Below, piece by piece: positions 1-39,762 of a stretch of 39,762 nucleotides of DNA. Position 1 is the first letter of the stretch. The number at the start of each line of letters is the position of its first letter. The stretch lies in contig CALJEL010000098.1 of the NCBI GenBank assembly GCA_938074335.1, forward strand, positions 1 to 39,762. The letters run 5' to 3'. The DNA is from an uncultured bacterium (GTDB taxonomy: Bacteria > Nitrospirota > Thermodesulfovibrionia > Thermodesulfovibrionales > CALJEL01). Made by a program: the position numbers and the translations under genes. Below the pieces are notes generated by a model. It saw only the letters and a program-made list of their open reading frames with translations. It searched no databases and was not told where the DNA came from.

Positions 1-94
1 CAGTAGAGCAGCAGTCCTTATTAAGGATATTTTATCATGCACTGTTGCTCTGTTTATTAGCTACTGCTCTGCTGCGCTGCCGCTCTGTTGCTCT
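1..94. repeat. Degenerate octad word array with inverted left arm
   Basis: Words of about eight bases of the form CT[AG]CTG[CG]T run through positions 61-94 (CTACTGCTCTGCTG and onward). The first 14 bases carry the opposite orientation (CAGTAGAGCAGCAG), so the arms can fold back on each other around a small TCCTTATTAAGGA palindrome at 15-27. The same word family recurs at 23111-23345. I see no coding capacity. Confidence 0.7.
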
Positions 95-100
95 AAGAAG

Positions 101-141
101 ACTTTGAGGCAGACTGCCAGTTTTCTAATGGTAAAATAGAG
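101..141 (+). repeat. Right-flank module of the dispersed intergenic element
   Basis: The module starts CTTTGAGGCAGACTGCCAGT and ends TGGTAAAATAGAG. It lies directly after the word array at 1-94. Positions 111-141 match 16271-16301 in 30 of 31 bases by eye. A variant of the module follows the array at 23111-23345, and another lies inverted at 14082-14119. Confidence 0.75.
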
Positions 142-201
142 TATTTCCCTATTTGTTCCATATTCTTGTCAACACCCGCAAAGACCTTTCCTGTAGAGCA
201 T

Positions 202-228
202 GTAGGGGCAATTCATGAATTGCCCTAC
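202..228. repeat. REP-like palindrome
   Basis: GTAGGGGCAATTC and GAATTGCCCTAC form a near-perfect palindrome, broken by one extra G. Palindromes of the GTAGGGGC...GCCCCTAC type are widespread intergenic REP-like sequences in bacteria and archaea; that relation is from general knowledge. Read in frame it gives a VGAIHELP peptide, a common cause of spurious short gene calls. Its edge supplies the TAG stop of the transposase remnant at 225-347. Confidence 0.8.
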
Positions 229-347
229 TTCATATTATTCTTCAGCACTCCAAAGGTCTGCCTTATTAATTTATTAGCTACTGCTATTATCGCAAGTTTC
301 TTGCTCTTGCCCTTCATTAACAACCTCTCATATAACTCCTTACAATC
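225..347 (-). pseudogene. C-terminal remnant of an IS110-family transposase
   Basis: About 40 codons on the minus strand read DCKELYERLLMKGKSKKLAI and then a stretch ending in GVLKNNMK before a stop. This resembles the C-terminal tail of IS110/IS116-type transposases (YERLL.KGK.KKLAL.AV.NKLL). An in-frame TAA lies two codons upstream of the aspartate, and nothing recognisable as the DEDD catalytic or helix-hairpin-helix part is present, so this is a dead fragment. The REP-like palindrome begins at the stop codon and may have cut into or capped the remnant. The family call is by eye from a short stretch. Confidence 0.6.
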
Positions 348-376
348 CTGTTAAATCTTAATGCTGACCTGTTAGG

Positions 377-1270
377 TTACGAAAGGATTGTTCTGAGGAT
401 ATCTTTGTATCTCACAGGTTCAAAGCCAAAGTGTTTTTTGATTGTGTCAGGGTCAGTGATGTTGTCTTTTTTGAGGAGTTTTAGCTGGTCAAGAGTAGGT
501 AGAGGTATGTCTATACCAAGTTTTTTAATTATTTTTCCTGCAGGCAGTCCTGTTTTAAGCAGCCACTGTGGGATATGGATTACAGGTTTTTTTATCCCCA
601 TTGCATCCATGAGTGTTTGTATTATCTCATTATATGTAAGGTGTTCAGGCCCTCCTATTTCAAATATCCTGTTTTTTACCTTCTGTTCTATAACTGCCCT
701 TAGAAATACCCTGACCCAGTCCTCTATATAAAGAGGCTGGAATCTTGCCCTGCCATCACCAGGTACTGGTATGATAGGAAGATTTTTTATAAGAGTCATA
801 AGTTTTTTTGTGAATCCATCCCATCTGCCTATTATAAGTGAAGGCCTGAAGATTATGTAGGGTATTCCTGAAGATATTACTATTTCCTCTGCCATTGCCT
901 TTGTTTTTTCATAGGCGGTGTCTCCTTTAATGGATGCACCAAGTGCACTTTGATAAAAGAAAAGTTTTACTCCTGCCCTCAGAGCCTCATTAATGAGGTT
1001 TTCTGTACCATCAACATGAATCCTTTTGAAATCAGCAGGGCTTCCTTCCATTATGCCAACAAGGTGAACAACAGTATCCACTCCTTTGAGTGCATCTTTT
1101 AGTGAATCTCTATCAGTAATATCTCCAATATGAGGTTCAATGCCTTTTTCTTTCAGGCTGAGAGCCTTTTGCTGATCTCTTGCAAGACATCTAACAGAAA
1201 GGCCCTGCCTGAGCAGGGCCTCTAAAAGAGCTGTGCCTACAAAACCTGTTCCACCTGCGAGGAAGAGCAT
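377..1270 (-). CDS. NDUFA9-like atypical short-chain dehydrogenase (NAD(P)-binding)
   Basis: This is an extended/atypical SDR of the complex-I NDUFA9-like family (about 297 residues). The nucleotide-binding glycine motif GGTGFVG sits close to the N terminus. The beta-strand end VVHLVG follows, and a YEKTK stretch preserves the YxxxK spacing of the SDR active site. Proteins of this group bind NAD(P)H and act on quinone-, lipid- or sugar-like substrates; the substrate cannot be told here. The start is placed at 1270 because GAGGAA lies five bases upstream there. An ATG at 1303 would overlap the preceding gene. It is the last gene of the long minus-strand train and lies eight bases after the DUF2892 gene, so the two are probably cotranscribed. 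Confidence 0.85.
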   Translation of the reverse strand: MLFLAGGTGFVGTALLEALLRQGLSVRCLARDQQKALSLKEKGIEPHIGDITDRDSLKDALKGVDTVVHLVGIMEGSPADFKRIHVDGTENLINEALRAGVKLFFYQSALGASIKGDTAYEKTKAMAEEIVISSGIPYIIFRPSLIIGRWDGFTKKLMTLIKNLPIIPVPGDGRARFQPLYIEDWVRVFLRAVIEQKVKNRIFEIGGPEHLTYNEIIQTLMDAMGIKKPVIHIPQWLLKTGLPAGKIIKKLGIDIPLPTLDQLKLLKKDNITDPDTIKKHFGFEPVRYKDILRTILS

Positions 1271-1277
1271 GTCTTCC

Positions 1278-1469
1278 TCACTCATGCTTTGTCTTGAAGC
1301 CAAGGATAGCGTAAAGGGGACAGTATCCTATAATGGATGTCACTATGAATATAATCCCTATTGCACCGAGTATCCACCATAGAGAGCCCTTGATTATCGC
1401 AAGCACTATGAAAATGAATCCCAGCACTACCCTCACTATCCTGTCCCAGTCTGCCATGTTTGTCTTCAT
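1278..1469 (-). CDS. DUF2892 (YgaP-like) small membrane protein
   Basis: A 63-residue protein that is almost entirely one hydrophobic hairpin. It has an N-terminal WDRIVRVVLG motif followed by two membrane segments and ends YCPLYAILGFKTKHE. The layout, including the YCP-LY motif after the second segment, is typical of DUF2892/YgaP transmembrane domains, which are often linked to rhodanese or sulfur chemistry. No rhodanese domain is present. A strong AGGAGGT stands eight bases before the ATG at 1469. The function is unknown. The gene sits between fumarase beta and the NDUFA9-like gene and may join their operon, although a 66-base gap separates it from fumarase. Confidence 0.85.
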   Translation of the reverse strand: MKTNMADWDRIVRVVLGFIFIVLAIIKGSLWWILGAIGIIFIVTSIIGYCPLYAILGFKTKHE

Positions 1470-1535
1470 AGAGTAAACCTCCTTTTATTAAGGATTATGC
1501 ATTATTTTTATTATAACAAAGGCGATGATTATTTA

Positions 1536-2093
1536 TCAGAATTTCAGGTTAAGTGCTAATGCCTTACTGCTTGCCTCTATCTCTCTATGAAGATTTCCTC
1601 CCTGGCTGTCCATTGTAACAATGGCAGGAAAGTCTTCAACTTCAAAAAACCACATCGCTTCTGCCATGCCGAATTCTTCAAGGAATCTAACATCAACTAT
1701 TCTTTTTATTTTTTCAGCAAGGTATACTGCTGCACCTCCTGTTGCCTGTAGATAGACAGCTCCATAATGCCTCAGTGCCTCCTGAGTCCTTTCTCCCATT
1801 CCTCCTTTTCCTATAATTGCCTTTATTCCATAAAGGCCAATAAGTTCTGCTTCATAGGGTTCAAGCCTTGCACTTGTGGTAGGTCCTGCTGATATAACCT
1901 TTGAATTTCTTACTATCGGGCCTGAATGGTATATCACCGAGTTTTTGAGTTCAGGAATATCAGGTTTATTCTCCATGAGATATTTATGGACCCTATCCCT
2001 TGCAGTGATTATAAGACCATTTATAAGAACAGTCTCTCCTGCCCTCAGTGTGCGGACAGTTGATTCATTAAGAGGGGTGGTTAATCTCACCAT
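1536..2093 (-). CDS. Class I fumarate hydratase, beta (C-terminal) subunit
   Basis: This 185-residue protein matches the Fumerase_C fold. It has the swivelling-domain motif SAGPTTSARLEPYE, a GKGGMG loop and the conserved ATGGAAVYLAEKI stretch. With the alpha subunit it reversibly hydrates fumarate to malate in the oxidative or reductive TCA cycle. Family members may instead be L(+)-tartrate dehydratase beta subunits, which sequence alone does not separate well. The ATG overlaps the end of the alpha subunit gene by seven bases, consistent with translational coupling and a fixed 1:1 complex. The normal length (about 180-190) indicates an intact gene. Confidence 0.93.
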   Translation of the reverse strand: MVRLTTPLNESTVRTLRAGETVLINGLIITARDRVHKYLMENKPDIPELKNSVIYHSGPIVRNSKVISAGPTTSARLEPYEAELIGLYGIKAIIGKGGMGERTQEALRHYGAVYLQATGGAAVYLAEKIKRIVDVRFLEEFGMAEAMWFFEVEDFPAIVTMDSQGGNLHREIEASSKALALNLKF

Positions 2094-2929
2094 ATAAGCC
2101 TTCCCCTTCTAAGTGCCCAGCAGCTGAAGGTTATATCAACAAAATAGGAGGCAGGATGTCTGCTGGATACCCCTATCTTTACACCAAGGCATGTGTTTGT
2201 GCCACCAAGACCCATTACTCCGATGCCAAGGCTGTTTATATCCCTGAAAAGACTTGCTTCAAGTTCTTTTAAAAGGGGTTCGGGTGTATCTTCATTAAGC
2301 CTCCTTAAGAGCTGTGACTTTGATAAATAGGCAACATGTTCCCTGGAGCCGCCAATGGCTATACCGATTATGTAGGGTGGACATCCCTTCCCCTGTGCCT
2401 TGAGGACTGCGTCAATTACAGTTCTTTTAACTCCCTCGAGGTTTCTTTCTGCCCTTAAGTCCTCATCAGGCAGTTTATAAAAACAACCAATATTTTCTGA
2501 TCCTCCACCCTTAAGAAGAAGCTCTATAACAAGATGCTCTTCTTCTGTTTCCTCAAGATGGATAACTGGAAAGTCCTTGCCTGTATTGTCTCCGGTATTT
2601 TTCTCTGTCAGGACATCGACAGAATTCGGTCTAAGTGGAATCTTTTCTGTTGCAATCCTTGTTGCCTCAAGGATGGTCTCCTTTATCCTTTCCTGACCAA
2701 GGCATCTTGGAACCTTTACATAAAAGACAGGTATGCCTGTGTCCTGACAGAGCGGTAGTTCTTTTTGCCTTGCCATTTTAATATTTTTAAGGATGATCCC
2801 GAGGTTTTCTCGTGCAGCGGGTTCTTTTTCTTTCTCAAAGGCAAGCTTGAGGCTCTCTTCCACATCCTTTGGAAGGGAGCTGGCAACTTTTCTGTATAAC
2901 TCCACTATGCCATCTCTGAGTTTCAGCAT
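2087..2929 (-). CDS. Class I fumarate hydratase, alpha (N-terminal, [4Fe-4S]) subunit
   Basis: A 280-residue Fumerase-family protein. Three cysteines suitable for the [4Fe-4S] cluster are visible in PLCQDTGIP, NIGCFYK and TNTCLGVKIG, the usual cluster motifs of two-subunit class I fumarases. The cluster is oxygen-sensitive, in keeping with an anaerobe. The protein forms a heteromer with the beta subunit encoded immediately downstream. The start codon shares its A with the TAA stop of gspD (TAATG), so fumarase expression is tied to the secretion operon although the functions are unrelated. Tartrate dehydratase activity is the main alternative; fumarase is more likely given the other central carbon genes in the window. 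Confidence 0.93.
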   Translation of the reverse strand: MLKLRDGIVELYRKVASSLPKDVEESLKLAFEKEKEPAARENLGIILKNIKMARQKELPLCQDTGIPVFYVKVPRCLGQERIKETILEATRIATEKIPLRPNSVDVLTEKNTGDNTGKDFPVIHLEETEEEHLVIELLLKGGGSENIGCFYKLPDEDLRAERNLEGVKRTVIDAVLKAQGKGCPPYIIGIAIGGSREHVAYLSKSQLLRRLNEDTPEPLLKELEASLFRDINSLGIGVMGLGGTNTCLGVKIGVSSRHPASYFVDITFSCWALRRGRLIW

Positions 2930-4815
2930 TATTTTTTCTCAATCCTCTCTTTTATTGTCCTTACCCTTTCTTTGAATTCATTAACAAGTTTGTCAGCCTC
3001 TTCCTGAGAGCTTATAACCCTTGGTGTGACCATTACAAGGAGCTCTGTCTTTGTCTTTGTAACACTCGTTGAGCCAAAGAGCCAGCCTATAAGGGGGATA
3101 TCACTGAGAAGGGGGATGCCTGATCTGCTATGCGTTGTCTGTTCTGATATGAGTCCTCCTATTACCAGGGTATGTCCATCCTTGACTATGCCAGTTGTAT
3201 TTGCCCTTCTTGTTATGAATGAAGGGAATTCCTGGCCAGCAATCTTTGTGGGTGCGCCCGGGGCACTGTATTCCTGAGCTATCTTGAGTGTAACCTGGTT
3301 TTTATCACTAATATAAGGGGTGACTGTGAGGATTATACCTGCTGTCCTGTACTGAATCTGGCCCTGTGATACAAGGGTTGCTCCTCCTGTGGTTGATGGT
3401 TGCTGGACAAGGCCAGTGGCTACCGGTATCTCACTTCCCACCTCTATCTTTGCCTCTTTGTTGTCAAGGGCGAGTATGTGAGGACTTGCAAGGACATTCA
3501 GCTTGCTTTTTCCAGCAAGCATGGATATGAGGGCATTGAATCTCTCAGGATCAAGGATATTTGCAAAGACACCTGATGATACCACGGGCCTGAATTTTGT
3601 GAGGTCTATTGTTGCTGTATCTCCTGTCCCGGTTTGCTCAAAAAAGTTTGAGGGTTCTGTGGCAAATCCTCCCAGAATCCCTGCCCTGTTTCCTTCAATC
3701 CTTGTTGATCCTTTGGCAAGCCATTCAATACCAAACTGAAGTTTATCATCTAGTGTTACCTCGGCAATAAGGACCTCTATGAGGACCTGTTTTGGTGGTA
3801 TATCAAGTTTTTTTAATGTCTCAAGTATCTCAAGATATGCCCTTGGTGTGCATTTAAATATTATTGCATTTATGTCCTCATAGGCTGTCATAACTATCTC
3901 ACCTTCTATCTCGGCAGTCGATACCTCAGTAGTGGTTGAAGGTTTTTGACCTGGTTGCGCTGGCTGGGGTTGAGGAGGCCTTATGACAGGGGTTGTTGTT
4001 TTCCCTTTTTTCTCTCCATAAATAGTCTTCAGAACCTCTATTAGTTTTTTTGCCTCTCCATTTTCAACATAATAGACAAAGGTCTTTATACCTTCCCGGT
4101 CACCAATCGGTATGTCCAGTGCCTCAAGTATCTTCATGAATTTTACAACTGCATGGGGAGGAGCTGTGAGGATTAATAAGTTTGAGGGTTCATAGATTAT
4201 GAGGTCTGCTCCCCTGGGGAGGAGACTTCTTAGGGTGTTTGCTGCATCTGATGCCTTTATATTTTCAAGGGGAATAATCTGGGTAACAAAGCCAGACTCT
4301 ATCACGAGCTTTTTACCAAGTTCAACAGGTATGGGTTGCTGTTTTGCTGTATCAATTGGAACTATCCTGTAGACTGGTCCATCCTTTACAGCAGTAAGTC
4401 CGTTCATCTCAAGTATGGTCTGGAATATCTGCATCAGGTCACTCATAGGGAATTTTTTGTAGGACTGAATGGTCACCCTTCCAGAAATGCCAGGAGTAAG
4501 GACATAGTTTATGTTGAGTAGTTCACCTATCGTGGCTATTACTGTTTCAATGCTTGCATTATTAAAGTTCAGAACAATATATTTTTCCTCTGCCTTTTTT
4601 TCAATGGTTACAGCTGGTTCGGGTTTTTTAATCTCTGCTACCTCTGGCTGTTTCTGTGCTGGAGGTTCTGGAAGTATGAGCTCTTCCTGAACAGGAGGTG
4701 GCTCAGGAGGTCTTATCTCCTGTCTCCTGGCGCAGGAGGTAAGCAGAAGACCTGCCATGAATAATATCAGTGCCTTTTTGGTTCTATGGATAATTCCAGT
4801 GTCTGGTCTTTCCAT
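2929..4815 (-). CDS. gspD: Type II secretion system secretin GspD (lipoprotein)
   Basis: This 628-residue secretin forms the outer-membrane gate of the type II secretion system. Residues 1-28 form a lipoprotein signal: basic RTKK, a hydrophobic core, then LLTSC with the lipobox cysteine at 28. An N0 domain lies at about 80-150, N1/N2-like repeats at 165-340 (interrupted by a Pro/Gln/Thr-rich insert near 275-300), and the secretin pore from about 365 on. The secretin signature PLLSDIPLIGWLFG is near residue 580. The start at 4815 gives a 49-base overlap with gspC; it is preferred because GGAGAG precedes it and because only this start yields a full lipoprotein signal. A PilQ role in type IV pili is possible, but the neighbouring GspK argues for T2SS. 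Confidence 0.93.
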   Translation of the reverse strand: MERPDTGIIHRTKKALILFMAGLLLTSCARRQEIRPPEPPPVQEELILPEPPAQKQPEVAEIKKPEPAVTIEKKAEEKYIVLNFNNASIETVIATIGELLNINYVLTPGISGRVTIQSYKKFPMSDLMQIFQTILEMNGLTAVKDGPVYRIVPIDTAKQQPIPVELGKKLVIESGFVTQIIPLENIKASDAANTLRSLLPRGADLIIYEPSNLLILTAPPHAVVKFMKILEALDIPIGDREGIKTFVYYVENGEAKKLIEVLKTIYGEKKGKTTTPVIRPPQPQPAQPGQKPSTTTEVSTAEIEGEIVMTAYEDINAIIFKCTPRAYLEILETLKKLDIPPKQVLIEVLIAEVTLDDKLQFGIEWLAKGSTRIEGNRAGILGGFATEPSNFFEQTGTGDTATIDLTKFRPVVSSGVFANILDPERFNALISMLAGKSKLNVLASPHILALDNKEAKIEVGSEIPVATGLVQQPSTTGGATLVSQGQIQYRTAGIILTVTPYISDKNQVTLKIAQEYSAPGAPTKIAGQEFPSFITRRANTTGIVKDGHTLVIGGLISEQTTHSRSGIPLLSDIPLIGWLFGSTSVTKTKTELLVMVTPRVISSQEEADKLVNEFKERVRTIKERIEKK

Positions 4816-5264
4816 CTGAGACTTACTCTCCTTTCTTTGATATCAGTGATAATTATATTGTCAACTCCCTCTCCTGCTCTCAGGGAGAGCATTTTTTTAC
4901 CATCAATCTCTATATATGCCCTGTATGTGCCACCAGGCTCGAGTATAATGCCTTTAAGAACCATCTGGGGAGGTTGTTCAGGTGGGGAAGGGGGCGGAGG
5001 AGGGGCTATTGTGGTAAGGGGTTTTTCAGGCCTCTTTATTTCGTGAATCCCGAAGAGTCTCACAAGAGATTCCTTGATAGAAGGCTCCTTTAAGGGTTTT
5101 TTTTCTTGCCTGTTGTCCTTCTGTTTCTGAGGTTCGTGGATTGTTTCTGGTCTATAGTCTGATCTTAAGGGATCATAGATAAAGGCATATGTATAAAATC
5201 TCTCAACGCTGAGAATAAATGTGAGAAGACCTGATATTGCTATGAATGTCTTCAGTCTTTTCAT
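4767..5264 (-). CDS. gspC: GspC/PilP-like inner-membrane clamp protein of the T2SS
   Basis: A 165-residue bitopic protein with one N-terminal membrane helix (about 7-25), a charged periplasmic linker (35-70), a run of prolines near 87-98 and a small beta-rich C-terminal domain (about 100-165). The domain reads MVLKGIILEPGG, a motif of HR (homology region)/PilP domains that bind the N0 domain of the secretin. It lacks the PDZ or coiled-coil tail of enterobacterial GspC, as is common in the shorter versions. It overlaps gspM upstream by four bases and gspD downstream by 49. The call rests on architecture and operon position more than on sequence identity. Confidence 0.8.
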   Translation of the reverse strand: MKRLKTFIAISGLLTFILSVERFYTYAFIYDPLRSDYRPETIHEPQKQKDNRQEKKPLKEPSIKESLVRLFGIHEIKRPEKPLTTIAPPPPPSPPEQPPQMVLKGIILEPGGTYRAYIEIDGKKMLSLRAGEGVDNIIITDIKERRVSLRWKDQTLELSIEPKRH

Positions 5265-5755
5265 AGGCTTCTGAGACCCGCTATCTCCATAATGAGTCTG
5301 AGTTCTTCGGATTCTTGGCCTGATGATTGAGTAAGCACAATCTTTGGCATAAATATAGCCCTTTCTGATGCATAGAGTCTCCTTAAAAATTCTGCCATAT
5401 CTCCTGCCTCACCCTTTGCCTCAATATAAAGGACCACACCTTCATGATAGGTATACTTTATCACAGGAGCGGGTCTTACTGAAAGAATCTCTATGCCAGA
5501 AGACTTTGCCGTCTCTATAACGAATGACTGCAGTTTTGACAGGGCACCTGTTGTGGAAGGACTGTCAAGAAGTTTAATCTTTCTGTCTCTAATGGCTACT
5601 GATTCTTCAATTAACGATCTTTTTTTGAGCTTTTCAATCCTGTTTTTAAGCACCTCACTCTGCTCGATTAATTCTGTCCGCCTGTCTTCAATATAGTTAT
5701 GAACTATAATTGCTATAATTAATCCAAGAGTTATAAAGAGTATCTTTCGCCTCAT
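5261..5755 (-). CDS. gspM: GspM/PilO-like assembly platform protein of the T2SS
   Basis: A 164-residue protein with one N-terminal membrane helix (about 4-20), a charged coiled coil (25-60) and a ferredoxin-like C-terminal domain (about 75-160). This is the layout of GspM and PilO, which pair with GspL/PilN on the periplasmic side of the inner membrane. The gene overlaps gspL and gspC by four bases on each side (ATGA junctions), pointing to coupled translation and stoichiometric assembly. Sequence conservation in this family is low, so the name rests on size, topology and gene order. Confidence 0.8.
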   Translation of the reverse strand: MRRKILFITLGLIIAIIVHNYIEDRRTELIEQSEVLKNRIEKLKKRSLIEESVAIRDRKIKLLDSPSTTGALSKLQSFVIETAKSSGIEILSVRPAPVIKYTYHEGVVLYIEAKGEAGDMAEFLRRLYASERAIFMPKIVLTQSSGQESEELRLIMEIAGLRSL

Positions 5756-7002
5756 CTTATCTCCATCTTGAATTTGAAGATTTCCCTGCCTTCTTTTACT
5801 GTTATGGCTCCGGAATAGGTGATGTTTTTAAAAAGACCTGACTGCTCCAGTGCTGAAAGCACAGAGGATGATCTTGAGCTGTTTCCTTCTATCTCAATGC
5901 TTCCATTCTGAACATCAAAGTTTATGGCTGTAAGGACTGTGTCAGAAGGCATTTTCCTGCTTAATTCTGCAAGCACTGTAAATGCCCCCTTTTTAAAATC
6001 AGAATATCGGCTTATGAGCCTGGACCGCTCTTCCTCCGGGTTGCTTCCTTTATCTTCCTTTATTGTCTCCATGAGCTGAGTGAGTCTATTAAAACTTCTG
6101 TAATCCTTATAGTAAGCAATAACATCAGTTAGAAGAAAGAGTATAACCGAAGCACCAAAGAAAAGCCCTGCTACCTTGAGTCTTTTATCCTTTAAGGGTA
6201 ATAGTTCTTCATGTAAAAAGTTAAATCCCCTTTTCTCACTCAGGGATTTTGCAATGAGGGCTGTCCTGTTTATATCTATCCTTGAATAGTTTTTAAAGGC
6301 TTTATTGACAGTATCATCAGAATGCCCATCTGGTGCCTTGATAAGATACCCTGGTATTGCCGGGTCTTCATAGCCAAAGGGATATTCTATCTCCTCATCT
6401 TTTGATATGAGCCTTATATGTTTTATCTCTGAATCCAGCAGGCAGGCAAGATAGGTATATTCACCATCCCTTTCTGCAATAATGGCCCTTCCCCTGTTTT
6501 TCACTGTAAATTCAGAGAGCACTGTCATAAAGGTAGATTTAATCCCTGCGATGGGTATCCCTGTATCAGAGAAAGGCTCGATTATATTAAGAAGATGCTG
6601 GTTCCGGATGGAGAGGGTGAGAACTGATGAACCCTCTTTTTTCTTTTTCAGGATTAAAAAATCATATTTATATTCCTCAAGTGGCAGGGGAAGTCTCTTT
6701 TCCAGCTCAAAGGGAAGGGCTGTTTTGATTTCCTTTTCCTCTGTCAGTGGTAGTTCGATAATATGATGGTTGAATCTGTAAAAGGGAAGGCCAAGGACTA
6801 TATAGTTTATTCTGTGTTCTTTTTTTAGTTCCTCTATAAGAGAGGAGAGGTTTTCAGGGGTTGTTGCTCCCTTTTTAATCTCTTTAAATAAGAGAGGGAA
6901 ACCAAAGGGATTTCCTGTGACAGGATAGAGTGGTGATGTCAATTTTTTATAAAGGCCATAATTGATCTCTTTTTGCCTTATCTCTATGGCGAGTATCTTC
7001 AT
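5752..7002 (-). CDS. gspL: GspL-like (PilM-PilN fused) T2SS assembly protein
   Basis: About 416 residues. The first ~265 form a PilM/actin-like cytoplasmic domain (for example LPFYRFNHHIIELPLTEEKE, typical of the PilM region), which recruits the secretion ATPase. A single membrane helix follows (AGLFFGASVILFLLTDVIAY), then a PilN-like periplasmic domain after a short coiled coil. GspL joins these two parts in one chain, whereas type IV pili use separate PilM and PilN. I place the start at 7002 rather than 7020: GGAGG stands 11 bases ahead of it and it avoids overlap with the end of gspK (TGA at 7004-7006). Confidence 0.83.
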   Translation of the reverse strand: MKILAIEIRQKEINYGLYKKLTSPLYPVTGNPFGFPLLFKEIKKGATTPENLSSLIEELKKEHRINYIVLGLPFYRFNHHIIELPLTEEKEIKTALPFELEKRLPLPLEEYKYDFLILKKKKEGSSVLTLSIRNQHLLNIIEPFSDTGIPIAGIKSTFMTVLSEFTVKNRGRAIIAERDGEYTYLACLLDSEIKHIRLISKDEEIEYPFGYEDPAIPGYLIKAPDGHSDDTVNKAFKNYSRIDINRTALIAKSLSEKRGFNFLHEELLPLKDKRLKVAGLFFGASVILFLLTDVIAYYKDYRSFNRLTQLMETIKEDKGSNPEEERSRLISRYSDFKKGAFTVLAELSRKMPSDTVLTAINFDVQNGSIEIEGNSSRSSSVLSALEQSGLFKNITYSGAITVKEGREIFKFKMEIR

Positions 7003-7003
7003 A

Positions 7004-7981
7004 TCAGCAGGTGCCTCCATAAATACCCAGAAATTCAGGCTCCGAGCGTGCCCTCCTGTCTGACCTGTAGGTTTTTTGTTCTGACCAGTATAGTGTCTTC
7101 ACAATAAATCCCTTTTTTGCAGGAACCCTTTGTATCACTGCTGTTAGCTTTTCTCCTGAGACTTTTTCTTTTATCTCTATCCTGAATGTATTTGATGATG
7201 TTGCCCTGAAAAGGCCTGTCAGATGAGGTGGAATTGCCCTGTATCCCCTCAGGCTATTCCTCTGTGAGATTATGGTCTCTGAATCTATACTTAGTCCCAG
7301 TATCTCCATCACTTCCTTTGATACTGTATTTATATTTAATCTTCCATCACCAAAGGTGGTGATAAGGTCCTTTATGCCCTTTCTTTCCTCTGAACCATAA
7401 AGATAATCCCTGCTGAAATCCTTTATCAGGATAAGTTCTTCAGGCACACTGAGAGGCATGTTCTTTGGTCTGTAAGGTATCTCAAGGGATTCATAGTATT
7501 CCTTTTCTGCTCCAGATGGTCTGCGCAGTTCGTCAGGGTCTATCCAGTCTCTTAAAGAGTCAATTATTGTCTGGATTTTATCATCAGGTACATTGGCATA
7601 TTTAAGAAGTCTCCTCAGATTGATATCATTTAACATATTGATATTCAATTTGCTTTCCTCATCTATTATCATTATATCAAGCATGATCCCGAAGTATTCC
7701 TTTTCCTGCGGGAATGGGTCTCTGTCATCAAGATGAAGGAGCCCCCTGTCATCCAGGTAATCAACAACAGGGTCTTTATCCTGAGCAATATAGGCTATTG
7801 CTTCATTGAAGGCTGAGAGCATTGCATAACGAACAGAGGTTTCTTCTTTCAGATTCTTTACACTCATGAGTCCGAATCTTGTGGAATAGGAAAGATTAAG
7901 CCCCAGTATCATCAATATGATGATTACAAAAAGCACCAGTATAAGGGCAATACCCTGCTCGTTTCTAAACCTCTTCACCAT
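7004..7981 (-). CDS. gspK: GspK, large minor pseudopilin of the T2SS
   Basis: 325 residues with a type III (prepilin) signal. Basic MVKRFRNEQG is followed by cleavage after Gly10 and a hydrophobic stretch beginning IALILVLFVII. There is no glutamate at position +5, which is characteristic of GspK, the tip pseudopilin. The large globular domain contains the helix-hairpin-helix-like GspK pattern (SKLNINMLNDINLRRLL and GRLNINTVSKEVMEILG). It caps the pseudopilus and controls its length. It follows gspE by one base and runs into gspL. No GspG, H, I or J pseudopilin genes accompany it here, so they must be encoded elsewhere. Confidence 0.92.
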   Translation of the reverse strand: MVKRFRNEQGIALILVLFVIIILMILGLNLSYSTRFGLMSVKNLKEETSVRYAMLSAFNEAIAYIAQDKDPVVDYLDDRGLLHLDDRDPFPQEKEYFGIMLDIMIIDEESKLNINMLNDINLRRLLKYANVPDDKIQTIIDSLRDWIDPDELRRPSGAEKEYYESLEIPYRPKNMPLSVPEELILIKDFSRDYLYGSEERKGIKDLITTFGDGRLNINTVSKEVMEILGLSIDSETIISQRNSLRGYRAIPPHLTGLFRATSSNTFRIEIKEKVSGEKLTAVIQRVPAKKGFIVKTLYWSEQKTYRSDRRARSEPEFLGIYGGTC

Positions 7982-7982
7982 A

Positions 7983-9659
7983 TCACTCTATATCCTGCTG
8001 GGTGACCCTGAGGACCTCTTCTGCTGTGGTTATTCCCTTTGTAACCTTTTCAATACCATCCTGTCTCAGGGTCTTCATACCAAGGCTGATCGCCTTTTCC
8101 CTCAGCTCCCTTGAGGTTGCCTTTGCCATGATCATATTTCTAATATCATCATTTACCAGAAGGAGCTCAAATATTCCTATCCTTCCTCTGTATCCTGTAT
8201 TTGAGCATTTTTCACAACCTTCACCCCTCCAGAGGATATCCTGATTGATTCTCAGCTCTCTTTTCAGCTCCTCTGGTACCCTGTATTCTACCCTGCAGGA
8301 ATTGCATATCCTCCTTACAAGCCTCTGGGCAACAACGCCTATGAGGGTAGATGAGACAAGATAGTTTTCCACTCCCATATCCATGAGCCTTGTCATTGCC
8401 CCTGGTGCATCATTTGTGTGAAGGGTGCTGAATATGAGGTGTCCGGTAAGTGCTGCATGTATTGCTATCCCTGCTGTCTCAAGGTCTCTTATTTCACCAA
8501 CCATTATCACATCGGGGTCCTGTCTCACTATATGCCTGAGACCACTTGCAAAGGTCAATCCTATCTTGGGCTTAACCTGTATCTGATTTATTCCCTTCAT
8601 CAGGTATTCCACGGGTTCCTCTATGGTGATTATCTTTTTATCTGGAGAGTTTATCCTGTCCAGGGAGGCATAGAGGGTGGTGGTCTTACCGCTTCCAGTG
8701 GGTCCTGTGATAAGTATCATACCGTAGGGTTTGTGTATCAGAGATTCATATTTTTTCAGTGTCTCTGGATCCATACCGAGCTCCTCAAGTGTGAGGAAGG
8801 AGGTCTCTTTGTCAAGAAGTCTCATCACTATACTTTCACCATAGACAGTAGGGATAGTGGAGACCCTTATATCGATAGGCCTTCCTCCATAGGTGCCCTT
8901 TATCCTTCCATCCTGAGGAAGCCTTCTTTCAGCGATATTCATCTGACTTAAGAGCTTTATCCTTGAGGTTATGGCAGGCTGCATCTTTCTTGGAAGGAAT
9001 TCCCTGTCATAGAGTATGCCATCTATCCTGTAACGAACCCTGACACGGGTCTCTTCTGGTTCTATATGTATATCACTTGCCCTCTGATTAACTGCATTCT
9101 CTATAAGGACATCAACAAGTCTTATCACACCCTTTTCCTGGGCCATCCCTTTTAGATGATTGACCTCTTCAGGTACCTCTTCAGCAATCTCCTCAACATC
9201 CACCATTATCTCTCTTACTGTGGTCTCTTTTATCCTCGAGAGCCTTTCAAGATACTCATTAATCGCATATTTACTTGCAATGCAGGGTTCTATAACACAA
9301 TCAAGGGATGCCTTAAGGCTATCAATGACCTCTACATCTTCCGGGTCAGCCATGGCAATCTTAAGCCTTCCATCTTCAAGGTGGAGAGGGACTATCAGAT
9401 TGTTTTTCATGAACTCAAGGGAGAGTTCTACGGGCGGGGTTTCGGGAAAAGAGTTCCTGTCAACAAAGGGTATGCCCAGTTTTCTTGAAAGCCCCTTAAG
9501 GACAGTTTCTTCAGGCACACCCATCTCAATGAGGATCTCTCCGAGCTTTTTATCAGGGGCTTCTGTTTGCAGCTCAAGTGCCCTTGAAAGGACCTCTTCT
9601 GATATAAATCCCTCCCTTAGAAGGAGCTTACCAAAGTCTATGTCTTTTTTTGTCTTCAT
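7983..9659 (-). CDS. gspE: GspE/PilB-family secretion ATPase
   Basis: This 558-residue hexameric AAA-type ATPase powers pseudopilus assembly at the cytoplasmic face. An N-terminal T2SSE_N domain (about 10-145) is followed by N2 (170-290) and the catalytic domain. Walker A is GPTGSGKT at 319-326, the Walker B region DPDVIMVGEIRD is near 381-392, and the Asp and His boxes are between. The metal-binding four-cysteine module (C452, C455, C482, C485) of GspE/PilB is intact. AGGAT lies about eight bases upstream of the ATG. It begins 62 bases after the MCE gene, with nothing terminator-like between, so transcription may continue from the mla genes. gspF is missing next to it. Confidence 0.95.
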   Translation of the reverse strand: MKTKKDIDFGKLLLREGFISEEVLSRALELQTEAPDKKLGEILIEMGVPEETVLKGLSRKLGIPFVDRNSFPETPPVELSLEFMKNNLIVPLHLEDGRLKIAMADPEDVEVIDSLKASLDCVIEPCIASKYAINEYLERLSRIKETTVREIMVDVEEIAEEVPEEVNHLKGMAQEKGVIRLVDVLIENAVNQRASDIHIEPEETRVRVRYRIDGILYDREFLPRKMQPAITSRIKLLSQMNIAERRLPQDGRIKGTYGGRPIDIRVSTIPTVYGESIVMRLLDKETSFLTLEELGMDPETLKKYESLIHKPYGMILITGPTGSGKTTTLYASLDRINSPDKKIITIEEPVEYLMKGINQIQVKPKIGLTFASGLRHIVRQDPDVIMVGEIRDLETAGIAIHAALTGHLIFSTLHTNDAPGAMTRLMDMGVENYLVSSTLIGVVAQRLVRRICNSCRVEYRVPEELKRELRINQDILWRGEGCEKCSNTGYRGRIGIFELLLVNDDIRNMIMAKATSRELREKAISLGMKTLRQDGIEKVTKGITTAEEVLRVTQQDIE

Positions 9660-9721
9660 GACCGTTATCCTGATTATTAATGTGTGATTTAATTAACTCA
9701 TTACGGATTTACCATCACAGA

Positions 9722-11173
9722 TTATTGTGGCACCTTTGGCATGGTGCCAAAGAGATATTTAAAGTCTTCATCTTCAAATCTTACACCACCACCAATAAAA
9801 GGACCCCTCCATCTGGAATTAAAGATATTGTCATATCCTGCTGTGAGGAAGAAGTTTTTAAATATAATATATTCAGCAGCTGCCCTCACATGGGGAGATT
9901 TTGCTCCTGCCTCGTCTCCTCCAAAGTCCCAGGCATCTAAGGACAGTCTTAGTTTATCGTCCATGAAGAACTGGTCTACACCCACTCCAAAGGTACTCTC
10001 TGTAAGGCCAAATCTCAGGGCAGTGTTCTTGAATCGTCTTGCAAACTGGGCGGTGAATTCAATCTTCTTTTCTATCTCTTCTTTTGTTGTTCGGGTGGTT
10101 GTCCCATTTACAATTGTGACAGTCTCTGTTGTGGTAACCTTTCCAATAGGGTCACTCACAATACCGAGTATATAGTATTTTTCAGGCGCGGGCTGTAATT
10201 GAATATTGAAATATCCCTTTGTATCCTTTGGCTTAAATAAATAATCTCCCTGGAATGTGATGAATGTGCGAAATCGCTCAATTCTGGTGATTGTCCTGTT
10301 AACACCCTCTGCTGCCTTGTTAAGGCTTTCATAGAGGCGCTCATCCTTCATGAGCTTCCCCAGTGTGCCTTTACCTTCCTGTATATCAGATGTGAGCCTG
10401 TTTAATTGCTCTGTAGTTTCTTTGAGATTTGACCGATTTTCCTCTATCATTGACTTAAGCTCCTTTGTGGTATTTTTGAGCTCATCCATTACCTCGGGTG
10501 CCTTTGCTATTGCCTTTTTCAATTGCTCCCTGTTTTCATCAATCATCCCTTTTAATGAATCTGCAAGGTCTTCAAGTTTTGCCATCAGTTTTTCAAGCCT
10601 TTTATCATTTCTCGATATAGCGTCCCTGAGATTGGCAGTTATATCTCTTAGATTCATAATTGATTCCTTTAATGCCCTTTTTGATTCCTCGTTTCCTAAG
10701 AACTCATTGACTAAAGATACAAATTTATCCACATTCTCAGAGAGGCTTGAAAGTTTTCTTAGCATTTCATCCATATCAGCCATCTCTTCCACATTCCTTA
10801 TGGTATCACCATCTTTGAGATATACACGCTCCTTCCCTGGTTTTATCTCAAGGTATCTATCGCCAAGAAGACCTGTTGACCTGATATATGCGACGGAGTC
10901 CACAGGTATATTGATACCTTCATTGATCCCCATTGTTATCCTTGCCATGTTATCAGATAGTTCTATCTTTTTTATCTTTCCCACTGTAACCCCGGCAATC
11001 CTTACCTGAGATTTGTCATCAAGGTTTGCAATATTTCTGAAATAGACATAAAGTATATATTCCTTCTTCTTGTAAAGCCACTCAAAACCACCTATCCTGA
11101 AGGTAAAGAAGGCGATTATAAGAAGGACAATCAGGGTAAAGACTCCAACCTTAAATTCAGCAGATCTATTCAT
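9722..11173 (-). CDS. mlaD: MlaD-like MCE lipid-transport protein with long coiled coil and beta-rich C-terminal domain
   Basis: This 483-residue protein is the substrate-binding component of an MlaFE-type lipid transporter. A single N-terminal membrane helix (about 8-27) anchors it in the inner membrane. An MCE domain follows (about 38-115, with DDKSQVRIAGVTVGKIKKIE), then roughly 150 residues of strongly charged heptad coiled coil (about 130-290). The final ~185 residues alternate like outer-membrane beta strands and end in YLFGTMPKVPQ. E. coli MlaD has only about 180 residues and no such tail. The extra parts suggest a protein that could span the periplasm; this is inference. It overlaps mlaF by eight bases. 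Confidence 0.88.
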   Translation of the reverse strand: MNRSAEFKVGVFTLIVLLIIAFFTFRIGGFEWLYKKKEYILYVYFRNIANLDDKSQVRIAGVTVGKIKKIELSDNMARITMGINEGINIPVDSVAYIRSTGLLGDRYLEIKPGKERVYLKDGDTIRNVEEMADMDEMLRKLSSLSENVDKFVSLVNEFLGNEESKRALKESIMNLRDITANLRDAISRNDKRLEKLMAKLEDLADSLKGMIDENREQLKKAIAKAPEVMDELKNTTKELKSMIEENRSNLKETTEQLNRLTSDIQEGKGTLGKLMKDERLYESLNKAAEGVNRTITRIERFRTFITFQGDYLFKPKDTKGYFNIQLQPAPEKYYILGIVSDPIGKVTTTETVTIVNGTTTRTTKEEIEKKIEFTAQFARRFKNTALRFGLTESTFGVGVDQFFMDDKLRLSLDAWDFGGDEAGAKSPHVRAAAEYIIFKNFFLTAGYDNIFNSRWRGPFIGGGVRFEDEDFKYLFGTMPKVPQ

Positions 11174-11927
11174 CAGTCACCCCTTCTATCTTTATCGGAC
11201 CTTTTGCACTCCCTGTGATGAACTGTCTTACTACAGGATTTGAGGTGTTCTTTATCTCATCAGGTGTTCCTGTCTCTATTATCTGTCCTTCATAAAGCAT
11301 GGCTATCCGGTCAGCTATCTTATAGGCACTATGCATATCATGTGTAATTGCTACAGAGGTGACATTGAGCTTTTTTTTCAGGTCCACTATCAGGTCATTT
11401 ATTGCATCTGCCATTATGGGATCAAGACCGGTGGTTGGTTCATCATAAAGGAGTATCTCGGGATCATGGGCTATTGCCCTTGCAAGACCAACCCTTTTAC
11501 GCATGCCTCCTGATAGCTCTGCTGGCATGAGGTCCTCTACGCCTACAAGACCAACGAGTCTCAGCTTTTCAATTGCTATCTCCTTGGCTTTTTTTTCGCT
11601 TATACCCCTGTGTCTTATCAAAAAAAAACTTACATTCTCCCACACCCTGAGAGAATCAAAGAGGGCTGCTCCTTGAAAGAGCATGCCGAACTTCTTTCTC
11701 ACTTTATAAAGATCCTTTTCATTTAATTTTGTTACATCAAGTCCCTCTATGAATACAGAGCCTTTATCAGGCCTGAGCAAACCTATTATATGTTTAATAA
11801 GCACGCTTTTACCAGACCCGCTTCCTCCTATTATCACCATGCTTTCACCTTTCTGGATTGAGAGATCAACTCCTTGAAGGACCTTTTTTTGACCGAAGGA
11901 TTTATAGAGTTCTTTAATCTCTATCAT
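11166..11927 (-). CDS. mlaF: MlaF-type ABC transporter ATPase
   Basis: 253 residues, the cytoplasmic ATPase of the Mla phospholipid transport system. Walker A is GGSGSGKS (about 34-41), the signature is LSGGMRKRVGLARA, Walker B is ILLYDEPTTGLDP, and the H-loop is AITHDMH. The GGMRKRV variant of the signature is typical of the MlaF/Ttg2A group. The ATG shares a base with the mlaE stop, and mlaD overlaps downstream, so MlaE, MlaF and MCE protein are made together. No MlaB (STAS) or MlaC gene is adjacent. Confidence 0.95.
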   Translation of the reverse strand: MIEIKELYKSFGQKKVLQGVDLSIQKGESMVIIGGSGSGKSVLIKHIIGLLRPDKGSVFIEGLDVTKLNEKDLYKVRKKFGMLFQGAALFDSLRVWENVSFFLIRHRGISEKKAKEIAIEKLRLVGLVGVEDLMPAELSGGMRKRVGLARAIAHDPEILLYDEPTTGLDPIMADAINDLIVDLKKKLNVTSVAITHDMHSAYKIADRIAMLYEGQIIETGTPDEIKNTSNPVVRQFITGSAKGPIKIEGVTDE

Positions 11928-12700
11928 CAGAACAGCCAGGCTGAAAGGAAGTAATCACTCACAAGTATGGTCATTGATGCTAATACCACTGCCTGGGTGG
12001 TTGCCTTTCCCACTCCTTCAGCCCCTCCTTGAGTATAGAAGCCTTTATAACAGCAAATGAGGGCCATGGAGGCCCCGAAGAATGCTGCCTTGATAAGGCC
12101 ATTGTAGAAATCACCAAGCTCAAGATAGTCCCAGACCTTCCTCCAGTAAAGGCTTGAACTCATCTTATAAATCCCCGCAGTTACTATAAAACCGCCATTT
12201 ATTCCAATTATATCTGATAGCACTGTAAGTGCTGGTAACATGAATAATCCGGCAAGAAACCTTGGTATAACAAGGTATTTAAGGGGATTCGTTGCGAGGG
12301 TCTCAAGGGCATCTATCTGCTCTGTTACCCTCATTGTGCCGATCTCAGCTGCTATGGCAGCACCAGCCCTTCCTGTTACAATGAGTCCTGTAAGCACCGG
12401 TCCGAGCTCCCTTGTCATAGAAAGTGCTACAACAGAACCAACCATGGACTCTGCACCAAATCTCTTGAATCCCGTATAGGTTTGAAGTGCAAAGACCATC
12501 CCGGTAAATATGGAGGTGATAAATACAACAGGGAAGGATCTTACACCTATGGAGAGCATCTGAAGGATTATGAGTTTTGCATCAAAAGGTATTGTGAAGA
12601 GCTGTCTGAGGGTTCTTGCTGTGAAAAGAACAATACCTCCTGCCTCCAGTATAAAAAAGGAGACAAGCCTTCCAAGTCTTTCAATGTATTTTTTAATCAT
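11927..12700 (-). CDS. mlaE: MlaE-type ABC transporter permease
   Basis: A 257-residue MlaE (DUF140) permease with an amphipathic N-terminal helix and about five membrane segments. The family hallmark is visible in the middle: SMTRELGPVLTGLIVTGRAG, then AAEIGTMRVTEQIDALE. It forms the membrane pore through which lipids pass between the inner membrane and the MCE ring. It overlaps the end of alr by eight bases and mlaF by one. Full length and no disrupted segment. Confidence 0.95.
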   Translation of the reverse strand: MIKKYIERLGRLVSFFILEAGGIVLFTARTLRQLFTIPFDAKLIILQMLSIGVRSFPVVFITSIFTGMVFALQTYTGFKRFGAESMVGSVVALSMTRELGPVLTGLIVTGRAGAAIAAEIGTMRVTEQIDALETLATNPLKYLVIPRFLAGLFMLPALTVLSDIIGINGGFIVTAGIYKMSSSLYWRKVWDYLELGDFYNGLIKAAFFGASMALICCYKGFYTQGGAEGVGKATTQAVVLASMTILVSDYFLSAWLF

Positions 12701-13805
12701 CTTTTAAAAACTCTTTTTTGCCAAGACCACCAAAGGTTGTAATTACCTCATAGGGGATTGTTCCTGCCCAGGAAGCAATATCCTTTGCTGTTATTGCTTC
12801 ATCTCCTTGATAACCGAGCAGGGTTACTTCCTTATCAGGTTTATCCACCTCCTTAAGTATATCTGTAAGGTCAATCATTGTCAGGTCCATACATACCCGT
12901 CCGATTACGGGTGTCTTTTTCCCCATATACAGGACATATCCATTATTTGAAAGACTCCTCATAATTCCATCAGCATATCCAGCAGATATAATACCAATAA
13001 GGCTTTTCCTTTTTGTAATAAAGGTGCCGCCATAGCTTACAGGAGTTCCTGGAGGAGCCTCCCTTATGCTGAGGATCTCTGTAGTCACCTTCATGGCTGG
13101 TTTCAGTTCACTATCCTGAAGTCTGCCTGGAAGATAACCATAAAGCATGAGTCCAGGTCTTACTGCAGAAAACCATGCCTCTGGAAGGCTTACCGAGGCT
13201 GCACTATTTGCCATATGGCAGAGGGGTGGGGCAAGTTCTTCCTTTATTTCTGAGAGCACCTTTTTAAATATCTCAATCTGTGTTCTTGCTGATTCTTTAT
13301 TGCCAAGCTCTGCCTCACTGAAATGGCTCATAATACCCTCGGTGTTGATGGACTTCAGCTCTCTTATCCTTTTAATAACAGTTACAACCTCATCAGGACT
13401 GAATCCTAATCTTCCCATACCTGTGTCAATCTTTATATGGATCTTGAGGGATGGTGAAGAGGGCTTCAATATCCTTGAAAGGGTATCAAGGGTCTTTCTG
13501 TTGTGCAGTACCACCCTCAGGTCGTATCTAAGGAATTTCCTGGGGTCTGGCTCATCAAAAAGGACAATTATAGGGGTCCTTATACCTGCTTCCCTTAAGG
13601 CAATGGCCTCATCAGTGTAGGCTGTTGCAAGCATATCAATGCCAGAGTCCTCAAGTGCCCTTGATACCTCCATAGCACCATGGCCATAGGCATCAGCCTT
13701 TACAACCCCTATAATCTTTACATGAGAAGGAAGCCTTTTTCTCAGGGTATTGAAGTTATTCTTTATTGCCTTGAGATCAATACTTACCCTGAGATGCCTG
13801 TTCAC
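12693..13805 (-). CDS. alr: Alanine racemase
   Basis: A 370-residue PLP-dependent racemase that makes D-alanine for peptidoglycan. The PLP lysine is K36 in [11 protein letters not shown]. The second catalytic base, tyrosine, is in PVSYGGTF, and the conserved [11 protein letters not shown] is present. The start is a GTG at 13805 whose last bases overlap the tatA stop (GTGA), with AAGGAG close upstream. A single intact copy lies between tatA and mlaE, within an envelope-related run of genes. Confidence 0.95.
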
Positions 13806-14005
13806 TCCTTCTTTTCCCCTTGCTGTGGTGGTTCTACAGGCTTTTTTGGAGTTACATCTATCTCCTCTGGCTCTGACATACCCTTTTTGAAATTCCTTAT
13901 GGCCTGACCTATTCCCTTGCCAAGTTCAGGAAGCCTTGATGCCCCGAAGAGAACCATCACAATTATAAGGATTATTATCAGCTCCTGCATTCCAAGACCA
14001 AACAT
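13802..14005 (-). CDS. tatA: Sec-independent protein translocase TatA/E family
   Basis: A 67-residue TatA-type protein: one N-terminal membrane helix (about 6-20), the FG hinge in [11 protein letters not shown], an amphipathic helix ([13 protein letters not shown]) and an acidic/Pro-rich tail. It forms the protein-conducting assemblies of the Tat pathway with TatC, which is not in this window. A strong AAGGAGGT precedes the ATG. It leads the tatA-alr-mlaEF operon. Without further data TatA and TatE/TatB-like roles cannot be told apart, though the length fits TatA. Confidence 0.93.
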
Positions 14006-14081
14006 TTTTTTTACCTCCTTTTCTGGACTTTATTAATTATACCCTTTTTAATTGAAGATTTGAAATTTCTTTTATCCTCCC

Positions 14082-14119
14082 CTATTTTGCCGATACCCTA
14101 CTGGCAGGCTGCCTCAAAG
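14082..14119 (-). repeat. Flank module of the dispersed intergenic element (inverted)
   Basis: Reverse-complemented, it begins CTTTGAGGCAGCCTGCCAGT and continues AGGGTATCGGCAAAATAGG. It matches 23350-23389 with about two mismatches over some 39 bases. It touches the 58-base repeat at 14118. Confidence 0.75.
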
Positions 14120-14175
14120 TAGTTCGACAGTGCAACCGCCTTTTTGATCTACAATTCCTTCACCTACGAGGTGAC
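14118..14175 (+). repeat. 58-base dispersed repeat, copy 1
   Basis: It starts AGTAGTTCGACAGTGC and ends TTCACCTACGAGGTGAC. The second copy at 24968-25025 has the same length and differs at about five positions. A small hairpin, TCACCT-ACG-AGGTGA, is conserved in both. Confidence 0.8.
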
Positions 14176-14211
14176 CATTTAAAATATATTTCTACCGGCA
14201 GATTACAGATC

Positions 14212-14820
14212 TTAAAGACCAAAAACATCTGACGATTTTTGGGAGACCCCTTCTGCCCTTTCTTTATCCTCTGGTGTATTGATATTTATAAATGATAAAC
14301 CCTCTGGATCAATTACCTTAATCCGCGACTCTTCTATGTAAAATGTCCTTATATCATTTATAAATTCTCTCATATTACATTTTTTTTGATCAAGCCATTT
14401 TTTTATTTCAGGCATAAGACTTTTTGAATAGGCACCAAGTAATGGCTGTGGCCTTTCATTAAAGATGGGAATCACGGCGTTATAATTTTTAAACCTTTCA
14501 GATGCCTCGTCCTTTATCAATCTCACAATCTCAGGATTTATAAAAGGCATATCACAGGCACTCACAAGGATATCATCAACTGAATTAAAAAGTGCAGTAT
14601 ATATTCCAGTAAGGGGACATCTGAAATCAATAAGGTCTCCATACATGGGAATGCCCAGATAAAAATAGGCATCTGGCCTATTGGTGACTATAATTATCCT
14701 TTCAAGAATATTCAGGGAATCCATTACCCTCTCAATCAGTCTTTTCCCTTTGAATTCTATCAGACCTTTGAGGATAGGGTATCTCCTGTTTGAACCTCCT
14801 GCAAGGATAACACCTGTCAT
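14212..14820 (-). CDS. mobA: Molybdenum cofactor guanylyltransferase-like protein (MobA/NTP transferase)
   Basis: This 202-residue nucleotidyltransferase-fold protein begins MTGVILAGGSNRR, the nucleotide-binding loop of MobA-type enzymes. DMPF in SACDMPFINPE provides the metal-binding aspartate, and NINTPED near the end is also typical. MobA attaches GMP to molybdopterin to form bis-MGD for oxidoreductases. The consensus LAGG.S.RMG.DK is altered to LAGGSNRRYPILKG, so the loop is atypical. The protein could be a MobA relative with another nucleotide or sugar substrate. It starts two bases after the V-type D-subunit gene ends. Confidence 0.8.
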   Translation of the reverse strand: MTGVILAGGSNRRYPILKGLIEFKGKRLIERVMDSLNILERIIIVTNRPDAYFYLGIPMYGDLIDFRCPLTGIYTALFNSVDDILVSACDMPFINPEIVRLIKDEASERFKNYNAVIPIFNERPQPLLGAYSKSLMPEIKKWLDQKKCNMREFINDIRTFYIEESRIKVIDPEGLSFININTPEDKERAEGVSQKSSDVFGL

Positions 14821-14822
14821 CT

Positions 14823-15443
14823 TTATATCTTCTCCTTGAATATCTTCAATCTATAAAAGGCCTCTCTCTCTCTTTCAGCGATGTAGTTTTCGATCTCCCT
14901 TATCTTTTTATTAAGATCAGGCAGAATCCTTTCCTCAAGAACTCTTATCCTTCTTGTGGTCTTGAGGATCTCCTCGGCAAATCTTTTTATCTTGCTTTCA
15001 AAATTAGCTATCTCAAGCATTGCCTCCACTATAGTTTCAAAGCCCTGAATGGCTTCATTAAGATGGTCTGTAATAGAGATATAGTCACAGGGTCTTTCAT
15101 CAGGTCTCTTAACAGGAGATTCTGTATATGATACATCTTTATATCTTAAGCCCCAGAGACTCTTTTCTCTGATCTCCACAGAGAGGGTCTTTTCTGTTAC
15201 AAGAGAAAGCGAGTCTATGAACTCCTTACCCTCATGACCTTTGCTTAAGGATAGTTGTGTCATTGCATTACCATAGAGCCCTCTTATCTCTTCTCTTGAT
15301 CTCAGGAGGGGTATGGCGGTCTCAAGAAATTCCCTCATAAGGGCCTGGCGCCTTGCCTTGAGGATAGAGATACTATTTTTTACAGAGCCTGCCTTTTCTC
15401 TTAATATCAGGAGATTTGTTCTTGTTGGATGTATTATGGCCAT
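14823..15443 (-). CDS. V/A-type ATP synthase subunit D (orphan)
   Basis: A 206-residue, mostly helical protein with the two signatures of V/A-type subunit D, the central rotor shaft. The N-terminal signature is PTRTNLLILREK. The C-terminal one, from about 140, contains FAEEILKTTRRIRVLEERIL and ends EREREAFYRLKIFKEKI. No A, B or other V-type subunits are nearby; the neighbours are a repeat protein and mobA. A complete F1 gene set lies at 31363-37283. This D may serve a V-type complex encoded elsewhere, or be a leftover or repurposed coiled coil. The Shine-Dalgarno sequence is weak. Confidence 0.88.
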   Translation of the reverse strand: MAIIHPTRTNLLILREKAGSVKNSISILKARRQALMREFLETAIPLLRSREEIRGLYGNAMTQLSLSKGHEGKEFIDSLSLVTEKTLSVEIREKSLWGLRYKDVSYTESPVKRPDERPCDYISITDHLNEAIQGFETIVEAMLEIANFESKIKRFAEEILKTTRRIRVLEERILPDLNKKIREIENYIAEREREAFYRLKIFKEKI

Positions 15444-15469
15444 GTCTTATCTCTATATCACCAGTAATC

Positions 15470-16225
15470 TTATTGAACATTATCAAGCTCCAGTCCCTGT
15501 CTCTCTGTTATCTCCCTGTAGATGAAGGGTTTTGTAGAAGAAGGAACAGCCTCGTCATTGTAGAGCTCTTCAAGATCCTGAATCTTCATATCCTTTAAGA
15601 ATTCTACCACAATACTGAGGGGTGTGTAGAAGTTTCTTATCAGGGCATATCTTATAGAGTATCTTGTTGTCCATCTGGGATGTATTGCAATTGCCTGTAT
15701 TACATTTGGTGGTGTTGTCTCACTGTTAATAAGCCTTAGGACATCTCCTTCCCTGAGCATGGGGTTTTCAAGACAGGTATTTATCAGGCCTGAGACCTCT
15801 TTACCGCCCTTTGCCTTTTCAAGGATGTATTGGACAACTGTTCCGCTTGAGCGTTTCGCAAGGGTTATGCGATTGCCAATTGGCAGGGAAGGAATCTTTT
15901 CTTTTAATATCTGTTCAACCTTTTGCCTGATATTTATATGGATTTTTTGATTTTTTGTTAGGTCTGCAAGGTCAAAGAGCCTCAGGAATTTTAATAATGA
16001 AAGGGTTACCCTTTGAGGTGTCTTTGGGTTTTTACACAGGGCAAGCTTCAACCTGTAACTATCCTTAAATCTCACTGAACTGGCAAGTATCCCAAGGGCT
16101 TCAGGAGGTGTGTTTCTGTTTTCTGCTATGTAAAGGGCCATCTCCTCGGTGAGGTCCTTGTGCAGGATGATTTCATTGAATTTTTCTGCCCCTGTCTCCC
16201 TCAGGATATTCCATAAATCTTCCAT
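15470..16225 (-). CDS. Leucine-rich-variant/HEAT-like helical repeat protein, function unknown
   Basis: About 251 residues of helical repeats. Repeated helix-turn units resembling LRV/DUF2336 repeats can be seen: ENRNTPPEALGILASS, CKNPKTPQRVTLSLLKFL, NSETTPPNVIQAIAIHP and RNFYTPLSIVVEFLKDM, each with an N.xTP turn. Such folds bind proteins or nucleic acids; no catalytic motif is seen. The upstream ATG at 16309 would draw its first residues from a dispersed repeat, so the start is placed at 16225. There TAAAAT lies five bases before ATG and no Shine-Dalgarno is visible, which fits a leaderless message. It leads the group with the V-type D subunit and mobA. Confidence 0.75.
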   Translation of the reverse strand: MEDLWNILRETGAEKFNEIILHKDLTEEMALYIAENRNTPPEALGILASSVRFKDSYRLKLALCKNPKTPQRVTLSLLKFLRLFDLADLTKNQKIHINIRQKVEQILKEKIPSLPIGNRITLAKRSSGTVVQYILEKAKGGKEVSGLINTCLENPMLREGDVLRLINSETTPPNVIQAIAIHPRWTTRYSIRYALIRNFYTPLSIVVEFLKDMKIQDLEELYNDEAVPSSTKPFIYREITERQGLELDNVQ

Positions 16226-16270
16226 AATTAATTTTAGCAGATTGAGGATTTCCTGCGACAGGTAGCTTAC

Positions 16271-16301
16271 AGACTGCCAGTTTTCTAATGGCAAAATAGA
16301 G
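16271..16301 (+). repeat. Flank module of the dispersed intergenic element
   Basis: AGACTGCCAGTTTTCTAATG followed by GCAAAATAGAG matches 111-141 in 30 of 31 bases. It contains an imperfect hairpin between GCCA and TGGC. Reading through it on the minus strand would add a spurious N terminus to the repeat-protein gene at 15470-16225. Confidence 0.75.
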
Positions 16302-16386
16302 CCGTGCACCTACTATTGAAATTGTTGCATCTGAAAGGGTATTATGCCCTCTAAATCCATAGTGCTACAGCACACCTGACGGTGAA

Positions 16387-16473
16387 GTGAGTTAGGGATT
16401 AGTGAATTAGTGAATTAGTGAATTAGTGAATTAGAAAATACTAACTCACTAACTCACTTGCATACTAACTCAC
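16387..16473. repeat. Inverted octad array (TTAGTGAA / CTAACTCA)
   Basis: Four uninterrupted TTAGTGAA octads (16398-16434 region) are preceded by the related GTGAGTTAG. They are followed, after a short A/T spacer, by CTAACTCACTAACTCAC and a further CTAACTCAC in the opposite orientation. The arms can pair with some mismatches, so the array folds into a long hairpin. Confidence 0.8.
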
Positions 16474-16483
16474 TATTTTAGCT

Positions 16484-16510
16484 CTGTCGCACTGTCGCAC
16501 TATCGTACTA
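16484..16510. repeat. CTGTCGCA octad array
   Basis: CTGTCGCA, CTGTCGCA, CTATCGTA and CTA follow each other with an exact period of eight. Related words occur at 23233-23250 and 25031-25054. Confidence 0.75.
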
Positions 16511-16563
16511 TTTTTGGGCATCTTTAGACCATATCCTTATCCTTTTGTACCATAATCCCTAAA

Positions 16564-16612
16564 CTGCCGATAGGAATGGCGGGGGATGCCAAAAGGCTTT
16601 ATCGCGACACCT
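16564..16612 (+). repeat. Left module of the dispersed intergenic element
   Basis: CTGCCGATAGGAATGGCGG-type sequence (inverted counterpart at 25130-25157) is followed by AAAAGGCTTTATCGCGACAC and CT. The GGCTTTAT.GCGACACCT part recurs at 23086-23108 and 24948-24967, each time directly before a different word array. Confidence 0.75.
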
Positions 16613-16622
16613 ATAATTAAAA

Positions 16623-16655
16623 CTGTTTGAACTGTTTAAACCGTTTGAACCGTTC
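16623..16655 (+). repeat. Nonad array (CNGTTTGAA)
   Basis: CTGTTTGAA, CTGTTTAAA, CCGTTTGAA and CCGTTC run with a nine-base period. The same words build the array at 38109-38168 next to cas6. Confidence 0.85.
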
Positions 16656-16659
16656 TAAT

Positions 16660-16686
16660 AAAGGCTTTGAGGCATACCCCGCCATT
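16660..16686 (+). repeat. Right-flank module, diverged copy
   Basis: AAAGGCTTTGAGGCATACCC follows the nonad array and corresponds to the CTTTGAGGC start of the flank modules at 101 and 23350. It then diverges. Confidence 0.6.
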
Positions 16687-16690
16687 AGAG

Positions 16691-16719
16691 CACGGGGTGA
16701 AGACAAGCTTCACCCCGTG
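16691..16719. repeat. Perfect 12-bp hairpin
   Basis: CACGGGGTGAAG pairs exactly with CTTCACCCCGTG around a five-base loop (ACAAG). It is not followed by a T run, so it is unlikely to be an intrinsic terminator. It resembles REP-type palindromes. Confidence 0.7.
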
Positions 16720-16797
16720 AACCCCGATGAAAATGCATTTCTATCAGCAAATTGAGGACCATAATCCGAGATGAACCAAAAATTTTTTTATTTCAGT

Positions 16798-16810
16798 TAT
16801 AATATCTTTT
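16798..16810 (+). promoter_or_regulatory. -10 box abutting the leuC start (putative leaderless promoter)
   Basis: TATAAT at 16798-16803 is followed by seven bases and then ATG. A transcription start at the usual distance would fall at the start codon. No Shine-Dalgarno and no good -35 box is visible. The string TTATAATATCTT also precedes the ccsA start on the other strand (24828-24839). Confidence 0.5.
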
Positions 16811-18082
16811 ATGTCAGGTATGACGATTTCGGAGAAGATACTGGCTGCACACTGCGGAAAGGATAGGGTCTATCCTGGAGACCTTATCTATGCAAGGCTT
16901 GATCTGATCCTTGCTAATGATATTACCGCACCCATTGCAATAAAAGAATTTCAGAAGATAGGTGCAAGGGATGTCTTTGACCGTCAGAGGATTGCCTTTA
17001 TACCTGATCACTTTACTCCGCAGAAGGATATAAAGGCAGCAGAGCAGTGTAAACTCCTCAGGGATTTTTCAAGGCATTATAATCTCGGTCTTTATTTTGA
17101 GGTTGGCAGGATGGGTATAGAGCATGCCCTTCTTCCAGAACAGGGTCTTGTTGTACCGGGAGATCTTGTAATAGGTGCTGATAGCCATACCTGTACCTAT
17201 GGAGCCCTTGGTGCCTTTGCAACAGGTGTTGGCTCCACTGATGTGGCTGCTGCCATGGCAACTGGTGAATGCTGGTTCAAGGTGCCTGAATCAATGAAGT
17301 TTATTTTTTATGGTGGTTTAAAAAAATGGGTTGGCGGTAAAGACCTGATACTCCATGTGATAGGTGATATAGGTGTGGATGGAGCTCTTTACAGGGCAAT
17401 GGAGTTTGAGGGAGAGACCATAAGGAGTCTTCCAATGCATGGAAGGCTTACCATGTGCAATATGGCAATTGAGGCTGGTGGCAAAACAGGTATCATAGTG
17501 CCTGATGAGATAACAGAGGAATATGTCAGGCCGAGGGCAAAAAGGCCTTATAAATTTTATACCTCTGACCCTGATGCCTCTTATGTAGAGACAAGGGAAT
17601 ATGATGCTTCCAAGATAGAACCACTTGTTGCATGTCCCCATCTACCATCAAATATAAAACCTGCCAGGGAGCTCACTCACATAACAATTAACCAGGTGGT
17701 TATCGGCTCCTGTACAAACGGAAGGCTTGAGGACCTTAGAGAGGCGGCAATGGTAATCAAGGGAAGAAAGGTGCATCCTGATGTAAGGATGATAGTTATC
17801 CCTGCTACCCAGCAGATATATAAAGAGGCAATGAAAGAAGGTCTTCTTGAGATATTCATTGAGGCAGAGGCAGTTGTCTCAACACCTACATGCGGTCCAT
17901 GCCTTGGTGGCCATATGGGAATCCTTGCTAAAGGCGAGCGTGCACTTGCCACAACAAACAGGAATTTTGTCGGAAGGATGGGACATCCTGAAAGCGAGGT
18001 CTATCTAAGTAATCCTGCCGTAGCTGCTGCAAGTGCTGTGCTTGGAAGGATAGGACTACCTGAGGAACTGGGATTGAGATAA
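16811..18082 (+). CDS. leuC: 3-isopropylmalate dehydratase large subunit (LeuC type 2) or homoaconitase
   Basis: A 423-residue aconitase-family protein that isomerises 2- to 3-isopropylmalate in leucine synthesis. Cluster ligands are the cysteines in IGSCTNGR and [11 protein letters not shown], and the substrate loop [15 protein letters not shown] is intact. The length fits the ~420-residue LeuC2/archaeal type, which also includes homoaconitase, so the precise substrate is not settled. The small subunit LeuD is not adjacent. The start could be at 16811 or 16820; 16811 sits one promoter-length behind a TATAAT. The gene stands alone between a repeat region and a convergent gene that ends four bases beyond it. 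Confidence 0.9.
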
Positions 18083-18086
18083 GTTT

Positions 18087-18476
18087 TTATAACTTCTCTG
18101 AAGGCAGAAGGGTCTTTATTTTTTTACTCAATTTAAGCCAGAGATATGCACCTGTGCCAACAAATGTAAAGGCAAGGATGTGTTTTACAATCAGGGCAGG
18201 GACCTGTTCCCTGCCAGCTGCATTCGCCCATTCAAAGTCTTTATAAAAGATTGTCCTTGGAACTCCTCCAATCAGTATCCAGTAAAGAGAAAATTTTGCA
18301 AGACCTGTTATGCCCTTGTAGAGCTCAAGGAAATAGGGAAGGGTATGGGTGTTTCTGTGCTTTTCATACCTCTTGGCCACGATCCACATGGTCACTCCGC
18401 TTGCAGCAAGAAGGGCTGTTGCCACATCATGAAAATAATTATTGAGCATAATCAACACACCAAGCTCAGGACTCAT
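18087..18476 (-). CDS. Small integral membrane protein, function unknown
   Basis: About 129 residues with three probable membrane helices: HDVATALLAASGVTMWIVA, FSLYWILIGGVPRTIF and HILAFTFVGTGAYLWLKL. Histidines lie at the membrane edges (NNYFHD, VKHILAF), which could be haem-linked as in small b-type cytochromes, but this is a guess. I did not recognise the family. The start is placed at 18476, after the end of the radical SAM gene (18485); an ATG at 18560 would overlap that gene by 76 bases. It is the last gene of the group with the radical SAM protein and the orphan oxidoreductase subunit. Confidence 0.7.
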   Translation of the reverse strand: MSPELGVLIMLNNYFHDVATALLAASGVTMWIVAKRYEKHRNTHTLPYFLELYKGITGLAKFSLYWILIGGVPRTIFYKDFEWANAAGREQVPALIVKHILAFTFVGTGAYLWLKLSKKIKTLLPSEKL

Positions 18477-18484
18477 GATAGTTA

Positions 18485-19810
18485 TTATAAAAGATTTCCC
18501 TTTCTTCTTTCCCTGGCATACTGCCTGAAGGCCCTTCCCTGGGGATACTGTATCATCCATGAGGTTATATGGCTCATTGGAAAACCCTTCCAGGATATCT
18601 GGAATATCCTTGAGAATATCCTTGGCAGTGTAAAGAGCCTTGCCCTGAGGTCAATAAGGAGTTCTTCTCTCTCCTCAGGACTCATCGAGGGATGTTCATA
18701 AACAGCATGATTGCCATCAAAAAAGTCCCACTCAAGTCCCGGTATAAGATACTCCTTATACTGCTCATAAAGCTCTGTTCCGGGAAAGGGTGTTGTCATA
18801 ACAGGATGGGCAGATACCATGAGCTCGTCACAGAGTTTTAATATTCCTTCAAAATCCTCTCTTATGTCCTGCCTTCCACCCACCATTATAAAAAGCATTA
18901 CCTCTATACCGTGGTCACGAATCTTTTTTATGGCATCCCTTCTTTTTTTTGCCTGTTTTGAGGTTGCCCTGTATTCTTCAAGACTTCTCAGATTGTTTGA
19001 TTCCCATCCCACAAGCACAGCTGTAAGTCCTGCCTGACGGGCATATTTAAGAAGCTCATCTGCCCTTGGGTGCTCCACTGACACAAGGTCTCCTGAACCA
19101 AACCACCATTTTCCTTTGATGGTCTTTGCCATTTCCCTGTATAGCTCAATGGTGTGAGCTATATTCACTCCCCATATATTGTCATCAATCCCCCAGAAGA
19201 GCCTCCATTTGCTCTGGGCGACCTCTTCAATCACCTCATCAATTGGCCTTACCCTGACCCTGCCACCAAAAAATTTATGGACAGAGCAAAAGGTGCACCT
19301 GTGAGGACATCCCCTTGATGTCTGGAAATACCCGTATACATATCTTGTCTTCCAGAGATTTGTCACAGGTCTCGGGAGACCTTTGAGTTCTGGAAAACCT
19401 CCATTATAAACGGGTCTTAGGGTATTTTTTTCAGCATCCTTTAATAATTCTTCCCATATGTTTTCTGCCTCACCAAGGACAACGGCATCTGCATGGGGCC
19501 TTGCCTCTTCAGGAAGTGCCGTTACATGGATACCTCCAAGAACCACCTTTTTACCCCTCTGTCTCAGGCTGTCAGCCATCCTGTAAACCCAGGGTGCCTG
19601 GGGTGTGAGAACCGTGAAGCCAATCAGGTCAGAATCTATCCTATCAGGATTAAAGGTCTCTTTGTTTGCATCAATAAGCTCAATCTCTATATCTGGCCTG
19701 ACCTTATAAGTGAGACCTGTAAGGTATTCAAGAACAGGTGGTGCTATTGGTAGACCTTTTGATTTCTGCCCGGCCTTTCCAAAGGGTGGAGAGACAAGGG
19801 TGATCTTCAT
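18485..19810 (-). CDS. B12-binding-domain radical SAM protein
   Basis: 441 residues. The N-terminal ~130 form a cobalamin-binding-like domain (LVSPPFG start, then DLIGFTVLTP and KKVVLGGIHVTALPEE). The radical SAM domain follows, with the cluster cysteines C168, C172 and C175 in SRGCPHRCTFC. The arrangement is that of the BchE/P-methylase class, whose members methylate or rearrange diverse substrates; the substrate here is unknown. There is no obvious H in the DxHxxG B12-ligand position, so cobalamin may bind base-off or not at all. It overlaps the preceding oxidoreductase gene by four bases, hence is translationally coupled to it. Confidence 0.88.
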   Translation of the reverse strand: MKITLVSPPFGKAGQKSKGLPIAPPVLEYLTGLTYKVRPDIEIELIDANKETFNPDRIDSDLIGFTVLTPQAPWVYRMADSLRQRGKKVVLGGIHVTALPEEARPHADAVVLGEAENIWEELLKDAEKNTLRPVYNGGFPELKGLPRPVTNLWKTRYVYGYFQTSRGCPHRCTFCSVHKFFGGRVRVRPIDEVIEEVAQSKWRLFWGIDDNIWGVNIAHTIELYREMAKTIKGKWWFGSGDLVSVEHPRADELLKYARQAGLTAVLVGWESNNLRSLEEYRATSKQAKKRRDAIKKIRDHGIEVMLFIMVGGRQDIREDFEGILKLCDELMVSAHPVMTTPFPGTELYEQYKEYLIPGLEWDFFDGNHAVYEHPSMSPEEREELLIDLRARLFTLPRIFSRIFQISWKGFPMSHITSWMIQYPQGRAFRQYARERRKGNLL

Positions 19811-20883
19811 GAAGGGGATATTACTCCAGTCTTACTTTCAATTATTTCAAGAACCTTATTTTTTATCTCTTGAGGAGCAATCAATGCCCCTCCTGGTCTT
19901 CCGTAAAAGAAGACATCACTGTCCTTTGCAGAGAGTTTTACATCCTCAATCATCTGACCTGCATTCAACTCCACCACAAGGAATTTCTTGGTTTTTTCAG
20001 AAATCTCTTTTAACCTTTCCTCAGGAAAGGGCCAGAGTGTGATGGGTCTCAGGAGTCCTGCCTTTATGCCTGATCTTCTCAGCTCTCTAATGGCAGAGAT
20101 GCATACCCTTGCAGCAATACCAAAGGCAACAAGTATAATCTCTGCATCCTCTGTCATGAACTCTTCAAACCTGACCTCTTTTTCCTTCATCCTTCTGTAT
20201 TTTGCCTGGAGGATATAATTCCTTTTTTCAAGCTCTCCCTCACCCATGTAAAGAGATTTAATTACATTAGGTTTTCTTCCCTTAGCTCCTGTTACAGCCC
20301 ATGTCTTTGGAGGCAGGTTTTCTGGAGCAACATAGGGTTTCTGATAAAGGGGTTCCATCATCTGGCCGATTACACCATCTCCGAGAATCATAACAGGATT
20401 CCTGTATTCATCAGCCTTATCAAAGGCAAGCATTGTGAGGTCCCAGAGTTCCTGAACACTGTAGGGAGCAAATACGAGGAGTCTGTAATCACCGTGACCT
20501 CCTCCTTTTACTGCCTGAAAATAATCAGCCTGACTTCCAGATATGTTTCCAAGGCCAGGACCACCTCTTTGCATATTCACTATTACTGCGGGGAGTTCTG
20601 CACCAGCAAGATAAGAGATGCCTTCCTGTTTGAGACTTATCCCGGGACTTGAAGAAGAGGTCATTGCCCTTGCACCAGCTGCTGAGGCTCCATAGACCAT
20701 ATTTATTGCTGCAAGCTCACTCTCAGCCTGTATAAAGACACCACCCACCTCAGGCATCCTCCAGGACATATATTCTGGAATCTCATTCTGTGGTGTGATA
20801 GGATAACCAGCATAGAATCTGCAGCCTGCCTGGATAGCAGCCTCTGCGCAGGCCTCATTACCTTTCATTAATACCCTTTTCAT
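19807..20883 (-). CDS. 2-oxoacid:ferredoxin oxidoreductase alpha subunit, VorB/KorA-like (orphan)
   Basis: 358 residues of the pyrimidine-binding and domain-II parts of a 2-oxoacid:ferredoxin oxidoreductase. AGYPITPQNEIPEY and the SSSPGISLKQEGISYLAGAE stretch are typical of VorB/KorA-type alpha subunits for branched 2-oxoacids or 2-oxoglutarate. It needs a TPP-binding beta subunit and usually gamma and delta subunits, none of which are adjacent. It may borrow them from another locus. TATAAT lies eight bases before the ATG with no Shine-Dalgarno, suggesting a leaderless start. It is divergent from a SufR-like regulator, which may control it. Confidence 0.85.
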   Translation of the reverse strand: MKRVLMKGNEACAEAAIQAGCRFYAGYPITPQNEIPEYMSWRMPEVGGVFIQAESELAAINMVYGASAAGARAMTSSSSPGISLKQEGISYLAGAELPAVIVNMQRGGPGLGNISGSQADYFQAVKGGGHGDYRLLVFAPYSVQELWDLTMLAFDKADEYRNPVMILGDGVIGQMMEPLYQKPYVAPENLPPKTWAVTGAKGRKPNVIKSLYMGEGELEKRNYILQAKYRRMKEKEVRFEEFMTEDAEIILVAFGIAARVCISAIRELRRSGIKAGLLRPITLWPFPEERLKEISEKTKKFLVVELNAGQMIEDVKLSAKDSDVFFYGRPGGALIAPQEIKNKVLEIIESKTGVISPS

Positions 20884-20897
20884 GACTTAAAATTATA
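20884..20897 (-). promoter_or_regulatory. -10 box abutting the vorB-like start (putative leaderless promoter)
   Basis: On the minus strand TATAAT (20892-20897) is followed by eight bases and the ATG at 20883. No ribosome binding site intervenes. The upstream 35 bases are shared with the divergent regulator gene and contain CACTTCAGTG, a possible small operator. Confidence 0.45.
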
Positions 20898-20931
20898 ACA
20901 CTTCAGTGGGTATTTACACCATAGTTTAAAT

Positions 20932-21579
20932 ATGTTATGCTTTTTTATGCTTCAGAGGTATGAAAATTCTACAGTCTGGAAGCTACTCTTTCTGCTGAAG
21001 AAAAATGGAGAGATGTCCATAGAGGAGATGAGCAGTGCCTTGAATATAACCCCTATCGGTGTCAGACAGCATATTCTGAATCTTGAAAGGAATGGCTTTA
21101 TATCTTATAAGGTAAGGCGGAAGGGTGTTGGCAGGCCAGGGTATATCTACAGTCTTACCACCAAGGCAGAGGAATTCTTTCCCAATAACTATAGAAATTT
21201 TATCCTTGAGGTGCTTAAGGACATTGAAGAAAGTGATGGGAGGGAGAGGATTGACAGACTTTTTAAAAAGAGAAGGGAGAGGCTTTTAAGACGCTTTTCA
21301 TCCATCATAGGTAATGTAAAAAATTTCAAGAACAGGTTAGCCCTGTTTGTGGGTTCGCTCAGGGAGGAAGGTTATATTGTTGAGCTTAATGAAAGATCTA
21401 ATGAAATAGAAATGATTCAGTTTAATTGTCCCATATCAATTGTCTCAGCCCATTACAGGGAGGCATGCAAGCACGAGCTTGAGCTTTACAGGGAGCTATT
21501 CGGACGGGGTGTTGATCGCCTTCAGTGTGTCTCTGAAGGCGATCGTTACTGTGCCTACAGGATTCCAAAGAGTAATTAA
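20932..21579 (+). CDS. SufR-like winged-helix regulator with C-terminal cysteines
   Basis: 215 residues. An N-terminal winged helix-turn-helix of the ArsR/DeoR type (about 10-85) contains MSSALNITPIGVRQHILNLE and a GVGRPGYIYSLT wing. The C-terminal domain has cysteines in FNCPIS, EACKHE and LQCVSEGDRYC, spaced like the cluster ligands of SufR, the [4Fe-4S] repressor of iron-sulfur assembly genes. It may sense iron-sulfur or redox state and control the divergent iron-sulfur enzyme gene only 48 bases away; that target is inference. The start could be 20932 or 20947; no Shine-Dalgarno is visible before either. Confidence 0.82.
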   Translation: MLCFFMLQRYENSTVWKLLFLLKKNGEMSIEEMSSALNITPIGVRQHILNLERNGFISYKVRRKGVGRPGYIYSLTTKAEEFFPNNYRNFILEVLKDIEESDGRERIDRLFKKRRERLLRRFSSIIGNVKNFKNRLALFVGSLREEGYIVELNERSNEIEMIQFNCPISIVSAHYREACKHELELYRELFGRGVDRLQCVSEGDRYCAYRIPKSN

Positions 21580-21633
21580 TCAAGTCCCCTTTTTTATCAC
21601 AATCAAGGTGTTTAAAGGCTTTTTCAGCAGACT

Positions 21634-22290
21634 CTAATTAGCCTTATGCCCTTCCTGTTTTGAAGATGAAAGGTTTTCAAGTTCCTTATCATTTATGGTA
21701 ATGGTGTATTTCTTCTCTAATTCTTCTACATATTTATTGAATGCCTCTGCCTGCTTGTTTTCCATAAGGGATTCCCTTATCCTGTCCTTTACGGCATCAA
21801 ATTCAAGGATCTTTCCTGCCTGCTTGAAGTTATTTTTATTCCTTTCGTAGAACTCCCTGACTTCTTTATCTGTAACCTCTACATTCTGGGAGAGCTCCTT
21901 TTTCAGAAGGAGCCTGATTGCTGCAATCTTCTGGAATTCCTCAACCCTTGATTTGTATTCTTTCTGAAGTCTTTCAAGTTGAGTTTGATATTCTTTTTTA
22001 AACTCATCGACCTGAGTTTTATACTCTCTGTCCCTGTCATATCCCTTTTTCTTTGCCTCTGCATAAAGGACCTCTGTTTTTACAAGTTCATCAACAAGTC
22101 TTTTCATTCCTTCCTGCCCCTGGAAAAATTGCTGGGCATAAGAAGGAAGTGTCTCCAGTTTCCTCATAACATCGTCCTTTGTAATAACAGTATCGTTTAC
22201 CTTTGCCACCACGGGACCTGAGGATTTTTTACCCTGGCATCCTGTAAGGGCTATGACCAGTGCAACACCTATGATGATTAACCTCTTCAT
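21634..22290 (-). CDS. SurA/PpiC-like periplasmic lipoprotein lacking the PPIase domain
   Basis: 218 residues. A lipoprotein signal ends ALTGC at the lipobox, followed by the start of a SurA-N domain (VAKVNDTVITKDDVMRKLE) and a long helical, charged stretch. In related foldases the parvulin domain lies between the FYE.NK motif and the ILEFDAVKDRIRESL helix. Here VREFYERNKNNFKQAGK joins almost directly to ILEFDAVKDRI, so the catalytic PPIase domain (~90 residues) is absent. It probably acts as a holdase-type chaperone for outer-membrane proteins. GGAG precedes the ATG. The neighbours are unrelated. Confidence 0.85.
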   Translation of the reverse strand: MKRLIIIGVALVIALTGCQGKKSSGPVVAKVNDTVITKDDVMRKLETLPSYAQQFFQGQEGMKRLVDELVKTEVLYAEAKKKGYDRDREYKTQVDEFKKEYQTQLERLQKEYKSRVEEFQKIAAIRLLLKKELSQNVEVTDKEVREFYERNKNNFKQAGKILEFDAVKDRIRESLMENKQAEAFNKYVEELEKKYTITINDKELENLSSSKQEGHKAN

Positions 22291-22374
22291 CCTTTCTCCT
22301 TTTCTCAGGCTAATAGCCTTTAACTGATTTCATACAGGCAAGGCCTGTGGAAAATTATAACATAAAGCCACGAT

Positions 22375-22388
22375 ATGATTTACATCAT
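22375..22388 (+). promoter_or_regulatory. FNR/CRP-family-like palindromic site
   Basis: ATGAT-TTAC-ATCAT is a perfect inverted repeat containing TGAT-N4-ATCA, the core of FNR-family boxes. Its centre lies about 41 bases before a start site predicted from a weak -10 (TAAATT, 22412-22417), which would be a class II activator position. It precedes the DUF1858 gene by 60 bases. Confidence 0.5.
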
Positions 22389-22447
22389 GGCAGGGGCTAT
22401 GTCATAAAGGATAAATTATATAAAATAACTTTGAGGAGGTTTTAACT

Positions 22448-22660
22448 ATGGTAGGAGAAAAGAAAAAGGTTACAAAGGACTCTGTTATAGGAGATGTGAT
22501 AAGGGATATTCCTGGTGCAAGGAAGGTGATAGAAAAATATTTTGGAAATGGCTGCTTTACCTGCCCAGGGATAAAACTTGAATCCATTTCCTTTGGAGCA
22601 ATGATGCACAATATGGATCCACAGAAGATTGTGGATGAAATAAATTCCCTGGAGGAATAG
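22448..22660 (+). CDS. DUF1858 protein (hybrid-cluster-associated redox disulfide domain)
   Basis: A 70-residue protein of the DUF1858 family, with the motif GNGCFTCPGI carrying C36 and C39 as a redox-active CxxC, and the VIGDVIRDIPGARKVIEKY helix before it. Such proteins accompany hybrid cluster proteins and other anaerobic redox or nitrosative-stress enzymes; the exact role is unknown. A strong GAGGAGGT precedes the ATG. An FNR-like palindrome upstream suggests induction under anoxia or nitric oxide. The stop codon touches the ATG of the 42-residue zinc-ribbon gene, so the two form an operon. Confidence 0.9.
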   Translation: MVGEKKKVTKDSVIGDVIRDIPGARKVIEKYFGNGCFTCPGIKLESISFGAMMHNMDPQKIVDEINSLEE

Positions 22661-22789
22661 ATGGAGCTTAAATGTTTTGTTTGTGGAACAGACGATCCTC
22701 AGAAGGTTTATCTTCCCTGTTATCATGAAGGCAGAGAGAAGATAGTCTGCGTCAGGTGCCTGCCAATCTTGATTCATGGAGCACACTGA
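22661..22789 (+). CDS. 42-residue zinc-ribbon-like microprotein
   Basis: A very small gene starting [14 protein letters not shown] and ending [12 protein letters not shown]. Cysteines sit at positions 5, 8, 20, 34 and 37. The two CxxC pairs (C5/C8 and C34/C37) form a plausible zinc ribbon, and C20 or the histidines could also take part. The ATG follows the DUF1858 stop codon directly, and GGAGGAA inside the end of that gene serves as ribosome binding site, so translation is likely coupled. I know no function; pairing with a redox CxxC protein suggests a shared redox or metal role. It ends 20 bases from the convergent tRNA gene. Confidence 0.7.
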
Positions 22790-22807
22790 AGATCTGCTGA
22801 CCTGTGT

Positions 22808-22897
<90 letters not shown>

Positions 22898-23085
22898 AAG
22901 AAGAAGTCACCAGGCCTTATGAAAATATTTTATCATACTTACTTTATGGCTGCCCTGACAGGACCTTGAGGTAGGCCAAAAAATGCCGATGGAAATTCCA
23001 GATAAACCCCTTTCAGCAAAACTGGCACTGACGAAAAGGCTTTTTATCTGCGAACCTTCTGAGAAATAAAAAGGGTAGGCTACTG

Positions 23086-23108
23086 AAAGGGCTTTACTGC
23101 GACACCTT
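23086..23108 (+). repeat. Left module (GGCTTTA..GCGACACCT)
   Basis: AAAGGGCTTTACTGCGACAC followed by CTT matches the left modules at 16591-16612 and 24948-24967. It is followed within three bases by the GAGCAGCAG words of the next array. Confidence 0.75.
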
Positions 23109-23158
23109 AAATAGAGCAGCAGAGCAACAGTTAAAATAATAATAAGAAAAAAACTTCC

Positions 23159-23216
23159 TTAATAAAAACTGCTGGTCTACTGCTCTATTAATAAAAACTG
23201 CTGGTCTACTGCTCTA
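23159..23216 (+). repeat. Two identical 29-base tandem repeats
   Basis: Positions 23159-23187 and 23188-23216 are identical and directly adjacent (starting TTAATAAAAACTGCTGG and ending CTGCTCTA). Perfect identity points to a recent duplication within the array. Confidence 0.9.
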
Positions 23217-23263
23217 CTGCACTGCTGCTCTATCTGTCGCACTGTAGCACTACTTTTGTAAGC

Positions 23264-23283
23264 CACAGACAAGAATGTCTGTG
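23264..23283. repeat. Palindrome CACAGACA-N4-TGTCTGTG
   Basis: An eight-base-pair perfect stem with a four-base loop, inserted within the word array and flanked by GTAAGC and CTAC. It resembles REP-like palindromes common in anaerobe genomes (general knowledge). Confidence 0.75.
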
Positions 23284-23300
23284 CTACTTGCACTACTGCT

Positions 23301-24092
23301 CTACTGGTCTGCTGGTCTACTGCTCTGCTGGTCTACTGCTCTTACAAGCCCTTGAGGCGGCCTGCCAGTAGGGTATCGGCAAAATAGGGTTCTTTCAGCC
23401 CTTTTTGCCCTGAGCATAAGAAGGATGGTATTCCCTATAACAAAAAGTATCCCTCCAATTAGTGCAGGCATGGCTCCGGGCTCCTTGCTTATCTCCACTA
23501 TGGCTTCTTTTAATGGGTAGGGTCTGGCTGTCTTCAGATAGAGCCCTGTGCCTTTATGAATAAAGGGTTTATTCGGTACTACGGTGTATCTCAAGTAATC
23601 ACTGAAAGAATGATAAATAATATCCATACCCATATCTGTTATGTATCCAGAATCATCATGCCTTATGATTATCTCCTTTATCTCTACAATAGAGTTATCA
23701 GATAATCTCAGCCAGGTGCCTTCTCTTACCTGAAACAATTCCCTGTATCCACCATGGGAGCTTAAAAGATGTCCCAGAAGTATAAATAGAAATCCAAGGT
23801 GCATTATCTGTGGAGCAATGATGAGCAGGAAATTGGTCTTTTTATATTTTTTGATAATTGACTCAGCACTGCAGAGCAGGGTATTCACTGTGAGCATGGC
23901 TATCGCACCAATAGAAAGTATCAGCCACCAGGAAATCTGCAAAGGCACCTCTTTTAACCAGTAAAAAAGAGGCATTACATAAAGTAGCCCGAAGGCTTCA
24001 TAAGCAGGCATTACAAAGGCTCCAGCAATCAGCAATAAAAGCAGTACAAGTAGAAGGACGATACCTGTGTTGAGTGAAAACAATACCTTCAT
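23301..24092 (-). CDS. resB: ResB-like cytochrome c biogenesis protein with repeat-derived C terminus
   Basis: 263 residues with three N-terminal membrane helices, a periplasmic beta-rich domain (about 120-205, GGYRELFQVREG) and a last membrane helix near 210-230. This is a short version of ResB/Ccs1, which works with CcsA/ResC to pass haem to apocytochrome c (system II). Usual ResB proteins exceed 400 residues. From about residue 236 the reading frame runs through a flank module and word array and ends in SSRPADQ, so the last ~27 residues come from the repeat; the ancestral stop has apparently been lost. It is 21 bases downstream of ccsA and surely cotranscribed with it. Confidence 0.83.
   Translation of the reverse strand: MKVLFSLNTGIVLLLVLLLLLIAGAFVMPAYEAFGLLYVMPLFYWLKEVPLQISWWLILSIGAIAMLTVNTLLCSAESIIKKYKKTNFLLIIAPQIMHLGFLFILLGHLLSSHGGYRELFQVREGTWLRLSDNSIVEIKEIIIRHDDSGYITDMGMDIIYHSFSDYLRYTVVPNKPFIHKGTGLYLKTARPYPLKEAIVEISKEPGAMPALIGGILFVIGNTILLMLRAKRAERTLFCRYPTGRPPQGLVRAVDQQSSRPADQ
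23350..23389 (+). repeat. Right-flank module lying inside the resB-like gene
   Basis: CCTTGAGGCGGCCTGCCAGT continued by AGGGTATCGGCAAAATAGGG. It is the close match of the inverted module at 14082-14119. It follows the word array and encodes, on the other strand, part of the C-terminal tail of the resB-like protein. Confidence 0.8.
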
Positions 24093-24113
24093 CTCACCTC
24101 CAGGTTGATAATA

Positions 24114-24827
24114 TTAAAATGAATGGGAGCTCTTCATAAGAAGGCTTACACCAAGATAAGTAAAAAGCACGACTCCGAAACCAGCCATGCCCATGCTCAC
24201 ATAAAGTCTCTGCCATTTCTGGCCCTTTAGCCTTAGATGAAGATAAAGGCTATAAAATAACCACAGTATGGTTGTCCATAATTCCTTGGGAGTCCAGAGC
24301 CAGTAGGAGCCCCAGGCATAATAGGCCCATATACCACCTGCTATCATTGAAAAGGAAAATAGACTGTAACCCATGAGGATGGATTTATATTGAATATCCT
24401 CCATAAGGATATTTTCACCTTTAAGAAATACTAAACCTGATATAAGGCCGATTCCAAAAAGCGAATAGGCAATGAAGGCGGTTATTACATGGAGCTCAAA
24501 CCAGAATGTCCTGAGGACAGGAGGCAGAGGTGTGTTCACGGGCTCAAAGCCAAGGGCTGATGCTGTAAATATACTGGCCATGAGGGCTGTTAATATATGG
24601 GGAAATCTTTCAGTGACCCTATAATACTCAAAGATTATTACCATGAGGGCTATAGAGGCTGAAAGTAAGATAAGTGTGTCATGAGGACCTGTTAAGGGTA
24701 GCCTTCCAGCAGCCTTTCCTCTTAAAAAGAGATAAAGCAGTTCAAGCAGAACTCCAAAATAGAGCAGCCTTTTTTTAATAAGGCTTACAAGGTAAAATAA
24801 CAATGATAAATAAAGAAGGCTCAGCAC
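24114..24827 (-). CDS. ccsA: CcsA/ResC-type haem-handling cytochrome c assembly protein
   Basis: 237 residues with seven or eight membrane helices. The haem-binding WWD loop is recognisable as AWGSYWLWTPKELWTTILWL, flanked by histidines in WFELHVITAF and SLYLHLR that serve as haem ligands in the family. The usual aspartate of the WWD motif (WxWD) is threonine here. With ResB it forms the system II cytochrome c synthase. The start is a GTG at 24827 with no Shine-Dalgarno; TATAAT lies five bases upstream, so the mRNA may be leaderless. It leads the ccsA-resB operon. Confidence 0.88.
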   Translation of the reverse strand: MLSLLYLSLLFYLVSLIKKRLLYFGVLLELLYLFLRGKAAGRLPLTGPHDTLILLSASIALMVIIFEYYRVTERFPHILTALMASIFTASALGFEPVNTPLPPVLRTFWFELHVITAFIAYSLFGIGLISGLVFLKGENILMEDIQYKSILMGYSLFSFSMIAGGIWAYYAWGSYWLWTPKELWTTILWLFYSLYLHLRLKGQKWQRLYVSMGMAGFGVVLFTYLGVSLLMKSSHSF

Positions 24828-24838
24828 AAGATATTATA
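24828..24838 (-). promoter_or_regulatory. -10 box abutting the ccsA start (putative leaderless promoter)
   Basis: On the minus strand TATAAT (24833-24838) is followed by ATCTT and the GTG start. The sequence TTATAATATCTT is identical to that before leuC. No convincing -35 box is seen. Confidence 0.45.
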
Positions 24839-24947
24839 ATATTTTTTCCTTACTAAAGGATTGGTAAGAATTTACCTTTCAATGTCATGATAATAATAAC
24901 ATTATCTAATAACCCTCCTGAACTCTGATAGAATGGTGCGGTATGAA

Positions 24948-25054
24948 TGCCTTTATAGCGACACCTTAGTAGTCCGACAGTGCGACCGCCTTTTTGGTAT
25001 AAAATTCCTTCACCTACGAGGTGACGGTCGCTCTATCGCACGGCCGCACTATAG
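24948..25054 (+). repeat. Left module, 58-base repeat copy 2 and octad array
   Basis: ATGCCTTTATAGCGACACCT (24947-24966) leads into the 58-base repeat at 24968-25025, which matches 14118-14175 at about 53 of 58 positions. The octads CTCTATCG, CACGGCCG and CACTATAG follow (25031-25054). GCGACCG near the start of the 58-base unit pairs with CGGTCGC just after it, enclosing the TCACCT-ACG-AGGTGA hairpin, so the whole can fold as a nested stem. Confidence 0.75.
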
Positions 25055-25129
25055 ATTACCGAACCCTCCGTATTTTGCCATTAGAAATTTATAAAAAGCC
25101 TTTAATAAAACTGGCAGTCTGCCGAAAAA

Positions 25130-25157
25130 GGCAATCCACCGCCATTCCTATTGGCAG
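25130..25157 (-). repeat. Left-type module, inverted
   Basis: The reverse complement reads CTGCCAATAGGAATGGCGG then TGGATTGCC and corresponds to 16564-16590 with two substitutions and one inserted base. GGCAGTCTGCC and GGCAGATTGCC nearby are small hairpins of the same family. Confidence 0.7.
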
Positions 25158-25216
25158 ATTGCCGAACCCACCCTGTAAAAATTGAAAAAAAATAAGAGAT
25201 TGGTTATTATATTAGA

Positions 25217-25269
25217 CCTCTTGGAGTTTTTTCAGAAAGCAATAGAGGCGGGCTGAGGAGTTTCCTCAG
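25217..25269 (+). promoter_or_regulatory. Two stem-loops in the porG leader
   Basis: CCTCT (25217-25221) can pair with AGAGG (25244-25248). CTGAGGA-GTT-TCCTCAG (25253-25269) is a perfect seven-base-pair hairpin. They lie 31 bases before the porG start. I could not match the sequence to a known riboswitch. The role is unknown. Confidence 0.4.
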
Positions 25270-25300
25270 TAGAAATGTGTGTTATTCTCGGGAGGACAAT

Positions 25301-25870
25301 ATGATAACAGAGATAAGATGGCACGGAAGGGGTGGTCAGGGAACTGTAACGGCTGCAAAGGTCTTTGCAGATGCCTGTCTGAGCAGTGGTAGACATGTCC
25401 AGGCCTTCCCTGAATACGGTCCTGAAAGATCAGGTGCTCCCCTCAGGGCATATAACAGGATAGCTGACAGGGAGTTAAGGATGCACTGTCCCGTTACAAA
25501 GCCTGACATAGTGGTTATAGCTGATCCAACACTTATTGATGCAGTAAATGTAACTGATGGCTCAAAACCCGATACCATATTTCTTGTGAATACAAACCTT
25601 TCACCTGAAGAGCTTAGAAAGAAAATCGGGGTAGCTCCTTCTCAAAAAGTTTTTTCTATTAATGCCACAAAGATAGCCCTCGAGACTATAGGAAGACCTT
25701 TGCCAAATGCTGCTCTTGTGGGTGCACTGGCAAGGATAAGTAAGCTCGTTGACCTGAATACTGTACTTGAGGATGTGAGGAAGAGCTTTGGTAAGAAGTT
25801 TTCTCAGAAAATAATAGATGGAAATCTTGAAGCAACAAGGCGTGGATATGAGGAGGTAATGGAAGGATGA
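25301..25870 (+). CDS. porG: Pyruvate:ferredoxin oxidoreductase gamma subunit
   Basis: 189 residues of the gamma (domain III) subunit, beginning MITEIRWHGRGGQGTVTAAK, the family signature, followed by FPEYGPERSGAPLRAYNRI. It helps bind CoA in the 2-oxoacid:ferredoxin oxidoreductase complex. The start is set at 25301, because GGGAGG stands six bases ahead; an in-frame ATG at 25277 lacks a ribosome site. It is the first gene of a gamma-delta-alpha-beta operon, the standard order of four-subunit PFORs, and overlaps porD by four bases. Confidence 0.95.
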   Translation: MITEIRWHGRGGQGTVTAAKVFADACLSSGRHVQAFPEYGPERSGAPLRAYNRIADRELRMHCPVTKPDIVVIADPTLIDAVNVTDGSKPDTIFLVNTNLSPEELRKKIGVAPSQKVFSINATKIALETIGRPLPNAALVGALARISKLVDLNTVLEDVRKSFGKKFSQKIIDGNLEATRRGYEEVMEG

Positions 25871-26154
25871 AGACATGGAAGGAACTAACACCAGGTTGTG
25901 TGGTCACAGAGCCAGGAGGCTCCACAAAGTTCAAGACAGGCTCATGGAGGACCTTCAGGCCAAGATGGATTCCTGAAAACTGTATACAATGCCTTTTCTG
26001 CTGGATTTACTGTCCTGATATGGCAATAAAGGTGAAGGATGGAAAAAGGGAAGAATTTGATTATGACTTCTGTAAAGGATGTGGCATCTGTGCAAGGGAA
26101 TGCCCCGGGAAAAAGGGTCAGAAGGCAATAGTCATGGAAGAGGAGGGCAAATAA
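25867..26154 (+). CDS. porD: Pyruvate:ferredoxin oxidoreductase delta subunit (2[4Fe-4S] ferredoxin)
   Basis: A 95-residue ferredoxin-type subunit with two cluster motifs: CIQCLFCWIYCPD and CKGCGICARECPG. It passes electrons from the TPP site of PorB to external ferredoxin. The N-terminal GSTKFKTGSWRTFRPRW stretch is typical of PorD. ATGA overlap with porG and one-base spacing to porA indicate tight coupling. All eight cysteines are present, so both clusters should form. Confidence 0.96.
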   Translation: MKTWKELTPGCVVTEPGGSTKFKTGSWRTFRPRWIPENCIQCLFCWIYCPDMAIKVKDGKREEFDYDFCKGCGICARECPGKKGQKAIVMEEEGK

Positions 26155-26155
26155 T

Positions 26156-27337
26156 ATGGCAAAGGTTGTTGCTGTTACCGGAAATGAGGCAGTTGCAAAT
26201 GCCTTAAGACAGGTAGAGCCTGATGTCTGTGCTGCCTATCCAATAACACCACAGACAGATTTGATGCAGAGATTTTCTGCCTTTGTCTCGGATGGTAAGG
26301 TGAAGACAGAGCTTATACTTGTTGAGAGTGAACACTCTGCCATGAGTGCCTGTGTTGGTGCCGCTGCAGGTGGTGGCAGGGTTGTGACAGCTACATCCTC
26401 TCAGGGTCTTGCACTTATGTGGGAGATTCTCTTTATTGCAGCAGGAATGCACCTTCCAATAATAATGCCAGTTGTTAACAGGGCACTCTCTGCACCTCTT
26501 AATATCCATGGTGACCATTCTGATGCAATGGGTGCAAGGGACAGTGGCTGGATACAGCTCTGGTCCGAGAATGCACAGGAGGCTTATGACAATACAATAC
26601 AGGCCTTCAGGATTGGTGAGGCTCCTGAAGTAAGGCTTCCGGTTATGGTCTGCATGGATGGCTTTATAATAAGCCATTCCATAGAGAGGGTGGAGTATCT
26701 GGAAGATGAAGAGGTGAAAAAATTCGTTGGTGAATACAGACCTGTTAATCCCCTTCTTGATGTAGAACATCCGGTAAGCTATGGGCCCCTTATACTGCCT
26801 GACCTTTATATGGAATACAAGAGGCTTCAGCATGAGATTATATGGAACAGGGTAAAACCTGTTGTGCTTCAGGTGGCAGAGGAATTTTATAAGCTCAGCG
26901 GAAGGCGTTATGGACTTTTTGAGGCTTATAGACTTGATGATGCAGAGATTGCAATGGTAATTCTCAATTCAGCAGCAGGCACAGCAAAGGATGTGGTTGA
27001 TGATATGAGAAACAGGGGTATAAGGGCAGGTCTTCTCAAACCAAGGCTCTTCAGGCCATTCCCTTATGAAGAAGTAAGTCAGGCACTCAGGCATCTTAAG
27101 GCAGTGGCTGTCCTTGACAGGGCAGATTCCTTTGGAGCCTATGGCCCCCTCTTTACAGAGATAGCCTCAAGTCTATATCCTTATAAAGATAGACCGGTCC
27201 TGATAAACAAGATATATGGCCTTGGTGGAAGGGACTTTATGCCAGAGGATGCAGAAAAGGTCTTCCTTGAGCTTCAGGACATAGCCACAACCGGGAAGGT
27301 TAAGAGCATAAAGCAATATATAACGGTAAGAGAATAA
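26156..27337 (+). CDS. porA: Pyruvate:ferredoxin oxidoreductase alpha subunit
   Basis: 393 residues. AAYPITPQTDLMQRF and the ESEHSAMSACVGAAAGG glutamate region bind the pyrimidine of TPP across the interface with PorB. The GDHSDAMGARDSGWI loop is typical of pyruvate-specific alpha subunits rather than 2-oxoglutarate ones. In combination with PorB it oxidises pyruvate to acetyl-CoA and CO2, or runs in reverse as pyruvate synthase during CO2 fixation. A GAGGAGGG precedes the ATG. A stem-loop follows the stop codon before porB. Sequence and length are normal. Confidence 0.94.
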   Translation: MAKVVAVTGNEAVANALRQVEPDVCAAYPITPQTDLMQRFSAFVSDGKVKTELILVESEHSAMSACVGAAAGGGRVVTATSSQGLALMWEILFIAAGMHLPIIMPVVNRALSAPLNIHGDHSDAMGARDSGWIQLWSENAQEAYDNTIQAFRIGEAPEVRLPVMVCMDGFIISHSIERVEYLEDEEVKKFVGEYRPVNPLLDVEHPVSYGPLILPDLYMEYKRLQHEIIWNRVKPVVLQVAEEFYKLSGRRYGLFEAYRLDDAEIAMVILNSAAGTAKDVVDDMRNRGIRAGLLKPRLFRPFPYEEVSQALRHLKAVAVLDRADSFGAYGPLFTEIASSLYPYKDRPVLINKIYGLGGRDFMPEDAEKVFLELQDIATTGKVKSIKQYITVRE

Positions 27338-27342
27338 GGGGT

Positions 27343-27370
27343 CCCCAGAAAATCATTTGATTTTTTGGGG
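27343..27370 (+). promoter_or_regulatory. Stem-loop between porA and porB
   Basis: CCCCAGAAAATCA pairs with TGATTTTTTGGGG (one mismatch) around a short loop. No T run follows the stem, so a terminator is unlikely. It may stabilise or process the porGDA messenger, or set the ratio of PorB. Confidence 0.5.
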
Positions 27371-27393
27371 TGCCGGAAAGGGAGGAAAGATAG

Positions 27394-28332
27394 ATGGCAA
27401 CCGAGAAACCATTAAATCTTAAAGAGCTTTCAAAGAAAGAGGTGCTCCTTGCGCCTGGCCACAGGATGTGTTCTGGTTGTGGGGCTCCTATTGTTGTAAA
27501 GATGGTACTTCTTGCCTCTGACTACCCTGTTGTGGTTTCAAATGCCACAGGTTGTCTTGAGGTCTCCACATGTATATCAGAGTATACCTCCTGGAAGGTG
27601 CCCTGGATACATAATGCCTTTGAGAATGCAGCTGCAACTCTCTCAGGTGTGGAGACCATGTACAGGGCATTAAAAAAACAGGGCAAGATAGATAAGGAGA
27701 TAAAATTCATTGCCTTTGGTGGTGATGGCGGGACCTATGATATAGGATTGCAGAGCCTCTCTGGTGCAATGGAGAGATGGCATGACATGCTTTATATATG
27801 CTACGATAATGGTGCTTATATGAATACCGGAATACAGCGTTCAAGTGCAACTCCAAAAGGTGCAGATACCACCACATGTCCTGCTGGTGATGTCATACCG
27901 GGGAAATTACAGAAAAGAAAAGACATCACAAGGATAATGGCTGCTCATGGCATTCCCTATGTTGCCCAGGCATCACCCAGCCACTGGCTTGACCTCATGA
28001 AGAAGGTGAGAAAGGCCCATGAGATAAAGGGCCCTAAGTTTATTAATATCATTGCACCCTGCAATCGCGGGTGGCGTTCTCAGACAGATGATGCCATACT
28101 TTTAAGCAGGCTTGCTGTTGAGACCTGTTACTGGCCTCTTTATGAGATAGAGGATGGTTATAAGGTTACCCTTAACTATAAGCCAAAGGAGAAGAAGCCT
28201 GTAGAGGAGTTCTTCAAACCACAGGGAAGATTCAAGCACCTCTTTTCAAAGGAAAATGAACAGCTCCTTAAAGAAATACAGCAGGATATTGACAGGGAAT
28301 GGGAAAGACTGTTGAGGGAGTCAGGACAGTAA
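27394..28332 (+). CDS. porB: Pyruvate:ferredoxin oxidoreductase beta subunit
   Basis: 312 residues, the TPP-diphosphate-binding subunit. MCSGCGAPIVVK and NATGCLEVSTC supply proximal [4Fe-4S] ligands. GDGGTYDIGLQSLSGAMERW is the TPP/magnesium motif, and NTGIQRSSATPKGA is a PorB hallmark. A further cysteine occurs in IAPCNRGW. These features, with the PorA type, indicate pyruvate as the substrate. GGGAGGAAAG precedes the ATG. It is the last gene of porGDAB, and the roadblock gene begins 40 bases later. Confidence 0.95.
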   Translation: MATEKPLNLKELSKKEVLLAPGHRMCSGCGAPIVVKMVLLASDYPVVVSNATGCLEVSTCISEYTSWKVPWIHNAFENAAATLSGVETMYRALKKQGKIDKEIKFIAFGGDGGTYDIGLQSLSGAMERWHDMLYICYDNGAYMNTGIQRSSATPKGADTTTCPAGDVIPGKLQKRKDITRIMAAHGIPYVAQASPSHWLDLMKKVRKAHEIKGPKFINIIAPCNRGWRSQTDDAILLSRLAVETCYWPLYEIEDGYKVTLNYKPKEKKPVEEFFKPQGRFKHLFSKENEQLLKEIQQDIDREWERLLRESGQ

Positions 28333-28371
28333 TGAGTGAAGGATTGAAAGAGATAGGGGGATTGGTCTTAA

Positions 28372-28872
28372 ATGACTAACACTGCAATCAATCTTGTGAT
28401 GTATGAAGATGAGTTTAAGAAGATTGACGAAGAGCTTCAGAGGCTGTATCAGCAGTCCAATGCAAAGCTCGTCTTTCTTGTTGATAAAAATGGTCAGTTA
28501 ATAGCAATAGCAGGGGAGACCCATAATGTGGACACCACATCCCTTGCCTCGCTTACTGCTGGAAACATTGCTGCCACAGGGGGTATGGCAAGGCTCCTCG
28601 GAGAGAAGGAGTTTTCCCTTATCTATAATGAGGGTGAAAGGGATAATGTTCATATATCCCTTGTCGGTCAGTGGGTGATACTTGTTGTTGTCTTTGACCA
28701 GAGGTCAAGCCTTGGACTGGTGAGATTGAGGGTTAAGAAGTCCTCAGAGGTCCTTGCAAGGATATTTGACGAGATACACCAGAAGGCAGAGAGTGCAAAA
28801 AAGGAAGGCAAGATAGAGGAATCACCTTTTGCGGAGATCACTGATGAGGATATCGATAAGCTCTTCAGATAG
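28372..28872 (+). CDS. Roadblock/LC7-domain protein (MglB-like)
   Basis: 166 residues with a Roadblock/LC7 domain at about 20-120 (LVFLVDKNGQLIAIAG and SLASLTAGNIAATGGMARLLG) and a charged C-terminal tail ending DIDKLFR. MglB-type roadblock proteins are GTPase-activating partners of MglA, encoded next door, and set cell polarity and motility. A roadblock partner with another function is possible. AGGGGG stands 12 bases before the ATG. The gene follows porB closely and may be read from the por promoter. Confidence 0.9.
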   Translation: MTNTAINLVMYEDEFKKIDEELQRLYQQSNAKLVFLVDKNGQLIAIAGETHNVDTTSLASLTAGNIAATGGMARLLGEKEFSLIYNEGERDNVHISLVGQWVILVVVFDQRSSLGLVRLRVKKSSEVLARIFDEIHQKAESAKKEGKIEESPFAEITDEDIDKLFR

Positions 28873-28995
28873 GCTCTCTTTAAGAGAAGAAGAATCATTC
28901 CTGTTTAGAGGTTATCAATTTCTGAGGAGATTTAAGACCCTTGATGGGATAATAAAAAACCTATACCTTCCTTTCCCTGGTGAGGTATTGATTAA

Positions 28996-29583
28996 GTGTC
29001 CTTCATAAACTATTCCTCCAGAGAGATAAACTGTAAGATTGTCTATTACGGCCCTGGTCTCTGCGGGAAGACCACCAATCTTCAGTACATTTATAAAAAG
29101 ACAAATCCGGAGCAGAAGGGCAAACTCATATCACTTGCTACAGAGACGGAGAGGACACTCTTTTTTGATTTTCTTCCCCTTGCCCTCGGCGATATCAAGG
29201 GATTCAGGGTCCGGTTTCATCTCTATACAGTCCCTGGACAGGTCTTCTATGCAGCAAGCAGAAAATTAATACTTAAAGGAGTGGATGGGGTTGTCTTTGT
29301 GGCTGACAGCCAGATAGACAGGATGGAGGCAAATATAGAGAGCCTTGAAGACCTGAAGATCAATCTTTCCGAGCAGGGTTATGACCTTGAAAAGCTCCCC
29401 TTTGTGATTCAATATAATAAAAGAGACCTTCCCAATATAGTCCCGGTGGATGAGCTCAATAAGGTGCTGAATCCAAATGGTGTCCCCTATTTTGAGGCAG
29501 TAGCAACCCAGGGCACAGGTGTATTTGAGACATTAAAGGGAATAGCAAAGCTCGTACTGCTTGAGCTTAAGAAAAATTATTAG
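28996..29583 (+). CDS. mglA: MglA-like small Ras-family GTPase
   Basis: 195 residues of the MglA family. The P-loop is GPGLCGKTTNLQYIY, the G3-type region reads VPGQVFY, and NKRD is the nucleotide-specificity motif. The Walker motif GPGLCGKTT with cysteine is usual for MglA. With the roadblock protein it probably controls cell polarity, twitching or gliding. The start is a GTG at 28996 with GAGGT nine bases upstream; no better ATG is present. It converges with the lipid kinase gene with a 17-base overlap. Confidence 0.93.
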   Translation: MSFINYSSREINCKIVYYGPGLCGKTTNLQYIYKKTNPEQKGKLISLATETERTLFFDFLPLALGDIKGFRVRFHLYTVPGQVFYAASRKLILKGVDGVVFVADSQIDRMEANIESLEDLKINLSEQGYDLEKLPFVIQYNKRDLPNIVPVDELNKVLNPNGVPYFEAVATQGTGVFETLKGIAKLVLLELKKNY

Positions 29584-30472
29584 GAACAAATATCTTTAAT
29601 CTTTCATAACCCGAACTTATATCAACCCTGCCTTTTCCAAGATAATCTCCATCTATCTGCACATGTCTTTCAGGCTCGACCATTATCCTTGATACCCTTT
29701 TGTATATAACATCATGGAATCTCACATGTCTGGCTGTCAGGACTCCTGTTACATATTTCAGGATAGATAATCTTTTACCTCTGATGAATACGACTGCATA
29801 GAGAAATGGCTCTCTGAGGTCTGCATCAGGCGCCATCCTGAAATAACCGCCATAGCAGGCGGCCTTGCATATTACAGCATTGTATCCCTCTGTCTCTTCT
29901 TCATCAAGTATTATCTTCATGGGAAGCGGATCGTATTTTATAAAGTTTTTCAACCCACTCATAATATAGGCAAGCTTACCACTCAGCTTTTTAATTTTTT
30001 TATCTACTCCATAGACTGCCTCTGCATCAAAACCAATACCTGCCATAAGGAGGAAATATCTTTCTTGCTCACCGCTTGTAGAAATGAGCTTGATTTTTGC
30101 AGGGAAGACGGATACAGGAGCTCCTTCAAGGAGACTTATAACTGCCTCAGGATATTCTGGTATCCTGAGCTCCTTTGCAAGGACATTCGTTGTGCCCATG
30201 GGAAGGATAGCCATCGGCACAGGGCTACCAATAAGGCCATTTGCAACCTCATTAAAGGTACCATCTCCACCTGCTGCTAGGACTGCATGGATCTCCTCAG
30301 GGTTGTGGTTTTTAACTATCTCTTTTGATAGTCTCAAACCATCTCCGGGCATTTCAGTATAAAAGAGCTCAGGGCTATAGCCCTTTGCCCTGAGAAATCC
30401 CAGTGCTCTTTCAATTGCCTTCCTTGAAGACCCTCTTGCAGCTGGATTTGCGATCACGAAGACCTTTTTCAT
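29567..30472 (-). CDS. Diacylglycerol/lipid kinase family protein (YegS/DgkB-like)
   Basis: 301 residues of the diacylglycerol-kinase catalytic fold. It begins VFVIANPAARG, has the GGDGTFNEVANGL nucleotide motif and PMGTTNVLAKEL, and ends in a beta-sandwich domain with QIDGDYLG. It phosphorylates a diacylglycerol or related lipid at the inner leaflet; the substrate is unproven. It overlaps the bioW gene by four bases upstream and is probably translated with it. Its 3' end overlaps mglA on the opposite strand. Confidence 0.93.
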   Translation of the reverse strand: MKKVFVIANPAARGSSRKAIERALGFLRAKGYSPELFYTEMPGDGLRLSKEIVKNHNPEEIHAVLAAGGDGTFNEVANGLIGSPVPMAILPMGTTNVLAKELRIPEYPEAVISLLEGAPVSVFPAKIKLISTSGEQERYFLLMAGIGFDAEAVYGVDKKIKKLSGKLAYIMSGLKNFIKYDPLPMKIILDEEETEGYNAVICKAACYGGYFRMAPDADLREPFLYAVVFIRGKRLSILKYVTGVLTARHVRFHDVIYKRVSRIMVEPERHVQIDGDYLGKGRVDISSGYERLKIFVPNNFS

Positions 30473-31206
30473 CTCTCTACAGAAACCACCACAGGCTTTT
30501 TCTCGAGATACCTTATGATCCGTCCAATATCACTACCAGTTTTTACAAAGAATACCCTTCCACCTGATAAAGACCCCCTTTTCTTTATATTCGGTATCCT
30601 CTGATAACCAAGTCTTTTTGAAGCAACATAACCGGTGGTATAGTCAGGGTCATCAGAGATACAGAGTTCAGCAACAATACCCGGGCAGGATGCCACCTTG
30701 GAGGCAAGTATAAGGGCCTCTTTTACCCTTGTGGTGTTTATACCGAGTTTTTCAAGCATCTCTGAAAGCCTTTCTTCTGAGGTTTCCTCAATCCCCAGTC
30801 TTGAAACCCTTATCCCCCTTGATCTGTCAGGTTCGAGTCTTCTGCCTGTCTTCATATCCATAAGACTTGCTCCCCTCATGGTCTTTGATGAATAGACAAG
30901 TGAAAGGGCTTTTTTAATTGAAGTCTCACTCACACCTTCTTTTTTTAAAAGTTCTTTTATTATTATCTTTGCCCTTCCCGGAGAGGTGCAATCAAGGGTC
31001 TTTACAGGAAGGAGTGTAACAGGAGAAGGGCCTTCTTTAAGTTTTTCCACGGTAAGTACAATCTCTGAAGGGGCACCTTTTTTGTGACATAATGCCCTGA
31101 GGAGAAATGAACTCGCTACAGTAATTATATCTTCCTCTTTGGTTAGAGTTTCTGCTCCTGATACATGGGCCCTGCCTGAAGAGGCCCTCATCCTGATACT
31201 CCACAT
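30469..31206 (-). CDS. bioW: 6-carboxyhexanoate-CoA ligase (pimeloyl-CoA synthetase)
   Basis: About 245 residues of the BioW family. SIRMRASSGRAHVSGAE at the N terminus, the MRGASLMDMKTGRRLEPDR motif and GIRVSRLG are characteristic. It adenylates pimelate and joins it to CoA, the entry step to biotin. The start is placed at 31206 because a good promoter (TTGCCA, 18 bases, TATACT) ends six bases before it; an ATG at 31242 would precede this promoter. No Shine-Dalgarno is present, hence a leaderless message is likely. Other bio genes are not nearby; the gene is paired with the lipid kinase. Confidence 0.93.
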   Translation of the reverse strand: MWSIRMRASSGRAHVSGAETLTKEEDIITVASSFLLRALCHKKGAPSEIVLTVEKLKEGPSPVTLLPVKTLDCTSPGRAKIIIKELLKKEGVSETSIKKALSLVYSSKTMRGASLMDMKTGRRLEPDRSRGIRVSRLGIEETSEERLSEMLEKLGINTTRVKEALILASKVASCPGIVAELCISDDPDYTTGYVASKRLGYQRIPNIKKRGSLSGGRVFFVKTGSDIGRIIRYLEKKPVVVSVER

Positions 31207-31242
31207 AATGAGAGTATAAATCAAGCATAAAAGTAATGGCAA
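31207..31242 (-). promoter_or_regulatory. bioW promoter (putative leaderless)
   Basis: On the minus strand TTGCCA (31237-31242) and TATACT (31213-31218) each differ from the sigma-70 consensus by one base and are 18 bases apart. Six bases separate the -10 box from the ATG at 31206, so transcription should begin at or next to the start codon. Confidence 0.65.
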
Positions 31243-31290
31243 GGAATAGAAATCCTTATGATCTAATTCAAAAAATTAATAGCCAGAGGC

Positions 31291-31319
31291 TTGACAAATC
31301 TCTATATGTATGATAACCT
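31291..31319 (+). promoter_or_regulatory. ATP synthase operon promoter
   Basis: A perfect TTGACA (31291-31296) is followed after 17 bases by TAACCT (31314-31319), preceded by TG as in extended -10 promoters. It lies 44 bases before the first atp gene, with a usual leader containing the ribosome site. Confidence 0.6.
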
Positions 31320-31362
31320 TTTGCACTATTTTATTTATTGACCAATTCAAAAGAGGTGAGGG

Positions 31363-31782
31363 ATGCTTGAGTTTAACAAATGGTTCTTTGTCCTCCTTGC
31401 AAACTTTCTTTTTCTCATTGTTGTCCTCAATATAATCCTTTTTAAACCACTCATGAGGCTTTTTGAAGAAAGAAAGGAGGGCATTGAGGGCTCTCTTAAA
31501 AAGGCAAGGGAAATCACAGCCAGAAAAGAAGAACTCATGAACCAGCTTAACAAGGAACTCCTTGAGGCGAACAGAAAGGCAAAGGAGATAATTGACAGAT
31601 ATACCCAGGAAGGAAAGGATAAACAGGCTGAAATCCTGAGGGAGGCTGAAAAGGAGGCTCAGGAGGTACTCATGAAGGCAAGGCAGGAAATTGCCACTGC
31701 AACTCAGGAGGCACGCAAGGCCCTGAGAGAAGAGATAGAGAAGATTTCAGATGAGATTGTAAACAAACTTGTAGAGGTCTAA
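31363..31782 (+). CDS. atpF': F-type ATP synthase subunit b-prime
   Basis: 139 residues with one N-terminal membrane helix (about 7-27) and a long charged helix, the layout of F0 b-type stator subunits. FNKWFFVLLANFLFLIVVL at the start and RLFEERKEGI are family-typical. It precedes a second b-type gene, as in organisms with b/b' heterodimers (photosynthetic bacteria, cyanobacteria, many anaerobes). AGGTGAGGG lies before the ATG. It is the first gene of the operon; atpB (a) and atpE (c) are not upstream. Confidence 0.9.
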   Translation: MLEFNKWFFVLLANFLFLIVVLNIILFKPLMRLFEERKEGIEGSLKKAREITARKEELMNQLNKELLEANRKAKEIIDRYTQEGKDKQAEILREAEKEAQEVLMKARQEIATATQEARKALREEIEKISDEIVNKLVEV

Positions 31783-31793
31783 ACGGAGGAAGG

Positions 31794-32405
31794 ATGTTAG
31801 AGGTCAGGATAGAGAAGGCAGAAAACAGGGGGAAGATAAAAAAGATATTGTCAGGACTGGCGGGGGTTATATTTCTTTTTCTTTTTACTGGTATCGCAAT
31901 CGGAGCAGAAGAGGCGGGTCATCATGCTACATTCTCAGACTGGTTCTGGAGGATAATTAATTTTCTTATCCTTGTGGCTATACTTGTGATATTTGCCGGC
32001 AAGCCTTTCAGAAATTTTTTAAAGCAAAGGTCAGAGGCAATTGAGAAGGCCCTTAATGAGGCAAGGCAGGCAAGGGAACTTGCAGAAAAGGCATTAAAGG
32101 AAGTAGAGGATAGATTTGCTCAGAAAGATGCAGAGATAGAAAGGGTTCTCAGCACAGCCCGGAAGGCAGGAGAGATTGAGAGGGATAATATTATTGAAGA
32201 AGGTAAAAGGATGAGTAAAAGGATCCTTGAGGAGGCAACCTCGGGTATAGAGCTTGAAAAGAAAAAGGCAATTGAAAGGCTTAAGGAGGAGGCAGCACTC
32301 CTTGCCATTGAACTTGCGGAGAAAAAACTTCAGGGACTCACAGAGGATCAGAAGAGGAGACTTCTTGAGGATTCCATAAAGAGGATAGAAGGGAGTAAGA
32401 AATGA
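31794..32405 (+). CDS. atpF: F-type ATP synthase subunit b
   Basis: 203 residues. There are two hydrophobic segments: a first near 20-38 (LSGLAGVIFLFLFTGIAIGA), possibly a cleaved signal, and the usual membrane anchor at about 50-70 (WRIINFLILVAILVIFA). A long charged coiled coil completes the stator stalk that holds F1 against rotation. The N-terminal extension is known for some b subunits with signal peptides. GGAGGAAGG precedes the ATG. It overlaps atpH by four bases. Confidence 0.93.
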   Translation: MLEVRIEKAENRGKIKKILSGLAGVIFLFLFTGIAIGAEEAGHHATFSDWFWRIINFLILVAILVIFAGKPFRNFLKQRSEAIEKALNEARQARELAEKALKEVEDRFAQKDAEIERVLSTARKAGEIERDNIIEEGKRMSKRILEEATSGIELEKKKAIERLKEEAALLAIELAEKKLQGLTEDQKRRLLEDSIKRIEGSKK

Positions 32406-32941
32406 AAGGTGAAAGGATTGCAAAGAAATATGCAAAGGCCCTTTCAGGAATACTTTCTCTTGAAGACCTTCCAGAGGAGATATCCAGGCTTGAGAAACTC
32501 TCAATGATGATTGAAAAGGACAAACAACTCAAGGGATTCTTTATCAACCCTCTCTTTAATGAGCAGGAGAAAAAGGGATTCTTAGGGTATCTTTCTCAAA
32601 GACTCGGTATCAATGAAAAGACAAAGAATGTCCTTGAAAACCTGATTACTGAAGGAGCCTTTACAGCACTTTCAGTATTTGTAAGATTTCTCAATAAATT
32701 CTATGCAGAAAGAAAGAGGCTCCTTAAGGCAACAATCTTCAGCCCTATCCCTGTGGATGGAGGAATCGTGGAGAGAATCGCCAATGCCCTCAGGAAGGCA
32801 ACGCAGCGAGAGGTTACAGTGGAGCTCACAGTTGATCCAGGGCTCCTTGGCGGGATAGTGGTAAGGTTTGACAATACAGTCTATGACCTGAGTTTAAGGG
32901 GTCAATTAAATCTTTTAAAGAATGAAATTATAAAGGGGTGA
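32402..32941 (+). CDS. atpH: F-type ATP synthase subunit delta
   Basis: 179 residues of the OSCP/delta family: an N-terminal helical domain ([14 protein letters not shown], the family start), and a C-terminal part with [20 protein letters not shown] before the end. It connects the b stalk to the top of the alpha3-beta3 ring. It overlaps atpF by four bases and precedes atpA by four. The length is normal. Confidence 0.95.
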
Positions 32942-32945
32942 TAAT

Positions 32946-34463
32946 ATGGAAGTCAAAGAAATAAGGACAGAAGAGATCAGTGAGTATCTAAAAAAACAGA
33001 TTGCAGGCTTTGAAAAAAGGATTGATGTAAGTGAGATAGGAGTGGTCACCTATGTGGGTGATGGAGTTGCCAGGATCTACGGACTTGAAAATGCCATGAT
33101 GTCTGAGCTCCTTGAATTCCCCAATGATGTCATGGGCATGGTACTGAACCTTGAAGAGGATGCAGTTGGCGCAGTTCTATTTGGTGATGACAAATTGATA
33201 AAAGAAGGTGATGTGGTGAAGCGTACAGGAAAGATCATGTCAGTTCCTGTGGGAGAGGCACTTATCGGAAGGGTTGTTGATGCCCTTGGAAGGCCCATTG
33301 ATGGAAAGGGTCCGATAAAGACTACAGAATCAAGGCTTGTTGATGTAGTTGCACCGGGTATCATCAGGAGGCAGCCTGTTAAAGAGCCCCTTCAGACAGG
33401 TATTAAGGCAATAGATGCAATGATTCCTATAGGAAGGGGACAGAGAGAGCTAATAATCGGTGACAGGCAGACAGGAAAGACAGCAATACTTATAGATACA
33501 ATTATTAATCAGAAGGCCGGAGATGTTGTTTGCATATATGTTGCTGTTGGTCAGAGAAGGTCTGCAGTTGTAAGGACAGTTAAGACCCTTGAGGAATATG
33601 GTGCAATGGACCACACCATAGTGGTTGTTGCAACAGCCTCAGACCCGGCACCAATGCAGTATCTTGCACCCTATGCTGGATGTGCAATGGGTGAATACTT
33701 CCGTGACAGCGGAAGACATGCCCTTGTCTGCTATGATGACCTCAGCAAACAGGCAGCTGCCTACAGACAGCTCTCACTCCTGCTGAGGCGTCCTCCTGGA
33801 AGAGAGGCCTATCCTGGTGATGTCTTTTATCTTCATTCAAGGCTTCTTGAGAGGGCAGCAAAGCTTTCAGATAAATACGGTGGAGGCTCCCTTACAGCAC
33901 TTCCTGTTATAGAGACACAGGCAGGTGATGTCTCTGGATATATTCCTACAAATGTCATATCCATTACAGATGGTCAGATATACCTTGAGCCAGAGCTCTT
34001 CTATGCTGGTATAAGGCCTGCTGTTAATGTGGGACTTTCAGTCAGTCGTGTTGGTGGTGCTGCTCAGATAAAGGCAATGAAACAGGTTGCCGGAATGTTA
34101 AGGCTTGACCTTGCCCAGTATAGAGAACTGGCAGCCTTTGCACAGTTTGCATCAGACCTTGACAAGGCAACACTCCTGCAGATAGAGCGTGGTAAAAGGA
34201 TGGTGGAGCTCCTCAAGCAGGACCAGTATCAGCCAATGCCTGTTGAGGACCAGATACTTGTGATATTCGCAGGTACCCAGGGATATCTTGATGATATTGC
34301 CGTAGAACAGGTCAAGGCCTTTGAAGAAGGATTCTTAAGATTTATTAAGGCTGAAAGACCTGACCTCAGGAAAGAGATAAAGGAAAAGAAAGAGCTTACA
34401 GAGGACCTCAAACAAAAGATAATTGATGCAATAACTACATTCAAGAAGAGCTTCAGGGCATAA
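32946..34463 (+). CDS. atpA: F-type ATP synthase subunit alpha
   Basis: 505 residues, full length. The P-loop is GDRQTGKTA (about 169-177), with the regulatory nucleotide site, and the end carries the usual helical domain. The arginine finger region is in [13 protein letters not shown]. It forms the non-catalytic subunit of the F1 hexamer. The arrangement atpH-atpA-atpG-atpD-atpC is standard. GGGGTGATA precedes the ATG. Confidence 0.98.
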
Positions 34464-34474
34464 TGGAGTAAAAG

Positions 34475-35404
34475 ATGGCAACACTCAGAGACCTGCGTAA
34501 GAGAATAAAGGCAATCAGGAATACCCAGAAGATCACAAAGGCAATGAAGATGGTTGCTGCAGCCAAGCTCAGAAAGGTGCAGGACCGCATGCTCAATTTC
34601 AGACCCTATGCAAAGAGGGTGAAAGAGATAATTGCAGACCTTTCAATGGCTGTGGAAAGGGACATCCATCCCATACTTGTAGTAAGACCGAGAAAGACCA
34701 TTGAGCTACTTGTTATCACTTCAGACAAAGGTCTCTGCGGTGCCTTCAACGCAAATATCCTGAGATTTGCCTCAAAACAGGTTTCAGAGCTCAAGAGACA
34801 GGGCTTTGAGGTGAGTATCAGCACAGTTGGTAAAAAGGCCTTTGATTATTTTATGAGAAGGGGTCTCAAACCCCGTGCAAGCTGGATAGGACTTTCAGGA
34901 AAGGTCTCCTATGAGAGTGCAAAGGACATAGCAAAGGACCTCATAGATGCCTATATAAATGAAAGCTTTGATGAGGTAAGGATTGTCTTTAACGAGTTTA
35001 AATCTCTCATATCCCAGAGGCTTGTATGCTTCAAGGTTCTTCCCCTTGAAAGTCTTGAAGAAGAGGCCTGTCCCGAGGCAACTGAGCGAGAGGTCATCCA
35101 GAGGGAAGAGGAAAAGGGCATATCTCAGTTTGCCGGTGCCTTTATATACGAGCCATCAGTGGAGGCGGTCTTTGAGAGATTGCTTCCAAGATATGTGGAG
35201 ATACAGATATTTAGGGCATTGCTTGAAAGCTCTGCCTCAGAAGAGGCAGCAAGGATGTCAGCAATGGAGAATGCCACAAAGAACTGTGAGGACCTTGTCC
35301 AGAGGGTAACCCTCATTGCAAACAAGGTCAGGCAGGAAGGCATTACAAAGGAACTCATGGACATAGTTGGTGGTGTTGAGGCCTTGAGAAAATCAGCAGG
35401 ATAA
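34475..35404 (+). CDS. atpG: F-type ATP synthase subunit gamma
   Basis: 309 residues, the rotor shaft of F1. The N-terminal helix contains RKRIKAIRNTQKITKAMKMV and the C-terminal helix ends RQEGITKELMDIVGGVEALR, the two conserved ends that form the coiled coil. About 20 residues longer than E. coli gamma, mostly around residues 195-220 (EEEACPEATEREVIQREEEK). A heptad word array separates it from atpD. Confidence 0.97.
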   Translation: MATLRDLRKRIKAIRNTQKITKAMKMVAAAKLRKVQDRMLNFRPYAKRVKEIIADLSMAVERDIHPILVVRPRKTIELLVITSDKGLCGAFNANILRFASKQVSELKRQGFEVSISTVGKKAFDYFMRRGLKPRASWIGLSGKVSYESAKDIAKDLIDAYINESFDEVRIVFNEFKSLISQRLVCFKVLPLESLEEEACPEATEREVIQREEEKGISQFAGAFIYEPSVEAVFERLLPRYVEIQIFRALLESSASEEAARMSAMENATKNCEDLVQRVTLIANKVRQEGITKELMDIVGGVEALRKSAG

Positions 35405-35439
35405 TTTTAAACTTTGAATCTTAAACTTTGAATCTTTTA
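35405..35439 (+). repeat. Heptad word array between atpG and atpD
   Basis: TTTTAAA, CTTTGAA, TCTTAAA, CTTTGAA and TCTTTTA follow with an exact seven-base period directly after the atpG stop. Then comes AAGGAGG of atpD. The words resemble the nonads by ending in TTTGAA. Confidence 0.75.
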
Positions 35440-35442
35440 TAA

Positions 35443-36875
<1,433 letters not shown>

Positions 36876-36876
<1 letters not shown>

Positions 36877-37283
36877 TGGAGAAACTCAGACTCGTTATAG
36901 TCACACCCTATGGCCAGGTGCTTTCTGAAGAAGTGGATGAGGTGACTGCACCTGGCTCAGAAGGAGAATTTGGAGTCCTTCCAGGACACATGCCCTTTTT
37001 CACGACCCTGAAGATAGGGATACTCACCTATAAAAAGGAGGGTCAGATAAACTATGTCTTCATAAACAGTGGCTATGCAGAAGTCACCCATGACAAGGTC
37101 ATAATAACTGCAGACAGTGCAGAACGAGCAGAGGACATAGACCTTGAAAGGGCAATAAAGGCAAAGGAGCGTGCAGAGGAGAGATTAAAGAAGATGGAAG
37201 AGATAGATGTAGCCCGTGCTACAGCAGCCCTTGAAAGGGCGACCATGAGAATCCAGCTTGCTCAGAAGAGGATACCGAGATAA
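36876..37283 (+). CDS. atpC: F-type ATP synthase subunit epsilon
   Basis: 135 residues with the beta-sandwich domain ([20 protein letters not shown] and [16 protein letters not shown]) and a two-helix C-terminal domain (about 88-135), which in many bacteria inhibits ATP hydrolysis. It couples the gamma shaft to the c ring. It begins at the atpD stop and is followed after 47 bases by cas6, without a terminator. Subunits a and c must be encoded elsewhere. Confidence 0.96.
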
Positions 37284-37287
37284 ATTT

Positions 37288-37315
37288 TTTTAAACTTTAA
37301 ACCTTAAATTTTAAA
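37288..37315 (+). repeat. Heptad word array between atpC and cas6
   Basis: TTTTAAA, CTTTAAA, CCTTAAA and TTTTAAA follow with a seven-base period directly after the atpC stop. The cas6 ribosome site (GGTGGGGG) comes next. The layout mirrors the array after atpG. Confidence 0.7.
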
Positions 37316-37330
37316 CCTGGTGGGGGTAAC

Positions 37331-38116
37331 TTGAGGCTCAGGATTACCTTTGAGGCTCCGAGGCTTCCAATCCTTTACAGACACCGTTTTATTGCCCTGA
37401 TCAAAGAAGTCCTGAGCAGATCAGCCCCTTTATATAAAGAATCCCTTTATCCTGAAGATGGTGCACATTCCAAAAAAGTCAAACCCTTTACCTTCAGTCT
37501 GATACTTCCTCCTCAAAGGACAGTTAAAAAAGAAAGATTCACCATTGATGAAGGTGTAGAGATTGAAGATACAGTTTTTTATTTTCCTCCTAATAGCCTC
37601 ATCTCTCTTTTTATAAGCTCCTGTGACTATCAATTCATGGTAAATCTCTACAACGGTTTAATCGAGATGGGAGAGTTCAATTTCAATGAAGATATCACAC
37701 TTAAGCTTAACAGGGTCTTCATGCTTAATGAACATAATATTACCACTGATGAGGTTACCTTCAAGACCAACGCACCTGTACTGATTGAGGATAAAGAAGG
37801 TAAGCCTCTACTTCCTCTAAACTCTGCTCCATCCTTCGATGACCATTTCAATGCAATACATGATAGAATATTGAAAGACATAAGAGGAGAGGGTCTTTAC
37901 AGAGAGATTGAATTTTATCCAGTGAGGCTCAAAAAACAGGTCGTCAAACACACTCTTAAGGGATTCAGGGAAAGGACAGGCAAGCCCTACATGACCCTTA
38001 CATGCTTTGAGGGATGCTTCAAACTTAAAGGTGACCCGCGAGATTTACACCTTCTCTATCAGATAGGCATTGGTCTGAGAACAGGACAGGGGTTTGGGAT
38101 GGTGGAAACAGTTTGA
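37331..38116 (+). CDS. cas6: CRISPR-associated endoribonuclease Cas6
   Basis: 261 residues of the Cas6 RAMP superfamily, which cuts CRISPR precursor RNA at repeats. The N terminus resembles the first ferredoxin-like domain. His46 in EDGAHSKKVKPFTFS is placed like the catalytic histidine of characterised Cas6 enzymes. The glycine-rich loop GIGLRTGQGFGMVE closes the protein. The start is a TTG at 37331 with GGTGGGGG four bases before it. The stop TGA lies inside the first unit of a nonad repeat array, so the C terminus (ETV) may be set by the repeat. It is the first gene of a cas operon directly downstream of atpC. The region is AT-richer than the atp genes. Confidence 0.92.
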   Translation: MRLRITFEAPRLPILYRHRFIALIKEVLSRSAPLYKESLYPEDGAHSKKVKPFTFSLILPPQRTVKKERFTIDEGVEIEDTVFYFPPNSLISLFISSCDYQFMVNLYNGLIEMGEFNFNEDITLKLNRVFMLNEHNITTDEVTFKTNAPVLIEDKEGKPLLPLNSAPSFDDHFNAIHDRILKDIRGEGLYREIEFYPVRLKKQVVKHTLKGFRERTGKPYMTLTCFEGCFKLKGDPRDLHLLYQIGIGLRTGQGFGMVETV

Positions 38117-38168
38117 ACAGTTTGAACCGTTTAAACTGTTTGAACAGTTTGAACCGTTCGAACCGTTA
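38109..38168 (+). repeat. Nonad array overlapping the cas6 stop codon
   Basis: Seven nine-base words: CAGTTTGAA, CAGTTTGAA, CCGTTTAAA, CTGTTTGAA, CAGTTTGAA, CCGTTCGAA and CCGTTAAT. The TGA of the first word is the cas6 stop. The pattern C[ACT]GTT[TC][GA]AA is also seen at 16623-16655 and 38630-38645. Confidence 0.9.
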
Positions 38169-38184
38169 ATTACAGGGAGAAGCA

Positions 38185-38637
38185 GTGAGCGTTAAATATT
38201 TTGAAGATCTATCAGTCTGGAAGCTATCACGAGAATTGACTAACAGGGTTTATAAAATCACTGCTAACGGTAGATTCTCAAGAGATTTCGGGCTTCGCGA
38301 TCAGATACGAAGGGCATCCGTATCAATAATGTCCAACATTGCAGAAGGATTTGAGAGAGGAGGCAATCAGGAGTTTGTCCAATTCCTGTCAATCGCAAAG
38401 GGCTCTTGCGGAGAAGTCCGTTCTCAGTTATATGTTGCTATAGATCAAAATTATATTGATAAAAAAGAAGGTGAGCAATTGATTGAAGACTTTAAAAGGC
38501 TCTCTATCATGATAAATAATTTTATGGAATACTTAAAAAGCAGTACTTTTAAAGGCACAAAATACAAAAAGCCACTGGTAAAAAGCATGAAGGAAGAGGT
38601 TGAAAAATTGTTAAAGGAATTGAATAAAACAGTTTGA
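38185..38637 (+). CDS. Four-helix-bundle protein of the 23S rRNA intervening-sequence (S23/IVP) family
   Basis: 150 residues with the family start YFEDLSVWKLSRELTNRVY, then RDFGLRDQIRRASVSIMSNI, AEGFERGGNQEF and LSIAKGSCGEVRSQLY. These proteins fold as a four-helix bundle. Members lie in intervening sequences of 23S rRNA genes, and the related Avd serves diversity-generating retroelements; the function of solitary copies is unknown. The start is a GTG at 38185 with AGGGAGA before it. Nonad arrays bracket the gene, and its stop TGA lies inside one (ACAGTTTGA, the same as for cas6). It may be a mobile insertion or an accessory gene of the cas operon. A C-terminal tail of about 30 residues is lysine-rich. 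Confidence 0.93.
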   Translation: MSVKYFEDLSVWKLSRELTNRVYKITANGRFSRDFGLRDQIRRASVSIMSNIAEGFERGGNQEFVQFLSIAKGSCGEVRSQLYVAIDQNYIDKKEGEQLIEDFKRLSIMINNFMEYLKSSTFKGTKYKKPLVKSMKEEVEKLLKELNKTV

Positions 38638-38645
38638 ACCGTTTT
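38630..38645 (+). repeat. Nonad words at the four-helix-bundle gene stop
   Basis: CAGTTTGAA and CCGTTTT follow with the same phase as the array at 38109. The gene's TGA stop is part of the first word, and the next gene starts 14 bases beyond. Confidence 0.8.
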
Positions 38646-38658
38646 TTATAGAAGAGAT

Positions 38659-39762
38659 ATGAAATATAAAATTTATCTCAGAGATTGGTACTTTAACGCC
38701 GGAATTATAGGATTTCTAACAATTACCGCTGATGGGCAACCGCTTGAAGAAATTTCGTCTTTAGCTGTTGGAGAAAACTATATTGAGTTTGAAGACTCAA
38801 TATTTGATGGTTTTGAGGGGAAGTTTACGAAATATGCTTTTCTAAAGTTTTTTAATGTTCAGTTATATCTTCAAAGATTGCAAAAAGCTCAAAAAGATTT
38901 GGCTGATAAAAAGACAAAAATAAAACAGGAGCAAATTGCCAAAAAGATAGAGGAGATTGAAAAACCACCTTATAAAGATTTTCTTAAATTATTGGGTATA
39001 TCAATCTCGGGGTATCAAAGCATTGAAGACTTTATTGCCATTCTTGAAAATGCAAAGAACTTCATAAAAGCTTTGCCTAAAGAACGGATCTTTCAGATAT
39101 TGAACAGCAAAGGAAAGGCATCACTGCAGAATTTTATAGAATGGAGGTTTAAAGGCGTTTGTTCCCATGACAGTATCTCAGAATATATAAACAGAATGAG
39201 GACTGCAAATCACTCAAAGAAATTGAAAAATAACGACCTCTGCCCATCCTGTCAGGAAAGAAAAGCGGAATACGAGTTTAATAATGCTGTATCCAATATC
39301 ATTGGCTTTAATAAGGACAACGCCAATTGGGTGTGGGGATTTAAGCCTTCAAAAATGAAGATATGTTCATTATGTGCAATAATTTATAACTGTGCCTTTG
39401 CATCATTTGCATATGTTCCCAAAAAGGTTGGTGGAGATTATTTGAACTATTTTTATTTCCCCAATGAAAACACTAAAGTTAGAACATTATTTGAGACAGT
39501 AAGGAAATTTAATCTTATGCTTGATAATATTGAGGATAACAGTAATCTCCTTTATGCAATGATAAGGCAGACTGTAGAACATATAGCTACAAAACAGTCA
39601 AAGAGTATTGCAGAGAATATTAATTTTATTGAGATCGCTGACAATCCAATACTGGCAGGGCAAGGCACTAAGGGATATAACATTTATAATTACAATGTCA
39701 GTCCTAAAATTGCCGAGTTTCTTTACCATCAATTTCAAACAGATAGTATCCCAAGAGGTTTT
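38659..39762 (+). CDS. Type I-B CRISPR large subunit, Cst1/Cas8-like (partial, runs off the window)
   Basis: 368 residues are visible before the window ends. The N terminus (MKYKIYLRDWYFNAGIIGFL) and the two CxxC pairs, C195/C198 in LCPSCQERK and C236/C239 in ICSLCAIIY, match the CXXC-CXXC Cst1 proteins of subtype I-B (Tneap). These are the Cas8-type large subunits of Cascade that recognise the PAM. A coiled, lysine-rich region (70-105) separates the N terminus from the zinc-binding part. A weak AGAAGAGAT precedes the ATG. It lies directly after the four-helix-bundle gene. Other cas genes (cas7, cas5, cas3) should follow outside the window. Its codons are AT-richer than those of the atp operon, in keeping with transfer. 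Confidence 0.85.
   Translation, partial: MKYKIYLRDWYFNAGIIGFLTITADGQPLEEISSLAVGENYIEFEDSIFDGFEGKFTKYAFLKFFNVQLYLQRLQKAQKDLADKKTKIKQEQIAKKIEEIEKPPYKDFLKLLGISISGYQSIEDFIAILENAKNFIKALPKERIFQILNSKGKASLQNFIEWRFKGVCSHDSISEYINRMRTANHSKKLKNNDLCPSCQERKAEYEFNNAVSNIIGFNKDNANWVWGFKPSKMKICSLCAIIYNCAFASFAYVPKKVGGDYLNYFYFPNENTKVRTLFETVRKFNLMLDNIEDNSNLLYAMIRQTVEHIATKQSKSIAENINFIEIADNPILAGQGTKGYNIYNYNVSPKIAEFLYHQFQTDSIPRGF

What the first reader, a model, noticed from the sequence alone, without database searches (positions are those of the whole stretch)
38109..38645. Four-helix-bundle gene bracketed by nonad arrays inside a cas operon: a candidate mobile unit or new accessory system
The S23/IVP-type gene sits between cas6 and the cst1-like gene. 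Seven CNGTTTGAA words stand before it and two stand after it. Both cas6 and the four-helix gene end in ACAGTTTGA, so the same repeat word supplies both stop codons (ETV and KTV ends). This is what one expects if a unit made of gene plus one array copy had inserted at, or duplicated, an array lying at the end of cas6. The family is already known from 23S rRNA intervening sequences and from Avd of retroelements. The alternative is an RNA-binding accessory to Cascade or crRNA processing. Link to mobility is inference.
Basis: partly seen in the sequence, partly recalled or inferred. Interest (0 to 1): 0.8.

Follow-up and report, generated by a model that had tools for sequence, protein, structure and literature searches.

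The report
One-gene elements flanked by repeat arrays
A small gene of unknown function between two CRISPR genes is one copy of a widespread type of tiny one-gene DNA element, bracketed by arrays of 7- to 9-letter repeats that differ from element to element; such units appear able to move, although how they move is not known.

Summary
An IVP/S23 four-helix-bundle gene (PF05635) sits between cas6 and cas8b1/cst1. A 61-bp nonad array stands before it and about 1.5 words after it, and the same word supplies both stop codons. Relatives have empty sites or other genes at this junction. All four IVP genes in the genome have word arrays, each with its own word.

Across 194 IVP genes from many phyla, 71% have mutually inverted flanks, against 8% of neighbouring genes and 4% of permuted partners. 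Related IVP genes at unrelated loci share their words, and one pair is 94% identical over a stretch ending inside the arrays, so gene plus arms relocate as a unit. Solo arrays are about 20 times denser in IVP-carrying genomes, unevenly so. There is no target-site duplication, RNA-pairing signature or reverse-transcriptase association. GxxExxY genes share the architecture; ORF6N and Y1 transposases do not.

Verdict: the mobile-unit reading is supported. Insertion into a pre-existing array at cas6 is not shown, and a general CRISPR role is not supported, although the window's subfamily is CRISPR-linked (7 of 13). The chemistry of movement is unknown. IVP genes in cas loci and heptamers in the Coxiella IVS were already published.

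The parts
37331..38116 (+). cas6; its last codons and stop (ACAGTTTGA) are supplied by the first array word
   Evidence: TIGR01877 E=6.5e-34, PF01881; sequence
38107..38167 (+). 5' word array, period 9, CNGTTTGAA
   Evidence: tandem score 34.5 against shuffle maximum 13
38185..38637 (+). IVP/S23 four-helix-bundle gene, GTG start, long C-terminal tail; Shine-Dalgarno-like AGGGAG at 38174-38179
   Evidence: PF05635 E=1.1e-38; AlphaFold2 model pLDDT 93.6, Foldseek to 2gsc, 2rld and Avd 4dwl
38629..38647 (+). 3' word array: one exact nonad, which gives the IVP stop codon, plus one degraded nonad
   Evidence: sequence
38659..39762 (+). cas8b1/cst1, cut by the contig end
   Evidence: TIGR01908 E=1e-17
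16370..16501 (.). Gene-less nested hairpin of word arrays (inner octamer GTGAATTA, outer TGCGACAG/CTGTCGCA); copy of a dispersed family whose ends also bound the IVP element on contig C2
16575..16686 (.). Gene-less hairpin with a nonad array (16621-16654) in its centre
23289..23342 (.). Solo octamer array (TGCTCTAC-type words)

Best explanation
The IVP gene and its word arrays form a small one-gene DNA element that inserted between cas6 and cas8b1 in this lineage. Elements of this type consist of [tandem 7-9-bp words]-IVP ORF-[the same words, usually inverted]. The word is private to each element lineage and changes fast by gain and loss of whole words, while the gene is under purifying selection. 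Shown here: the bracket architecture, its specificity, joint relocation of gene and arms, lineage-specific occupancy of the cas6-cst1 site, and gene-less copies dispersed through the genome. Inferred: IVP, a pentameric four-helix bundle like Xcc0516 and Avd, recognises the hairpin or the regular spacing rather than a word sequence, and helps such hairpin DNA to be copied or inserted using host replication and repair. Slippage and template switching then renew the arms. The chemistry of insertion is unknown, and whether IVP itself acts in it is the weakest step (about 0.4 on its own).
For: 194 IVP genes against 442 control genes from the same loci: inverted flanks (score >=12) 71.1% against 7.9%, permuted partners 4.3%, dinucleotide shuffles 3.1%; arrays on either side 80% against 19%; period 7 dominant, then 8. 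After clustering proteins at 60% identity: 74 of 97 clusters, p=4e-43. The pattern holds separately in the own phylum (66%), in other phyla (76%) and in viral-type contigs (77%), while ORF6N gives 0/26 and Y1_Tnp 0/7. Pairs at different loci share words: 27% at 60-70% protein identity, 58% at 70-80%, 2 of 2 above 80%, about 3% for random pairs. L071/L120: 93.7% nucleotide identity over 441 bp, ending inside the arrays, with unrelated flanks. Empty cas6-cst1 junctions in three relatives. dN/dS 0.09-0.24. At least 40 dispersed gene-less copies share ends with the C2 IVP element, which lies inside a CRISPR array. Solo arrays 5.4 per 100 kb in IVP+ genomes against 0.26 in IVP- genomes.
Against: The window's own 3' array is short and runs in the direct orientation, so this copy is atypical. 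No target-site duplication. IVP genes are rare on plasmids (28 of 72,556) and were not found in phage records, unlike most active insertion sequences. No excised or circular form could be tested. Array density is concentrated in 8 of 19 IVP+ genomes. Same-locus inheritance explains some of the word sharing. No catalytic residue is assigned to IVP.
Confidence: 0.7

Rival explanations
1. The arrays are ordinary, independently spreading microsatellite or REP-like repeats, and IVP genes merely tolerate or accumulate in such intergenic DNA. IVP plays no part in their spread.
For: Gene-less arrays outnumber IVP genes in this genome, and some arrays occur in IVP-minus genomes. No TSD.
Against: The flanks of one IVP gene match each other (71%), not those of other loci (4%) or of neighbouring genes (8%). 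Another orphan family of the same phylum lacks them (ORF6N 0/26). Words travel with the gene to new loci.
Confidence: 0.2
2. The IVP gene is a recruited accessory of CRISPR-Cas (crRNA processing or Cascade), and the repeats are incidental.
For: 7 of 13 members of the long-tailed subfamily are next to cas genes (cas6, cas8b, csm4, cas10, cas3, csx1) and one is next to a type IIG restriction gene. IVP genes in cas loci are published (PMC3936711; PMC10910872).
Against: Neighbours over the phylum are mainly housekeeping genes. Relatives with the same cas genes lack IVP at this junction. The arrays are present across IVP genes in general, not only in cas loci.
Confidence: 0.12
3. The element works at the RNA level, like the IVS of 23S rRNA: the arms form an RNA stem that is cut out by RNase III or copied by a reverse transcriptase in trans.
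For: Fold relationship to Avd, the partner of DGR reverse transcriptase. IVS in rRNA are excised as RNA hairpins (PMC4990558). The window words can pair with themselves in RNA through two G-U pairs (inference from the sequence).
Against: Arm mismatches show no excess of G-U-compatible changes (217 against 218, 138 loci). IVP and reverse transcriptase presence are unassociated (OR 1.18, p=0.54), and this genome has no RVT_1 hit.
Confidence: 0.12
4. The hairpins are mobilised by Y1 (RAYT/IS200-type) transposases acting on single-stranded hairpins, with IVP as passenger.
For: Y1_Tnp and IVP co-occur (OR 2.4, p=0.0004). No TSD fits a Y1-type mechanism.
Against: 45 IVP+ genomes lack Y1_Tnp at the threshold used. 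Y1 genes tested are not in such arrays (0/7).
Confidence: 0.15

Closest known systems
Intervening sequences (IVS) of 23S rRNA genes with S23/IVP ORF (Coxiella, Leptospira)
   Same: Same protein family, a single ORF, terminal inverted repeats; the Coxiella IVS even has tandem heptamers (GACAGAT) before the ORF (PMC4990558)
   Different: Here outside rRNA genes, in operons and CRISPR arrays; arms made of private word arrays; arms show no sign of selection for RNA pairing
23S_rRNA_IVP genes in cas loci (PMC3936711; also PMC10910872)
   Same: IVP next to cas6, cmr and other cas genes, as in this window
   Different: In the passages read, those papers treat IVP as a CRISPR-linked function and mention no flanking arrays; here the arrays accompany IVP inside and outside cas loci
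TAACTGA heptamer arrays of Beggiatoaceae, Cyanobacteria and Bacteroidetes (PMC4679880)
   Same: Dispersed intergenic heptamer arrays, suspected horizontal spread without a known mechanism
   Different: There one fixed word without a linked gene; here many words, linked to IVP or GxxExxY genes
Avd of diversity-generating retroelements
   Same: Same four-helix-bundle fold (Foldseek TM-score 0.88 by target)
   Different: About 10% sequence identity, no reverse transcriptase linkage
MITEs and REP/RAYT elements
   Same: Dispersed gene-less hairpins in the same genome
   Different: Arms are tandem words with nested layers, no TSD, no Y1 transposase in the element

Membership tests
IVP/S23 four-helix-bundle protein family (PF05635) | Profile match over the cut-off and the four-helix fold | tested here: met
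   132 bits against cut-off 33.8; model matches 2gsc, TM-score 0.92 by target
IVP/S23 four-helix-bundle protein family (PF05635) | Conserved RxxxSxxxNxxE core | tested here: met
   R43, S47, N51 and E54 invariant in 16 sequences
23S rRNA intervening sequence (IVS) | Located in a 23S rRNA helix | tested here: not met
   Lies between cas6 and cst1; no IVP locus fetched contains the 23S marker motif
23S rRNA intervening sequence (IVS) | Terminal inverted repeats around the ORF | tested here: inconclusive
   Family-wide 71%, but the window copy has a short direct 3' array
23S rRNA intervening sequence (IVS) | Excised from RNA by RNase III | not testable with these tools
   Needs RNA data; no wobble asymmetry in arms
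DDE-type insertion sequence | Target-site duplication | tested here: not met
   10 of 137 against 8.5 expected for >=4 bp
DDE-type insertion sequence | Fixed terminal inverted repeats specific to the transposase | tested here: not met
   Words differ between elements, shared only among close homologues
REP/RAYT (Y1 transposase) elements | Y1 transposase gene in or beside the element | tested here: not met
   Y1_Tnp flanks lack such arrays 0/7; 45 IVP+ genomes lack Y1_Tnp at the threshold used
CRISPR-Cas accessory gene | Conserved presence with the same cas genes | tested here: not met
   Absent from the junction in the relatives examined
DGR Avd | Adjacent reverse transcriptase and template/variable repeats | tested here: not met
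   No RVT_1 in this genome

The most novel reading that the evidence does not exclude
IVP genes, and separately GxxExxY genes, define a new class of bacterial mobile element whose ends are recognised by structure and spacing (inverted arrays of 7-8-bp words) and not by sequence, moved by a protein with no known recombinase fold, and responsible for many of the unexplained heptamer-type arrays dispersed through bacterial genomes.
Probability: 0.35. Interest if true: 0.92.

Novelty: new variant of a known kind. Interest (0 to 1): 0.75.

Why it matters
IVP proteins are common and annotated only as 'four helix bundle protein' or as 23S intervening-sequence protein, and dispersed heptamer arrays in bacteria have had no proposed source. 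Tying the two together gives IVP a testable role, offers a mechanism for array spread, may explain why IVP genes turn up inside CRISPR arrays and cas operons, and points to GxxExxY, another common unknown, as a second gene of the same element type.

Tried and rejected
RNA-stem selection: no G-U asymmetry. Target-site duplication: none over 137 elements; the 14- and 25-bp duplicated CRISPR-repeat pieces around elements in CRISPR arrays may be recombination between repeats, not TSDs. Reverse transcriptase in trans: no association. Y1 transposase: associated, but not necessary at the threshold used. ORF6N as another such element: no arrays, although ORF6N genes occupy the same cas6-cst1 junction in two relatives. 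Spread by phages or plasmids: IVP rare or absent there. L203/L230 looked like a word-sharing pair at different loci but did not hold up on inspection: their array words are plainly different, so individual pairs need checking. A comparison with genuine rRNA IVS copies was not possible because none was among the loci.

Full report
What is there. The gene at 38185-38637 is a member of PF05635/TIGR02436 between cas6 and cas8b1/cst1. The AlphaFold2 model (pLDDT 93.6) matches Xcc0516 (2gsc), BT_0352 (2rld) and, more distantly, Avd of diversity-generating retroelements (4dwl). A period-9 array stands at 38107-38167 and one and a half words stand at 38629-38647. The upstream array is far beyond chance (34.5 against a shuffle maximum of 13).

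Other IVP genes of the genome. There are four. All lie in word arrays, but with different words: nonad CNGTTTGAA (window), octamer GGTTAAGA/ATTCACCG (C28, arsD-arsA junction), heptamer CTTTGAA (C27, between type III RAMP-type genes), octamer TTAGTGAA (C2, inside a CRISPR array).

Empty sites. In relatives with 49-74% identical Cst1, cas6 and cst1 abut or are about 50 bp apart, without IVP and without nonads (L046, L048, L049). Other relatives carry unrelated sequence (L047), an AbrB-PIN pair (L045) or ORF6N genes (L044, L050) at the same junction. The junction is permissive and the IVP unit is lineage-specific there. None of these relatives shows an array at the end of cas6, so insertion into a pre-existing array is not supported.

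Family-wide test. I collected 194 non-redundant IVP genes with flanks from the window's phylum, from viral-type contigs and from named genomes of many phyla. They were compared with 442 other genes from the same loci, with permuted partners and with shuffles. The two flanks of an IVP gene are inverted copies of each other in 71% of cases, against 7.9% for controls, 4.3% for permuted partners and 3.1% for shuffles. Arrays are found on at least one side in 80% against 19%. The period is mostly 7, then 8. One representative per 60% protein cluster gives 74 of 97. Only 20 of 194 show neither signature. The window's own copy is weak on the 3' side and by itself does not pass the inverted test.

Unit behaviour. 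Word sharing rises with protein identity and holds for homologues at unrelated loci: 27% of pairs at 60-70% identity, 58% at 70-80%, 2 of 2 above 80%, about 3% at random. Classification of 'different loci' rests on 1.3 kb each side, and one top pair (L203/L230) failed inspection, so these rates are approximate. The clearest case is L071/L120: 93.7% nucleotide identity over 441 bp, beginning and ending inside the arrays, flanks unrelated; L092/L111 is similar at 80%. The proteins are under purifying selection (dN/dS 0.09-0.24). In the arsD-arsA junction, G000 and G114 IVP genes differ by dS 0.03 while the arrays differ by whole octamers; the 48-bp difference keeps the ArsA N-terminus, which the array encodes, in frame.

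Gene-less copies and nesting. The C2 IVP element shares its ends with at least 40 dispersed copies of about 80 bp in the genome, one in the window at 16401-16482. Their layers are nested: outer TGCGACAG words, inner GTGAATTA words, sometimes nonads in the centre. In genome G015, CRISPR arrays carry an IVP element, a degraded IVP fragment with the same kind of arms, and IVP-less hairpins with those arms. Across one order, word arrays away from IVP genes occur at 5.4 per 100 kb in IVP+ genomes and 0.26 in IVP- genomes; by genome this is 8/19 against 2/20, Mann-Whitney p=0.007, so the difference is concentrated in a few genomes.

Mechanism. No TSD. Arm mismatches are not biased towards G-U pairs (217 against 218), which argues against selection for an RNA stem and for a DNA-level hairpin or inverted repeat. 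Reverse transcriptase presence is unassociated with IVP; Y1 transposase is associated but absent at the threshold used from 45 IVP+ genomes. Because words are private to element lineages while period and inversion are kept, recognition by structure or spacing is the simplest inference; that IVP does this is not shown.

Specificity. GxxExxY genes (PF13366, PDDEXK_3) have the same inverted word flanks in 62% of 26 cases; ORF6N (0/26) and Y1_Tnp (0/7) do not. GxxExxY and IVP co-occur (OR 3.2, p=0.0035), but this genome lacks GxxExxY at the threshold used.

CRISPR link. Phylum-wide, IVP neighbours are mostly ordinary genes. The window gene belongs to a long-tailed subfamily (13 members) of which 7 lie next to cas genes and one next to a type IIG restriction gene. 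This may be recruitment or insertion preference; the data do not decide. IVP in cas loci was reported in 2013 (PMC3936711) and in a 2023 survey (PMC10910872); heptamers in the Coxiella IVS in 2016 (PMC4990558); unexplained heptamer arrays in 2015 (PMC4679880). The library searches found no paper linking IVP genes in general to inverted word arrays; subscription papers and preprints are not in that library.

Noticed in passing
L377-L406 (GxxExxY loci), e.g. L380, L382, L384: GxxExxY (PF13366, PDDEXK_3) genes are bracketed by inverted word arrays like IVP genes (62% of 26).
   Followed up: partly
L045, L050, L044 (cas6-cst1 junction in relatives): The same junction carries an AbrB-PIN pair or ORF6N genes, with a re-duplicated 12-16-bp piece of the cas6 end at the right border in L045 and L050.
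   Followed up: partly
L081 5700-6400, L082 9180-9330; L008 500-1200: CRISPR arrays carry IVP elements and IVP-less hairpins, flanked by 14- or 25-bp pieces of the 36-bp CRISPR repeat.
   Followed up: partly
L006, L075, L083 (arsD-arsA junction): The 3' word array encodes the variable N-terminus of ArsA (FTNSPIHRFT-type peptide); in L083 an ArsR-like start also carries the same kind of words.
   Followed up: partly
window 16370-16686 and 23289-23342: Nested gene-less hairpins of word arrays and a solo octamer array in the same window.
   Followed up: yes
L002, L003, L109, L118, L123, L125, L138, L090: Long-tailed IVP subfamily with a basic C-terminal extension is concentrated in cas and restriction loci.
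   Followed up: partly
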